A DNA stretch of 42,881 nucleotides from an uncultured Arenicella sp. GTDB taxonomy: Bacteria; Pseudomonadota; Gammaproteobacteria; Arenicellales; Arenicellaceae. Made by a program: the position numbers and the translations under genes. The DNA is taken from positions 1 to 42,881 of the forward strand of contig CALIVT010000011.1 in assembly GCA_938048185.1 (NCBI GenBank). The letters run 5' to 3'. This document shows, piece after piece, positions 1-42,881 of this stretch (positions are counted from its first letter, which is position 1; the number at the start of each line of letters is the position of its first letter). The notes under the pieces were generated by a model. That model was given only the letters and a program-made list of their open reading frames with translations. It made no database searches and was not told where the DNA came from.

Positions 1-30
1 CCACATAGTCAAACTCGGTACTTACTAATT

Positions 31-1134
31 TCAACCGTCTTCCCCAACAATTTCACGCAACACAGATGTCGCGTATTGACCCGCGCTCAACTCGAACTTT
101 AATACTAGACTATTACCCTCAAAACGCCACGAAAAATCGTGCGGCACTACTCGGGTAGAGCGTCGCTGATGCGCCAAACGCGCAGACTCTAGTCCTCTCA
201 ATAACGGTCCAAAGGGTGCTAAACAAGCACGCTCGAATTCGGCCAAGTCTGGGCAAGTTAAGTTAAAGTCTTCTCGACCTTCACCCCATATGGGAGCGGT
301 AGGGTGAATATCGAAGGCACTAATTCGGGCGCGTTCTGCTTCGGAATTAACCGCATTAAAACAACTATTACTGCCGCTCAAATTCGCAGGCTCCGAGGCA
401 AATAAGCAGTCCCATGTCGCAGCCGCAACCCGTGCAGATAAAACGTGATTAAATAACCACGAACGCGCCGACGATAAGAGCAAACCCCGTAAGTGACGGT
501 CTTTAACCCGTTTGCGTCCAGCGAACATTGCAAGCGCTTGTGGCATATTGTTTGCATTGCGTCCAAAGCGTTGTGGGCCAAAGTAATTCGGCGCGCCTTG
601 TGTCCCTATTTCTGTCAAACGAGACTCTAACAAAGCCACACCGGCCTCTTGGCTGTCATGGAAACTCAAGTCTCGTATTCGAATATCAAAGCGGTTGCGG
701 CTATGCGTGCCACGCTTAATCTTGCGGCTATGCCGTTCAATCTGCTCTAAGCGCACGCCGTCAACACTAAATTCTGACCAATCGAGAGGCTCGCCTTTAG
801 GCCGCCATACGCTAAACCATTGGCGTGTACACGCTTGAAAGTCTTTCAATCCGGAGTAACCAACATCACGGTTTGCAACCCCAGAAAATTTCGCGAGTTC
901 ACGCGCAACTTTATCTGTGTTATTGCGGCGTTTGCTAATATCAAGCCAAATATGCTCTCCGACACCGCTGGGTACCACGTCCATTATTTCAGTAACAATA
1001 AAGTCTTCCGGTTCCGTTTTAATGCGGCCTGATACCGTCGGGCGGCCGTGCGCGAATGCTAGCTTTCCGAGCTCGGCATGCCAATCATAGTGATCTAAAT
1101 CGCTGCTAAGGTTATTAGCTACGGCCTTACTCAT
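31..1134 (-). CDS. truD: tRNA pseudouridine(13) synthase TruD
   Basis: Cytoplasmic enzyme that isomerises U13 of tRNA(Glu) to pseudouridine. The 367-residue length fits TruD. The family signature GYSGLKDFQACTRQWFSV is present, with the expected catalytic aspartate at D98 in GLKD, and the second TruD motif NYFGPQRFGRN lies near residue 185. The ATG at 1134 is followed directly by the start of the TruD fold; no clear Shine-Dalgarno is seen. The stop falls at 31-33, so the gene is complete. In many gammaproteobacteria truD sits in an ispF-truD-surE group; only 30 bases remain downstream here, so the partner cannot be seen. It is divergent from the SPFH gene. Identification is secure. Confidence 0.96.
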   Translation of the reverse strand: MSKAVANNLSSDLDHYDWHAELGKLAFAHGRPTVSGRIKTEPEDFIVTEIMDVVPSGVGEHIWLDISKRRNNTDKVARELAKFSGVANRDVGYSGLKDFQACTRQWFSVWRPKGEPLDWSEFSVDGVRLEQIERHSRKIKRGTHSRNRFDIRIRDLSFHDSQEAGVALLESRLTEIGTQGAPNYFGPQRFGRNANNMPQALAMFAGRKRVKDRHLRGLLLSSARSWLFNHVLSARVAAATWDCLFASEPANLSGSNSCFNAVNSEAERARISAFDIHPTAPIWGEGREDFNLTCPDLAEFERACLAPFGPLLRGLESARLAHQRRSTRVVPHDFSWRFEGNSLVLKFELSAGQYATSVLREIVGEDG

Positions 1135-1168
1135 AAGGGGTTTCCGACTCGAGTTGCTCGGGTTTTGC

Positions 1169-1198
1169 TTGAATTGTGTGTCTGAGACCTCATATTAT
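1169..1198 (+). promoter_or_regulatory. Putative sigma-70 promoter for the SPFH-nfeD pair
   Basis: TTGAAT at 1169-1174 and TATTAT at 1193-1198 are separated by 18 bases and lie 39 bases before the ATG at 1238. A strong Shine-Dalgarno (AGGAGAAGGG, about 1226-1236) follows. Assigned by eye from consensus similarity only. Confidence 0.4.
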
Positions 1199-1237
1199 AG
1201 TTCAAATAACGTGGTTTAGGTCATAGAGGAGAAGGGT

Positions 1238-2158
1238 ATGGAACCATTTGCGATAGGCGCGATAATACTCGCAGCAATCATTGTTAAGACGACCGTGGTG
1301 ATGGTGCCACAGGGTTTTGAGTATACGGTAGAGCGATTCGGTAGGTACACCAAAACATTACGCCCCGGCTTGTCGTTTATCATTCCAGTGTTTGACCGAA
1401 TAGGTCAGAAACAAAACATGATGGAACGTGTGCTCGACGTAATGTCGCAGGAAGTAATTACGCGCGATAACGCGGTGGTGCGGGTCGACGGCGTGGTGTT
1501 CTTCCAAGTGGTCGATGCGGCTAAGGCGTCCTACGAGGTAAACCAGCTGGAGCTTGCGATTCTAAATTTAACCATGACTAATATACGGACCGTATTGGGG
1601 TCTATGGACTTAGATGAGTCGCTTTCAAAACGCGACAACATCAATTCGGCGCTGTTGCACGTCGTAGACGAGGCCACCACTCCGTGGGGCATTAAAGTCA
1701 CACGCATAGAAATTAAAGACATCGCCCCGCCCCAAGATTTAGTCGACGCAATGGCGCGGCAAATGAAGGCAGAACGAGAAAAGCGCGCCGCTATTCTAGA
1801 GTCTGAAGGCTTTAAGCAATCGGAAATTTTGCGCGCTGAAGGCCAGAAAACCGCCGCCGTACTAGAGGCCGAAGGCCGTAAGGAAGCAGCATTTAGAGAC
1901 TCAGAAGCGCGCGAGCGAGAGGCTCAAGCCGAAGCGAAAGCAACCACAATGGTGTCTGAGGCAATTAGCAAGGGCAACGTGCAAGCGGTGAACTACTTCG
2001 TGGCCCAAGAGTATATGCAGGCCCTAAAGGCAATTGGCGGTGCCGAGAACCAAAAGGTGATCTTCATGCCACTCGAAGCCTCGAGTGTAATCGGGTCGAT
2101 TGGCGGTATCACTGAGTTAGCCAAAGAAGCCTTTGATTCGACCAAGGCTGAGAAATAA
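1238..2158 (+). CDS. SPFH/stomatin-like membrane protease regulator (QmcA type)
   Basis: Bacterial stomatin homologue, 306 residues. It has one N-terminal hydrophobic segment (about residues 4-22), the prohibitin-homology start [15 protein letters not shown], an SPFH domain to about residue 190, then a long Glu/Ala/Lys-rich helix (about 185-255) typical of oligomerising coiled coils. Members such as E. coli QmcA form large inner-membrane rings; many have been linked to FtsH-type proteases or lipid microdomains. The NfeD-like gene starts 19 bases downstream, which is the classic slipin-NfeD operon pair. Strong ribosome binding site. The family is certain; the physiological role is inferred from family knowledge. 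Confidence 0.93.
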
Positions 2159-2176
2159 ATTTAGGACGAGAATTAG

Positions 2177-2626
2177 ATGAACGAGACTTTTTACAACCCA
2201 AGTTTCTGGCATTGGTTAGTGCTAGGCACCGTACTTTTAGGAATTGAAATTGTGGCGCCCGGGGCCTTCTTTTTGTGGCTCAGCTTTGCAGCGGCTGCAT
2301 CAGCGCTGTTAAAGTTTATCTTCCCTGAGCTTGGTTGGGCTGTCCAGCTGCTCGCCTTCTCAGCGTTTTCTATTATCTCGTTGATTGCCTGGAAGCGCTT
2401 CGCCAAAGACAGTCAGGAAATTGAAACTGACCAGCCTGCACTTAATCAGCGAGGTCAATCTTACAAAGGCCGAGTTCTAGCCTTGTCTCAAGCGATCGAA
2501 AACGGGGTTGGCAAGGTACGCGTTGATGACAGTCAATGGACCGTCATGGGCGCCGACGCCGAGATTGGTACCCAGGTTCGAATTGTTGACGTGCAAGGCA
2601 GCACGTTTATGGTCGAACACGCTTAA
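2177..2626 (+). CDS. NfeD family membrane protein (YbbJ-like)
   Basis: Short NfeD protein of 149 residues. Hydrophobic helices occupy about residues 10-30, 33-47 and 50-70, and the C-terminal part (about 90-149) is a small OB-fold-like domain with the typical RGQSYKGRVLAL and GKVRVDDSQWTVMG segments. NfeD partners of SPFH proteins are thought to assist ring assembly or membrane proteolysis. The long NfeD form has an N-terminal ClpP-like serine protease domain; that domain is absent here, so this is the NfeD1b-like short class. It follows the SPFH gene by 19 bases and is presumably co-transcribed with it. Confidence 0.9.
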   Translation: MNETFYNPSFWHWLVLGTVLLGIEIVAPGAFFLWLSFAAAASALLKFIFPELGWAVQLLAFSAFSIISLIAWKRFAKDSQEIETDQPALNQRGQSYKGRVLALSQAIENGVGKVRVDDSQWTVMGADAEIGTQVRIVDVQGSTFMVEHA

Positions 2627-2744
2627 TAAAAGGCGCGCGAGTGGTATATCAAAGCTCGAAAAAGGTTTTTACAGCGCGCCGAAAAGCCATGCGAAACTAC
2701 ATTAATGTGCCGCGTTGCTTTACCTAATGGAAGTACAGTTCAGC

Positions 2745-2788
2745 TATAATCTCGTTCCGTTATAGTTCGGCATAGTTCGACAGAGTTC
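2745..2788 (+). promoter_or_regulatory. Consensus -10 box followed by three AGTTC boxes at exact 10-bp spacing
   Basis: TATAAT lies at 2745-2750, upstream of the copper chaperone fusion (ATG at 2803). AGTTC then occurs at 2764, 2774 and 2784, one helical turn apart, and once more at 2737 just before the -10 box. The -35 region is weak. The phased boxes lie in the presumed 5' leader and could be a regulator site or simply a short tandem duplication; no protein can be named from the sequence. Confidence 0.35.
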
Positions 2789-2802
2789 AGCGAGAAAGGT
2801 TT

Positions 2803-3906
2803 ATGCGCCCTTACAAACATCGACAAATTGGCAAGTCTTATTTTCTATTTATCTTAATCGCGGTTGTCGCTATTGGCTCAGGTCTATTGGTACAAACCTC
2901 GACCAAACCGCCCGCCGAACTGCCTGAATTTAAGAAAACCATCCTATTGCCCACGCCCAAAAGCTTAGGCGAAGTAAACTTTACCGACCACAATAGTCGG
3001 CCGTTCACACTCGAAAATCTAAAAGGTAAGTGGAGCATTTTATTCTTTGCCTTCACGAATTGCCCAGACGTATGCCCAACCACTATGCAAACTCTAAGCC
3101 AAGTGAAGGCGGCGGCTAGTGAAGCCGGCGTGTGGAATAATTATCAAGTTATTATGGTGACAGTCGACCCCGAACGTGATGACCCAGAACGGCTTAAAAG
3201 TTATGTGCCCTACTTTGACCCAGAATTTATTGGGCTCACTGCGCCAGTTGACTACACCACTGCATTCGCCAAAAACGTCGGTATCTTATTCTTTAAAGGC
3301 GAGGTACTGGAAAACGGGGGCTATGACATGGACCATGGTGCGTCGCTTATTTTACTCAACCCTCAAGGCCAATACGCCGGAGTCATGACCGCGCCGCACA
3401 ATGTAAATGAACTGAGCGCCGACCTGATTGACTTAGCCTCCTACGCAGGGGTTCAGGCAGGCAATGCGAAAGCGAGCGATGATGCTGCTCAGACGACCTC
3501 AGTGGCAAGCTCACCACAAGCGCAAACAGACGCCTTAGGCGCGCTGACCATCAGCAACGCCTGGATTCGCCCAGCACCGCCTACTGTCTCGACCATGGCC
3601 GCGTATTTTGACTTGAGTAACAACACCGATCAAGACATCACCATTGTCGGCGCCAGCAGCCCGGAATTTGACGAAGCGATGGTACACCAAACTAAAGTCG
3701 AGGACGGTTTAGCAACTATGAGCCATATAGAAGGCTTGCTCATCCCCGCAAAGTCCTCAGTGACACTCACACCTTTAGGCACCCACCTCATGTTAATTGA
3801 TGCTGATAAACCGCTTGCAAAGGGCAGCTCGGCGACTGTGACATTGACTACGGCCGATGGTCGAAGTTTCTCGCAAAAGATAGAGGTCAAGCAAAAGCAA
3901 AACTAG
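2803..3906 (+). CDS. SCO1/SenC-PCu(A)C fusion: copper chaperone for cytochrome oxidase assembly
   Basis: A 367-residue membrane-anchored periplasmic protein with two copper-handling domains. An N-terminal anchor (about 13-32) is followed by a SCO/SenC thioredoxin-like domain (about 50-215) with the copper-binding CPDVC (C87, C91) and the distal histidine H178 in MDHGAS. An Ala/Ser/Gln-rich linker (about 217-245) leads to a PCu(A)C domain (about 246-367) carrying the full H-x10-M-x21-H-x-M motif as H295, M306, H328 and M330. Both families deliver copper to the CuA centre of cytochrome c oxidase and normally occur as separate proteins in one operon. The downstream hydrolase begins four bases after the stop. 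Both domain calls are strong. Confidence 0.93.
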   Translation: MRPYKHRQIGKSYFLFILIAVVAIGSGLLVQTSTKPPAELPEFKKTILLPTPKSLGEVNFTDHNSRPFTLENLKGKWSILFFAFTNCPDVCPTTMQTLSQVKAAASEAGVWNNYQVIMVTVDPERDDPERLKSYVPYFDPEFIGLTAPVDYTTAFAKNVGILFFKGEVLENGGYDMDHGASLILLNPQGQYAGVMTAPHNVNELSADLIDLASYAGVQAGNAKASDDAAQTTSVASSPQAQTDALGALTISNAWIRPAPPTVSTMAAYFDLSNNTDQDITIVGASSPEFDEAMVHQTKVEDGLATMSHIEGLLIPAKSSVTLTPLGTHLMLIDADKPLAKGSSATVTLTTADGRSFSQKIEVKQKQN

Positions 3907-3910
3907 CTGT

Positions 3911-4558
3911 ATGCCACTAAATTATAAAATAATTCCGGTTACTCCGTTTGCGCAGAACTGCAGCATTGTCTGGTGCAGTGAGACCAATTTGGCCGCTGTA
4001 ATCGACCCGGGTGGTGAGGTGCTAAAGATCAAGAGCGCTATTGAGGCCGAAGGCTTAACACTGGATAAAATCTTAGTTACACACGCGCACCTGGACCATG
4101 CCGGTGGCACCGCCGAGCTTGCTCGTATGACGGGCGTGCCTATTGTTGGCCCGCATACCGATGATCAGTTTTGGATAGATTTACTGCCCGAGCAATGTCG
4201 ACAATTTGGCTTTGACGGCGAAAGCTTTGTGCCAGACCAATGGCTACAACACGGCGATTCTGTTGTACTGGGTAGTTTGTTATTTGAGGTGCTGCATTGC
4301 CCCGGACACACTCCCGGTCATGTTGTTTTCGTTGAACGTGACGCGGCTTTCGCCGCGGTCGGCGACGTGCTTTTTCAGGGGTCGATTGGACGTTCAGACT
4401 TTCCGCGTGGTAACCAGCAGCAGCTCATTGACTCGATTCGCGACCGTTTGTTCCCGCTCGGTGATAACATTAACTTTATTCCGGGTCACGGCCCCATGTC
4501 GACCTTTGGACATGAACGCGAAAGCAACCCATTTGTAGCGGATAAACGCTTCGGCTAG
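3911..4558 (+). CDS. MBL-fold metallo-hydrolase, glyoxalase II-like (YcbL type)
   Basis: Cytoplasmic metallo-beta-lactamase-fold protein of 215 residues. The metal ligands are all visible: THAHLDH (H58, H60, D62, H63), H133 in HCPGHTPGH, D152 in GDVLFQGSIGRSD, and H193 in PGHGP. GDVLF and GSIGRSDFPRG match the YcbL-like glyoxalase II subgroup, shorter than canonical GloB and lacking its C-terminal substrate domain. Activity on S-lactoylglutathione or a related thioester is a family expectation. It starts four bases after the copper chaperone stop, so it is probably translated from the same message. Confidence 0.88.
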   Translation: MPLNYKIIPVTPFAQNCSIVWCSETNLAAVIDPGGEVLKIKSAIEAEGLTLDKILVTHAHLDHAGGTAELARMTGVPIVGPHTDDQFWIDLLPEQCRQFGFDGESFVPDQWLQHGDSVVLGSLLFEVLHCPGHTPGHVVFVERDAAFAAVGDVLFQGSIGRSDFPRGNQQQLIDSIRDRLFPLGDNINFIPGHGPMSTFGHERESNPFVADKRFG

Positions 4559-4619
4559 TTATCTGGATAAACCATGCGTGAGCATGCTGAGACCTTATCT
4601 CAAATCTAGACGTGACATC

Positions 4620-4648
4620 AAAAAAGCCCGCTTCTTTCAAAGCAGGCC
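4620..4648 (-). terminator. Rho-independent terminator of the esterase-sigma-DUF3379 operon
   Basis: Read on the minus strand, GCCTGCTT and AAGCGGGC form an 8-bp stem (one G-T pair) around a six-base loop and are followed by six Ts. It lies about 65 bases past the DUF3379 stop, the expected position. Confidence 0.85.
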
Positions 4649-4713
4649 TAATGTTATTAATAACTATTGACGAGCGCGCGAATCAGACGCTCAACTCTTC
4701 TCTAAGCTTAAGC

Positions 4714-5469
4714 CTAGATACTCCAATACATCGCTTCTTCTAGTTGAGAGTCGGCTTCTTGCAAGGCTTTATTCGTTCGACTAATGATAATCAAGTTGCC
4801 ACCACGAACCGGTTTAACCCGGCTTAAATAGCCTTCATAACTAACGTCCAACAATTCGCCAACTGATTCACCTTTGATATAGGCAAAGGTTACTTGACCG
4901 TTAGGCGTTTCTAAGCTGGCATGCAAACCTTTGTACTGTCCCATTGGGCATACGCGGCTAAATTGTAAGTTACTCAAATGCTTGAGCTGCATTTTACCGT
5001 CATAACTAGCTAACAATGTGTTTGCTGTCTTGTTTGCGCGATCAACATCCCAAACCGGGGTGATTGATTGTTCGTTCATATGCTCAACCACACCCGATAG
5101 TAGGGCTTGATAATCCTGAGCAATATCGTTATTCGATCCAAATTGGTTGCTGGCCATAAAGCCCGCAACAAATAATGCCAAAGCAAAACTAGCGGCAATC
5201 GCGTAACGCTTAACCGGCGCCTGCAAGGTGATAATGTTGTTGCCTGAGGCTTCTTGCGCTTCTTCTACCAATTCTTGGTTCAATTGAAGTCGAGCAATTA
5301 AGTCTGACGGCACGTCGGTATCAAGGCTACTAGCCAGATCGCTGTCCATCTGGCGAACACCGCCAACATACTTAAGACAATCTGGGCAATCCGCACTATG
5401 AGTCACAAAGTCGTTGTTACGACTATTGGGATCTGAGAGGGCCAACCTTTTAAATTCTAGACAATTCAT
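4714..5469 (-). CDS. DUF3379 family protein, putative zinc-finger anti-sigma factor
   Basis: 251 residues. The N-terminal part carries H24-x3-C28-x2-C31 (HSADCPDC), the metal-binding signature of ZAS-type anti-sigma factors. A single transmembrane helix lies at about 88-106 and the C-terminal half (about 107-251) would be periplasmic. This architecture and its place directly after an ECF sigma gene match DUF3379, a family found beside sigma-70 genes in many gammaproteobacteria. The role is inferred: it would hold the sigma factor at the membrane and release it on an envelope signal. The gap to the sigma gene is 76 bases. Confidence 0.82.
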   Translation of the reverse strand: MNCLEFKRLALSDPNSRNNDFVTHSADCPDCLKYVGGVRQMDSDLASSLDTDVPSDLIARLQLNQELVEEAQEASGNNIITLQAPVKRYAIAASFALALFVAGFMASNQFGSNNDIAQDYQALLSGVVEHMNEQSITPVWDVDRANKTANTLLASYDGKMQLKHLSNLQFSRVCPMGQYKGLHASLETPNGQVTFAYIKGESVGELLDVSYEGYLSRVKPVRGGNLIIISRTNKALQEADSQLEEAMYWSI

Positions 5470-5545
5470 TCTTTATTAAACTCTAATGTGTTATTTCATT
5501 TTAAATTGGTGAAAACTACGTCACCGGTCACAATCAAAAGTCGAC

Positions 5546-6115
5546 CTAATCGCCAACAACTCCTAATTGTGGAGCGGATTCATGCCCCAAAATTTGGCGC
5601 ATTTTTTTACGCGCTCTAAATAATCTAGTCATTACGGCACTGGAACTAATGTCCAAAATGCTCGCAATTTCATCGCAAGAAAACCCGCCTAATACTTGCA
5701 TCTCAAGCGGCTCTCGATAATCTGCTGGTAAACGAACTAACGCATTGCGCAAAGCAAAAGCTTCAGGTCGGTCGTCGTAGCCCATTTGCGCGGTATCCGC
5801 AATTGTGTCCATTGACTCAACGTCAGTGTACTGGAATTGCTTGCGCTCAAATTGGCGTGCATGCTCCCGGCGAAAGATGGTAAACAACCAACCTTTAGCA
5901 GCCTTGGCTTCACGCAAACTATCTAATGACTTCCAAGCACGCAAAAACGCTTCTTGCATTACGTCTTCGGCCATCGCTTTATCTTTACAAAGCCATAGCG
6001 CATATTTATATAAGTCTTTTGAGTGCGCTTCTATCAAAAGCGCGTATTTTCGTTTTTTATCCATCATGTCGTAATTGACCTGATCGTCTTCGCTTTCATT
6101 ACTTTTATCAGTCAT
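5546..6115 (-). CDS. ECF-subfamily RNA polymerase sigma factor
   Basis: 189 residues. Region 2 spans about residues 25-95, with DVMQEAFLRAWKSLDSLREAK and the -10-recognition helix KGWLFTIFRREHARQ. Region 4 (about 125-180) has LPADYREPLEMQVLGGFSCDEIASILDISSSAVMTRL split over its helix-turn-helix. Regions 1 and 3 are absent, which places it in the ECF group. It starts four bases after the upstream esterase gene and precedes the DUF3379 gene, so all three are likely co-transcribed. Target promoters cannot be deduced here. Confidence 0.92.
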   Translation of the reverse strand: MTDKSNESEDDQVNYDMMDKKRKYALLIEAHSKDLYKYALWLCKDKAMAEDVMQEAFLRAWKSLDSLREAKAAKGWLFTIFRREHARQFERKQFQYTDVESMDTIADTAQMGYDDRPEAFALRNALVRLPADYREPLEMQVLGGFSCDEIASILDISSSAVMTRLFRARKKMRQILGHESAPQLGVVGD

Positions 6116-6119
6116 TTTT

Positions 6120-6917
6120 TTAACTTTTTTCTAAAAAATTCATTAGTGACGCAATAACGGCCTGCGGCTGCTCTACATGTAACCAATGGCCTGCATTAGC
6201 AATGCCCTCAAAATAGGCACTTGGGAAGAGCTTATTGATGATCTCATGGTGCTCGGGCCTAACATAATTCGACTTATCACCACTCATGACCAGAGTTTTT
6301 ACAGAATTATGACGAGCGGCAAGTTTCTCAATTGGAAAGCCCACTATTGTCTGCATTTCGCGGTGCAACACCGCTAGGTTGATACGCCAAGAATAGGACC
6401 CTGAGCTGCCCACCAGATTTTGCAATAGAAACAGTCGAGTAGCCATATCCGGAATCGCTACTCTTAACGCTTTGTCAGCCTGGCTGCGTGATGTTAGGCC
6501 CGACAAGTCAATCTTTAGCAACTCTTCCAAAAAAGGCGCGTGACTGTGCGTGTACGTTACCGGTGCAATATCGAGGATAGCTAACTGGCGCACTCGCTCT
6601 GGGTGTATTAGGCTAAACGCCATAGCAGTTTTACCACCCATACTATGCCCACATAATCTAACTTGATCAAATCCGTATCGATCTAATAGCGCCAGTAGAT
6701 CTGCCACCAAGTCAAAGTAGTTATTCGAATCTGCATGCGGCGAACGGCCGTGATTACGCTGATCAATCACCACTACCGGGTATTTAACAGAAACCCTCTT
6801 AGCGAAACTACGCCAGTTAGACGTAGACCCAAAGAGACCAGGAATGATGACTAACGGAGCGTCGTCAATGTCACTGGGCGCTAGGCCTTCCGGGAAAGTC
6901 TGATTGTAAAGCTGCAT
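6120..6917 (-). CDS. Alpha/beta hydrolase, YbfF-like esterase
   Basis: 265 residues with a classic alpha/beta-hydrolase fold. The oxyanion segment PGLFGSTSNW (about 26-35), the strand-turn DQRNHGRSPH and the nucleophile elbow GHSMGG (S92) are typical of the YbfF subgroup. The acid is probably the Asp in MSGDKSN and the catalytic His lies in NAGHWLHVEQP (about H244). YbfF hydrolyses short acyl esters and acyl-CoA thioesters in vitro. It is the first gene of the sigma factor operon, with a 4-base gap before the sigma gene, an unusual partner whose link to the regulon is unknown. Confidence 0.88.
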   Translation of the reverse strand: MQLYNQTFPEGLAPSDIDDAPLVIIPGLFGSTSNWRSFAKRVSVKYPVVVIDQRNHGRSPHADSNNYFDLVADLLALLDRYGFDQVRLCGHSMGGKTAMAFSLIHPERVRQLAILDIAPVTYTHSHAPFLEELLKIDLSGLTSRSQADKALRVAIPDMATRLFLLQNLVGSSGSYSWRINLAVLHREMQTIVGFPIEKLAARHNSVKTLVMSGDKSNYVRPEHHEIINKLFPSAYFEGIANAGHWLHVEQPQAVIASLMNFLEKS

Positions 6918-6988
6918 AAGCTATAAGTTTAACAAGTTAATGCGTTTATCGCTCACTCATGTCACCCTACTTTGGTTACAATCCCGAG

Positions 6989-7729
6989 ATGTTAGAGCTT
7001 TTACTATTAGTCTTCACCGGCGTCGCGACCGGTTTTTTAAATGTAATGGCGGGTGGTGGCTCCATGCTGTCGGTGCCAATTATGATTTTCTTGGGCGTGC
7101 CCGGCACCGTCGCCAACGGCACCAATCGAATCGCTATCTTGCCGCAAAACATCTCGGCGGTATGGGCATTTTATCGCAAAGGTTTTTCTAACTTTAAACT
7201 GAGCTTAAGCTTGGGTGCCTGCACGATTCCGGGCACGTTAATTGGGGCCACATTGGCCGCCAAAGTCGCTAACGATCAGTTTAATACCCTGCTAGCAATC
7301 ATTATGGTCATTGTGTTGATCGTAATGTCGCTACCACAACCAAAGACCATAGAAACAAATGCCAGTCCGAGCAGAAACCGACTAATTGCAGGCCACGCGC
7401 TCATGGTCGTAATCGGCTTTTGGGGAGGCTTTATCCACATCGGTGTAGGCTTCTTGTTGATGCCAGTGTTGAACCGGGTCATGCAACTCGATTTAATCAC
7501 CACCAATGCACATAAAGTCTTTATTGTACTTTGCTACACCGTGGTCGCCTTAAGCGTATTTGCCTCGCAACTAGAATTGGTTTGGAAATACGGAATTGCC
7601 CTGGGCATAGGCACTTGGATCGGCGCATGGCTCGCGGCAAACATGCAAGTTAAAAAAGGGATAGGCGCGATCAAGGTAACGCTCAACATCGTTATCGTTG
7701 TGTTTATTATTAAGCTGTTGTTTTTCTAG
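6989..7729 (+). CDS. TSUP family transporter (TauE/SafE)
   Basis: Polytopic inner-membrane protein with about eight hydrophobic segments and the TSUP opening G-x-x-x-GF-x-N-x-x-AGGGS. A second-half repeat GFWGGFIHIGVGFLLMPVL is typical of the family, which exports sulfite, sulfonates or related organic anions. The start at 6989 (MLELLLLVF) fits the family N-terminus; an ATG at 6959 would add ten residues. Neither has a good Shine-Dalgarno. The substrate cannot be inferred from the neighbours. Confidence 0.88.
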   Translation: MLELLLLVFTGVATGFLNVMAGGGSMLSVPIMIFLGVPGTVANGTNRIAILPQNISAVWAFYRKGFSNFKLSLSLGACTIPGTLIGATLAAKVANDQFNTLLAIIMVIVLIVMSLPQPKTIETNASPSRNRLIAGHALMVVIGFWGGFIHIGVGFLLMPVLNRVMQLDLITTNAHKVFIVLCYTVVALSVFASQLELVWKYGIALGIGTWIGAWLAANMQVKKGIGAIKVTLNIVIVVFIIKLLFF

Positions 7730-7872
7730 AGAGAGACGAAATTCAAATCTGTGCTCTTAGTACAAATCTAACCGGAGTAGCACATTGCCTATTAGGTGAA
7801 TTTTCGGAACACCAGACACTCATAATATTTTCGAGCCTGTTTAACAACGAATATTCACACCATCAATTCAAG

Positions 7873-7905
7873 AACTTAGGTATAAAACTTAGGTATAAAA
7901 CTTAG
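7873..7905. repeat. 13-bp tandem repeat just past the cinA stop
   Basis: AACTTAGGTATAA is present at 7873-7885 and 7886-7898, followed by a partial third copy (AACTTAG) at 7899-7905. It ends directly against the stop codon of the minus-strand cinA gene. Confidence 0.9.
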
Positions 7906-7906
7906 T

Positions 7907-9187
7907 CTAAACCCGCTTCTTTTTAAGCTCACTAAAATAGTCAACGTTGGTTGGTAACCCTAAGACTTCGCGGCGCACCAAGTCCATTGCAATTGCGGTC
8001 GCGGTGCGCTGAAAACCTGCGCGACCCATTGGCAAGAAAAAGCGGCGTGCTTTGAGTTGCTCGGCCTTACCCCATGCCATCCAGACGAGTCCAACGGGTT
8101 TTTCGGGGGTGCCGCCGCTGGGGCCTGCGATACCGGATATCGCCAGCGCAATGTCTGCACCTGAGGCGTGCAGCGCGCCACTGGCCATGGCTAACACGGT
8201 GGCTTCGCTAACCGCGCCATGTTGCTCGAGTATGCCTTCGTCAACGCCGAGCATACTTTGCTTCTGACGATTAGAATAGGTAACGTAACCGGCTTCGAAC
8301 ACGAGCGAGGAACCGGCTTCGCTGGTGACCCCAGCGGCAACCAGGCCGCCAGTGCAGGATTCGGCGGTGGTCAACACCCACTCTTTGTGCGCTAACGCTT
8401 GATTGAGCGCTTGCGTTAGACGTAAGTCGTCACGACCAATTACGTAGTCAGAAAATAGCGCGTAAAATTTATCGGCCCATAGTTTATTCAGGTCAAGCGA
8501 CTCGTCGCCGACAGTCGTAAACTTCACTTCAATGAGTGGCAACTGAACCCGGAAACCCAGTTCAACGTCAGCTGGCCAGTCGGGAAACTTTTCATTCACG
8601 CTGTCCTGCAAACCCGACTCGGTGATACCGAATAAACGCAGACGCGTAATATGGCTGGTAGCATCAATAGCACCAAACTCTCGAATGAGTGGCAACAAAT
8701 AATTCTCAACCATCGGCTTAAGTTCGCTTGGCACCCCTGGTGTACACATAATTAAGCAGTCGTCATATTCGCAGCGAAAACCAACGGCTGAGCCAACGGG
8801 GTTATCTATGATCTCGCATATTTCGGGTAAATCGACTTGTTTGAGATTAGATTCGGTCATGACGAAACCACGGCGAGTCGCCCATTCATCTAATTTCAGA
8901 TAGGCATCAGCATTGCGTACCAGTGGTGAATCAAGCGCTTTAGACACAGCCAATGCCGTCATGTCATCGACCGTCGGCCCCAAGCCTCCATTAACAATAA
9001 GCACGTCGGAAATGGCCGAAAGTTCCTTAATAGATGAAACAAGTAGGTCTAAGTCGTCACCTACCACCTTCTTGATATAAGGCACTAAGCTCAGGTCCTT
9101 TAGCGACTGGGCAATATAGGCCGAGTTCGAATCAACGGTGTCGCCACTCATTAGTTCGTTACCGGTAAGCAGTAGAGAAATTTTCAT
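7907..9187 (-). CDS. cinA: CinA family protein (competence/damage-inducible; NMN amidohydrolase-type C-terminal domain)
   Basis: 426 residues in two domains. The N-terminal MoaB/MogA-like fold (about 1-170) contains the start TGNELMSGD and VNGGLGPTVDD (about 65-75). The C-terminal CinA/PncC domain (about 260-415) contains TTAESCTGGL, VTYSNRQK and AISGIAGPSGGT. The C-terminal domain deamidates nicotinamide mononucleotide; the N-terminal domain in characterised homologues hydrolyses ADP-ribose. The full-length form fits CinA better than the single-domain PncC. hflD lies upstream across a 102-base gap that contains another 13-bp repeat. Confidence 0.93.
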   Translation of the reverse strand: MKISLLLTGNELMSGDTVDSNSAYIAQSLKDLSLVPYIKKVVGDDLDLLVSSIKELSAISDVLIVNGGLGPTVDDMTALAVSKALDSPLVRNADAYLKLDEWATRRGFVMTESNLKQVDLPEICEIIDNPVGSAVGFRCEYDDCLIMCTPGVPSELKPMVENYLLPLIREFGAIDATSHITRLRLFGITESGLQDSVNEKFPDWPADVELGFRVQLPLIEVKFTTVGDESLDLNKLWADKFYALFSDYVIGRDDLRLTQALNQALAHKEWVLTTAESCTGGLVAAGVTSEAGSSLVFEAGYVTYSNRQKQSMLGVDEGILEQHGAVSEATVLAMASGALHASGADIALAISGIAGPSGGTPEKPVGLVWMAWGKAEQLKARRFFLPMGRAGFQRTATAIAMDLVRREVLGLPTNVDYFSELKKKRV

Positions 9188-9197
9188 CTTGGAAAGT

Positions 9198-9223
9198 CGG
9201 TTATAAATTCCGGTTATAAATCA
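9198..9223. repeat. 13-bp tandem duplication upstream of cinA
   Basis: CGGTTATAAATTC at 9198-9210 is followed by CGGTTATAAATCA at 9211-9223 (11 of 13 identical), 10 bases before the cinA start codon on the minus strand. It would lie in the cinA leader. Confidence 0.8.
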
Positions 9224-9289
9224 TAGGTGCGCCTGCTGCGAGAAATCGCGGCACTACGCAGAGAATCTAATCAGCACGCGCTTTACCTT

Positions 9290-9898
9290 TTAGTGGGTGT
9301 TTTGTGACAACAAATTGCGAGCTGCATTTTGCATGCGCGTGCGCTCCCACAGCAATCTAAAACGACCACCGCCTTTTTGCTGCCACAATACCGCTGAACG
9401 TAATGCCGCCAATAGCATCGCGCGAACTTGCTCCGGCACACCCTCGGTTTGTAGATGCGACTGTTCACCTTGCACAATAATTTGCGGGCGCATTACGCTG
9501 ATATGGCTTTGGTAGACTTCAGAACAAGCGCTCACTAAGTCATCTCGAGAGTGACTGCTTAAACGCTCGACCGCTAACCCAAATTCGCCAAATTTTTGCT
9601 CATCTCGATACAGCTGAGTCTGTAAAGTTAACACTGTGTGTGCGTAGCGCAATACTTCTAAATCTGTCATTACGGGTGAATTGAGAACACCTTGCTCGAG
9701 CATCGACAAACCGGTTCGCACACCGCTGACACCCCCATAAACTGACGCGGTGCTTAGCGCATCAAGCACCAACACTGACTGTAAGCTGGCGTTCAACACC
9801 TCATGCTCGGCAAAACCTTGGCGCGCTAGGGCTTGTACTAATTTGCAGGCTTGCAGCACGCCTGCAAGCGCGATAGTTCTTTCTTCAATAGGGTCCAT
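9290..9898 (-). CDS. hflD: High frequency lysogenization protein HflD homologue
   Basis: 202 residues, all-helical, peripheral to the membrane in E. coli. The HflD opening ERTIALAGVLQACKLVQALAR is clear, as are GLSMLEQ, RYAHTVLTLQ and the C-terminal MLLAALRSAVLWQQKGGGRFRLL split across its last helices. In E. coli HflD binds phage lambda CII and influences lysogenisation; its native role is not established. It usually sits between mnmA and purB, but here it follows an S9 peptidase and precedes cinA. An ATG at 9898 with a purine-rich leader supports the start. Confidence 0.93.
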   Translation of the reverse strand: MDPIEERTIALAGVLQACKLVQALARQGFAEHEVLNASLQSVLVLDALSTASVYGGVSGVRTGLSMLEQGVLNSPVMTDLEVLRYAHTVLTLQTQLYRDEQKFGEFGLAVERLSSHSRDDLVSACSEVYQSHISVMRPQIIVQGEQSHLQTEGVPEQVRAMLLAALRSAVLWQQKGGGRFRLLWERTRMQNAARNLLSQNTH

Positions 9899-9922
9899 AT
9901 TCGTTTCTCTTAGGCGCTGTAA

Positions 9923-11947
9923 CTAGTCGGCTAATATGCGCCGGTAAAATGCCAGCTCTTTTTGCATGGCATCAATGCTGTTGTGGATTTGTCTAAAGCC
10001 GTGCGCCTCGTCGGCGTACTCGACGTATTCATAATTCAAGTTCGCTGCTTTTAAGGCGCTCACCACTTCTTGTGCAACCGCCGGCGGAACAACCTTATCT
10101 AAGGCGCCTTGAAAGACGATCATAGCACTGCCGATCTGATCAATTTTATTGATGGGCGAACGTTGAAAAAACTTACTATTAGGCAAACTTGCCAACCTGC
10201 GGTCAAAAACCTCATCGACTAAATGATCGGTATAATGTTTCTCAAACTTATGAGTTACCTCGGCTAGAGTCACCAAATTACCTATGCCGTAGTAACACGC
10301 CCCGGCCTTAAATACCTCAGGGTATTCTGTAAGCGCGCGCAGAACGGCATAGCCCCCGGCGCTTTTGCCACGTATGCAAACCCGTCGTGCGTCGACTTTG
10401 CCTTGAGCAATAAGATGTTCAATGCCGTCAATAATATCACTTGCATCTATCTCTCCCCATTGCCCGTATAGAGCGTCTCGATAGCGCCGACCATAGCCTG
10501 AGCTTCCGCGATGATTTACATCCAAGATTGCAAAACCGCGGGACGTCCAGAACTGTTTTTGTAAATCGAAGTGCCCATATGCTCGAGCGGTTGGCCCACC
10601 ATGCACCATCACAATTAAGGGCGGTTTAGCGCCATCTCTGGTCTGTAACTGACACTCATCGTTGCGCGGCGCATAGTAAAACCCGTAAGCTTGCTCACCG
10701 TCACGCGTGGCGAAAGTTGTATGTTCAGCTTGGCTGATATCAAAATTTATCGCGTCAGCCTTGATAACAATTTTTGGGCTAGATAATAACCTCGAGTCCG
10801 TATTAACGTTCAGCTCAAGCAAACTCGGCGGCGCATCTTTTGCCAAACTAGTCAATAAGCATCGGCCAGCCTGATTAGTTGCCAAGTGTTGTAACGTGGC
10901 GTCAGAATTTCCTACTGGGCTTATTTGATAGCTATCTTGATCTATCACGAATAACTGGTCGCCCCGCGGGAGACTGCCAACAGTGAGCAGGCGGTGGTCA
11001 TCCAATTGCACCAAACGCGCATCACCATATACCCAGTGCGGGTAACCGAATTCTAAGCCCTGCTCTGGCCGCTCTTCCAACTCTTGAGTCGCGAAAAGCT
11101 GATCAGGATTTGCGGCAATTTTTTTGATCTCATTCGAATCAAAATTTAAGACATGAAGATTCCAGAAGTCATCTAAACCGCTGGCGTTTTTATAGTCTGC
11201 AGAAAAGAATAAACGGCCATTGTTCGCGAATAAGAGCTGACAAATACTGGGTTCAAAACTGCTCTTCTCAGCAACTCGAACCTGTCGAGCATTACTAAAT
11301 TTGACATGATGTTGAGTCGCCAGTTCGGCTGTCCACAATTGCGTTGCGTCCCACGGCATGGCCGGGTGATGCCATTGCACCCAAGCAACTCTTTTACCAG
11401 TAGGGCAAACAACCAGATTCGAATAAAAATCCGCGCCGGCGCTGAGTGCAACCGGGGCAGCATCACGGTCGCGACTGATCAGCCCGATAAACATTTTATT
11501 TTCCGCGTCACTTGTAGAGTCTTCCAGTTCGACAATCGCGATAAAATGACCATCACCCACTTGCTGCACATCAGTATACATGTAGCGCTGTGACTCAGTT
11601 GGCGTGGGCGTTAGTCGTTGTGGCTCGGTGGCGCCGTCCGCTTCTAAACGCTGCTGATACAAACATTGGTCGCGTTGGTTCGCAAAGACAACCACATTGC
11701 CGAATAACCAATACGGCTTACCGCCATACTCGTTGACCTTGGTCTGCAAACTATATGAACTTGGCGTAAGGCAATGGGTGCCAGAGTCATTGCGCAACAT
11801 CAAAGCAGAACGACTTTTCTCGTGTTTGATAACCCCCAGATAAAGGCAGTCGTTGAGCGGCGTATACACTGGATGAGAAAACGTCTCGCCGCTGGCGAAT
11901 ACCTGCTCAAGCGAGAGCGGTGACTCCCAATCAAGGTAGTCTTGCAT
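9923..11947 (-). CDS. S9 family serine peptidase (prolyl oligopeptidase/acylaminoacyl-peptidase type)
   Basis: About 674 residues. The N-terminal part (about 1-400) has repeated strand patterns of a beta-propeller. The C-terminal alpha/beta-hydrolase domain (about 430-674) has MVHGGPTARAYGHFD, NHRGSSGYGRRYRDALYGQWG, the nucleophile elbow GKSAGG (serine near residue 528), GALDKVVPP for the acid and DEAHGFR for the catalytic His. No signal peptide, so cytoplasmic. The ATG at 11947 is preferred; a GTG one codon earlier (11950) is also possible. The DUF192 gene ends five bases upstream, indicating an operon. Confidence 0.9.
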   Translation of the reverse strand: MQDYLDWESPLSLEQVFASGETFSHPVYTPLNDCLYLGVIKHEKSRSALMLRNDSGTHCLTPSSYSLQTKVNEYGGKPYWLFGNVVVFANQRDQCLYQQRLEADGATEPQRLTPTPTESQRYMYTDVQQVGDGHFIAIVELEDSTSDAENKMFIGLISRDRDAAPVALSAGADFYSNLVVCPTGKRVAWVQWHHPAMPWDATQLWTAELATQHHVKFSNARQVRVAEKSSFEPSICQLLFANNGRLFFSADYKNASGLDDFWNLHVLNFDSNEIKKIAANPDQLFATQELEERPEQGLEFGYPHWVYGDARLVQLDDHRLLTVGSLPRGDQLFVIDQDSYQISPVGNSDATLQHLATNQAGRCLLTSLAKDAPPSLLELNVNTDSRLLSSPKIVIKADAINFDISQAEHTTFATRDGEQAYGFYYAPRNDECQLQTRDGAKPPLIVMVHGGPTARAYGHFDLQKQFWTSRGFAILDVNHRGSSGYGRRYRDALYGQWGEIDASDIIDGIEHLIAQGKVDARRVCIRGKSAGGYAVLRALTEYPEVFKAGACYYGIGNLVTLAEVTHKFEKHYTDHLVDEVFDRRLASLPNSKFFQRSPINKIDQIGSAMIVFQGALDKVVPPAVAQEVVSALKAANLNYEYVEYADEAHGFRQIHNSIDAMQKELAFYRRILAD

Positions 11948-11952
11948 CACGA

Positions 11953-12504
11953 CTATTTGAGGTCGTTTCGCGGCTTGCTGTCAGCGCGCTTCCAGCTCAT
12001 GGTGCTATCACGCGAAAGACCATGTTTATCAAAAAAACCGGGGGCGACTTCTAACGCATATTTCACCGGCTGTTTGGGCCGCCATAGCTTTTTTTCCAAT
12101 TGCAACACCGAGTAGGGCTGCATCGATTGAATACTTTCAATGCGACCGCCCTGCTTGATAAACGCGATATCAATGGGCGCAACCACATTATTCATATGAA
12201 AGCCGGGCATCTGTTCTACCTCAAATTCAAAAAGAATAGGCATCGCGGCTATTGTCTCAGCGCACACCCTCTGAAAGCCGGCGGCGCGTGTGGCATTGGT
12301 ACTGGCTAGCTTCGCCAACATGCGGTGTGTAGTGCCATCTTCACGGCTTAATTCGACGGTGATCAATGGCATGGCTCGTAAACTGGCATTGTCTACTTCG
12401 CAGACAGACCGCGCGTCGTCGACGCGTGATGCTGGTTTAAGGTCCGCCGCGCAGGCGTTCAGACTAAGCGAAGCCAGTAAAAAAAGGACCACTTTCTTGT
12501 TCAT
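11953..12504 (-). CDS. DUF192 domain lipoprotein
   Basis: 183 residues. The N-terminus is a lipoprotein signal with the lipobox LNAC and Cys18 as the likely lipidation site. DUF192 covers about residues 48-165, recognisable by AGFQRVC, MPILFEF, MNNVVAPIDIAFI and ALEVAPGFFDKHGL. The function of the family is unknown. The start overlaps the upstream oxidoreductase stop as ATGA (12501-12504), so the two are translationally coupled. The C-terminal tail is basic and variable. Confidence 0.87.
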   Translation of the reverse strand: MNKKVVLFLLASLSLNACAADLKPASRVDDARSVCEVDNASLRAMPLITVELSREDGTTHRMLAKLASTNATRAAGFQRVCAETIAAMPILFEFEVEQMPGFHMNNVVAPIDIAFIKQGGRIESIQSMQPYSVLQLEKKLWRPKQPVKYALEVAPGFFDKHGLSRDSTMSWKRADSKPRNDLK

Positions 12505-13454
12505 AGCGTCGCCACCGAATCCAGCATAATCGATTGAATTTGTTCAGCTAATTGCAAAGCGCGCAAGCCTTGCAAACCGGTTACCATGGGCATTGCCTGA
12601 CCCTGCGCTACTTCGATGAAATGCGCCAGTTCAACTTGCAGCGGCTGCTCCGCTTCAAACTTGATATGTTCCACGTCTAAATCAGGAAACTCGCTGCCGG
12701 TTGGCACCTTGCCCTTGGTTACGATGTCTAACTCTTGGTCCATCAAATTGATACCGTAATAGCCTTCAGGGCCAAACACTCGAAACCGCCTAAACCGCTT
12801 ATTCGAAACCCGGCTAGCGGTTATATTTGCAACCGCACCGCTGGGGAAAGACAAACGAACATTGGCTAAATCAACGTGATCGGTGATCACGGACGAGCCG
12901 ATCGCTTGAACATCATCCGGCTCCTCATCAACCAGAGACAAGACTAAGTCTAGGTCGTGAATCATCAAATCGGTGATCACATCAACATCGGTCGCTCGCT
13001 CGACAAATGTACCTAAACGATGCACTTCAATATATTTCGGCTCGGCAACTTTGTCAGCCACCGCACGCAACGCCGGATTATAGCGTTCGAGGTGACCGAT
13101 TAGAAAAGGTGCCTCGTTTTGCGCTGCTAAGTCAACAAGTTTGCGAGCTTCATCAACCGTTGCCGCAATTGGCTTTTCCATCAAGGTTGCGACGCCAGCC
13201 TCTAGAAAAGGCTGTGCAACATCGTAATGCAATGATGTTGGGACAACAATACTGACCGCGTCCACTTTATCGAGCATATCTAAATAGTTTGACGTTGCCT
13301 CGCAGCCGTACTTCTCAGCCAACTGGCCAACAGTATCAAGCTTAGTGTCGGCTAACATAACCAACTCAACGTTGTCCATCTCATGATAAATTTTTGCGTG
13401 GATTTGGCCAAGATAACCAACCCCTACGACGCCTACTTTGGTTTTTTGGGTCAT
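12501..13454 (-). CDS. Gfo/Idh/MocA family NAD(P)-dependent oxidoreductase
   Basis: 317 residues. The N-terminal Rossmann fold has GVVGVGYLG (about 8-16), followed by the family EKP motif (E93-K94-P95). The C-terminal alpha/beta domain (about 125-310) contains the conserved histidine stretch DLMIHDLDLVL. These enzymes act on sugars, sugar nucleotides or inositols. The general look resembles the UDP-GlcNAc 3-dehydrogenase (GnnA-like) branch, but no lipid A genes lie nearby to confirm this. It heads the minus-strand run that includes the DUF192 and S9 genes. Confidence 0.86.
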   Translation of the reverse strand: MTQKTKVGVVGVGYLGQIHAKIYHEMDNVELVMLADTKLDTVGQLAEKYGCEATSNYLDMLDKVDAVSIVVPTSLHYDVAQPFLEAGVATLMEKPIAATVDEARKLVDLAAQNEAPFLIGHLERYNPALRAVADKVAEPKYIEVHRLGTFVERATDVDVITDLMIHDLDLVLSLVDEEPDDVQAIGSSVITDHVDLANVRLSFPSGAVANITASRVSNKRFRRFRVFGPEGYYGINLMDQELDIVTKGKVPTGSEFPDLDVEHIKFEAEQPLQVELAHFIEVAQGQAMPMVTGLQGLRALQLAEQIQSIMLDSVATL

Positions 13455-13679
13455 AACCTAATTAATAAGTTTTGCGTTAATCCGCTGTGCTTAACGATTA
13501 TACGTCAAATCTGCCGTAGGTGATGAGTAAGTAATGCAATGGATTATTGGGAACCCGCCCTGCTTGGTGTAAACTCTGCTCACCATAATTAGCCTGACCG
13601 CTAAGACTCAAACCAAACGTAATTCTACGGGCATTAAATTAGCTGCCGCTGATCAGCCTCGACATTACTCGCATTTATC

Positions 13680-14894
13680 GTGACAAATATAATTCTGCTC
13701 AACATTTCTGGCGAAGACAGAATCGGTTTATCTGCTGATTTTTATTCGGTAATTGGCGAAATTGATGTTCGTATTTTAGACATTGGTCAATCCGTTATTC
13801 ACAACCAAGTGTCGCAAGGCATGATGTTGCAGTTGCCCGATGAACAAGACCCTAAAGGCTTGAAAAAACAACTCAAGCAGCGCGCTGAATCACTCGGATT
13901 AAAACTTAGAATAAAAGACGTCGCTGAACAAGACTATGCGCACTGGGTGCAAAAACAGGGTGACGATCGCTACACACTTACCTTACTTGCGCGCGAAGTA
14001 TCAGCAGAGGAAATTGCCCGGGTAACACAGGTTACCGCCGAGCAAGGCTTAAATATTCACGACATCACGCGCTTAAGTGGGCGAATTCGACTCGATCAAC
14101 CGGTCACTAACGACACCAAGTCATGCATCGAGTTTACAGTGCAAGGTAAGCCCAAGGACCCAGCTAGCATGCGTGCCAGCTTTTTGAGTATTGCCAGCGA
14201 ATTAGACGTGGATATCGCGATCCAGCAAGACAACGCCTTTCGGCGCAGTCGGCGCTTGGTGTGTTTTGATATGGACTCCACGCTTATCGAGGCCGAGGTA
14301 ATCGATGAATTGGCCAAACGCGCAGGCGTGGGCGAACAGGTTGCTGAAATCACCGAACGTGCCATGCAAGGCGAAATAGACTTCACTGAAAGCTTTAGCC
14401 AACGCATGGCCCTATTAAAAGGCTTAAGCGAAGATGTGCTCGTGGATATTGCGAACAACTTGCCGATGATGGAAGGCGCCGAAAAACTAATACGCAACCT
14501 AAAAGCTTACGGGTTTAAGATCGCGATTCTATCCGGTGGCTTTAACTATTTCGGTAACTACCTCAAAGACAAATTCGGCATTGATCACGTTTACGCCAAC
14601 ATTTTAGAGATCGAAGGCGGCAAGCTAACTGGCCGCGCTGTTCACCCGGTGGTTAACGCGGAACGCAAAGCGGAGCTATTGAAGAAAATTGCCACTGAAG
14701 AAGGGATTGATCCGCAGCAAACGATTGCAGTGGGCGACGGTGCGAATGATTTGCTGATGTTAAGTGCAGCCGGTCTAGGGATTGCATTTCGAGCCAAGCC
14801 GCTGGTGCGTGAATCAGCCAAACAGTCTTTATCGACACATGGCCTAGATAGCATTCTGTACCTATTGGGCTTTAAAGACCAAGATATAATCTAA
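13680..14894 (+). CDS. serB: Phosphoserine phosphatase SerB
   Basis: 404 residues. Two N-terminal ACT-like regulatory domains (about 1-85 and 98-185) precede a HAD phosphatase domain (about 190-400) with DMDSTLI (nucleophile D197, acid/base D199), ILSGGFNYF (motif II) and GDGANDLLML (motif III). It hydrolyses phosphoserine in the last step of serine synthesis. The two-ACT form is known from other proteobacteria and is longer than the E. coli enzyme. The start is GTG with no clear Shine-Dalgarno; the reading begins exactly at the first ACT strand. It converges on panC with a 53-base gap that shows no clear terminator. Confidence 0.96.
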   Translation: MTNIILLNISGEDRIGLSADFYSVIGEIDVRILDIGQSVIHNQVSQGMMLQLPDEQDPKGLKKQLKQRAESLGLKLRIKDVAEQDYAHWVQKQGDDRYTLTLLAREVSAEEIARVTQVTAEQGLNIHDITRLSGRIRLDQPVTNDTKSCIEFTVQGKPKDPASMRASFLSIASELDVDIAIQQDNAFRRSRRLVCFDMDSTLIEAEVIDELAKRAGVGEQVAEITERAMQGEIDFTESFSQRMALLKGLSEDVLVDIANNLPMMEGAEKLIRNLKAYGFKIAILSGGFNYFGNYLKDKFGIDHVYANILEIEGGKLTGRAVHPVVNAERKAELLKKIATEEGIDPQQTIAVGDGANDLLMLSAAGLGIAFRAKPLVRESAKQSLSTHGLDSILYLLGFKDQDII

Positions 14895-14947
14895 TGCTTG
14901 GCGCAGTCTAGCCCTTGACCCTATTGGAGCACGAATCACTGATAATC

Positions 14948-15817
14948 TTAGCGTCCAAGTGCGAGCTCTAAGTTATCAATTAAACGTGCTTTGCCAAGCT
15001 GCGCAGCCGCTAAGATAACTAATTCTTGATCTCCTTTTTTCGCTGGTTTTAAATCACGCTGTCTACATACTGTAATGTATTGCGGCTCAAACCCTTTTGC
15101 TTTAAGAGACGCTTTAGCTTGATCTTCCAGTACTTTAACTGCGCTCTTAGAGACCACCACAGGTTTCTCCTGAAGCTGGTCAGCGATAGTTTGCAGCGCT
15201 TGTTGCAGACTTGGCGCGACCACAAGTTCTTTCTTGCTTAAATAGCCGTTACGCGAAGACAACGCTAAGCCATCTTTGGTGCGCACCGTATCCACACCAA
15301 CCACTTGAATCGGATAGGCTAAATCCTCAACCATGCGCCTAATGATGGTAATTTGTTGATAATCTTTATTCCCGAACACGGCAATATCCGGCTGCACCAT
15401 ATTGAATAAACGACTCACCACCGTGGTAACACCATAAAAATGTTCGGGCCGATCTTTGCCGCAATATAAATCACCAATCTTCGGCACATACACGACCGTC
15501 TGGCCTTCTAAGGCACCGGGATACATCGTTTCTTGCTCAGGCAAAAACAGCAGATCTGCACCGAGTTCGGCGAGCATTCGCGCGTCTTCCTCAGGTGTTG
15601 ATGGGTAATTATCTAGATCTTCATTTTTGCCAAATTGGGTTGGGTTAACGTAAATGCTGGCGACCACAAAATCAGCACGACGTTTAGCAACCCGTATTAA
15701 TTCTAAATGCCCTTCGTGCAAATTACCCATGGTCGGCACAAAGCCAATCGTTTTCTTATCCTTGCGTGCAGCTTGCACGGCGGCTCTTAAGGAAGAGACG
15801 CGTTGTACTTTATTCAC
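14948..15817 (-). CDS. panC: Pantothenate synthetase (pantoate-beta-alanine ligase) PanC
   Basis: 289 residues, the usual length. It joins pantoate and beta-alanine with ATP. The nucleotidyltransferase motif HEGH (H34-H37) lies in PTMGNLHEGHLELI; further family motifs are NPTQFGKNEDL, YCGKDRPEHFYGV, FGNKDYQQ and the KMSKS-like LALSSRNGYLS. The start is GTG at 15817, preceded by TAGGTAG. It lies 40 bases after panB, forming the common panB-panC pair. Confidence 0.97.
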   Translation of the reverse strand: MNKVQRVSSLRAAVQAARKDKKTIGFVPTMGNLHEGHLELIRVAKRRADFVVASIYVNPTQFGKNEDLDNYPSTPEEDARMLAELGADLLFLPEQETMYPGALEGQTVVYVPKIGDLYCGKDRPEHFYGVTTVVSRLFNMVQPDIAVFGNKDYQQITIIRRMVEDLAYPIQVVGVDTVRTKDGLALSSRNGYLSKKELVVAPSLQQALQTIADQLQEKPVVVSKSAVKVLEDQAKASLKAKGFEPQYITVCRQRDLKPAKKGDQELVILAAAQLGKARLIDNLELALGR

Positions 15818-15857
15818 TTTAACTACCTAATGTGGTACTGACTAAATCGTAGGTTCA

Positions 15858-16649
15858 TCAGTCAAAACTGTGTTCTTGGGCTGGAAATGCGCTGCTTTTC
15901 ACTTCCCCAACATACGTTTCAATTGCATTGGCGATGGTGTGTGCGCCATCCATATAATTCTTACTAAACTTTGGGCTTTTCTTGGGGTAAATGCCCAGCA
16001 TATCTTGTAATACTAAGACTTGACCATCACATTTCGGCCCTGCGCCAATCCCGATAGTCGGAATGCTCAAGCGTTCGGTAATTTCAGCCGCAAGTGCCTG
16101 TGGCACTGCTTCCAACACCACGCCAAACGCGCCCGCTTGCTCTATTGCAACAGCATCTTCGACTAAGCGCGTTGCCGCGTCACCTCGACCCTGCACCCTA
16201 AAGCCACCAAGTTGATGCACCGACTGAGGCGTTAAGCCAATATGTGCGCATACGGCAATGCCTCGCTCCACCAAAAACTTAATCGTCTCGACTTGCAGCT
16301 CACCACCTTCTAGCTTGATGGTGTGCGCCCCAGCTTGCATTAACTTAACCGCATTCGTATACGCCTGCTCTTTATTGGCCTGATAACTCCCGAACGGTAA
16401 ATCCCCAACCACCATGGCATTTGACACACCGCGTGCAACACATTGGGTGTGGTACACGCTGTCTTCGATCGTCACGGGCACAGGAGTGTCATGCCCTTGC
16501 ATAACCATACCTAGCGAATCACCCACTAGAATAGCGTCTATGCCAGCGCCATCTACTAGTGAAGCAAAACTATAGTCGTAAGCGGTGATCCACGTGATCT
16601 TATCGCTTGCGTCTTTCATTTTCTTTAACGTCGTCACCGTTACGGACAT
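15858..16649 (-). CDS. panB: 3-methyl-2-oxobutanoate hydroxymethyltransferase PanB
   Basis: 263 residues, typical of the family. It makes ketopantoate from ketoisovalerate and methylene-tetrahydrofolate. Visible signatures are ITAYDYSFA, the metal-binding GDSLGMVMQGH (D44), GDLPFGSYQ, KLEGGE, HIGLTPQSVHQLGGF, VLEAVP with the catalytic Glu, and IGIGAGPKCDGQVLV. A GGAG Shine-Dalgarno lies upstream of the ATG. panC follows and a deoxynucleoside kinase precedes. Confidence 0.97.
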   Translation of the reverse strand: MSVTVTTLKKMKDASDKITWITAYDYSFASLVDGAGIDAILVGDSLGMVMQGHDTPVPVTIEDSVYHTQCVARGVSNAMVVGDLPFGSYQANKEQAYTNAVKLMQAGAHTIKLEGGELQVETIKFLVERGIAVCAHIGLTPQSVHQLGGFRVQGRGDAATRLVEDAVAIEQAGAFGVVLEAVPQALAAEITERLSIPTIGIGAGPKCDGQVLVLQDMLGIYPKKSPKFSKNYMDGAHTIANAIETYVGEVKSSAFPAQEHSFD

Positions 16650-16742
16650 CGAGTAATCTCCAAAAATTTAACTACACTAATTGTATACAGTTTACCTTAA
16701 ACCAGCTTGCGTTAAAGCGAAGTTAAACAAAACCGCGCAGCG

Positions 16743-17378
16743 CTAAACCGCGAGCGGATTGAAAAAATGCTTACCGGCATCAATCCGAGAAACTTGATCG
16801 ACCAAGGCTTGATAATGCGCATCGTTGTCAATTGGATTGAACTCGGCCGCGTTAACAATGAGCAGCGGCGACATGGTGTAATGGTGAAAGTAATCGGTAT
16901 ACGCGTCGCTAAGCCGCTTTAAATAAGACGCTGACATACCCTGTTCAAATTTTATACTGCGTTTTCTAATTCGCTGCTGCAGCACCTTAACCGGAGCCTG
17001 TAGGTATATCATCAAGTCCGGCCGTGGCACATCAACACTCAGACTCTTATAAACCTGTTGGTAAAGCGTCAATTCTTCATCGCTAAGCGTCAAGCTGGCA
17101 AATATTGGGTCTTTACTCAACATGAAATCCGCCACATGCTTTATCTCTTCGTCGACATCTGCAAGCTGCTGAACTCGCTGAAATAAAAAGAACAACTGAG
17201 TCGGCAGTGCATGTTGCTTTGGTGATTTATAGAAGCGCTCTAAAAAAGGGTTCTCGGCCGGTTTTTCTAGCAAGGTAGACGTCGTAAAGGTATTTGCTAG
17301 CTTATGCGCCAAACTCGACTTGCCAACCCCAATTGGGCCTTCAATAATAATATTTCTAGGGGAGAAATCAGATTCCAT
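16743..17378 (-). CDS. Deoxynucleoside kinase family protein
   Basis: 211 residues. The Walker A loop GPIGVGKSS (about 14-22) and the family core EKPAENPFLERFY, followed by a lid region RIRKRSIKFEQGM, mark the dCK/dGK-like kinases that phosphorylate deoxynucleosides. A gene of this family directly upstream of panB, often with folK before it, is a common gammaproteobacterial arrangement; folK is absent here because the next gene upstream is divergent. Substrate preference cannot be predicted. Confidence 0.87.
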   Translation of the reverse strand: MESDFSPRNIIIEGPIGVGKSSLAHKLANTFTTSTLLEKPAENPFLERFYKSPKQHALPTQLFFLFQRVQQLADVDEEIKHVADFMLSKDPIFASLTLSDEELTLYQQVYKSLSVDVPRPDLMIYLQAPVKVLQQRIRKRSIKFEQGMSASYLKRLSDAYTDYFHHYTMSPLLIVNAAEFNPIDNDAHYQALVDQVSRIDAGKHFFNPLAV

Positions 17379-17412
17379 AAAGTGTGGTCAAATTACGTTT
17401 ATCAAATGCGTT

Positions 17413-17418
17413 ATTATA
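17413..17418 (-). promoter_or_regulatory. Putative -10 element for the kinase-panB-panC run
   Basis: On the minus strand a perfect TATAAT lies 34 bases upstream of the kinase start codon in a very A/T-rich stretch. No convincing -35 hexamer is seen at 16-18 bases, so the assignment is weak. Confidence 0.3.
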
Positions 17419-17502
17419 TTAAGTATAGATAACTTTAATTCAGGGCGGTTTGTTTTTTGAAGTATCATCCGCTTACATCCAATAACGACCGTTACAAACA
17501 CG

Positions 17503-18126
17503 ATGAAGAGATTACACACCCTTTTAGTTGCCGCCTCGCTACTACTGATCAGCGCGAACAGTGCAGCTGAGTCACCGAGCTTTACCTATGTTGGTGCTGA
17601 ATACATTGCCAATGGCACTCTCTCAGCCTCTAGAGGGTCACTATCAGCAGACCTAGACAGTAGTGGTTTCGCGGTAAATGGCAGTGTCGAGCTTGGTATA
17701 TTCTTCCTGCAAGCAAGCCGCTTAGAATTAGACAATGATGAGGTCTTGGGTATTGAAAGTGATAGCAGCTTAACGGCTGTCGCTGTTGGCCTGACATTCG
17801 AACTGCCCCAAACTCAAGTTTACGGACTCATTCGCGGGCAAAATGCCGAGTTGTCGATTAACGGCGGCGGCTTTGCCGATGAAGTTGACGGTACCATCGC
17901 AGGCTTTGAGGTAGGCGCACGAGTTAACATCACCGACCGCTTTGAAATAAACGCCAACATCGGTAAACCAAGCGCCGATACGGGTAATAGTTTTGGCGTG
18001 GGCGCGCAGTTTTTCGTCACCGATAACCTCGGCATCACCGTAAACTTTAACTCACTTGAAGCCGAAGAGGATGACGTTAAGGCGGAGTTCGACACCACGG
18101 CTGTTGGCGTCCGCTTTACATTCTAG
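17503..18126 (+). CDS. Outer-membrane beta-barrel protein of unknown function
   Basis: 207 residues. A signal peptide with an Ala-rich end (SANSAAES) is followed by alternating hydrophobic/polar strands rich in Gly, Asn and Asp, ending in a terminal Phe (VGVRFTF), the usual C-terminal signal for BAM-mediated barrel insertion. Segments such as YGLIRGQNAEL, GFEVGARVNITDRFEINANIG and FFVTDNLGITVNFN resemble OmpA-like or OmpW-sized eight-stranded barrels. The function is not recognisable. Confidence 0.75.
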   Translation: MKRLHTLLVAASLLLISANSAAESPSFTYVGAEYIANGTLSASRGSLSADLDSSGFAVNGSVELGIFFLQASRLELDNDEVLGIESDSSLTAVAVGLTFELPQTQVYGLIRGQNAELSINGGGFADEVDGTIAGFEVGARVNITDRFEINANIGKPSADTGNSFGVGAQFFVTDNLGITVNFNSLEAEEDDVKAEFDTTAVGVRFTF

Positions 18127-18241
18127 GTTTTCAGTATTTGCGACTAGCTGCCAAGGTTCGCACCGTCAAAGCACTATTCGCGTATAATTACGGTTTTTGT
18201 AGCTCTGTTTAGGCGCAATAACTTTTAGACAATGACTTTAT

Positions 18242-18967
18242 ATGAATGACGCCCCCGAAACTGCAGAGCAAGCCCCGGTTAAGAAAAAAGCGGGTTCGGG
18301 CGGGGTGTTCGTAGACCTAATCGCCTGCGTCATCATCCCAACCCTGATACTAAAAAAGCTCAGCGGTGATGACATGCTGGGGCCGAATTATGCGCTAATA
18401 CTAGCGCTATCTTTGCCCTTTTTAGTTGGACTATGGGGCTTTATCAAGCAACGTAAAATTAGTTTCATTCCGGCATTAGGGTTTATTAGTATTTTACTCA
18501 CCGGTGGCATCGGCTTATTACAGTTACCGAAAGAGTACATTGCCTACAAAGAAGCATTAGTACCTGGGCTTATCGCGCTGGCGGCGATGATTTCTATTTA
18601 TACCAAACATCCGTTTATTCGCGCATTTATTTACAACGATGACTTTGTTGATACTGATACCGTTGGAGCACGCTTGGCGCAAGCAGGCAAAACCGAAGAG
18701 TTCGATCAAATGATGGTCACCGCGACTTGGATCATGACTTCCTCGTTTATTCTGTCGTCGGTGCTTAATTACCTACTCGCCAAATGGATCGTAGTGGCAG
18801 AGTCGGGCACTCCAGAATTCAACGACCAATTGGGTACGATGGCGCTGTGGAGCTACCCTGTCATTGCTCTACCCTGTTCGGTGTTTACGATTTATGCGCT
18901 GTTTTACGTAATGCGTAACATCAAACGACTCACGGGTATGGAGCTAGAGGAAGTTTTTCGCGGCTAA
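18242..18967 (+). CDS. VC0807-like integral membrane protein
   Basis: 241 residues with about six transmembrane helices (near 25-40, 50-68, 75-95, 105-120, 160-185 and 205-230). The soluble loop between helices 4 and 5 contains KHPFIRAFIYNDDFVD. The pattern resembles VC0807-family proteins, whose function is unknown. A TATAAT lies at 18183-18188, about 54 bases before the ATG, with a poor -35. metG follows 89 bases downstream. Confidence 0.7.
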   Translation: MNDAPETAEQAPVKKKAGSGGVFVDLIACVIIPTLILKKLSGDDMLGPNYALILALSLPFLVGLWGFIKQRKISFIPALGFISILLTGGIGLLQLPKEYIAYKEALVPGLIALAAMISIYTKHPFIRAFIYNDDFVDTDTVGARLAQAGKTEEFDQMMVTATWIMTSSFILSSVLNYLLAKWIVVAESGTPEFNDQLGTMALWSYPVIALPCSVFTIYALFYVMRNIKRLTGMELEEVFRG

Positions 18968-19056
18968 CAGTCTACTATGTTGTGCGGCTATCCCGTTGTT
19001 TAGCGGGTTCAAAACAGGTACATTAGCGGGCTAATTAGACCCTCATTTTAAAGCTA

Positions 19057-21111
19057 ATGTCCGCCGACAAGTCTCAACGCAAAATCCTAATCACCAACGC
19101 GCTGCCATACGCGAATGGCCCCTTACATCTAGGCCATATGGTGGGCTTTATGCAAGCCGATATCTGGGCTCGTTTTCAGAAAGTACGTGGGCATAAAGTG
19201 ACCTTTGTTGGTGGCGATGATCAACATGGCACGCCAATCATGTTGGGCGCAGAAGCGAAAGGCATAAGCCCACAGCAATTGATCGATGATACCGAAGCCT
19301 TGCACAAAGAGTCACTGACGGGGTTTTCCATCGACCTTGATAATTATACTGGCACACATCACCCCGAAAACCAGCGCATCAGCGCTGAAATTTACACCAA
19401 ATTGAAAGAACGCGGGCACATCGATGTGCGCGTGATCAAGCAAGCTTTTGATGAAGAAAAAGGCATGTTCTTGCCAGACCGCTACGTCAAAGGCACGTGC
19501 CCTAAATGCAAAGCAGCCGACCAATATGGCGACAACTGTGAAGTTTGTGGCACCACGTATGACACCACCGACTTAATTGACGCCTATTCGGTGTTGTCAG
19601 GTAAAGCCCCGATTGAAAAAGAGAGTGAGCACTACTTCTTTAAAGTCAGCGACTTTGAAAAAATGCTGCTCGAATGGAAGAACTCAGATGCTCTGCAACC
19701 CGAAATCGCCAACAAACTGGATGAATGGTTTGAAAGTGGTCTGATTGATTGGGACATAAGCCGAGATAAACCTTATTGGGGCTTTGAAATACCCGGTGCA
19801 CCCGGTAAATATTTTTACGTGTGGTTAGACGCACCGATTGGTTACATGGCAAGCCATCAAGTGCATTGCGAAAAAACTAACGACGATTGGCATAGCTATT
19901 GGAACGCCGACAGCGACGCCGAGCTCTATCACTTTATCGGTAAAGATATCGTGCGCTTCCACACCCTGTTTTGGCCCGCAATGCTTAAGGCCGTCGATTA
20001 TCGTCAACCGAATGGCGTGTTTGTACACGGGTTCTTAACCGTTGATGGCACTAAAATGTCTAAGACACGCGGCACCTTCATTATGGCCGAAACCTATCTC
20101 AAACATCTGAACCCAGAGTATTTGCGCTACTACTTTGCTGCCAAGCTAAGCAGCAGTGTGGTGGATATGGATTTAAATCTTGAAGATTTTTCAGCACGCG
20201 TAAATTCCGATATTGTCGGCAAGATGGTTAATATCGCCTCGCGTTGCGCGGGCTTTATAAGCAAGCGCTTTGACGGCATGCTGGCCGAAGAATCGGCCGC
20301 GCCTGAATTGCATGCTGAGTTTGCCGATGCTGCCGACAGTATTGCAGCGCGTTATGAAAAACGTGAATTCTCACAAGCAATGCGCGACATTATGGCGCTA
20401 GCAGATAAAGCTAATCAATTTATTGATGAACACAAACCGTGGATTCTAATTAAAGACGAAAGCAAGCTCGACGAAGTGCAGCAAATTTGTACCGCTGGTA
20501 TTAATGCTTTTCGCTCGTTGTGTATTTACCTAAAGCCGGTGTTGCCCAACTTAGTTGCCGACGCCGAAGTGTTTTTAAACGACGGTGAGTTGAACTGGAG
20601 CGACCTACAAACACCGTTACTCAAACATCAAATAAATAAATTTAAACCGCTTATAACACGCATTGAAAGTGAGTCTATCGAACGCATGGTTGAAGAAAGC
20701 AAAAAGTCCCTAGAACCAAAACCTGCGCAGAAAGACGCTGTAAACAATGAGCAAAGCACCGCGTTGGGGCAAGACCCAATCTCGCCTGAGATAAACTACG
20801 ATGAATTCGCCAAGGTTGACTTACGTATCGCCAAGATAATTAAAGCCGAGCATGTCGACGGCGCGGATAAATTATTGCAGTTGACCTTAGACATCGGTGG
20901 CGAAACGCGCAACGTATTCGCAGGCATTAAATCGGCCTATAAGCCTGAAGACTTAGAAGGCAAACTAACCGTCATGGTCGCAAATTTGGCGCCACGAAAG
21001 ATGCGCTTTGGTATGTCCGAAGGCATGGTGCTCGCCGCTGGCCCAGGCGGTTCTGATTTATTTGTGCTAAACCCTGATGACGGTGCTGAACCTGGCATGC
21101 GGGTTAAATAA
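19057..21111 (+). CDS. metG: Methionyl-tRNA synthetase MetG
   Basis: 684 residues, class I aminoacyl-tRNA synthetase. The HIGH motif appears as HLGH (24-27), the zinc knuckle as C148-x2-C151-x9-C161-x2-C164, and KMSKTRG near residue 332. The anticodon-binding domain ends near 545; a Lys/Glu/Gln-rich linker follows, then the C-terminal OB-fold tRNA-binding domain (about 580-684) with [17 protein letters not shown] and [12 protein letters not shown]. The long, dimer-type form is usual in gammaproteobacteria. rnfB follows by 39 bases. Confidence 0.98.
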
Positions 21112-21150
21112 ACGTCATTCGAATATCTAGAGTCGCCGCTAACAATAGCT

Positions 21151-21783
21151 ATGGAACGCGAAACAAAGATCAACGCCATCGACGAATGGTTGCCACAAAC
21201 CCAATGCACGCAATGCACTTATCCACGTTGCTATGATTACGCAGTGGCGATTGCCGATGGTGAAGCGGGCATAAACCAGTGTCCACCCGGTGGCGATGTT
21301 ACCGTTAGAGGGCTTGCGAGCTTACTTGGAAAAATCGGTAAGCCGGTCGACCCAAAATACGGAGTACATAAGCCAAAACAAGTCGCAGTCATCGACGAGG
21401 ATGCCTGTATTGGCTGTGTGATGTGTATTAAGGCCTGCCCGACCGATGCGATTATCGGTTCAGCTAAAGTGATGCATACGGTGATCGAGCGCGATTGCAC
21501 CGGCTGCGAGCTCTGTCTCGAACCTTGCCCCGTAGACTGCATAGACCTAGTGGATCAAATTCAAAATCCGGACCTAAATTGGCGTTGGGAAGATTACTCG
21601 CCGACTGCGACACAGCGCGCGCGTGAGCAGACTAATGCTAAGCTTGCACGCGAAGCAAAACGTAAAGAATCAAAAAGCTCAATGCGTAAACTTAAAGAGC
21701 TGCGCAAAGAAAAAGGCAGTGAGCAAATCAAACTTGATATTGCCGCGGCGATTGCGCGCGTCAAAGCGCGGGATGCACAATGA
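21151..21783 (+). CDS. RnfB/RsxB-type iron-sulfur protein, orphan
   Basis: 210 residues. The N-terminal Fe-S segment holds C19-x2-C22-x4-C27 and C44 (TQCTQCTYPRC, NQCPPGG). A double 4Fe-4S ferredoxin follows with C86/89/92/96 and C116/119/122/126. The membrane-anchoring helix of true RnfB is absent, and no rnfA, C, D, G or E is nearby, so this is the soluble orphan form known beside metG/nth in some beta- and gammaproteobacteria. The C-terminal 60 residues are a charged Lys/Arg/Glu helix. It probably serves as a ferredoxin-like electron donor, possibly for the adjacent Fe-S enzyme; that link is inference. Confidence 0.87.
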   Translation: MERETKINAIDEWLPQTQCTQCTYPRCYDYAVAIADGEAGINQCPPGGDVTVRGLASLLGKIGKPVDPKYGVHKPKQVAVIDEDACIGCVMCIKACPTDAIIGSAKVMHTVIERDCTGCELCLEPCPVDCIDLVDQIQNPDLNWRWEDYSPTATQRAREQTNAKLAREAKRKESKSSMRKLKELRKEKGSEQIKLDIAAAIARVKARDAQ

Positions 21784-21916
21784 AGCGACTACCCGCTTTG
21801 GGCTTTTTAATACGAGCTTTGGGCAATTTAATACGAGCTTTGGGCAATTTAAGACCAGCTTTGGGCAATTTAAGGCCAGCTTTCGGCAATTTAAGACCAG
21901 CTATAGACAATTATGA
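21773..21916 (+). other. Possible 47-codon ORF made of heptapeptide repeats
   Basis: An ATG at 21773, inside the rnfB tail in another frame, opens a 47-codon frame across the 21-bp repeat array. It encodes repeats of F-G-Q-F-[NK]-[TA]-S, and its TGA at 21914-21916 overlaps the nth ATG as ATGA. This geometry would allow translational coupling from rnfB to nth. Because the unit is a multiple of three, any frame lacking a stop in one unit stays open, so the ORF may be incidental. Confidence 0.2.
21790..21915. repeat. Six-copy 21-bp tandem repeat filling the rnfB-nth gap
   Basis: Units start at 21790, 21811, 21832, 21853, 21874 and 21895. Copies 2 and 3 are identical; copies 4 and 5 differ at two to four positions; the first and last are most diverged. 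The core is AGCTTTGGGCAATTTAA. The array begins six bases after the rnfB stop and its last unit contains the nth start codon, so nth has no separate Shine-Dalgarno. In the shared rnfB/nth frame most units carry a TAA stop. Confidence 0.95.
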
Positions 21917-22551
21917 ATAAGCAAAAGCGCTTTGAGATTTTTCGGCGTTTTCGTGAGGCTAACCCGAAGCCGGAAACCGAATTAAACTACAGCTCAAATT
22001 TCGAACTACTGGTCGCGGTGACCTTGTCGGCGCAAGCCACCGACGTCGGAGTGAATAAAGCCACGGCTAAACTTTTTCCAGTGGCGAACACACCTGAAGC
22101 TATATACGCCTTAGGAGTAGAGGGCCTGAGCGAGTATATAAAGACCATTGGCCTCTATAACAGCAAAGCCAAAAACGTGATTGCGGCCTGCAAAATGCTG
22201 ATCGAGCTGCACGACAGCATCGTACCGGAAGACCGCGAAGCCTTAGAAGCGCTACCGGGTGTTGGTCGCAAAACTGCGAATGTTGTATTGAATACTGCGT
22301 TTGGGCACGCTGCAATGGCCGTGGATACGCATATTTTCCGAGTATCCAACCGCACCAAGCTTGCGCCCGGCAAGACGGTATTAGCAGTCGAAAAAGCGTT
22401 AATGAAATTTGTACCTAAAGAATTTTTAGTCGATGCCCACCATTGGTTAATCCTACACGGCCGCTACACTTGCATTGCGCGCAAACCTCGTTGTGGTTCT
22501 TGCATCATTAGTGACCTATGCGATTACAAAGACAAACAAATAGATGATTAA
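21913..22551 (+). CDS. nth: Endonuclease III (base-excision DNA glycosylase/AP lyase)
   Basis: 212 residues, matching E. coli Nth in length and numbering. The helix-hairpin-helix LPGVGRKTANV contains the catalytic K120, D138 lies in VDTH, and the C-terminal 4Fe-4S loop is C187-x6-C194-x2-C197-x5-C203. It removes oxidised pyrimidines and cleaves abasic sites. The ATG lies within the last unit of the 21-bp repeat array. The FIST gene overlaps the 3' end by eight bases, indicating co-transcription. Confidence 0.97.
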   Translation: MNKQKRFEIFRRFREANPKPETELNYSSNFELLVAVTLSAQATDVGVNKATAKLFPVANTPEAIYALGVEGLSEYIKTIGLYNSKAKNVIAACKMLIELHDSIVPEDREALEALPGVGRKTANVVLNTAFGHAAMAVDTHIFRVSNRTKLAPGKTVLAVEKALMKFVPKEFLVDAHHWLILHGRYTCIARKPRCGSCIISDLCDYKDKQIDD

Positions 22552-23632
22552 ACGACGAGTCGCCACCGGTGTTAGCTACGGCGCTACAGCGAAAGACGAA
22601 TATGCGCGCGAAGCTGTGCAAGATGCGCTAAAAAAAATGCGCCCATGCACCGTAGGCAGCGTTCTGCTTTTCCTTAGTAGCGCCTATGCACACAATCCGC
22701 AGAACGCGATCAAAGAAGCTGCCAAGGCCGCAGGCACCCCACAGGTATTCGGTTGCTGTGCCATGGGGTTGCTAACCGAGCAAGAGTGGTTAATCGACGC
22801 CGAAGGTGCGGTCGCGATGGTGTTCCCGCAAGAACTTGGTTTACAACCACTGCGTGTCTTGAAACCACAGGGCATATCACCTGATTTGGTATTTACCTTG
22901 GCCAGTCCGAACGCCGCGGATATCGCCATGAACTCCTGCGACTCCGTTCAATTTGGCTCGGTAACCAATGATGAATATGGCCAAGGCCCCTACTCTGTCT
23001 GGCAAAGCGGCCGTATTGTCGAGCAAGAGTTTAGCCAAACCGTATTCAGTCAATCCTTACAGTCTGAACTGTTGCTAGCTGAGGGCATTGAGCGCTTATC
23101 GCCTATCATGCAAGTCAATAAGGTTAGAGGCAACAAACTGTTAGAGATAAACCAACAAACCGCGAGTAACAACATTCGCGGTCACGTGAGTATCGATTCG
23201 CCGTTTGATCTGTTTTGCGCGGTGTCCGAAACGAGTAGTCCAGAATCAATCATAGAGGGTCACTATTCTCTGGTGCATGTGATTTCAGTCGACACTGAGA
23301 CTAACCAAATCACCTTAGCCGACGAAGTTAAAGCCGGGCGACATATTTTTTGGGCCAGACGCAACACCAACTCAGCGCAAGCAAGCATCGAAACCGAGCT
23401 TGCTAAAGCACGCAAGCGACTCAACAAAGAACCAGAATTTGGCCTCATGTTTCCGAATGTAAGCCGCGGCCCCGAATTTTTTGGCGGTATCGACATGGAC
23501 CTTGAAGCATTCAAACAATGCTTTCCAGACACGCCATTGATTGGCTTTTATGGTAACACCGAGATAGCGCCTGGTTTTAAAATGCCGGCCTTAGCGCGTC
23601 ATCATGCGACGGTCTCAGTTTTATTCGCATGA
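22544..23632 (+). CDS. FIST domain sensory protein
   Basis: 362 residues with FIST_N (about 1-215) followed by FIST_C (about 220-345). Typical segments are the N-terminal ATGVSYGATAKDE, TPQVFGCCAMGLLTE, and the C-terminal FPNVSRGPEFFGGIDMDLEAF then PLIGFYGNTEIAPG. FIST domains are proposed to bind small ligands, perhaps amino acids, and are often fused to kinases or cyclases; here the protein is stand-alone. It overlaps nth by eight bases and may overlap arsS at its end. The ligand is unknown. Confidence 0.85.
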   Translation: MIKRRVATGVSYGATAKDEYAREAVQDALKKMRPCTVGSVLLFLSSAYAHNPQNAIKEAAKAAGTPQVFGCCAMGLLTEQEWLIDAEGAVAMVFPQELGLQPLRVLKPQGISPDLVFTLASPNAADIAMNSCDSVQFGSVTNDEYGQGPYSVWQSGRIVEQEFSQTVFSQSLQSELLLAEGIERLSPIMQVNKVRGNKLLEINQQTASNNIRGHVSIDSPFDLFCAVSETSSPESIIEGHYSLVHVISVDTETNQITLADEVKAGRHIFWARRNTNSAQASIETELAKARKRLNKEPEFGLMFPNVSRGPEFFGGIDMDLEAFKQCFPDTPLIGFYGNTEIAPGFKMPALARHHATVSVLFA

Positions 23633-23647
23633 TATAGTCCCTGACAA

Positions 23648-23667
23648 CGGTCTTACCGGTAAGACCG
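23648..23667. promoter_or_regulatory. Perfect 20-bp palindrome at the arsS translation start
   Basis: CGGTCTTACC is followed directly by its exact reverse complement. As RNA it can form an 8-bp stem with a CCGG tetraloop. It ends two bases before the likely arsS ATG (23670) and covers the position a ribosome binding site would occupy. It could be a repressor operator or a translation-blocking hairpin. Confidence 0.7.
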
Positions 23668-23669
23668 AC

Positions 23670-24743
23670 ATGAAAGCAAACATTATGAACAAAATAAGCG
23701 CCCCAATTGAACAGAGCCTTAGATTCGAAAACGGCCAATTTGTGCCCAACGACGTTGCGCTCGATAACAGCCTTAATGTGCCTAACAGCGGGCCACACTT
23801 TCATGAAGTGTTGAATTCGCATGAATTGAGTTTACGCCACGAAAAACCACAAGAACTGCAAATCAACCTTGGCAAACTATGCAACTTAGCTTGCCATCAT
23901 TGTCACGTGGACGCGGGCCCTAAACGTACCGAGATTATGACCTGGGACGTGATGGAGAAGATTCTCGCATGGGCTAAAGAAGCGCAAATTCAACGTGCAG
24001 ATCTCACCGGAGGAGCACCTGAACTAAACCCCCATTTCCGTCAATTTTGTGACGAGTTAATAAAGCTCGGCATTCAAATCACCTCGCGTTGCAATATCAC
24101 AGTTTTATTTGAGCCGGGTCAAGAAGATCTGGCGCAATGGTATCGAGACCGAGAGATTCGTCTCGTTTGCTCGCTGCCATGCTATACCGAAGACAACGTC
24201 GATGCACAACGCGGTAAAGGTGTGTTTGATAAGAGTATCGCCGGACTGCAAATGCTCAATCAGCTAGGCTATGGCCGCCACGAAAACTTGAGCTTAGACC
24301 TTGTCTATAACCCAATTGGCGCGCACCTACCACCACCTCAAGCCAGCCTTGAGCAAGACTATCGGCGGATGTTGGGCGACAATTTTGATATTGTTTTTTC
24401 TAGCCTTTTAGCCATTACCAATATCCCAATCAATCGCTTCGCTCACGCCTTAAAACGAGACGGCGAATTAGATGACTACCAACACCTCTTAGTCTCTAAC
24501 TTCAACGCCATGACGGTCGATAATCTAATGTGCAAGAGCCTGATCAACTTAGACTGGGAAGGTCGCGTGTTCGACTGCGACTTTAATCAAATGCTTGACA
24601 TACCCATGAGCGGTGGCAAAGAACGCCACCTATGGGACGTGAATGTAGACCAAGTAGCCGACGCACCCATCGCCACCAATCGGCATTGTTTTGGCTGTAC
24701 TGCGGGTGCAGGTAGCAGTTGCGGTGGAGTACTTGCCGACTAG
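23670..24743 (+). CDS. arsS: ArsS-like radical SAM protein (arsenosugar biosynthesis)
   Basis: About 357 residues from this start. The radical SAM cluster motif is C71-x3-C75-x2-C78 (CNLACHHC), followed by the SAM-binding region LTGGAPELNP. The C-terminal half holds the ArsS/DUF3641 features CKSLINLDWEGRVFDCDFNQ and the terminal Cys cluster CFGCTAGAGSSCGG. In this family the last of these Cys is sometimes selenocysteine; here it is TGC, so Cys. ArsS transfers a 5'-deoxyadenosyl group to dimethylarsenous acid. No arsM is in the window. An upstream in-frame ATG at 23604 would overlap the FIST gene; 23685 is another alternative. Confidence 0.9.
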   Translation: MKANIMNKISAPIEQSLRFENGQFVPNDVALDNSLNVPNSGPHFHEVLNSHELSLRHEKPQELQINLGKLCNLACHHCHVDAGPKRTEIMTWDVMEKILAWAKEAQIQRADLTGGAPELNPHFRQFCDELIKLGIQITSRCNITVLFEPGQEDLAQWYRDREIRLVCSLPCYTEDNVDAQRGKGVFDKSIAGLQMLNQLGYGRHENLSLDLVYNPIGAHLPPPQASLEQDYRRMLGDNFDIVFSSLLAITNIPINRFAHALKRDGELDDYQHLLVSNFNAMTVDNLMCKSLINLDWEGRVFDCDFNQMLDIPMSGGKERHLWDVNVDQVADAPIATNRHCFGCTAGAGSSCGGVLAD

Positions 24744-25767
24744 AGCACAAACAACCGGCATCAGCGTATTGATGCCGGTCCACAATGGAGGCCGCTATTT
24801 ACAGGCTGCGGTCGAGAGCATTCTTAGTCAGAGCCACACAAAATTAGAATTAATCCTAGTTGACGATCACTCAACCGACAACGCAATTGCGGGTATAAAA
24901 GTAGATTCGCGATTACGAGTTATAAAGTGTCCCGCGAAAGGAATTGTTCCCGCTTTAAATGAAGGCATTGCACACGCCAAATATCCAATCGTCGCGCGCA
25001 TGGACGCAGATGACATTGCTCTACCAAAGCGCTTAGAAGTGCAACTCGATTTATTGGAGCGCCGACCTGACGCGGATATTGTTGGAGCTCAAGTTGAGCT
25101 ATTCTCGGAGGAATCAGAGGTCGCGGGTGGCTACCGCCGCTATCAAGACTGGATTAATCAACGAATCGATTCGGATGATATCGCGCGCAACTTTTGGATA
25201 GAAAGCTGTATTCCTCACCCTACCGCCATGATGCGCCGTGACGTTTTATTACAGCTCGGTGGCTATCGGAATTCGCCGTGGCCAGAAGACTACGACCTTT
25301 GGTGTCGCGCCCACTTAATGGGCTATAAGTTCGCAAAGCCCGAGGGCCAAATTTTATTAAAATGGCGAGACTACCCTAGTCGAACCTCGCGTATTGAAGC
25401 GCGCTACAGCACCAAGCAGTTTTTGCGCTGCAAGGCCCGCTACCTGAGCGAATTTTTATTAAGAGACGGAATCAAAGAGTGCATGATTTGGGGAAGTGGT
25501 CCAACCGGCTCTAAACTGCATAACTATTTGACCGACTACGGCATCAACGTCACCGCGTTTATTGATGTAAATCCCAAGCTCGTAGGTCGTAGAAAATACG
25601 AAAAACCAATCCACGTTGTAGGAACGTCACCCAGCGTAGAAGATTTAACAATTATAGGCTCGCTTTGTTTAGTCGCGGTTAGTTTTTGGGGGGCTCGAGA
25701 AAAAATTACTGCAACGCTGATTAATGCCGGATACGCAGAATTGACGGACTTTATTGTTGCCGCTTAA
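24724..25767 (+). CDS. Family 2 glycosyltransferase with C-terminal Rossmann-like domain
   Basis: About 347 residues. The GT-A domain (first 240 residues) opens with SVLMPVHNGGRYLQAAVESIL, has the DDHSTDN turn, the metal-binding MDADD (D-x-D) and EDYDLWCRA. The last 100 residues form a second nucleotide-binding-like fold with IWGSGPTGSKLHNYL and AFIDVNPKLVGR. Start codons available are all non-ATG (TTG 24691, GTG 24706, GTG 24724); 24724 has an AGGT upstream and is chosen tentatively. It overlaps arsS by 20 bases, implying joint expression. It is not the short glycosyltransferase usually annotated in arsenosugar clusters. Acceptor and donor are unknown. Confidence 0.82.
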   Translation: MEYLPTRAQTTGISVLMPVHNGGRYLQAAVESILSQSHTKLELILVDDHSTDNAIAGIKVDSRLRVIKCPAKGIVPALNEGIAHAKYPIVARMDADDIALPKRLEVQLDLLERRPDADIVGAQVELFSEESEVAGGYRRYQDWINQRIDSDDIARNFWIESCIPHPTAMMRRDVLLQLGGYRNSPWPEDYDLWCRAHLMGYKFAKPEGQILLKWRDYPSRTSRIEARYSTKQFLRCKARYLSEFLLRDGIKECMIWGSGPTGSKLHNYLTDYGINVTAFIDVNPKLVGRRKYEKPIHVVGTSPSVEDLTIIGSLCLVAVSFWGAREKITATLINAGYAELTDFIVAA

Positions 25768-25840
25768 GAACGAACCATTCAGCGTTACCCCCCCTCTTAA
25801 CACTTGGAAATAACCGCAAGCTCTAAAACGAGTTAGTCAC

Positions 25841-26299
25841 CTAAATTTTATCGCGTTCGAAGGTGATCTCCATATCAACCCTATGCATGTCAATCCCCCA
25901 GCCATGGGGAATGTTTTGTCGCTCTTGGGCCCCAAAAGCCTTAAAAAAAGGGGCCGAGAGATGGCTCGCCGCTATATCTAACACCGTCGCCCCTTTTTCT
26001 TGCGCAATTATTTGAGCACGCGTCATCATCTTATTGCCAATGCCCAGCCCTTTTTTGCTTGGTGAAACCAAAATCCAGGATAATCGTGCTCTTTTCGTTT
26101 CGGGAGTATTACTAACGCCAAACGCAGAGACAAGCTGATTTTCGATTACACCCACGAAGTAACCTGATGGCTCGGGCTCGGTTTGAAGAAAGCGTATATA
26201 GTCTTCCCTCTCATTTTCAGCGAAGTAGCTTGGGCAGTTTTGCTCAAACAACGTGACGCATTCGTTAAAATGGGCTGCGTTGTAACCGATAAACTCCAT
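25841..26299 (-). CDS. GNAT family N-acetyltransferase
   Basis: 152 residues. The acetyl-CoA-binding motif A is visible as the strand SWILVSPSKKGLGIGNKMM, with Q/R-x-x-G-x-G/A in the form KKGLGIG, and motif B near SAPFFKAFGAQERQ. Substrate is not predictable; the FAENEREDYIRFL N-terminal half is found in several uncharacterised GNATs. It stands at the end of a minus-strand run behind a small lipoprotein and converges on the glycosyltransferase gene. Confidence 0.8.
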   Translation of the reverse strand: MEFIGYNAAHFNECVTLFEQNCPSYFAENEREDYIRFLQTEPEPSGYFVGVIENQLVSAFGVSNTPETKRARLSWILVSPSKKGLGIGNKMMTRAQIIAQEKGATVLDIAASHLSAPFFKAFGAQERQNIPHGWGIDMHRVDMEITFERDKI

Positions 26300-26345
26300 T
26301 CGCGGCTAGTAGATGTTGAGCGATACCATGAGCGCAGCGGAACGT

Positions 26346-26567
26346 TTAAATTCCGTTCTCGCGCATCATTTTGTCGCGTTCCTCTACACTTTGATTTAAT
26401 ACATCCTCTACCTCTTTCGCCTTTTCAAGAGCATCTAGCTGTGGTGAAATTGTTTTCTCTAGCGCGGTCTTGCCTTCGGATGACGTATTAGATGTCTTGT
26501 CGGCAGCGTCGCCGCACGCACTCAAGAAAAAAACTAACGCCAGCCCGACGGTAATTAATTTAATCAT
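26346..26567 (-). CDS. Small lipoprotein, unknown function
   Basis: 73 residues from the ATG at 26567, which has an AGG eight bases upstream; a start six codons earlier is possible. The signal peptide ends in a lipobox FLSAC with Cys18 lipidated. The mature part is about 55 residues, charged, with a predicted helix (SPQLDALEKAKEVEDVLNQS). No family recognised. It follows the nitroreductase gene by two bases. Confidence 0.65.
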   Translation of the reverse strand: MIKLITVGLALVFFLSACGDAADKTSNTSSEGKTALEKTISPQLDALEKAKEVEDVLNQSVEERDKMMRENGI

Positions 26568-26569
26568 AA

Positions 26570-27151
26570 CTAAACCTGTGACCATATTTTAGAGAGCTCG
26601 AGCCGATCATTAGGCGTCTCATTATTACGCTGCTCGTCGCTCAATTCATTGAGATCGGCGAGTTTGCCGATTGTAAACCCCATTAATACCTCGGCCTGAT
26701 CAGTATCGACCTGGAGGTAGTCACTCGCTTCGCCTTTTTTGATGCCACCCAAACCATGTGTATATAAACCTTCCATGCGCGCCTGTAATGTCATCGCCAT
26801 CCAGGCTGCACCACTGTCAAAGTCATAGTAAGAGTTTGGCTTGCCGTTGTGCTCAAAATGCTTTTGCCCCACTAAAAACCCAATGACCGATGCGTCTTTC
26901 GCCCACGCTTGATTCGCGTCAACCAATAGCGCCAGAAAATCATCAAAGGTGTTTTTAGTCGACGTATAGAAGCGCCAAGGTTGCGCATTAAAGCAGGACG
27001 GAGACCAGCGCGCGGCATCCATCATGCGATGCATTACCTCGTCACTAATTTCGTGCTTCTGAAACGCTCTGGGAGACCAGCGTTCTATAAACAACGGATC
27101 AATACCTGATTGGTTTGCTCGTGCCGCGAAGTTAATTTCTGAATTGCTCAT
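26570..27151 (-). CDS. Nitroreductase family flavoprotein
   Basis: 193 residues, FMN-binding nitroreductase fold. RWSPRAFQKHEIS and ARWSPSCFNAQPWRF are the standard flavin-binding N-terminal motifs, with GAAWMAMTLQARMEGLYTHGLGG split in the centre and an ending near VLMGFTIGKLADL. These enzymes reduce nitro compounds, quinones or flavins with NAD(P)H. The natural substrate cannot be inferred. It lies 128 bases downstream of the RND pump gene. Confidence 0.88.
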   Translation of the reverse strand: MSNSEINFAARANQSGIDPLFIERWSPRAFQKHEISDEVMHRMMDAARWSPSCFNAQPWRFYTSTKNTFDDFLALLVDANQAWAKDASVIGFLVGQKHFEHNGKPNSYYDFDSGAAWMAMTLQARMEGLYTHGLGGIKKGEASDYLQVDTDQAEVLMGFTIGKLADLNELSDEQRNNETPNDRLELSKIWSQV

Positions 27152-27258
27152 AGCTCTAGGTTTTTTCTAGGTAGCGGAATTTATTGTCGGACCTGAGCAA
27201 GAATTAGTGTACGCATTTAAATCGCGTTTACAAACCAACGCTAAAGACCAAACCCGAA

Positions 27259-27296
27259 AATCGAACCTAGGAATCGAACCTAGGAATCGAACTTAG
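27259..27296. repeat. 13-bp tandem repeat spanning the RND pump stop codon
   Basis: AATCGAACCTAGG at 27259-27271 and 27272-27284, then a third, imperfect copy (AATCGAACTTAG) at 27285-27296. The RND pump stop (27280-27282, minus strand) lies in the second unit. Read on the minus strand, each CCTAGG-TTCGATT-CCTAGG looks like a tRNA T-arm. Confidence 0.93.
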
Positions 27297-30200
27297 CTTT
27301 TTCGTACGTAGCCCGTAAGCGAGCAGCGCGTGCAGCACCGTTAACTCGCGACCAAATCTTGTCTCCGACGACTAATAGTGACGGTACCAACAATAGCGTC
27401 ACAAAGAAAGCAACGAGTAATGCAAATGCCAAGGAAATGACCGTAGGCTTCAAAAATGCCGATTGGCTAGACTGCTCTAACATTAAAGGTATTAAGCCGA
27501 TGAAGGTAGTAACCGAGGTAATTAAAATGGCGCGAAAGCGTGACTTGCCGGCACTAACAATTGATTCTTCGACGCTGAAGCCTTCGGCTAAATTCCGCTT
27601 ATACGCATCGACCAGCACTAAATTGTCGTTGATAACCACGCCGAAGGCTGCGATCACGCCAAAGAAGCTAAACAATGAAAACGACTCACTCATAATAAAG
27701 TGACCGATTACTGCACCCGCGAACGCGAACGGTAGGGCCACTAAAATTACCACCGGTTGAAAATAGCTTTTAAACGCAATCGCGAGTAAGAAAACCACTG
27801 CGGCCAACGCGATCATGCCAAGCCGCCCCATTTCAGCGCCGAACTCTTCTTGCGCGACTTGTTCACCAACGGCCGCTCGCGTGAGGCCCGGGTACCGTTT
27901 TTCTAACTGCGGGAAAAAATCTTCATTTAACTCTTCCATAATTTGCTCGAGAATAGGCTCGCTTAGATAGCCCTGTACCCGGCCTGCGCGAAGCCCGTCC
28001 CAATGACGTATTTGCTTTAATCCCGGGCCGTATGAAATGTCGACAATTGACGTTAAAGGTACTTCTCGGCCATCGCTGGTTCGCACCCTAAAGTGTTTTA
28101 GACTCTCCAGTGAATTACGGCTTGCACGCGGATAACGCACCATAACTCGTACATCCTGCGATTCTCTCGGGAGGCGTTGTACTTCTTGCCCAAAATAGGC
28201 TTGACGAACTTGCTGTATCACTTGCCCTAGGTTTAAACCCAGTTGCTCGGCGCCCGGTTTTAAATCAAACCTAAGTTCCTCGCTCGCACTGTCGAGATTA
28301 TTTGACACATCGTATAGAGCAGAATAACCACGTAACTTTTCGGTAATTTCGTCGATTGCTAGCTGCAACTGACCGAGGTCTGAGTGACGCACGGAAATAT
28401 CCATATCGGGGCCGTCGTTATCCACCGAATACCCAACCGTGACTTTTTTGGCCTCGGCGATGGGGCCAATTCGCTCACGTAAATCTAAGGCTACTTCTTT
28501 GGCGCTCATAGCCCGTGTTTCTGGTGGCGCGAGTCGCATTATTGCAAGCACACTGTCGCGTCGAGAGCGGGTATACCAGTTTTCGATAACGTCGCTATTG
28601 CCACCTTGTTCCGCGTTTTCTTGAACGTCAGCGATTAAGCCTTCTTGCGCGGCTTGTAACTGTGCCAAAATCTCGAGCGCCCGATCATACGTGGTGCCCT
28701 CGCGTAACTCGATATTGACGTCGACTTGCTCAGATTCAACTTCGGGATTAAATGAGGTTTTAACGTAGTTACCACCCATTAGGCCGCCGACAACCACCAC
28801 AAATATCGCAAAAAAGCTGACGATGGTAATAACAGGTGCCTTTAACGCTTTTTCGAGAAAGGCGCCGTACTTAACTTGACCAAACCAGACTATGCTCTCA
28901 GACACCCGATTTTGCATCCGCGCGATGCGGCTCTTAGGGTTCACCGGCTTAATGTTTGATAAATGCGCAGGCAAAATAAACAGTGATTCGATTAGCGAAA
29001 ACGCGAGAGCGAGAATGACCACCCAAGTTATTTGACGGGTGTACTCGGAGGTAACTCCACTGACAAATAACCACGGTAAAAACGCTATAATCGTGGTTAA
29101 CACACCAAATATTACCGGTTTGGAGACACGAAACGCACCATTGGTGGCACCGCTTAGACCAACGTTGCCGCGTTCTACTTCAGTGTGTATGCGCTCGCCG
29201 ACAATAATCGCGTCATCGACCACAATTCCCAGCACTAAGAGAAAAGCGAAGGTAGACAACATATTTAGCGAAACGCCAAGGCTCGGCATGAGCACGAATG
29301 TGCCCGCATAGGCGGTTGCAACGCCAGCGGAGACCCAAAACGCAACAATTGGGCGTAAGGTTAGAAACAACACCATAAACACTAGAATCAAGCCGGAAAA
29401 TGCGGCCCAGCCGATGCTAGACATGCGCGACTTGAAGTCAACTGCGGCGTCGGTCCAAAGGGTTAGACTTACGCCGTCAGGCAGCGCTTCGCGACGTTTT
29501 TCCATCCACTCGTTAACCGATTGCGACATCTGTATCACGTCCATTTCTTCACTGGACATAACTTGAATAAGCGCAGCCGGCTCGCCATTTAAGGTTGCAA
29601 GGATTTCATCTTCTTCAAAACCATCAATGACGGTGGCAACGTCGCCGACTTTAATCACCCCGCCTTGCGGTAGTTGTCGCACCACAATACTCGAAAAATC
29701 GACCTGATTGTCAGCCAGGTTATCGGTCCGCAGGGTGTAAGCGCCGCCCGAAGTGTAAACATTGCCGGCGGCGACGTTAATCGATGAACCGCGAATGGCA
29801 CTGGCTATTTCATCGATTGAGATTCGATATCGTCGTAGCGCGCTTTCACTTACTTCAATCGAAATCTCCTCATTGCGGGTACCAAAGGTTTCCACCACCG
29901 CGACGCCTTTAAGTTGCGCGACCTCGCGTCGCATCTCATCCGCCATTCTCTTAAGTGCTGCTTCGCCGATCGTGCCGTGCACAGCCACACGAATGACTTC
30001 CTCGCGATTTACCCACTGACTAATACGAGGCTGCTCGATATCAGGCGGAAGGCTTGAAATGCCTTGCACGCGACTGGTCACGGCATCTAACACAGACGAA
30101 AAATCTGAGGTGTTTTGCGCCATGATGAACACACCGCCCCAACCTTCGCGAGACTCAGAGCGCACCCAATCCAAACTTTCTAAATCGCGTAACGATTCTT

Positions 30201-30405
30201 CGATACGTGAGACGACTTGCTGCTCAACGTCTTTCGGGCTAGCGCCCGGCCAGGTGACAATCACCTGCATTCCTGGGAACGGTATGGTGGGGAAAATTTC
30301 ACGCTCTAGCTGTTTAAAGCCAAAGATACCCGCCAGTAAAATACCGATCATCAACAGATTCGCAGCGACATGGTTATCGGCCCACCAATGAATAATACCT
30401 TTCAT
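27280..30405 (-). CDS. Efflux RND transporter permease (HAE1/AcrB family)
   Basis: 1041 residues, inner-membrane proton-driven pump with twelve transmembrane helices. The family opening ANLLMIGILLAGIFG, the first periplasmic porter block from IFPTIPFPGMQVIVTWPGAS, and the TM4 proton-relay VVDDAIIVGERI (near residue 400) are visible; the second transmembrane block has GVVINDNLVLVDAYKR. Substrate class is not determinable. It lies ten bases downstream of its adaptor. No outer-membrane TolC-like gene is adjacent. The C-terminal codons lie within a 13-bp tandem repeat. Confidence 0.95.
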   Translation of the reverse strand: MKGIIHWWADNHVAANLLMIGILLAGIFGFKQLEREIFPTIPFPGMQVIVTWPGASPKDVEQQVVSRIEESLRDLESLDWVRSESREGWGGVFIMAQNTSDFSSVLDAVTSRVQGISSLPPDIEQPRISQWVNREEVIRVAVHGTIGEAALKRMADEMRREVAQLKGVAVVETFGTRNEEISIEVSESALRRYRISIDEIASAIRGSSINVAAGNVYTSGGAYTLRTDNLADNQVDFSSIVVRQLPQGGVIKVGDVATVIDGFEEDEILATLNGEPAALIQVMSSEEMDVIQMSQSVNEWMEKRREALPDGVSLTLWTDAAVDFKSRMSSIGWAAFSGLILVFMVLFLTLRPIVAFWVSAGVATAYAGTFVLMPSLGVSLNMLSTFAFLLVLGIVVDDAIIVGERIHTEVERGNVGLSGATNGAFRVSKPVIFGVLTTIIAFLPWLFVSGVTSEYTRQITWVVILALAFSLIESLFILPAHLSNIKPVNPKSRIARMQNRVSESIVWFGQVKYGAFLEKALKAPVITIVSFFAIFVVVVGGLMGGNYVKTSFNPEVESEQVDVNIELREGTTYDRALEILAQLQAAQEGLIADVQENAEQGGNSDVIENWYTRSRRDSVLAIMRLAPPETRAMSAKEVALDLRERIGPIAEAKKVTVGYSVDNDGPDMDISVRHSDLGQLQLAIDEITEKLRGYSALYDVSNNLDSASEELRFDLKPGAEQLGLNLGQVIQQVRQAYFGQEVQRLPRESQDVRVMVRYPRASRNSLESLKHFRVRTSDGREVPLTSIVDISYGPGLKQIRHWDGLRAGRVQGYLSEPILEQIMEELNEDFFPQLEKRYPGLTRAAVGEQVAQEEFGAEMGRLGMIALAAVVFLLAIAFKSYFQPVVILVALPFAFAGAVIGHFIMSESFSLFSFFGVIAAFGVVINDNLVLVDAYKRNLAEGFSVEESIVSAGKSRFRAILITSVTTFIGLIPLMLEQSSQSAFLKPTVISLAFALLVAFFVTLLLVPSLLVVGDKIWSRVNGAARAARLRATYEKAKFDS

Positions 30406-30415
30406 AGTGTCGCTC

Positions 30416-31777
30416 CTAAGCCCTTGCTTGTTGTGGATCGGCGGCCAGCGACTCGCGCTCTTGGCCCGACACCTCAGGAACGACTGATTGACTACTCTCT
30501 TTTATTTCGTCAGGGCCAGCTTCCTCTTGCTGCGCGTCTCGCTCAGCCTCTGTATCGATAGCGTCAACGTTTGCTGGTTGAGCACTCGCATTCATTTCTT
30601 GAGGTAGCTTTACCGGCATGCCGTCGTACGCACCCGGTACGGGCGACACAATCACACGGTCACCAACCGCTAACTGCGATTGGTCATTGAAACTAACAAT
30701 TACTCGGTCTGCCGACGTGTAAATTGGCTTAACGGGTTTCAAACGCAAGGCTTGATCTTGATACACATAAACTTGTGACCCATTGCGCAAGGCCGTGCGC
30801 GGTATTTCCAAACCACTAAGCTTACGGGGCGACGCCAATTGCACGTCTACAAACATGCCCGGAACCAGCGGCAAAGCACTAGAATCTATTACGCCAAATG
30901 GATTCTCGACCACAATTGTGGCGAACAGTAAACGAGTCTGGCTATCCACACTGGCATCAACCCCTTTGACCTTGCCTTGCCACACGCGCTGCTCTGAGCC
31001 AAAAAGCGTCGTGACGGTCGCACCTAAGTCATTCCCATCTTGCGCGTCAGCGGAGTAACCAAGCGTTAAACCAAGCTCGTCGATTTGCACATCGGTCATC
31101 GGAATGCGAACTTCCATTGCATCAGTCGCGAATACACGACCGATACTCGAACCGCGAGATAAAAACTGCCCAAGCTCCGCTGACTTGCTCATAATGCGTC
31201 CATCAAACGGAGCGCTAATTTTAGTCCGATCGTAATTCAACTTGGCCGCAGATAACTCGGCTTTAGCGGCGTTTAAGCGTGCCGTCGCTCGGTCTATTTG
31301 GGGTTTGTTGAGTAATAAGGGGTTAGCCTCTGAGATAGGCCTGTTCTGCAAACGAGTCCATTGATCAATATTACTCTTCGCCGTGGCTAGCTCAATATCG
31401 ACGTCGACCTTCGCAGCTGCAACCGATGCTTCGGCTGATTTAAGCGCGACTTGATAGTCTGCATCATCAATCTGTAGCAGCGTCTCGCCGGCCTTGAATT
31501 CACCGCCTTCAACAAATTTACTCGACACCGACGTAACCTTGCCGGCTACTTGCGTAACTAGCTCAATATTGGTTTTCGCCCTGACTTCACCTTGAAAGCT
31601 CGCAAAAACAGTCTGTTCCTTGAGGTCTGCGTCTGCGGTTCTGACGACAAGAGGCGTCTTAATCGCCTCTTCCTCTTCTGCTTCTGGTTTCAAGGCGATC
31701 ATTGCCGAGGTCACGCCTATTGCAATAGCGCAAATGCCTAACCCAAGTAAAAAGGGCTTAAAGCGACTGGTTTCCAT
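30416..31777 (-). CDS. RND efflux periplasmic adaptor (HlyD/MFP family)
   Basis: 453 residues. An N-terminal anchor (about 9-28) leads to a lipoyl half (TNIELVTQVAGKVTSVSSKF split), an alpha-helical hairpin with Ala/Lys heptads (about 110-175), the second lipoyl half (ISAPFDGRIMSKSAELGQFL region) and beta-barrel domains. The last 50 residues are an unusual acidic, Gln/Ala/Glu-rich tail outside the common MFP fold. An AGGAG Shine-Dalgarno precedes the ATG. It couples the pump to an outer-membrane channel. Confidence 0.92.
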   Translation of the reverse strand: METSRFKPFLLGLGICAIAIGVTSAMIALKPEAEEEEAIKTPLVVRTADADLKEQTVFASFQGEVRAKTNIELVTQVAGKVTSVSSKFVEGGEFKAGETLLQIDDADYQVALKSAEASVAAAKVDVDIELATAKSNIDQWTRLQNRPISEANPLLLNKPQIDRATARLNAAKAELSAAKLNYDRTKISAPFDGRIMSKSAELGQFLSRGSSIGRVFATDAMEVRIPMTDVQIDELGLTLGYSADAQDGNDLGATVTTLFGSEQRVWQGKVKGVDASVDSQTRLLFATIVVENPFGVIDSSALPLVPGMFVDVQLASPRKLSGLEIPRTALRNGSQVYVYQDQALRLKPVKPIYTSADRVIVSFNDQSQLAVGDRVIVSPVPGAYDGMPVKLPQEMNASAQPANVDAIDTEAERDAQQEEAGPDEIKESSQSVVPEVSGQERESLAADPQQARA

Positions 31778-31800
31778 GGTTAGCTCCTAAAGTGCCTTAC

Positions 31801-31820
31801 TGGTTTTTCGATAAAAACCA
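31801..31820. promoter_or_regulatory. 8-bp inverted repeat in the leader of the RND adaptor gene
   Basis: TGGTTTTT, a four-base spacer CGAT, then AAAAACCA. It lies 24 bases before the adaptor start codon. Too close and without a T-tract to be a simple terminator; it may be a repressor operator (as for many RND pumps) or a leader hairpin. Confidence 0.45.
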
Positions 31821-31985
31821 AGTATTAACAAAGGTTATATAGAGGCGAGCCTAAAAATTTAAACGACCCAAGCAGCAACAATATAGACTCGACGTCTACT
31901 TTTAGCGCACCACTATTATCCGCCTATAAAATGTGTCTGCCATTAAGATGCGATTAAACAGTGTTTGGATTCAAAAAAATAGAAT

Positions 31986-32525
31986 TTATTTTCTCGATTG
32001 TAATAGTGCCCAATTTACTTCGACCTCACCCGCCTCTCCCGCGATAAAAGCTGACTGCCCGGTAATGGTTACAGACAAGTCCAAGGTGCGTTGCAATAGG
32101 GCCGCAAAGCGCTCTATTTCAGTGTGGTTGATGCGTATAATTTCCGCATTAAGCAAACCAAATTTGCCCTGCCCTTGTTGCCACCACGTATCCGATTTAG
32201 CGTTAAAGCTATAAATTTTTACGTTTTTCGCTACGCGCGACGCTTTCTTAACCCGCTCGTGCGCGGGCTCACCAACGTCAATCCAGAGCGACGTCTGGTC
32301 ATCCATCGTTCTTACCCACAAATCGGGCTGCTCGACGTCGCTTAAGCCTTTGGTAAATGCCAAACCTGCTTGCGCATTGATACAATACGCCAATACGCGT
32401 GTCATCATCCGCTCCGGGGTTTCTGAGGGGTGTAAAGCCACGGTTAAATTCAAAGTGTCGTAGTAGTTGCGTTCGAGGTCAGACAGTGCAATCCTCATCT
32501 TGTAAATCGTTGGTTTTATGGCCAC
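31986..32525 (-). CDS. yaeQ: YaeQ family protein
   Basis: 179 residues, the usual length. The start GTG at 32525 gives MAIKPTIYK, matching the conserved YaeQ N-terminus; HPSETPERMMTRVLAY, FTKGLSDVEQPDLW and WIDVGEPAHERVKKA are the family blocks. YaeQ has a PD-(D/E)XK nuclease-like fold; its role is unclear. It lies upstream of the RND adaptor on the same strand, separated by 208 bases. Confidence 0.95.
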   Translation of the reverse strand: MAIKPTIYKMRIALSDLERNYYDTLNLTVALHPSETPERMMTRVLAYCINAQAGLAFTKGLSDVEQPDLWVRTMDDQTSLWIDVGEPAHERVKKASRVAKNVKIYSFNAKSDTWWQQGQGKFGLLNAEIIRINHTEIERFAALLQRTLDLSVTITGQSAFIAGEAGEVEVNWALLQSRK

Positions 32526-32624
32526 GAGACGTATTCCTATTTGTTGTTTTAGGCACTGGGTTTAGAGCGCTGCCCTGGGATGCGGAATTTATAACGTTTA
32601 TTTATCACTAACGCGAGGAAAACA

Positions 32625-33842
32625 ATGACTATCGGTGTCGGCGGCAGCAATGCAGAAACTGAGTTAGCTCGTTTGAGCGACATGACGACAGGCTTAGAGC
32701 CAATTTCCAAGGCTGAGTTCGCAGAACGAATTCAGCAGGCCTGCGCCTTAATGCAGGCCAACAATATTGACGCGGTGTACCTGAATGCGGGTACCAACCT
32801 ATATTACTTTACCGGCACCCGTTGGGGCGCGAGTGAACGCATGGTTGGGGCATTGCTCTTGGCTACGGGCGAATTGCACTATATTGCGCCCTATTTCGAG
32901 ATTGCTACCATCAATGGCTATATGCTTATCCAAGGTAAAGTTCACGGTTGGCAAGAGCATGAAAGCCCGTACCAATTGTTTGGCGACATGCTTGCCACGC
33001 TAGGCATAGAAAACGCCCGCGTTGGCTTAGATGAAGCCTGCTCATTTTTTATTAGTGACGGTTTGGCGCAAGCTTGCCCCACGGTTAAATTTGTCAACGC
33101 CAAATCAATTACGGCTGAATGCCGTATGCGCAAATCATCAGCCGAACTCACGTTAATGCAGTGTGCTAAAGACATGACATTAGAAGTTCACAAAAGCGCC
33201 GCTAAAATTCTGCGCGAGGGCATATCAACCACTGAAGTCAGTGAGTTTATTCATCATGCTCATCGAGCGGTGGGCGCACCTAAAGGTTCTTATTTTTGCA
33301 TTGTGCTGTTTGGCGAAGACAGCGCCTATCCGCATGGTGTTAGCAACCCTAAAGACCTAGAACACGGTGATATGGTATTGATTGATACTGGCTGCCAAGT
33401 TCAGGGTTACAATTCAGACATCACGCGCACCTATGTATTCGGAGAACCTACGGCACGCGACCGCGAAGTATGGAACCAAGAAAAAGCCAGCCAAGCCGCC
33501 GGTTTCGCAGCGGCACAACTCGGTAAAGGCTGCGGCACGGTCGACGACGCTGCGCGCGCTTACTTGATAGACCAAGGCTATGGACCCGGCTACGCAACCC
33601 CGGGCCTGTCACACCGTACCGGTCACGGCATCGGCTTAGACATACATGAATGGCCGTATCTAGTCAGCAGCGACACTACCCCCTTAGACGTAGGTATGTG
33701 TTTCAGTAACGAGCCGATGATCAGCATTCCTGGAGAATTTGGCATTCGCCTCGAGGATCACTTTTACATGACCGAAGACGGCCCGAAGTGGTTTACTGAA
33801 CCCTCCCATTCGATCGATGACCCGTTTGGTCTAAACGTTTGA
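32625..33842 (+). CDS. M24 family metallopeptidase (Xaa-Pro peptidase-like)
   Basis: 405 residues. The creatinase-like N-terminal domain (about 28-165) precedes a pita-bread catalytic domain (about 172-400). The five metal ligands are visible: LIDTGC, SDITR, HRTGHGIG, SNEPM and RLEDH. Cytoplasmic. GAGGAAA precedes the ATG. Such enzymes remove N-terminal residues before proline or process other X-Pro compounds; specificity is unknown. elaA follows after ten bases. Confidence 0.92.
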   Translation: MTIGVGGSNAETELARLSDMTTGLEPISKAEFAERIQQACALMQANNIDAVYLNAGTNLYYFTGTRWGASERMVGALLLATGELHYIAPYFEIATINGYMLIQGKVHGWQEHESPYQLFGDMLATLGIENARVGLDEACSFFISDGLAQACPTVKFVNAKSITAECRMRKSSAELTLMQCAKDMTLEVHKSAAKILREGISTTEVSEFIHHAHRAVGAPKGSYFCIVLFGEDSAYPHGVSNPKDLEHGDMVLIDTGCQVQGYNSDITRTYVFGEPTARDREVWNQEKASQAAGFAAAQLGKGCGTVDDAARAYLIDQGYGPGYATPGLSHRTGHGIGLDIHEWPYLVSSDTTPLDVGMCFSNEPMISIPGEFGIRLEDHFYMTEDGPKWFTEPSHSIDDPFGLNV

Positions 33843-33852
33843 AGGCCCCCCA

Positions 33853-34329
33853 TTGATTAACTGGCAAATCAAAACTTTCGATGAACTGAGCAACGATGAG
33901 CTCTTCGAGGTATTGCGGCTAAGACAAGCCGTATTTGTCGTTGAACAAGAGTGCGCCTACCCTGATATTGACGCGACCGATAAAGTTGCCTTACATCTAC
34001 TGGGCTATTTAGCGGGCGAGCCGCACGCTGAACTCGCTGTGTATGCGCGCCTAATCAAGCCTGGCGTGACTTACGAGTATGCGTCGATTGGCCGTGTCGT
34101 TGTGGCACCACAAGCGCGTGGCAAAGACTACGGACGAGCGCTGATGTTACGTGCAATTACTGAGGTCGAGCAACGGTATCCGCACGGCCCGATCAAAATT
34201 GGGGCGCAACAGCATTTAGAAACCTTCTACGTGAGCTTAGGCTTTGAGCGCGTCTCGGAAATGTACTTAGAAGACGATATTCCACACATCGACATGATGC
34301 GCGGCTCGCCACCCTTTAGTCAGCATTAA
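33853..34329 (+). CDS. elaA: ElaA-like GNAT acetyltransferase
   Basis: 158 residues, starting with TTG at 33853 behind GAAGG. The ElaA signature L-x-x-LRLRQAVFVVEQECAYPD-x-D-x-x-D is present, then IGRVVVAPQARGKDYGRALM for acetyl-CoA binding and IGAQQHLETFYVSLGFE near the end. The substrate of ElaA is unknown. It ends inside the tail of the convergent esterase gene (14-base overlap). Confidence 0.92.
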   Translation: MINWQIKTFDELSNDELFEVLRLRQAVFVVEQECAYPDIDATDKVALHLLGYLAGEPHAELAVYARLIKPGVTYEYASIGRVVVAPQARGKDYGRALMLRAITEVEQRYPHGPIKIGAQQHLETFYVSLGFERVSEMYLEDDIPHIDMMRGSPPFSQH

Positions 34330-35113
34330 ATACGCTATTAATCCATTTTCCGATTTCGATAATCTGCTCCATCGCCACCTGATGCTCCATTGGGTAAGTC
34401 TGCCAACGTATGTCGTAGCCCAAAGCCGCAAGCGCATCCACGCTGGACCTACCTAGGCTGAGCGGTACCACCGGGTCATGAGTGCCGTGGCTGGCGAAGA
34501 TCGGTGTCTGCTTATTGGCCTCCTTTTGCGCACTTTCTGTGTCTTCTAGAAATGGTAAATAGGTCGACAACGCGAGCAGTCCGCCGAGTTTAAACTCGCT
34601 GCGAACACCTGCGAAATAAGTCACTGCCCCACCCTGAGAAAAGCCGGCCAAGATAATATTCTCACTGGCTATGCCAGCGGTGATCTGCGCTTGAATAATA
34701 TCATCAACCATCGCCTGTGATTCAGCCATCCCAACCGCATCTTGCTTATCTTCGATACTCATACCCTTAATATCGTACCAACCGGGCATGCGCATGCCGC
34801 CATTGATCGTAATCGCACGATCAGGTGCTTGTGGGAAAATAAACTGAATTGCGCGCTTAGGGTCTAAACCTAACTCTGGCACGATTGGTGGAAAATCATT
34901 GGACGATGCGCCCAAGCCATGCAGCCAGATAATTACGTGCTCGGGCTGGCCCTCACCGTGCACGAGTTCAATTGAATTTGCGGGTAATTTCATACTTGAA
35001 TGCTTAATTGAATGTTTAGTTGATTGCTCGGCTGAATGCCTGGTCTTTGCTGTTGATGATACGCAAAGCGCTAGGAATAAAAGTACCCATAGCGATCGGC
35101 GTTGACGTCTCAT
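34316..35113 (-). CDS. Carboxylesterase/phospholipase-type hydrolase, predicted exported
   Basis: 265 residues. The core (from about 41) is the YpfH/EstB carboxylesterase family: WLHGLGASSNDFPPIVPEL, FPQAPDRAITINGGMRMPGWYD, nucleophile S159 in GFSQGG, Asp in GTHDPVVP and His in MEHQVAMEQ. The first 22 residues look like a signal peptide (RRQRR, then a hydrophobic run). Residues 24-40 are a repetitive xxHS stretch encoded by a 12-bp repeat. If translation began at Met41 the protein would be cytoplasmic and typical for the family. Confidence 0.87.
   Translation of the reverse strand: MRRQRRSLWVLLFLALCVSSTAKTRHSAEQSTKHSIKHSSMKLPANSIELVHGEGQPEHVIIWLHGLGASSNDFPPIVPELGLDPKRAIQFIFPQAPDRAITINGGMRMPGWYDIKGMSIEDKQDAVGMAESQAMVDDIIQAQITAGIASENIILAGFSQGGAVTYFAGVRSEFKLGGLLALSTYLPFLEDTESAQKEANKQTPIFASHGTHDPVVPLSLGRSSVDALAALGYDIRWQTYPMEHQVAMEQIIEIGKWINSVFNAD
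34996..35043. repeat. 12-bp repeat, four copies, in the esterase N-terminus
   Basis: Units start at 34996, 35008, 35020 and 35032, consensus TTGAATGCTTAG. Being a multiple of three it encodes a tetrapeptide repeat close to x-K-H-S just after the predicted signal peptide. Confidence 0.85.
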
Positions 35114-35121
35114 TTGATCGA

Positions 35122-37731
35122 TTAACGGCTTACGCTCGCGACATAGGTTTGCGACATAGGTTTAAATTTCGCCACCAACATCGGCAGCATAACCAAATTA
35201 GCAATCAAGGCTGTAACCATCGCTAATCCAGTCAAAACCCCAAAGTACATGGTTGGCACAAAGTTAGAAAACACCATAATCAAAAAGCCCGACGTGATAA
35301 CCAAGGTGGTGTAAAACATAGCCTGACCTACGTTATTGGTAGCCTGGGAAATCGCAACGCTATCATCATTTTTTGCGAGCATCTCGTTCTTAAAACGATC
35401 AATAAAATGGATAGAGTTGTCGACCGCAATACCAACACTAATGGCCGCAATAGTAATGGTCATTAAGTCTAACGGAATACGAAAAACACCCATCACTCCG
35501 AGTACTACGCTGGCCGAAAACACATTCGGAATAATGGTGATAAGTGCCAGTTTAAAACTACGAAACAAGACAATAAACATCAAGAAAATCACGACAAACA
35601 CAGTACCAAGCGTGAGAATCTGAGAACTAAACAGTGAATTCAACATGTTGTTGTACAGCACCAACATTCCTGAGATATTAATTTGCTCGTCGGCAAGACC
35701 GTGTTCCTCTATGAGCATGCGACGAATATCAGCAATCAATTTATTTCGGTCTAAACCTTTAAGCGTTTCGAACACCCTGATATTGATATGCAGTTGGTTA
35801 CCATCATCTGACACGTATGGCTTAAACAACGTTTCTTTGTTTGCATCTGACAACACGTTCAACATAAACGCCAAATCGATATTGTCCATCGGCTTGGCAT
35901 TTTTCAAACCATCAAAGACACTCATAGTCGTGGCCAGGCTCATAACCTTGCCGGTTGCTGGAATCGCATCTAACGACTTTTGTATAGCTTGAATTTTGCG
36001 CAAGCCTTGTTCATTAAACCAATAAGACGTTGCAACAATATTGGGCGAACTAGATGCGTCATCAAATTCGTCAAACTCATCCTCGAATTCGTCTTCGAAG
36101 TCGTCAAAGTCATCGTCAACAGCAAGCGTATCTTCTGCGATCTCAACGGGTTGATCAACGCCCGAATTTAGCGTTTCAAGAAATTCTTTAGGCGCGTCAA
36201 TGATGATATCCAACGGCGTGGTGCCCCCAAGTTTGGCATCGATTTCAACCATGCCCTGATAAATTTCAGTCTCGGGCTTAAAGTAGTCAATAAAGCGATT
36301 TTCAACCGTTAAGTTGGCGATACCATAACCGGCCAATCCAACGATGCCGAGAAAAACAACAGCAACTAAAGAGCCTTGACGATGCAGTACTTGAGCGCCA
36401 GAGAGCACAACACGACTGATCGCGTCTTTATTGGTCGCTACTTGCCTTGGCTTCATCATGACTGACAACGCGGGAAACAGGGTAAAGGTCGTAATAACCG
36501 CAACGACTATCCCAAGGCACATGATCCAGCCGAAATCGATCACGGGCCGAATACCGCTTACAATCAGCGATGCAAACGCGACAATCGTGGTCAGCGCGGT
36601 GTAGATACACGGAATAAGCTTTGAGCGTATTGTTTGGCTCAATAAAGCGCGTTGATCGGCATCTGGCTGCAACTTTGCAAGCTCTCGGTAACGCACAATT
36701 AAGTGGATGTTGAGCGACAGTGTGATGATCAACAATAGAGATAGAAAATTAGATGACACCACTGAAATCGGCCAGTTCAGCAAGCCGAGTAAACCGACCA
36801 TCACGTAGCCCGTGGCCGCACAGGTCAACAACGGCATCACCACCCAACCAAGCTGGCGAAAGGCCACCGCGAGTATGAAAACTATCAACGCTAGGGATGC
36901 AAGACCGAAAACTCTAAAGTCGGAATTGATGAAGTTCACTGAATCCGCAACAATCATCGGCAAGCCACCTAAAAACAGTTTTGCATTGGCTTGATACGGT
37001 TTAATGATGCCTCGTACTTCGGCGATCATTGCACTCTGAGACGCTTTGTATGCGTCGTCTTTTGCCTGATACTCTACGCTAATTGCCGTTAGTTCAGCTT
37101 CTTGTTCAGCACTCCATTGCTCACCGGCACGCAGCGCTCTCTCACCGGCACGCAGCGCTCTTAGCGAATCGCGTTTATCCAGCAGGCTTGCGACTTCTTC
37201 ATTGGCTTTTAAAGAGACAACAATTGCGGTGGTAGATAGGTCATTGCTCACCAGCAAGTCACGATACAAATCACTGGTCAAGAATTCTTTCTTAGCGAGT
37301 TCACGGTCGGTTACGTCATCAAGCAGTGTCTGCTGAGAGCTGGCCAACTCGCCTAGGGTTACCGGCGGGCTTTGGGTTAGCGGCGCGTCAATGATCGAAA
37401 TAATCGAATCCGCTTCGTCTAAGCCGAGCAGCTCTTCACGAAGCTTGGCGATATCGGCCAAAGTCTCGTCGCTGAACAAATCCCCGTTGGGTGAATAGGT
37501 TAAAATCAACAATTCTTTGCCACTATATTTAGTCACAACATCGCGAAAATACTTTAACGACTGATCATTTTCTAGAACTAAGGAGTCAGAGGATGTATCC
37601 AAGCGAAAGTCATCTAAAAATGGGAACAAGGTGGCTAGAATGAGCACAAACGCCATTAACACCCATTTTGAGTGCTGAAATACTAATGAGTCGTAAAATG
37701 AATGCTTCGTGGGGATCGTGGTTTGAGACAT
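35122..37731 (-). CDS. MMPL/RND superfamily exporter
   Basis: 869 residues from the ATG at 37731; a GTG at 37782 would add 17. It has two MMPL halves: TM1 (about 20-40), a periplasmic domain, five helices including LIVFILAVAFRQL, then TM7, a second periplasmic domain and SVGIAVDNSIHFIDRF, the SSD-like helix with the proton-relay Asp. A hydrophobe-exporting role (lipids, hopanoids) is a family expectation. Odd features are a perfect 21-bp internal duplication (RALRAGE twice) near residue 200, a DDFDDFEDEFEDEFDEFDD acidic run in the second periplasmic domain, and a 13-bp duplication at the C-terminus. Confidence 0.88.
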   Translation of the reverse strand: MSQTTIPTKHSFYDSLVFQHSKWVLMAFVLILATLFPFLDDFRLDTSSDSLVLENDQSLKYFRDVVTKYSGKELLILTYSPNGDLFSDETLADIAKLREELLGLDEADSIISIIDAPLTQSPPVTLGELASSQQTLLDDVTDRELAKKEFLTSDLYRDLLVSNDLSTTAIVVSLKANEEVASLLDKRDSLRALRAGERALRAGEQWSAEQEAELTAISVEYQAKDDAYKASQSAMIAEVRGIIKPYQANAKLFLGGLPMIVADSVNFINSDFRVFGLASLALIVFILAVAFRQLGWVVMPLLTCAATGYVMVGLLGLLNWPISVVSSNFLSLLLIITLSLNIHLIVRYRELAKLQPDADQRALLSQTIRSKLIPCIYTALTTIVAFASLIVSGIRPVIDFGWIMCLGIVVAVITTFTLFPALSVMMKPRQVATNKDAISRVVLSGAQVLHRQGSLVAVVFLGIVGLAGYGIANLTVENRFIDYFKPETEIYQGMVEIDAKLGGTTPLDIIIDAPKEFLETLNSGVDQPVEIAEDTLAVDDDFDDFEDEFEDEFDEFDDASSSPNIVATSYWFNEQGLRKIQAIQKSLDAIPATGKVMSLATTMSVFDGLKNAKPMDNIDLAFMLNVLSDANKETLFKPYVSDDGNQLHINIRVFETLKGLDRNKLIADIRRMLIEEHGLADEQINISGMLVLYNNMLNSLFSSQILTLGTVFVVIFLMFIVLFRSFKLALITIIPNVFSASVVLGVMGVFRIPLDLMTITIAAISVGIAVDNSIHFIDRFKNEMLAKNDDSVAISQATNNVGQAMFYTTLVITSGFLIMVFSNFVPTMYFGVLTGLAMVTALIANLVMLPMLVAKFKPMSQTYVASVSR
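35138..35163. repeat. Perfect 13-bp tandem duplication at the MMPL C-terminus
   Basis: GCGACATAGGTTT twice without mismatch, 35138-35150 and 35151-35163, inside the last 15 codons of the MMPL gene. Not a multiple of three, so it shifted the reading frame of the tail when it arose. Confidence 0.95.
37120..37161. repeat. Perfect 21-bp tandem duplication within the MMPL gene
   Basis: CTCACCGGCACGCAGCGCTC plus T occurs twice, 37120-37140 and 37141-37161, with no mismatch. It doubles the peptide RALRAGE in a charged helical segment of the first periplasmic domain. Confidence 0.95.
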
Positions 37732-37788
37732 AATATTTATGGAGTGATCGTCCTGGGGTACCGGCAGCGCCTTTACGCACACGGCAAT

Positions 37789-37861
37789 CAGCCAATGAAT
37801 GGCTGTTAGAGAAGAATAACTAAACTGTGTGAATTTGTCTTGGACAAAGACAAATTCACAC
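37789..37861. promoter_or_regulatory. Two perfect hairpins between the YceI and MMPL genes
   Basis: At 37827-37861 a 15-bp perfect stem (GTGTGAATTTGTCTT and its complement) encloses a five-base loop. At 37789-37805 a second stem, CAGCCA/TGGCTG, encloses another five-base loop. Neither is followed by a T-tract on either strand. They lie in the presumed leader of the minus-strand MMPL gene, 58-130 bases from its start. Possible operator, attenuator or RNA-processing structure. Confidence 0.75.
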
Positions 37862-37905
37862 GAATTAAGCTCGACGGCTAAAACATAGCCAGCTTAGGCC
37901 GAACT

Positions 37906-38541
37906 CTATTTTGCGCTATTTAGGAACTCGCCTTCGATTTCAATAGCCACTTGCGCACCAACTTTAGGCGCATATTTACTCAAGCCCCAAACCGTTCGGT
38001 CGATACTGGTAGTGGCCGAGAAGCCGACCAATGGTACTTTGGCAAAGGGGTGAGAAGGCGTTGCGCCATTTAATGTCGCGTTTAGCGTAACTGGGTGACT
38101 TTGCCCCATCAAGGTTAGTTCACCGTCAATCGTGAAACTTGAGCCGGCTAGCGCACTGACCGCGGTCGATTTAAAGGTGATACTCGGATGGTCAGCGGAC
38201 TTAAACCAGTCTTCAGCAAGCACCTTGTTAAAGTCTTCTTTTTCTGGATTAGGGTAATCGGTATCAAGAGAATCCACTTTTATATCGACGCTGACACTGC
38301 TTTTAGCGAAATCTTCTGCGTCCAGCTCGATAGTAGAAGTAAAATCGTTAAAACGACCTACGTAAGTCGAGAACCCAAAGTGGCTAACTTTCCAAATAAC
38401 ACTCGCGTGCGTGAGATCAACGGTGTAACTGCCTGAAGGGATTCCTGCTAGCGGATTATCCTGCGCTTGTGCGCTGGAGGTTGCAACAAATAGGCATGAC
38501 GCCAATACAAGAGCGCGGCTAAATAATGTGAGTCTGTTCAT
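37906..38541 (-). CDS. YceI family periplasmic lipocalin-like protein
   Basis: 211 residues from the ATG at 38541, which begins a clean signal peptide ending SSAQAQ. The mature part is a YceI barrel: YTVDLTHASVIWKVSHFGFSTYVGRF in its first strands, then SVSVDIKVDSLDTDYP, HPSITFKST, GELTLMGQSHPVTLNATL and FSATTSIDRTVWG. YceI proteins bind polyisoprenoid-type hydrophobic ligands. The neighbouring MMPL exporter makes a lipid-transport link plausible but unproven. A start 29 codons upstream is less likely. Confidence 0.92.
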   Translation of the reverse strand: MNRLTLFSRALVLASCLFVATSSAQAQDNPLAGIPSGSYTVDLTHASVIWKVSHFGFSTYVGRFNDFTSTIELDAEDFAKSSVSVDIKVDSLDTDYPNPEKEDFNKVLAEDWFKSADHPSITFKSTAVSALAGSSFTIDGELTLMGQSHPVTLNATLNGATPSHPFAKVPLVGFSATTSIDRTVWGLSKYAPKVGAQVAIEIEGEFLNSAK

Positions 38542-38653
38542 AGTAAGGGTTTCGATAATAAGGTTAATAAGAATGCAAGACGCAAAGCGTAAACGATGCT
38601 CAAAAATAGCGTGAGCACTGTGTAGCATGCGTTTAAGTTTACACCAATTTAAT

Positions 38654-38676
38654 CAGACCGATCGAGACGCGGTCTG
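38654..38676. other. Inverted repeat between acyl-CoA dehydrogenase and YceI genes
   Basis: CAGACCG and CGGTCTG (7 bp) flank a nine-base spacer, in the 199-base gap after the acyl-CoA dehydrogenase stop. No proper T-tract follows on the minus strand. It may be a weak terminator or an operator. Confidence 0.35.
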
Positions 38677-38740
38677 CGTGCTATATTTTTACTCTGAAAG
38701 CAACGCAGAAACCGTCGGCTGTAAGCAGTCGCGCTGCGAT

Positions 38741-40540
38741 TTAATGCCCGATAAATTGTTCGCCCGTCAAATTAAAGCAGGTGTCATCCAATGAAGCCAC
38801 CAGGTCAAACTTGGCCGTCGCAGTAGGTAATTCATATCGGTAAAAAAACTTGCACGCAGCTAACTTACCACTGTAAAAGTTGACGTCACTCGCGCTGCAA
38901 TCTACAAGGCCTTTAGTGGCCGCTACCGCCTGCTTAAGCCAGACCCAAGCGACCACCACATGGCCCATGGCGTCCAAGAAAATCGTCGCGTTCGCAAGTG
39001 CCAACGACGGGTCCGCAGCCTTGCTAACGGCTTCTAACGTATTTTGTATCTGTTGTAGTGACTGACCGAGTTGTTGGCAATAGCCCACTAGGTCAGGGTA
39101 CGATTTTGCGGTATCGACGGTTTCCGCTATTTCGGCTGCAAGCGCTTTCAGTGCTGCACCATCGGCCATACGCACCTTGCGCCCCATGATGTCGAGACCG
39201 TGAATCGCGTGCGTACCCTCATGGATATGGTTCAAACGGTTATCTCGATAATATCGCTCAACCGGATACTCACGCGTATAGCCATAACCACCCAACACTT
39301 GAATCGCCAGCTTATTAGCTTCTAGACAAAATTCGGACGGCCACGATTTACAAATTGGCGTGAGCAGTTCAAGCAGTAGTGTCGCTCGTTCGCGCGCCTC
39401 ATCGGTGTTAGCGGTGGCTTGTTCGTCCAACAACTTGGCCGAATAAAGAATCATCGCTTGCGCGCCTTCAACATAGGCTTTTTGCGTCATCAGCATGCGT
39501 TTCACGTCTGCGTGTTCAGAGATCATAACCATCGGTGATTCCGGGTCTTTATTCGATAAGTGACGACCTTGTGGACGATTACGCGCATAGTCCAGGGAAT
39601 ACAGATACCCACCTAAGCCTATTACCGTGGCGGCCATTCCAACCGCGATGCGCGCTTCGTTCATCATGTGGAACATATTCGCTAAACCTTGATTCTCGCC
39701 ACCGACTAAATAGCCAATGGTGTCACCGCTTTCACCAAAATTAAGCAGGCAGTTAGTCGTGCCTTTGTGACCCATCTTGTGATTTAAACCCGCTAGCGCC
39801 ACATTATTTGACTCGCCAATGCTGCCATCATCATTAACGCGGTGCTTGGGAACTAAAAAGAGAGAAATTCCTTTAACACCCGCAGGCGAACCTGGGATTT
39901 TAGCCAACACCATGTGCACAATATTGTCGGTCATTTCGTGATCGCCGCCCGAAATCCACATTTTAGTGCCGGTAATCTTATAGCTACCGTCATCTCGCTT
40001 TTCAGCCTTGGTGCGTATATCGGCAAGCGATGATCCTGCCTGAGGTTCGGACAAGCACATAGTGCCAAACCAATCACCCGCGACCATGTTCGGTAAGTAC
40101 GTTGCTTTCAGCGCGTCGGAACCACACGTGTTCAACATATTAGCTGCGCCTTGCGTTAGAAAAATATAGTTCGTCGCCGAGGTATTTGCGGTGACGAAAA
40201 TAGCGCTCAATGCCTGATGCACCACCCAGGGTAATTGCATGCCGCCCATCTCATAACTGTAGCCAGAGGCGAAAAAACCCGCTTCTTTGTACGCCAGTAA
40301 AGCTTCTTTTACTTCGGGTATAATCTCGACCTTACCGTCAACGTACTTCGGTTCGTTTTGATCAAGGTACGCGGCGAACGGTTGGAATTTTTCTTCGGCC
40401 ATCGATTGCGATAGATCTAAAATCGCGTCAATCGACTCCCTGTCATAGTCGCTGTAGCGCTCTTGTTTCAGGATATCGTCAAGCTGCAACGTTTCGTACA
40501 TGATGAAATCAAGGTCGCGGCGATTAACAATAGTAGACAT
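38741..40540 (-). CDS. Acyl-CoA dehydrogenase, long DmdC-like class
   Basis: 599 residues, FAD-dependent. The N-terminal helical domain is followed by the flavin segment TMCLSEPQAGSSLADIRTKA and KMWISGGDHEMT, then LGGYGYTREYPVERYYRDNRLNHIHEGT in pieces, with the likely catalytic Glu at 441 in HEGTHAIHG. The extra C-terminal domain (about 470-599) marks the long class that includes DmdC (methylmercaptopropionyl-CoA dehydrogenase) and other fatty acyl-CoA dehydrogenases. No dmd neighbours, so the substrate remains open. Monocistronic by spacing. Confidence 0.92.
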   Translation of the reverse strand: MSTIVNRRDLDFIMYETLQLDDILKQERYSDYDRESIDAILDLSQSMAEEKFQPFAAYLDQNEPKYVDGKVEIIPEVKEALLAYKEAGFFASGYSYEMGGMQLPWVVHQALSAIFVTANTSATNYIFLTQGAANMLNTCGSDALKATYLPNMVAGDWFGTMCLSEPQAGSSLADIRTKAEKRDDGSYKITGTKMWISGGDHEMTDNIVHMVLAKIPGSPAGVKGISLFLVPKHRVNDDGSIGESNNVALAGLNHKMGHKGTTNCLLNFGESGDTIGYLVGGENQGLANMFHMMNEARIAVGMAATVIGLGGYLYSLDYARNRPQGRHLSNKDPESPMVMISEHADVKRMLMTQKAYVEGAQAMILYSAKLLDEQATANTDEARERATLLLELLTPICKSWPSEFCLEANKLAIQVLGGYGYTREYPVERYYRDNRLNHIHEGTHAIHGLDIMGRKVRMADGAALKALAAEIAETVDTAKSYPDLVGYCQQLGQSLQQIQNTLEAVSKAADPSLALANATIFLDAMGHVVVAWVWLKQAVAATKGLVDCSASDVNFYSGKLAACKFFYRYELPTATAKFDLVASLDDTCFNLTGEQFIGH

Positions 40541-40757
40541 AGAAGTTCTCGGGATAAATTAGGCTGAAAAATTGCGATGACCCACATTGTAAGACGCAAA
40601 CGAGCCGCTAAACCATGACATTTTGGCTTATTTAATTGACCAAAGGCGTTTGAGCCCCGTATTGCAAGAGGTCACCGCTGAATAAAGTGTCACAAGCTGC
40701 GCACTAAGGAACCATTCGGGAAGCCAAAAGAGGAGCTATAATGGCGCTTGCCGACAA

Positions 40758-42209
40758 CTAACGAAGGTAGTATGAACCCCAGTCAATCTGTTTTAGCCGC
40801 GCGCAGTATTCGCGGGTTCCGCCCGCCCAATTATTCGTTACTTTGTCGCCATCCTTGTACCAGCTTTGCTCAATCAAGCTGAACGCCATATTGGCTAATC
40901 TAGCTTGAAGCTCTTGGTTAAACTGAGCTTCGACTTCAGGTTTAACACCAAGCGACTGCAAGCCGCTTTTGTCTAAGTGTTCAATGGCTTGCACCACGTA
41001 ATCGGCTTGGGCCTCTAGCATGATAATAATTGAGGTGTGACCAAGGTTGGTATTGGGGCCATACAGCAAGTGCAAGTTTGGAAAGCCACTAACCGATAGA
41101 CCCAAATACGCTTGGGCGCCGTCACTCCACGCTTCGCGAATGGTTTTTCCGGCATTACCCCTCACCTGAATATCAGCTAAGAACGGGTTGGTTTTAAAAC
41201 CAGTACCGTATATAACCACATCAAAAGCTTCCGCGTTACCGGCTTTATCAAGCACGCCATCAGCGGTAAATTCAGCAACACCATGGGTGTTTAATTCGAC
41301 ATTGTCACGCGCTAGCGCCGGAAAGTAATGATCGCTAAATAGTACCCGCTTGGCACCCACCGGATAATCTGGAGTGAGCTTTGCACGAAGTTCAGGGTCT
41401 TTTACACTGCGGCGCAAATTGCTTAGGCACAGCCTGTGTACTAACCATCGAGCCCAAACTTTACCCTTAATGGCGGGCAACACGACGTACTCACCCAGGA
41501 CCCAAAGGCACCCACGATAAGCGCGAGTGATGCGGTGAAATCTAGCGGAAACGCGCTGTTCCCATTTGGCGTAAGGCCGGTCAAATTTGGCGAGAATCCA
41601 ATTCGGCGTGCGCTGATAAATTGTCACCTTTCGGGCTCGCTTAGCAATCTCAGGAATAAACTGAACCGCACTCGCCGCATTACCAATCACCCCGACGCGT
41701 TTATCAGTGAGGTCAATCGAGTGATCCCATTGCGCGGAATGAAATGACGCTCCGGTGTAACGTTCAGCGTTCGGAAACGCTGGCGTCGACGGCTTATGTA
41801 ATTGGCCAATTGCGCAGATAAAATGTTGCGCCTGAAACTGATCTCCATCTTTACTTGTGATCAGCCAGTGTTGCGCGGCCTCGTCAAACCTAGCGTTATT
41901 AACCTCATGTTTATATTTGATGTGTTCTAACAAGCCGTACTTTGCCGCGGTATCGTGCTGGTACTGAAGTATCTGTGTCTGGCCAGACCACTTAAATTCC
42001 CACTGCGAATTATGTTCGAAAGAATAGCTATACAACGCCGATGGAATGTCGCATTCGGCACCAGGATATGTATTCTCTCGCCAGGTACCGCCAAGCTCAT
42101 CGGCCTTTTCCAAAATCAAGAAATCGTCGATACCCGCCTGTTTAAGTTTGATCCCCATGCACAAACCACCAAAACCAGCGCCAACAATAATAATTTTAAC
42201 GCGTCGCAT
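40758..42209 (-). CDS. Flavin-containing monooxygenase (Baeyer-Villiger type)
   Basis: About 483 residues. The ATG at 42209 begins MRRVKIIIVGAGFGGLCMG, the FAD-binding GxGxxG at the extreme N-terminus, so longer upstream starts are rejected. Further signs are the FAD/NADPH-linking segment GGTWRENTYPGAECDIPS, a Baeyer-Villiger-like FHSAQWDHS, and a second Rossmann GVIGNAASAVQFIPEIA for NADPH. It would insert oxygen next to a carbonyl or oxidise a soft nucleophile. It starts four bases after the TonB receptor gene, so the two are likely co-transcribed. Confidence 0.9.
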   Translation of the reverse strand: MRRVKIIIVGAGFGGLCMGIKLKQAGIDDFLILEKADELGGTWRENTYPGAECDIPSALYSYSFEHNSQWEFKWSGQTQILQYQHDTAAKYGLLEHIKYKHEVNNARFDEAAQHWLITSKDGDQFQAQHFICAIGQLHKPSTPAFPNAERYTGASFHSAQWDHSIDLTDKRVGVIGNAASAVQFIPEIAKRARKVTIYQRTPNWILAKFDRPYAKWEQRVSARFHRITRAYRGCLWVLGEYVVLPAIKGKVWARWLVHRLCLSNLRRSVKDPELRAKLTPDYPVGAKRVLFSDHYFPALARDNVELNTHGVAEFTADGVLDKAGNAEAFDVVIYGTGFKTNPFLADIQVRGNAGKTIREAWSDGAQAYLGLSVSGFPNLHLLYGPNTNLGHTSIIIMLEAQADYVVQAIEHLDKSGLQSLGVKPEVEAQFNQELQARLANMAFSLIEQSWYKDGDKVTNNWAGGTREYCARLKQIDWGSYYLR

Positions 42210-42213
42210 AAAA

Positions 42214-42881
42214 TTAAAACGTATAACGGGCTTCGGCAAATACTGAACGCGGCTCGCCTGGAAAATAGCGCTCGTCGGTGAAGGTAGTAAAGTCTGCCCG
42301 CTCGGCATAGCGAGTGTTAGTGATATTCAGTACCCGAAGACCAAAACCCCAATGCGGATTCAACGCGTAATTCGCGCGCGCATTAAGTAGGGTATGACCT
42401 GGGTATTCGTTTGCGTTTTCAGGGTCAAGAAAATATCGATTAACCCGTTGCAACTCCCATTCAATACTGCTTTTCTCGCTCGCTTGCCAGGTGAGAAAGG
42501 CACTGCCGAAAAAATTCGGCGCGGTATCAACGCGGTTACCATTAATATTAACGTCGCCTATTATTAAATCAGAACGGTATTCATGCTTCGCAAACGAACC
42601 AACCATACGCCATGTCCACTGTGCGCCAACACCGCTTGACGCAAGCTGCTGCGAATAGCTAAATTCGATTCCTTGGCTCAGCGTACTCTGCCCATCAACG
42701 TTAAAAAAGCTACTGTCGCGAATAATTAAATTGTCACTTTCGAGCCGGTAAATTGACGCACTAAAATCAATCGTATCCGACTGGTAACGGGCACCAAACT
42801 CAAGACTCAATGCCTCGACGATATCTAAGTCGGCGACCGTTTGTGCTCGTTGTAAGCGATAAAGTTCAGTCGCTTGTGGCG
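42214..42881 (-). CDS. TonB-dependent outer-membrane receptor, C-terminal part
   Basis: The frame runs open to the right edge of the window, so the 5' part lies outside; about 222 residues are seen. The edge begins ATELYRLQRAQ, a common TonB receptor barrel motif, then alternating strands such as LEFGARYQSDTIDFSASIYRL split, RANYALNPHWGFGLRVLNITN, and the end FAEARYTF with the terminal Phe. It takes up a siderophore or other large solute. The partner monooxygenase may act on the imported compound, which is inference. Confidence 0.9.
   Translation of the reverse strand, partial: PQATELYRLQRAQTVADLDIVEALSLEFGARYQSDTIDFSASIYRLESDNLIIRDSSFFNVDGQSTLSQGIEFSYSQQLASSGVGAQWTWRMVGSFAKHEYRSDLIIGDVNINGNRVDTAPNFFGSAFLTWQASEKSSIEWELQRVNRYFLDPENANEYPGHTLLNARANYALNPHWGFGLRVLNITNTRYAERADFTTFTDERYFPGEPRSVFAEARYTF

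Follow-up and report, generated by a model that had tools for sequence, protein, structure and literature searches.

A 21-base tandem array between rnfB and nth is probably one member of a dispersed repeat family with a paired core

Introduction

Between two genes that an earlier note read as rnfB and nth lies a tandem array of 21-bp units, and the question raised by this locus is whether the array does anything for the gene that follows it. The note, made from the window (the whole stretch of 42,881 nucleotides that was analysed), offered three readings: a coupling device, a copy-number-variable tuner of nth expression, or an incidental minisatellite. The answer that we consider quite probable is a different kind of membership: the array would belong to a tandem-repeat family dispersed throughout one genus (probably gammaproteobacterial), whose paired core would be kept as a short stem-loop and whose presence at nth would be incidental.

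Results

The existence of the array was confirmed, with six units in exact register, and Tandem Repeats Finder reports a period of 21, 5.3 copies and 90% matches at 21791-21902. Its first base comes 7 bases past the end of rnfB and its last is the fourth base of nth, so that the nth start codon lies within the last unit, as the note had claimed. Measured against the consensus ACCAGCTTTGGGCAATTTAAG, the units differ, from left to right, at 4, 2, 1, 0, 2 and 7 positions; the outermost units are therefore indeed the most diverged (4 and 7 differences vs 0 to 2 in the middle), and divergence rising outward is the usual minisatellite picture, with the youngest units in the centre. The features of the locus are:

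21151 to 21783, forward strand: upstream neighbour, 210 amino acids, rnfB in the earlier reading
21623 to 21916, forward strand: open frame of the earlier note, 97 codons
21780 to 21784, forward strand: ATGAA at the end of rnfB, with a second copy at 21913 to 21917 at the start of nth
21780 to 21920, forward strand: candidate small ORF, 46 amino acids, a predicted frame whose ATGA overlaps the rnfB stop
21791 to 21916, forward strand: array of six 21-bp units (21791-21811, 21812-21832, 21833-21853, 21854-21874, 21875-21895 and 21896-21916)
21795 to 21806, forward strand: diverged first core, with non-complementary arms TT/TT
21816 to 21827, 21837 to 21848, 21858 to 21869 and 21879 to 21890, forward strand: four GCT-TT-NGGC-AA-T cores, the last with CGGC
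21900 to 21911, forward strand: degenerate sixth core, GCTATAGACAAT, adjoining the nth start codon
21913 to 22551, forward strand: downstream neighbour, 212 amino acids, nth (endonuclease III) in the earlier reading

A structured RNA leader was rejected: the array and its flanks fold no better than shuffles (z -0.04), and an Rfam covariance-model search of 21000-22600 gave no match up to E = 1. Terminator-like sites number 4, compared with 2.6 in shuffles, and the one at 21781-21800 is weak. The array is flanked by a 9-base perfect inverted repeat (TCAAAGCGC at 21761-21769 and GCGCTTTGA at 21927-21935), to which nothing corresponds among the longest inverted repeats of each related locus. Elsewhere in the window, at 37120-37161, there is a perfect two-copy 21-base tandem repeat, CTCACCGGCACGCAGCGCTCT, without the core described below.

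The open frame reported in the earlier note exists, running from a GTG within rnfB to a TGA on the nth start. If there is a small ORF, the candidate at 21780-21920, which ends with TAA 5 bases after the nth ATG, would be better placed than the frame at 21623-21916; a minus-strand frame (21761-21910) is likewise open. Open frames run through the array because 21 is a multiple of 3, and since at least one forward frame is open in 99% of random 21-mers of the window repeated in tandem, an open frame here is not evidence of coding. We counted synonymous and non-synonymous changes between units in all six frames, a comparison that the note had proposed: 4 of 16 changes are synonymous in its own frame (vs 11 of 63 possible changes), 3 of 16 in the ATGA frame (vs 16 of 63) and 7 of 16 in one minus-strand frame, LNCPKLV (vs 15 of 63). 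Neither long forward frame is favoured by what is, with 16 changes, a weak test, and the small-ORF reading was rejected for its lack of a synonymous excess in either.

These frames bear on the possibility that ribosomes leaving rnfB restart on the ATGA-linked 46-codon ORF and then on nth, with the number of repeats setting nth output. The start of the small ORF on the rnfB stop and its own stop just inside nth suit such a device, as does the failure to find any sigma-70-like site in 20900-22700, which fits nth being read from upstream; against it, the between-unit changes bear no mark of protein-level constraint, in the same weak test.

An nth match was found in all 61 genomes searched (in some, a weak paralogue only), and 30 nth loci were compared, one being the window itself and 17 of the 29 others belonging to congeners, with one genome per species. 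The 21-base array is absent from the rnfB-nth gap at all 29 related loci, including those of all 17 congeners, and the gap measures -11 to 68 bases (-4 to 68 among congeners). Three of the loci (L023, L025 and L028) have weak tandem repeats of other kinds. In 11 of the 29 relatives, three of them congeners, rnfB and nth overlap as ATGA (a gap of -4), which on its own would favour coupling; because none of these loci has an array, the array is not the source of that coupling, which may persist across it. Removing the 133 bases between the window's two ATGAA copies yields the same overlap, as in relatives such as L018, and an ATGA junction is a plausible ancestral state before the array. Against such a state, rnfB and nth stand 14 to 68 bases apart, without an ATGA overlap, in L008-L011, the four closest congeners in a two-protein tree whose support around the window species is weak (0.23); nth would therefore not need the overlap. 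With no array at any of the 29 related loci, and with other arrays of the family between convergent genes or inside genes, where coupling would be senseless, the readings as coupling device and expression tuner are weak, and we rate a device of this kind as improbable. Among the three suggestions of the earlier note, the incidental minisatellite comes nearest, the array being missing from the gaps of all 17 congeners compared.

The nth ATG in the last unit is very probably the correct start, judging from the alignments: these begin at residue 1 for 28 of 29 related nth genes and at residue 9 for L029, and ATG or GTG stands at this position in the related loci viewed. The note had also pointed out that nth has no independent ribosome binding site. 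This is no special feature of the array, since 2 of 29 relatives have a Shine-Dalgarno-like four-mer ahead of nth; such a four-mer was found before 79 of 306 roughly called genes of the window's genome (vs 24 of 306 in a control stretch). Because so few relatives and about a quarter of the genome's genes have one, its lack before nth is ordinary here.

The wider genome offers a family to which the array probably belongs. A 425-kb sample of the window's genome contains further tandem arrays, of 16 to 21 bases and in several cases based on GCTCARGGCTGT; when the sampled arrays were overlaid on the window unit, GCT--RGGC--T was common to them, and the letters that differed changed in complementary pairs. 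The family unit is a 12-base core, GCT-xy-RGGC-y'x'-T, followed by a spacer of array-specific length, and across the family, as in the window array, the core is followed by T and then an A/T-rich stretch. Modal unit length is 17 to 26 bases, most often 18; it is largely a property of the individual array and varies from one array to the next.

We searched the genus with the arms left free and hand-chose 80 places among the matches listed, which with 40 stretches of the window's own genome and the window made a sample of 121 stretches from 15 genus genomes; G005, G006, G007 and many listed places were left out of it, and some CA arrays came from a search with arms fixed. The sample held 85 arrays of at least three units, and 7 of the 80 chosen places had no array of that size. 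Of these 85, which are partly non-independent (seven pairs share flanking DNA), 74 have modal arms xy and y'x' that complement each other, compared with a mean of 27 and a maximum of 40 when the right arms were shuffled. Seven paired types occur (GA/TC 34, CA/TG 28, AA/TT 6, GT/AC 3, and TT/AA, TA/TA and CT/AG 1 each), the window's TT/AA being one of the three seen once, and the 11 arrays with unpaired modal arms comprise AA/TC 4, CA/TA 1 and six single oddities. Pairing does not depend on the commonest types: 46 of 56 arrays were paired after exclusion of CA/TG (mean 26.6 in shuffles), and 12 of 22 after exclusion of both CA/TG and GA/TC (mean 4.5), a count reached by none of 10,000 shuffles; one doubtful, unpaired plus-strand array (L127) was dropped from these subset tests. 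Two large CA-type arrays with the same spacer, L132 (8-332) and L143, lie at the ends of contigs C22 and C19 and could be two parts of one array that assembly failed to join; arrays may interrupt assemblies in this way and hence be undercounted.

Column by column, the largest complementarity excess of all pairs falls on columns 4 and 11 (77 complementary vs 33 expected). Columns 5 and 10 add less (82 vs 71) because column 5 is mostly A, and one column pair only varies freely; most other high-scoring pairs are columns one repeat period apart. Single cores outside arrays are paired in 11 of 74 cases, and controls gave 4 to 12.5% (the highest, 5 of 40); with pairing hardly enriched there, no seed stage was seen. 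Nor is pairing a by-product of coding, because 52 of 57 arrays outside genes are paired, a share no smaller than the 22 of 28 inside them. Such paired change suggests, from the sequences compared, that the core folds as a single strand. The window's genome also has nearly nine copies of a 48-base repeat without the family core (L120, 14039-14458).

If one strand folds, it is perhaps the complement of GCT, A-xy-GCCY-y'x'-AGC. The AA/TC and CA/TA arms give mismatches on the GCT strand and G-U pairs on the complementary one, and the core letter R (A in 202 and G in 222 of 444 units) would form A-C or G-C on the former and G-U or G-C on the latter. The choice of strand comes to 5 arrays vs 0 (two-sided p 0.06), or 31 vs 9 by units, which counts the same arrays repeatedly; single changes inside arrays show no strand bias (GC to GT 4, GC to AC 4). 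A stem of two or three pairs would be barely stable alone.

The same core could instead be a palindromic, operator-like site in duplex DNA, repeated in tandem and bound by a genus-specific protein. The stretch xyG..Cy'x' is palindromic around GG when R = G, the sites do stand in tandem, and the constant letters are strongly conserved, albeit partly fixed by the search pattern. However, a half-site that tolerates any x would not require a matching x', R = A in 202 of the 444 units disrupts the third pair of the palindrome, T stands at both position 3 and position 12, and the spacings (17 to 26 bases) show no helical regularity. The arrays, moreover, lie inside genes as well and rarely between divergent ones (4 of 47 gap arrays). 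We rate binding sites of this kind as likewise improbable.

Rough gene calls place 47 arrays in gaps, the other 38 overlapping genes. For 38 of the gap arrays both neighbours are in view, and the flanking genes are convergent in 13 cases, in the same direction in 21 and divergent in 4. A stricter rule places 28 arrays inside long open frames and 57 outside, and spacings are divisible by 3 in all 28 in-gene arrays vs 22 of 57 elsewhere. Orientations are mixed, with 10 arrays along and 11 against transcription in same-direction gaps, and 11 sense and 17 antisense inside genes, which disfavours a function at the level of mRNA. The 11 sense arrays encode AEGS-type repeats and the 17 antisense mostly EPSA or SPE-type, the encoded repeats being mostly of 6-8 residues (e.g., AEGSLP and KEPSAD). 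GA-type arrays are found inside genes more often than CA-type (19 of 34 vs 3 of 28, p 0.0004), a difference that may be explained by the TGA that a CA core can hold on one strand. At seven places (L150, L158, L159, L160, L162, L206 and L214) the gene next to the array, on the complementary strand, extends exactly 10 bases into the array's end, which would fit a stop codon supplied by the TGA of a CA-type core. GC skew of the GCT strand gave mixed signs (8 positive, 4 negative) and was set aside.

In the genomes searched, the family is nearly confined to the genus. Tandem pairs of CA-type number 79 in the window's genome and occur in 12 of 17 congeners and in none of 43 genomes outside the genus; GA-type pairs number 25 and occur in 16 of 17 congeners and in 1 of 43 outside, that one a genome of the same taxonomic family. 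All 18 genus genomes have a CA-type pair, a GA-type pair or both, and reversed-pattern controls gave zero for both searches, which makes these exact pairs firmer evidence than arms-free counts. The arms-free pattern gave about 94 matches in 82 genomes outside the genus, fewer than its reversed control, and thus no sign of a wider distribution; one of these genomes, G033, had 7 matches vs 2 in the control. Within the genus the arms-free reversed controls gave 8 and 7 matches in all, and the low counts of G006 and G015 could be chance. At least 20 arrays lie in the window's genome, between genes and in frame inside genes. GA-type pairs were absent from viral contigs; one contig of the viral collection (L217, 2527-2559) has a CA-type tandem pair within an apparent coding stretch and may be bacterial DNA filed as viral.

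How well does the array at nth fit this family? Three of its units have the exact paired core, a fourth has C for R, and the first keeps all constants with unpaired arms; the arms are thus TT/AA in four of the five units detected and TT/TT in the outermost, the sixth being too degenerate for detection. Core matches in the window number 5, and shuffled windows average 0.15. Among 400,000 random tandem units of 21 bases, a paired core turned up on one strand or the other in only 40, and a chance fit is therefore unlikely. The kinship rests on the core pattern, since TT-type arms occur in tandem nowhere else in the 18 genus genomes; the array's sequence is unique within its genome, its two-unit pattern occurs in 1 of 100 genomes (the window's own), and the one spacer feature common to it and other arrays is a T/A-rich start. 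Searches for the window array in plasmids, phages and E. coli genomes, and for its two-unit pattern in viral contigs, found nothing, and a mobile-element origin was set aside for this reason; two-unit patterns of the nth unit also had no match in a genome contig collection that possibly lacks near relatives.

That solitary arm type, together with the lack of matches in all these collections, is what an ordinary, unrelated minisatellite would show, one arisen by slippage from local or borrowed sequence and resembling the other arrays by chance. Such an origin gains from a match of 21 of 22 bases between the window unit and another contig of the same genome (G000:C29:68162-68183; L005 about 1497-1518; L063), on the antisense strand of a gene for a 513-residue protein that we take, by reading of the protein, to be citramalate/isopropylmalate synthase; the array's sequence may thus come from an ordinary gene. 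About 2 in 100,000 would be expected to match so well at random, and the reversed-pattern control gave 4 matches in 100 genomes at up to 3 mismatches. The stretch is native to this synthase-like gene, since 14 of 15 aligned relatives encode RPxLxDY-like residues there, with other codons (L079 has an insertion); the array may have been derived from this gene, or the resemblance may be fortuitous, given how many comparisons were made. Against an unrelated origin stand the three units with all core constants and complementary arms (the fourth one loop base off, with the random rate given above), the T and A/T-rich stretch that follow the core as in the family, and the many family arrays of the same genome. 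We therefore regard it as unlikely, if somewhat less so than the coupling device or the binding sites, and treat the window array as a probable family member in what follows.

Discussion

The array at nth is itself probably incidental, and the family is the main finding. On the reading that we favour, the core would be maintained as a tiny stem-loop formed by one strand, possibly the complement of GCT, and arrays would grow and shrink through slippage or unequal recombination, new ones being seeded by a copying step of unspecified kind. Their presence would be tolerated between genes, frequently at the ends of genes, and also in frame. The array at rnfB-nth is probably younger than the split of its species from the sampled congeners, and it perhaps arose where the two genes had overlapped as ATGA; the open frames through it may incidentally preserve stop-start translation into nth. 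We found no enzyme or spreading mechanism for the family arrays. A more speculative proposal, which we put forward tentatively and hold to be rather doubtful, is that an undescribed system of the genus recognises a minimal stem-loop core in single-strand form, A-xy-GCCY-y'x'-AGC, and both copies it to new sites and amplifies it there in tandem, the arms being kept complementary by selection or by the mechanism itself while their letters drift, and that arrays could be founded even from a native core-like stretch of a gene, as the near-perfect match with the synthase-like gene hints.

Several known repeats resemble the family in part. Bacterial minisatellites and VNTRs have a similar unit length, central units that are most alike and a presence that differs between species, but we know of no ordinary VNTRs in which many loci have a single core in common and vary it by matched pairs of changes. 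REP/BIME elements, which are associated with RAYT (Y1) transposases, are likewise small palindromic units, often repeated and found mainly in gene gaps, but their stems are longer and carry a conserved tetranucleotide. A Y1 (PF01797) match was found in 13 of 18 genus genomes; a REP/RAYT system was rejected because two nearly complete genomes, G004 (98%) and G014 (99%), carry arrays and gave no Y1 match.

TAACTGA direct repeats (PMC4679880) are intergenic repeats of a fixed heptamer, patchy across phyla (marine Beggiatoaceae, some Cyanobacteria, Bacteroidetes) and, in one genome, located for the most part immediately ahead of start codons. They share with the present family a short core, many tandem sets scattered through the genome and no evident spreading mechanism; here, by contrast, the core has 12 bases, spacers are array-specific, variable arms are complementary, arrays are often in genes and the family is near-confined to one genus among the genomes searched. 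The heptamer is absent from the six units of the window array. PARCEL (PMC2996958) is a 25-residue (75-base) tandem coding motif in ORFs of distant taxa, similar in its DNA dyad symmetry, its repeated peptides and its dispersal within genomes. Membership was rejected: modal units here have 17-26 bases rather than 75, encoded repeats are mostly far shorter, and 57 of 85 arrays lie outside long frames, coding being an occasional consequence. In the titles and abstracts of the literature searched, a body that leaves most subscription literature outside, the family core is undescribed, and literal searches for six 12-base core forms returned, among the matches listed, papers all unrelated by title.

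If the paired changes hold, this would be a dispersed bacterial repeat that conserves a tiny fold as much as a sequence, and something in these cells would read or make that fold. The arrays that run in frame inside genes bear on the origin of new repetitive protein linkers, and the many arrays in 18 species would make the genus a natural system for the birth and spread of bacterial minisatellites.
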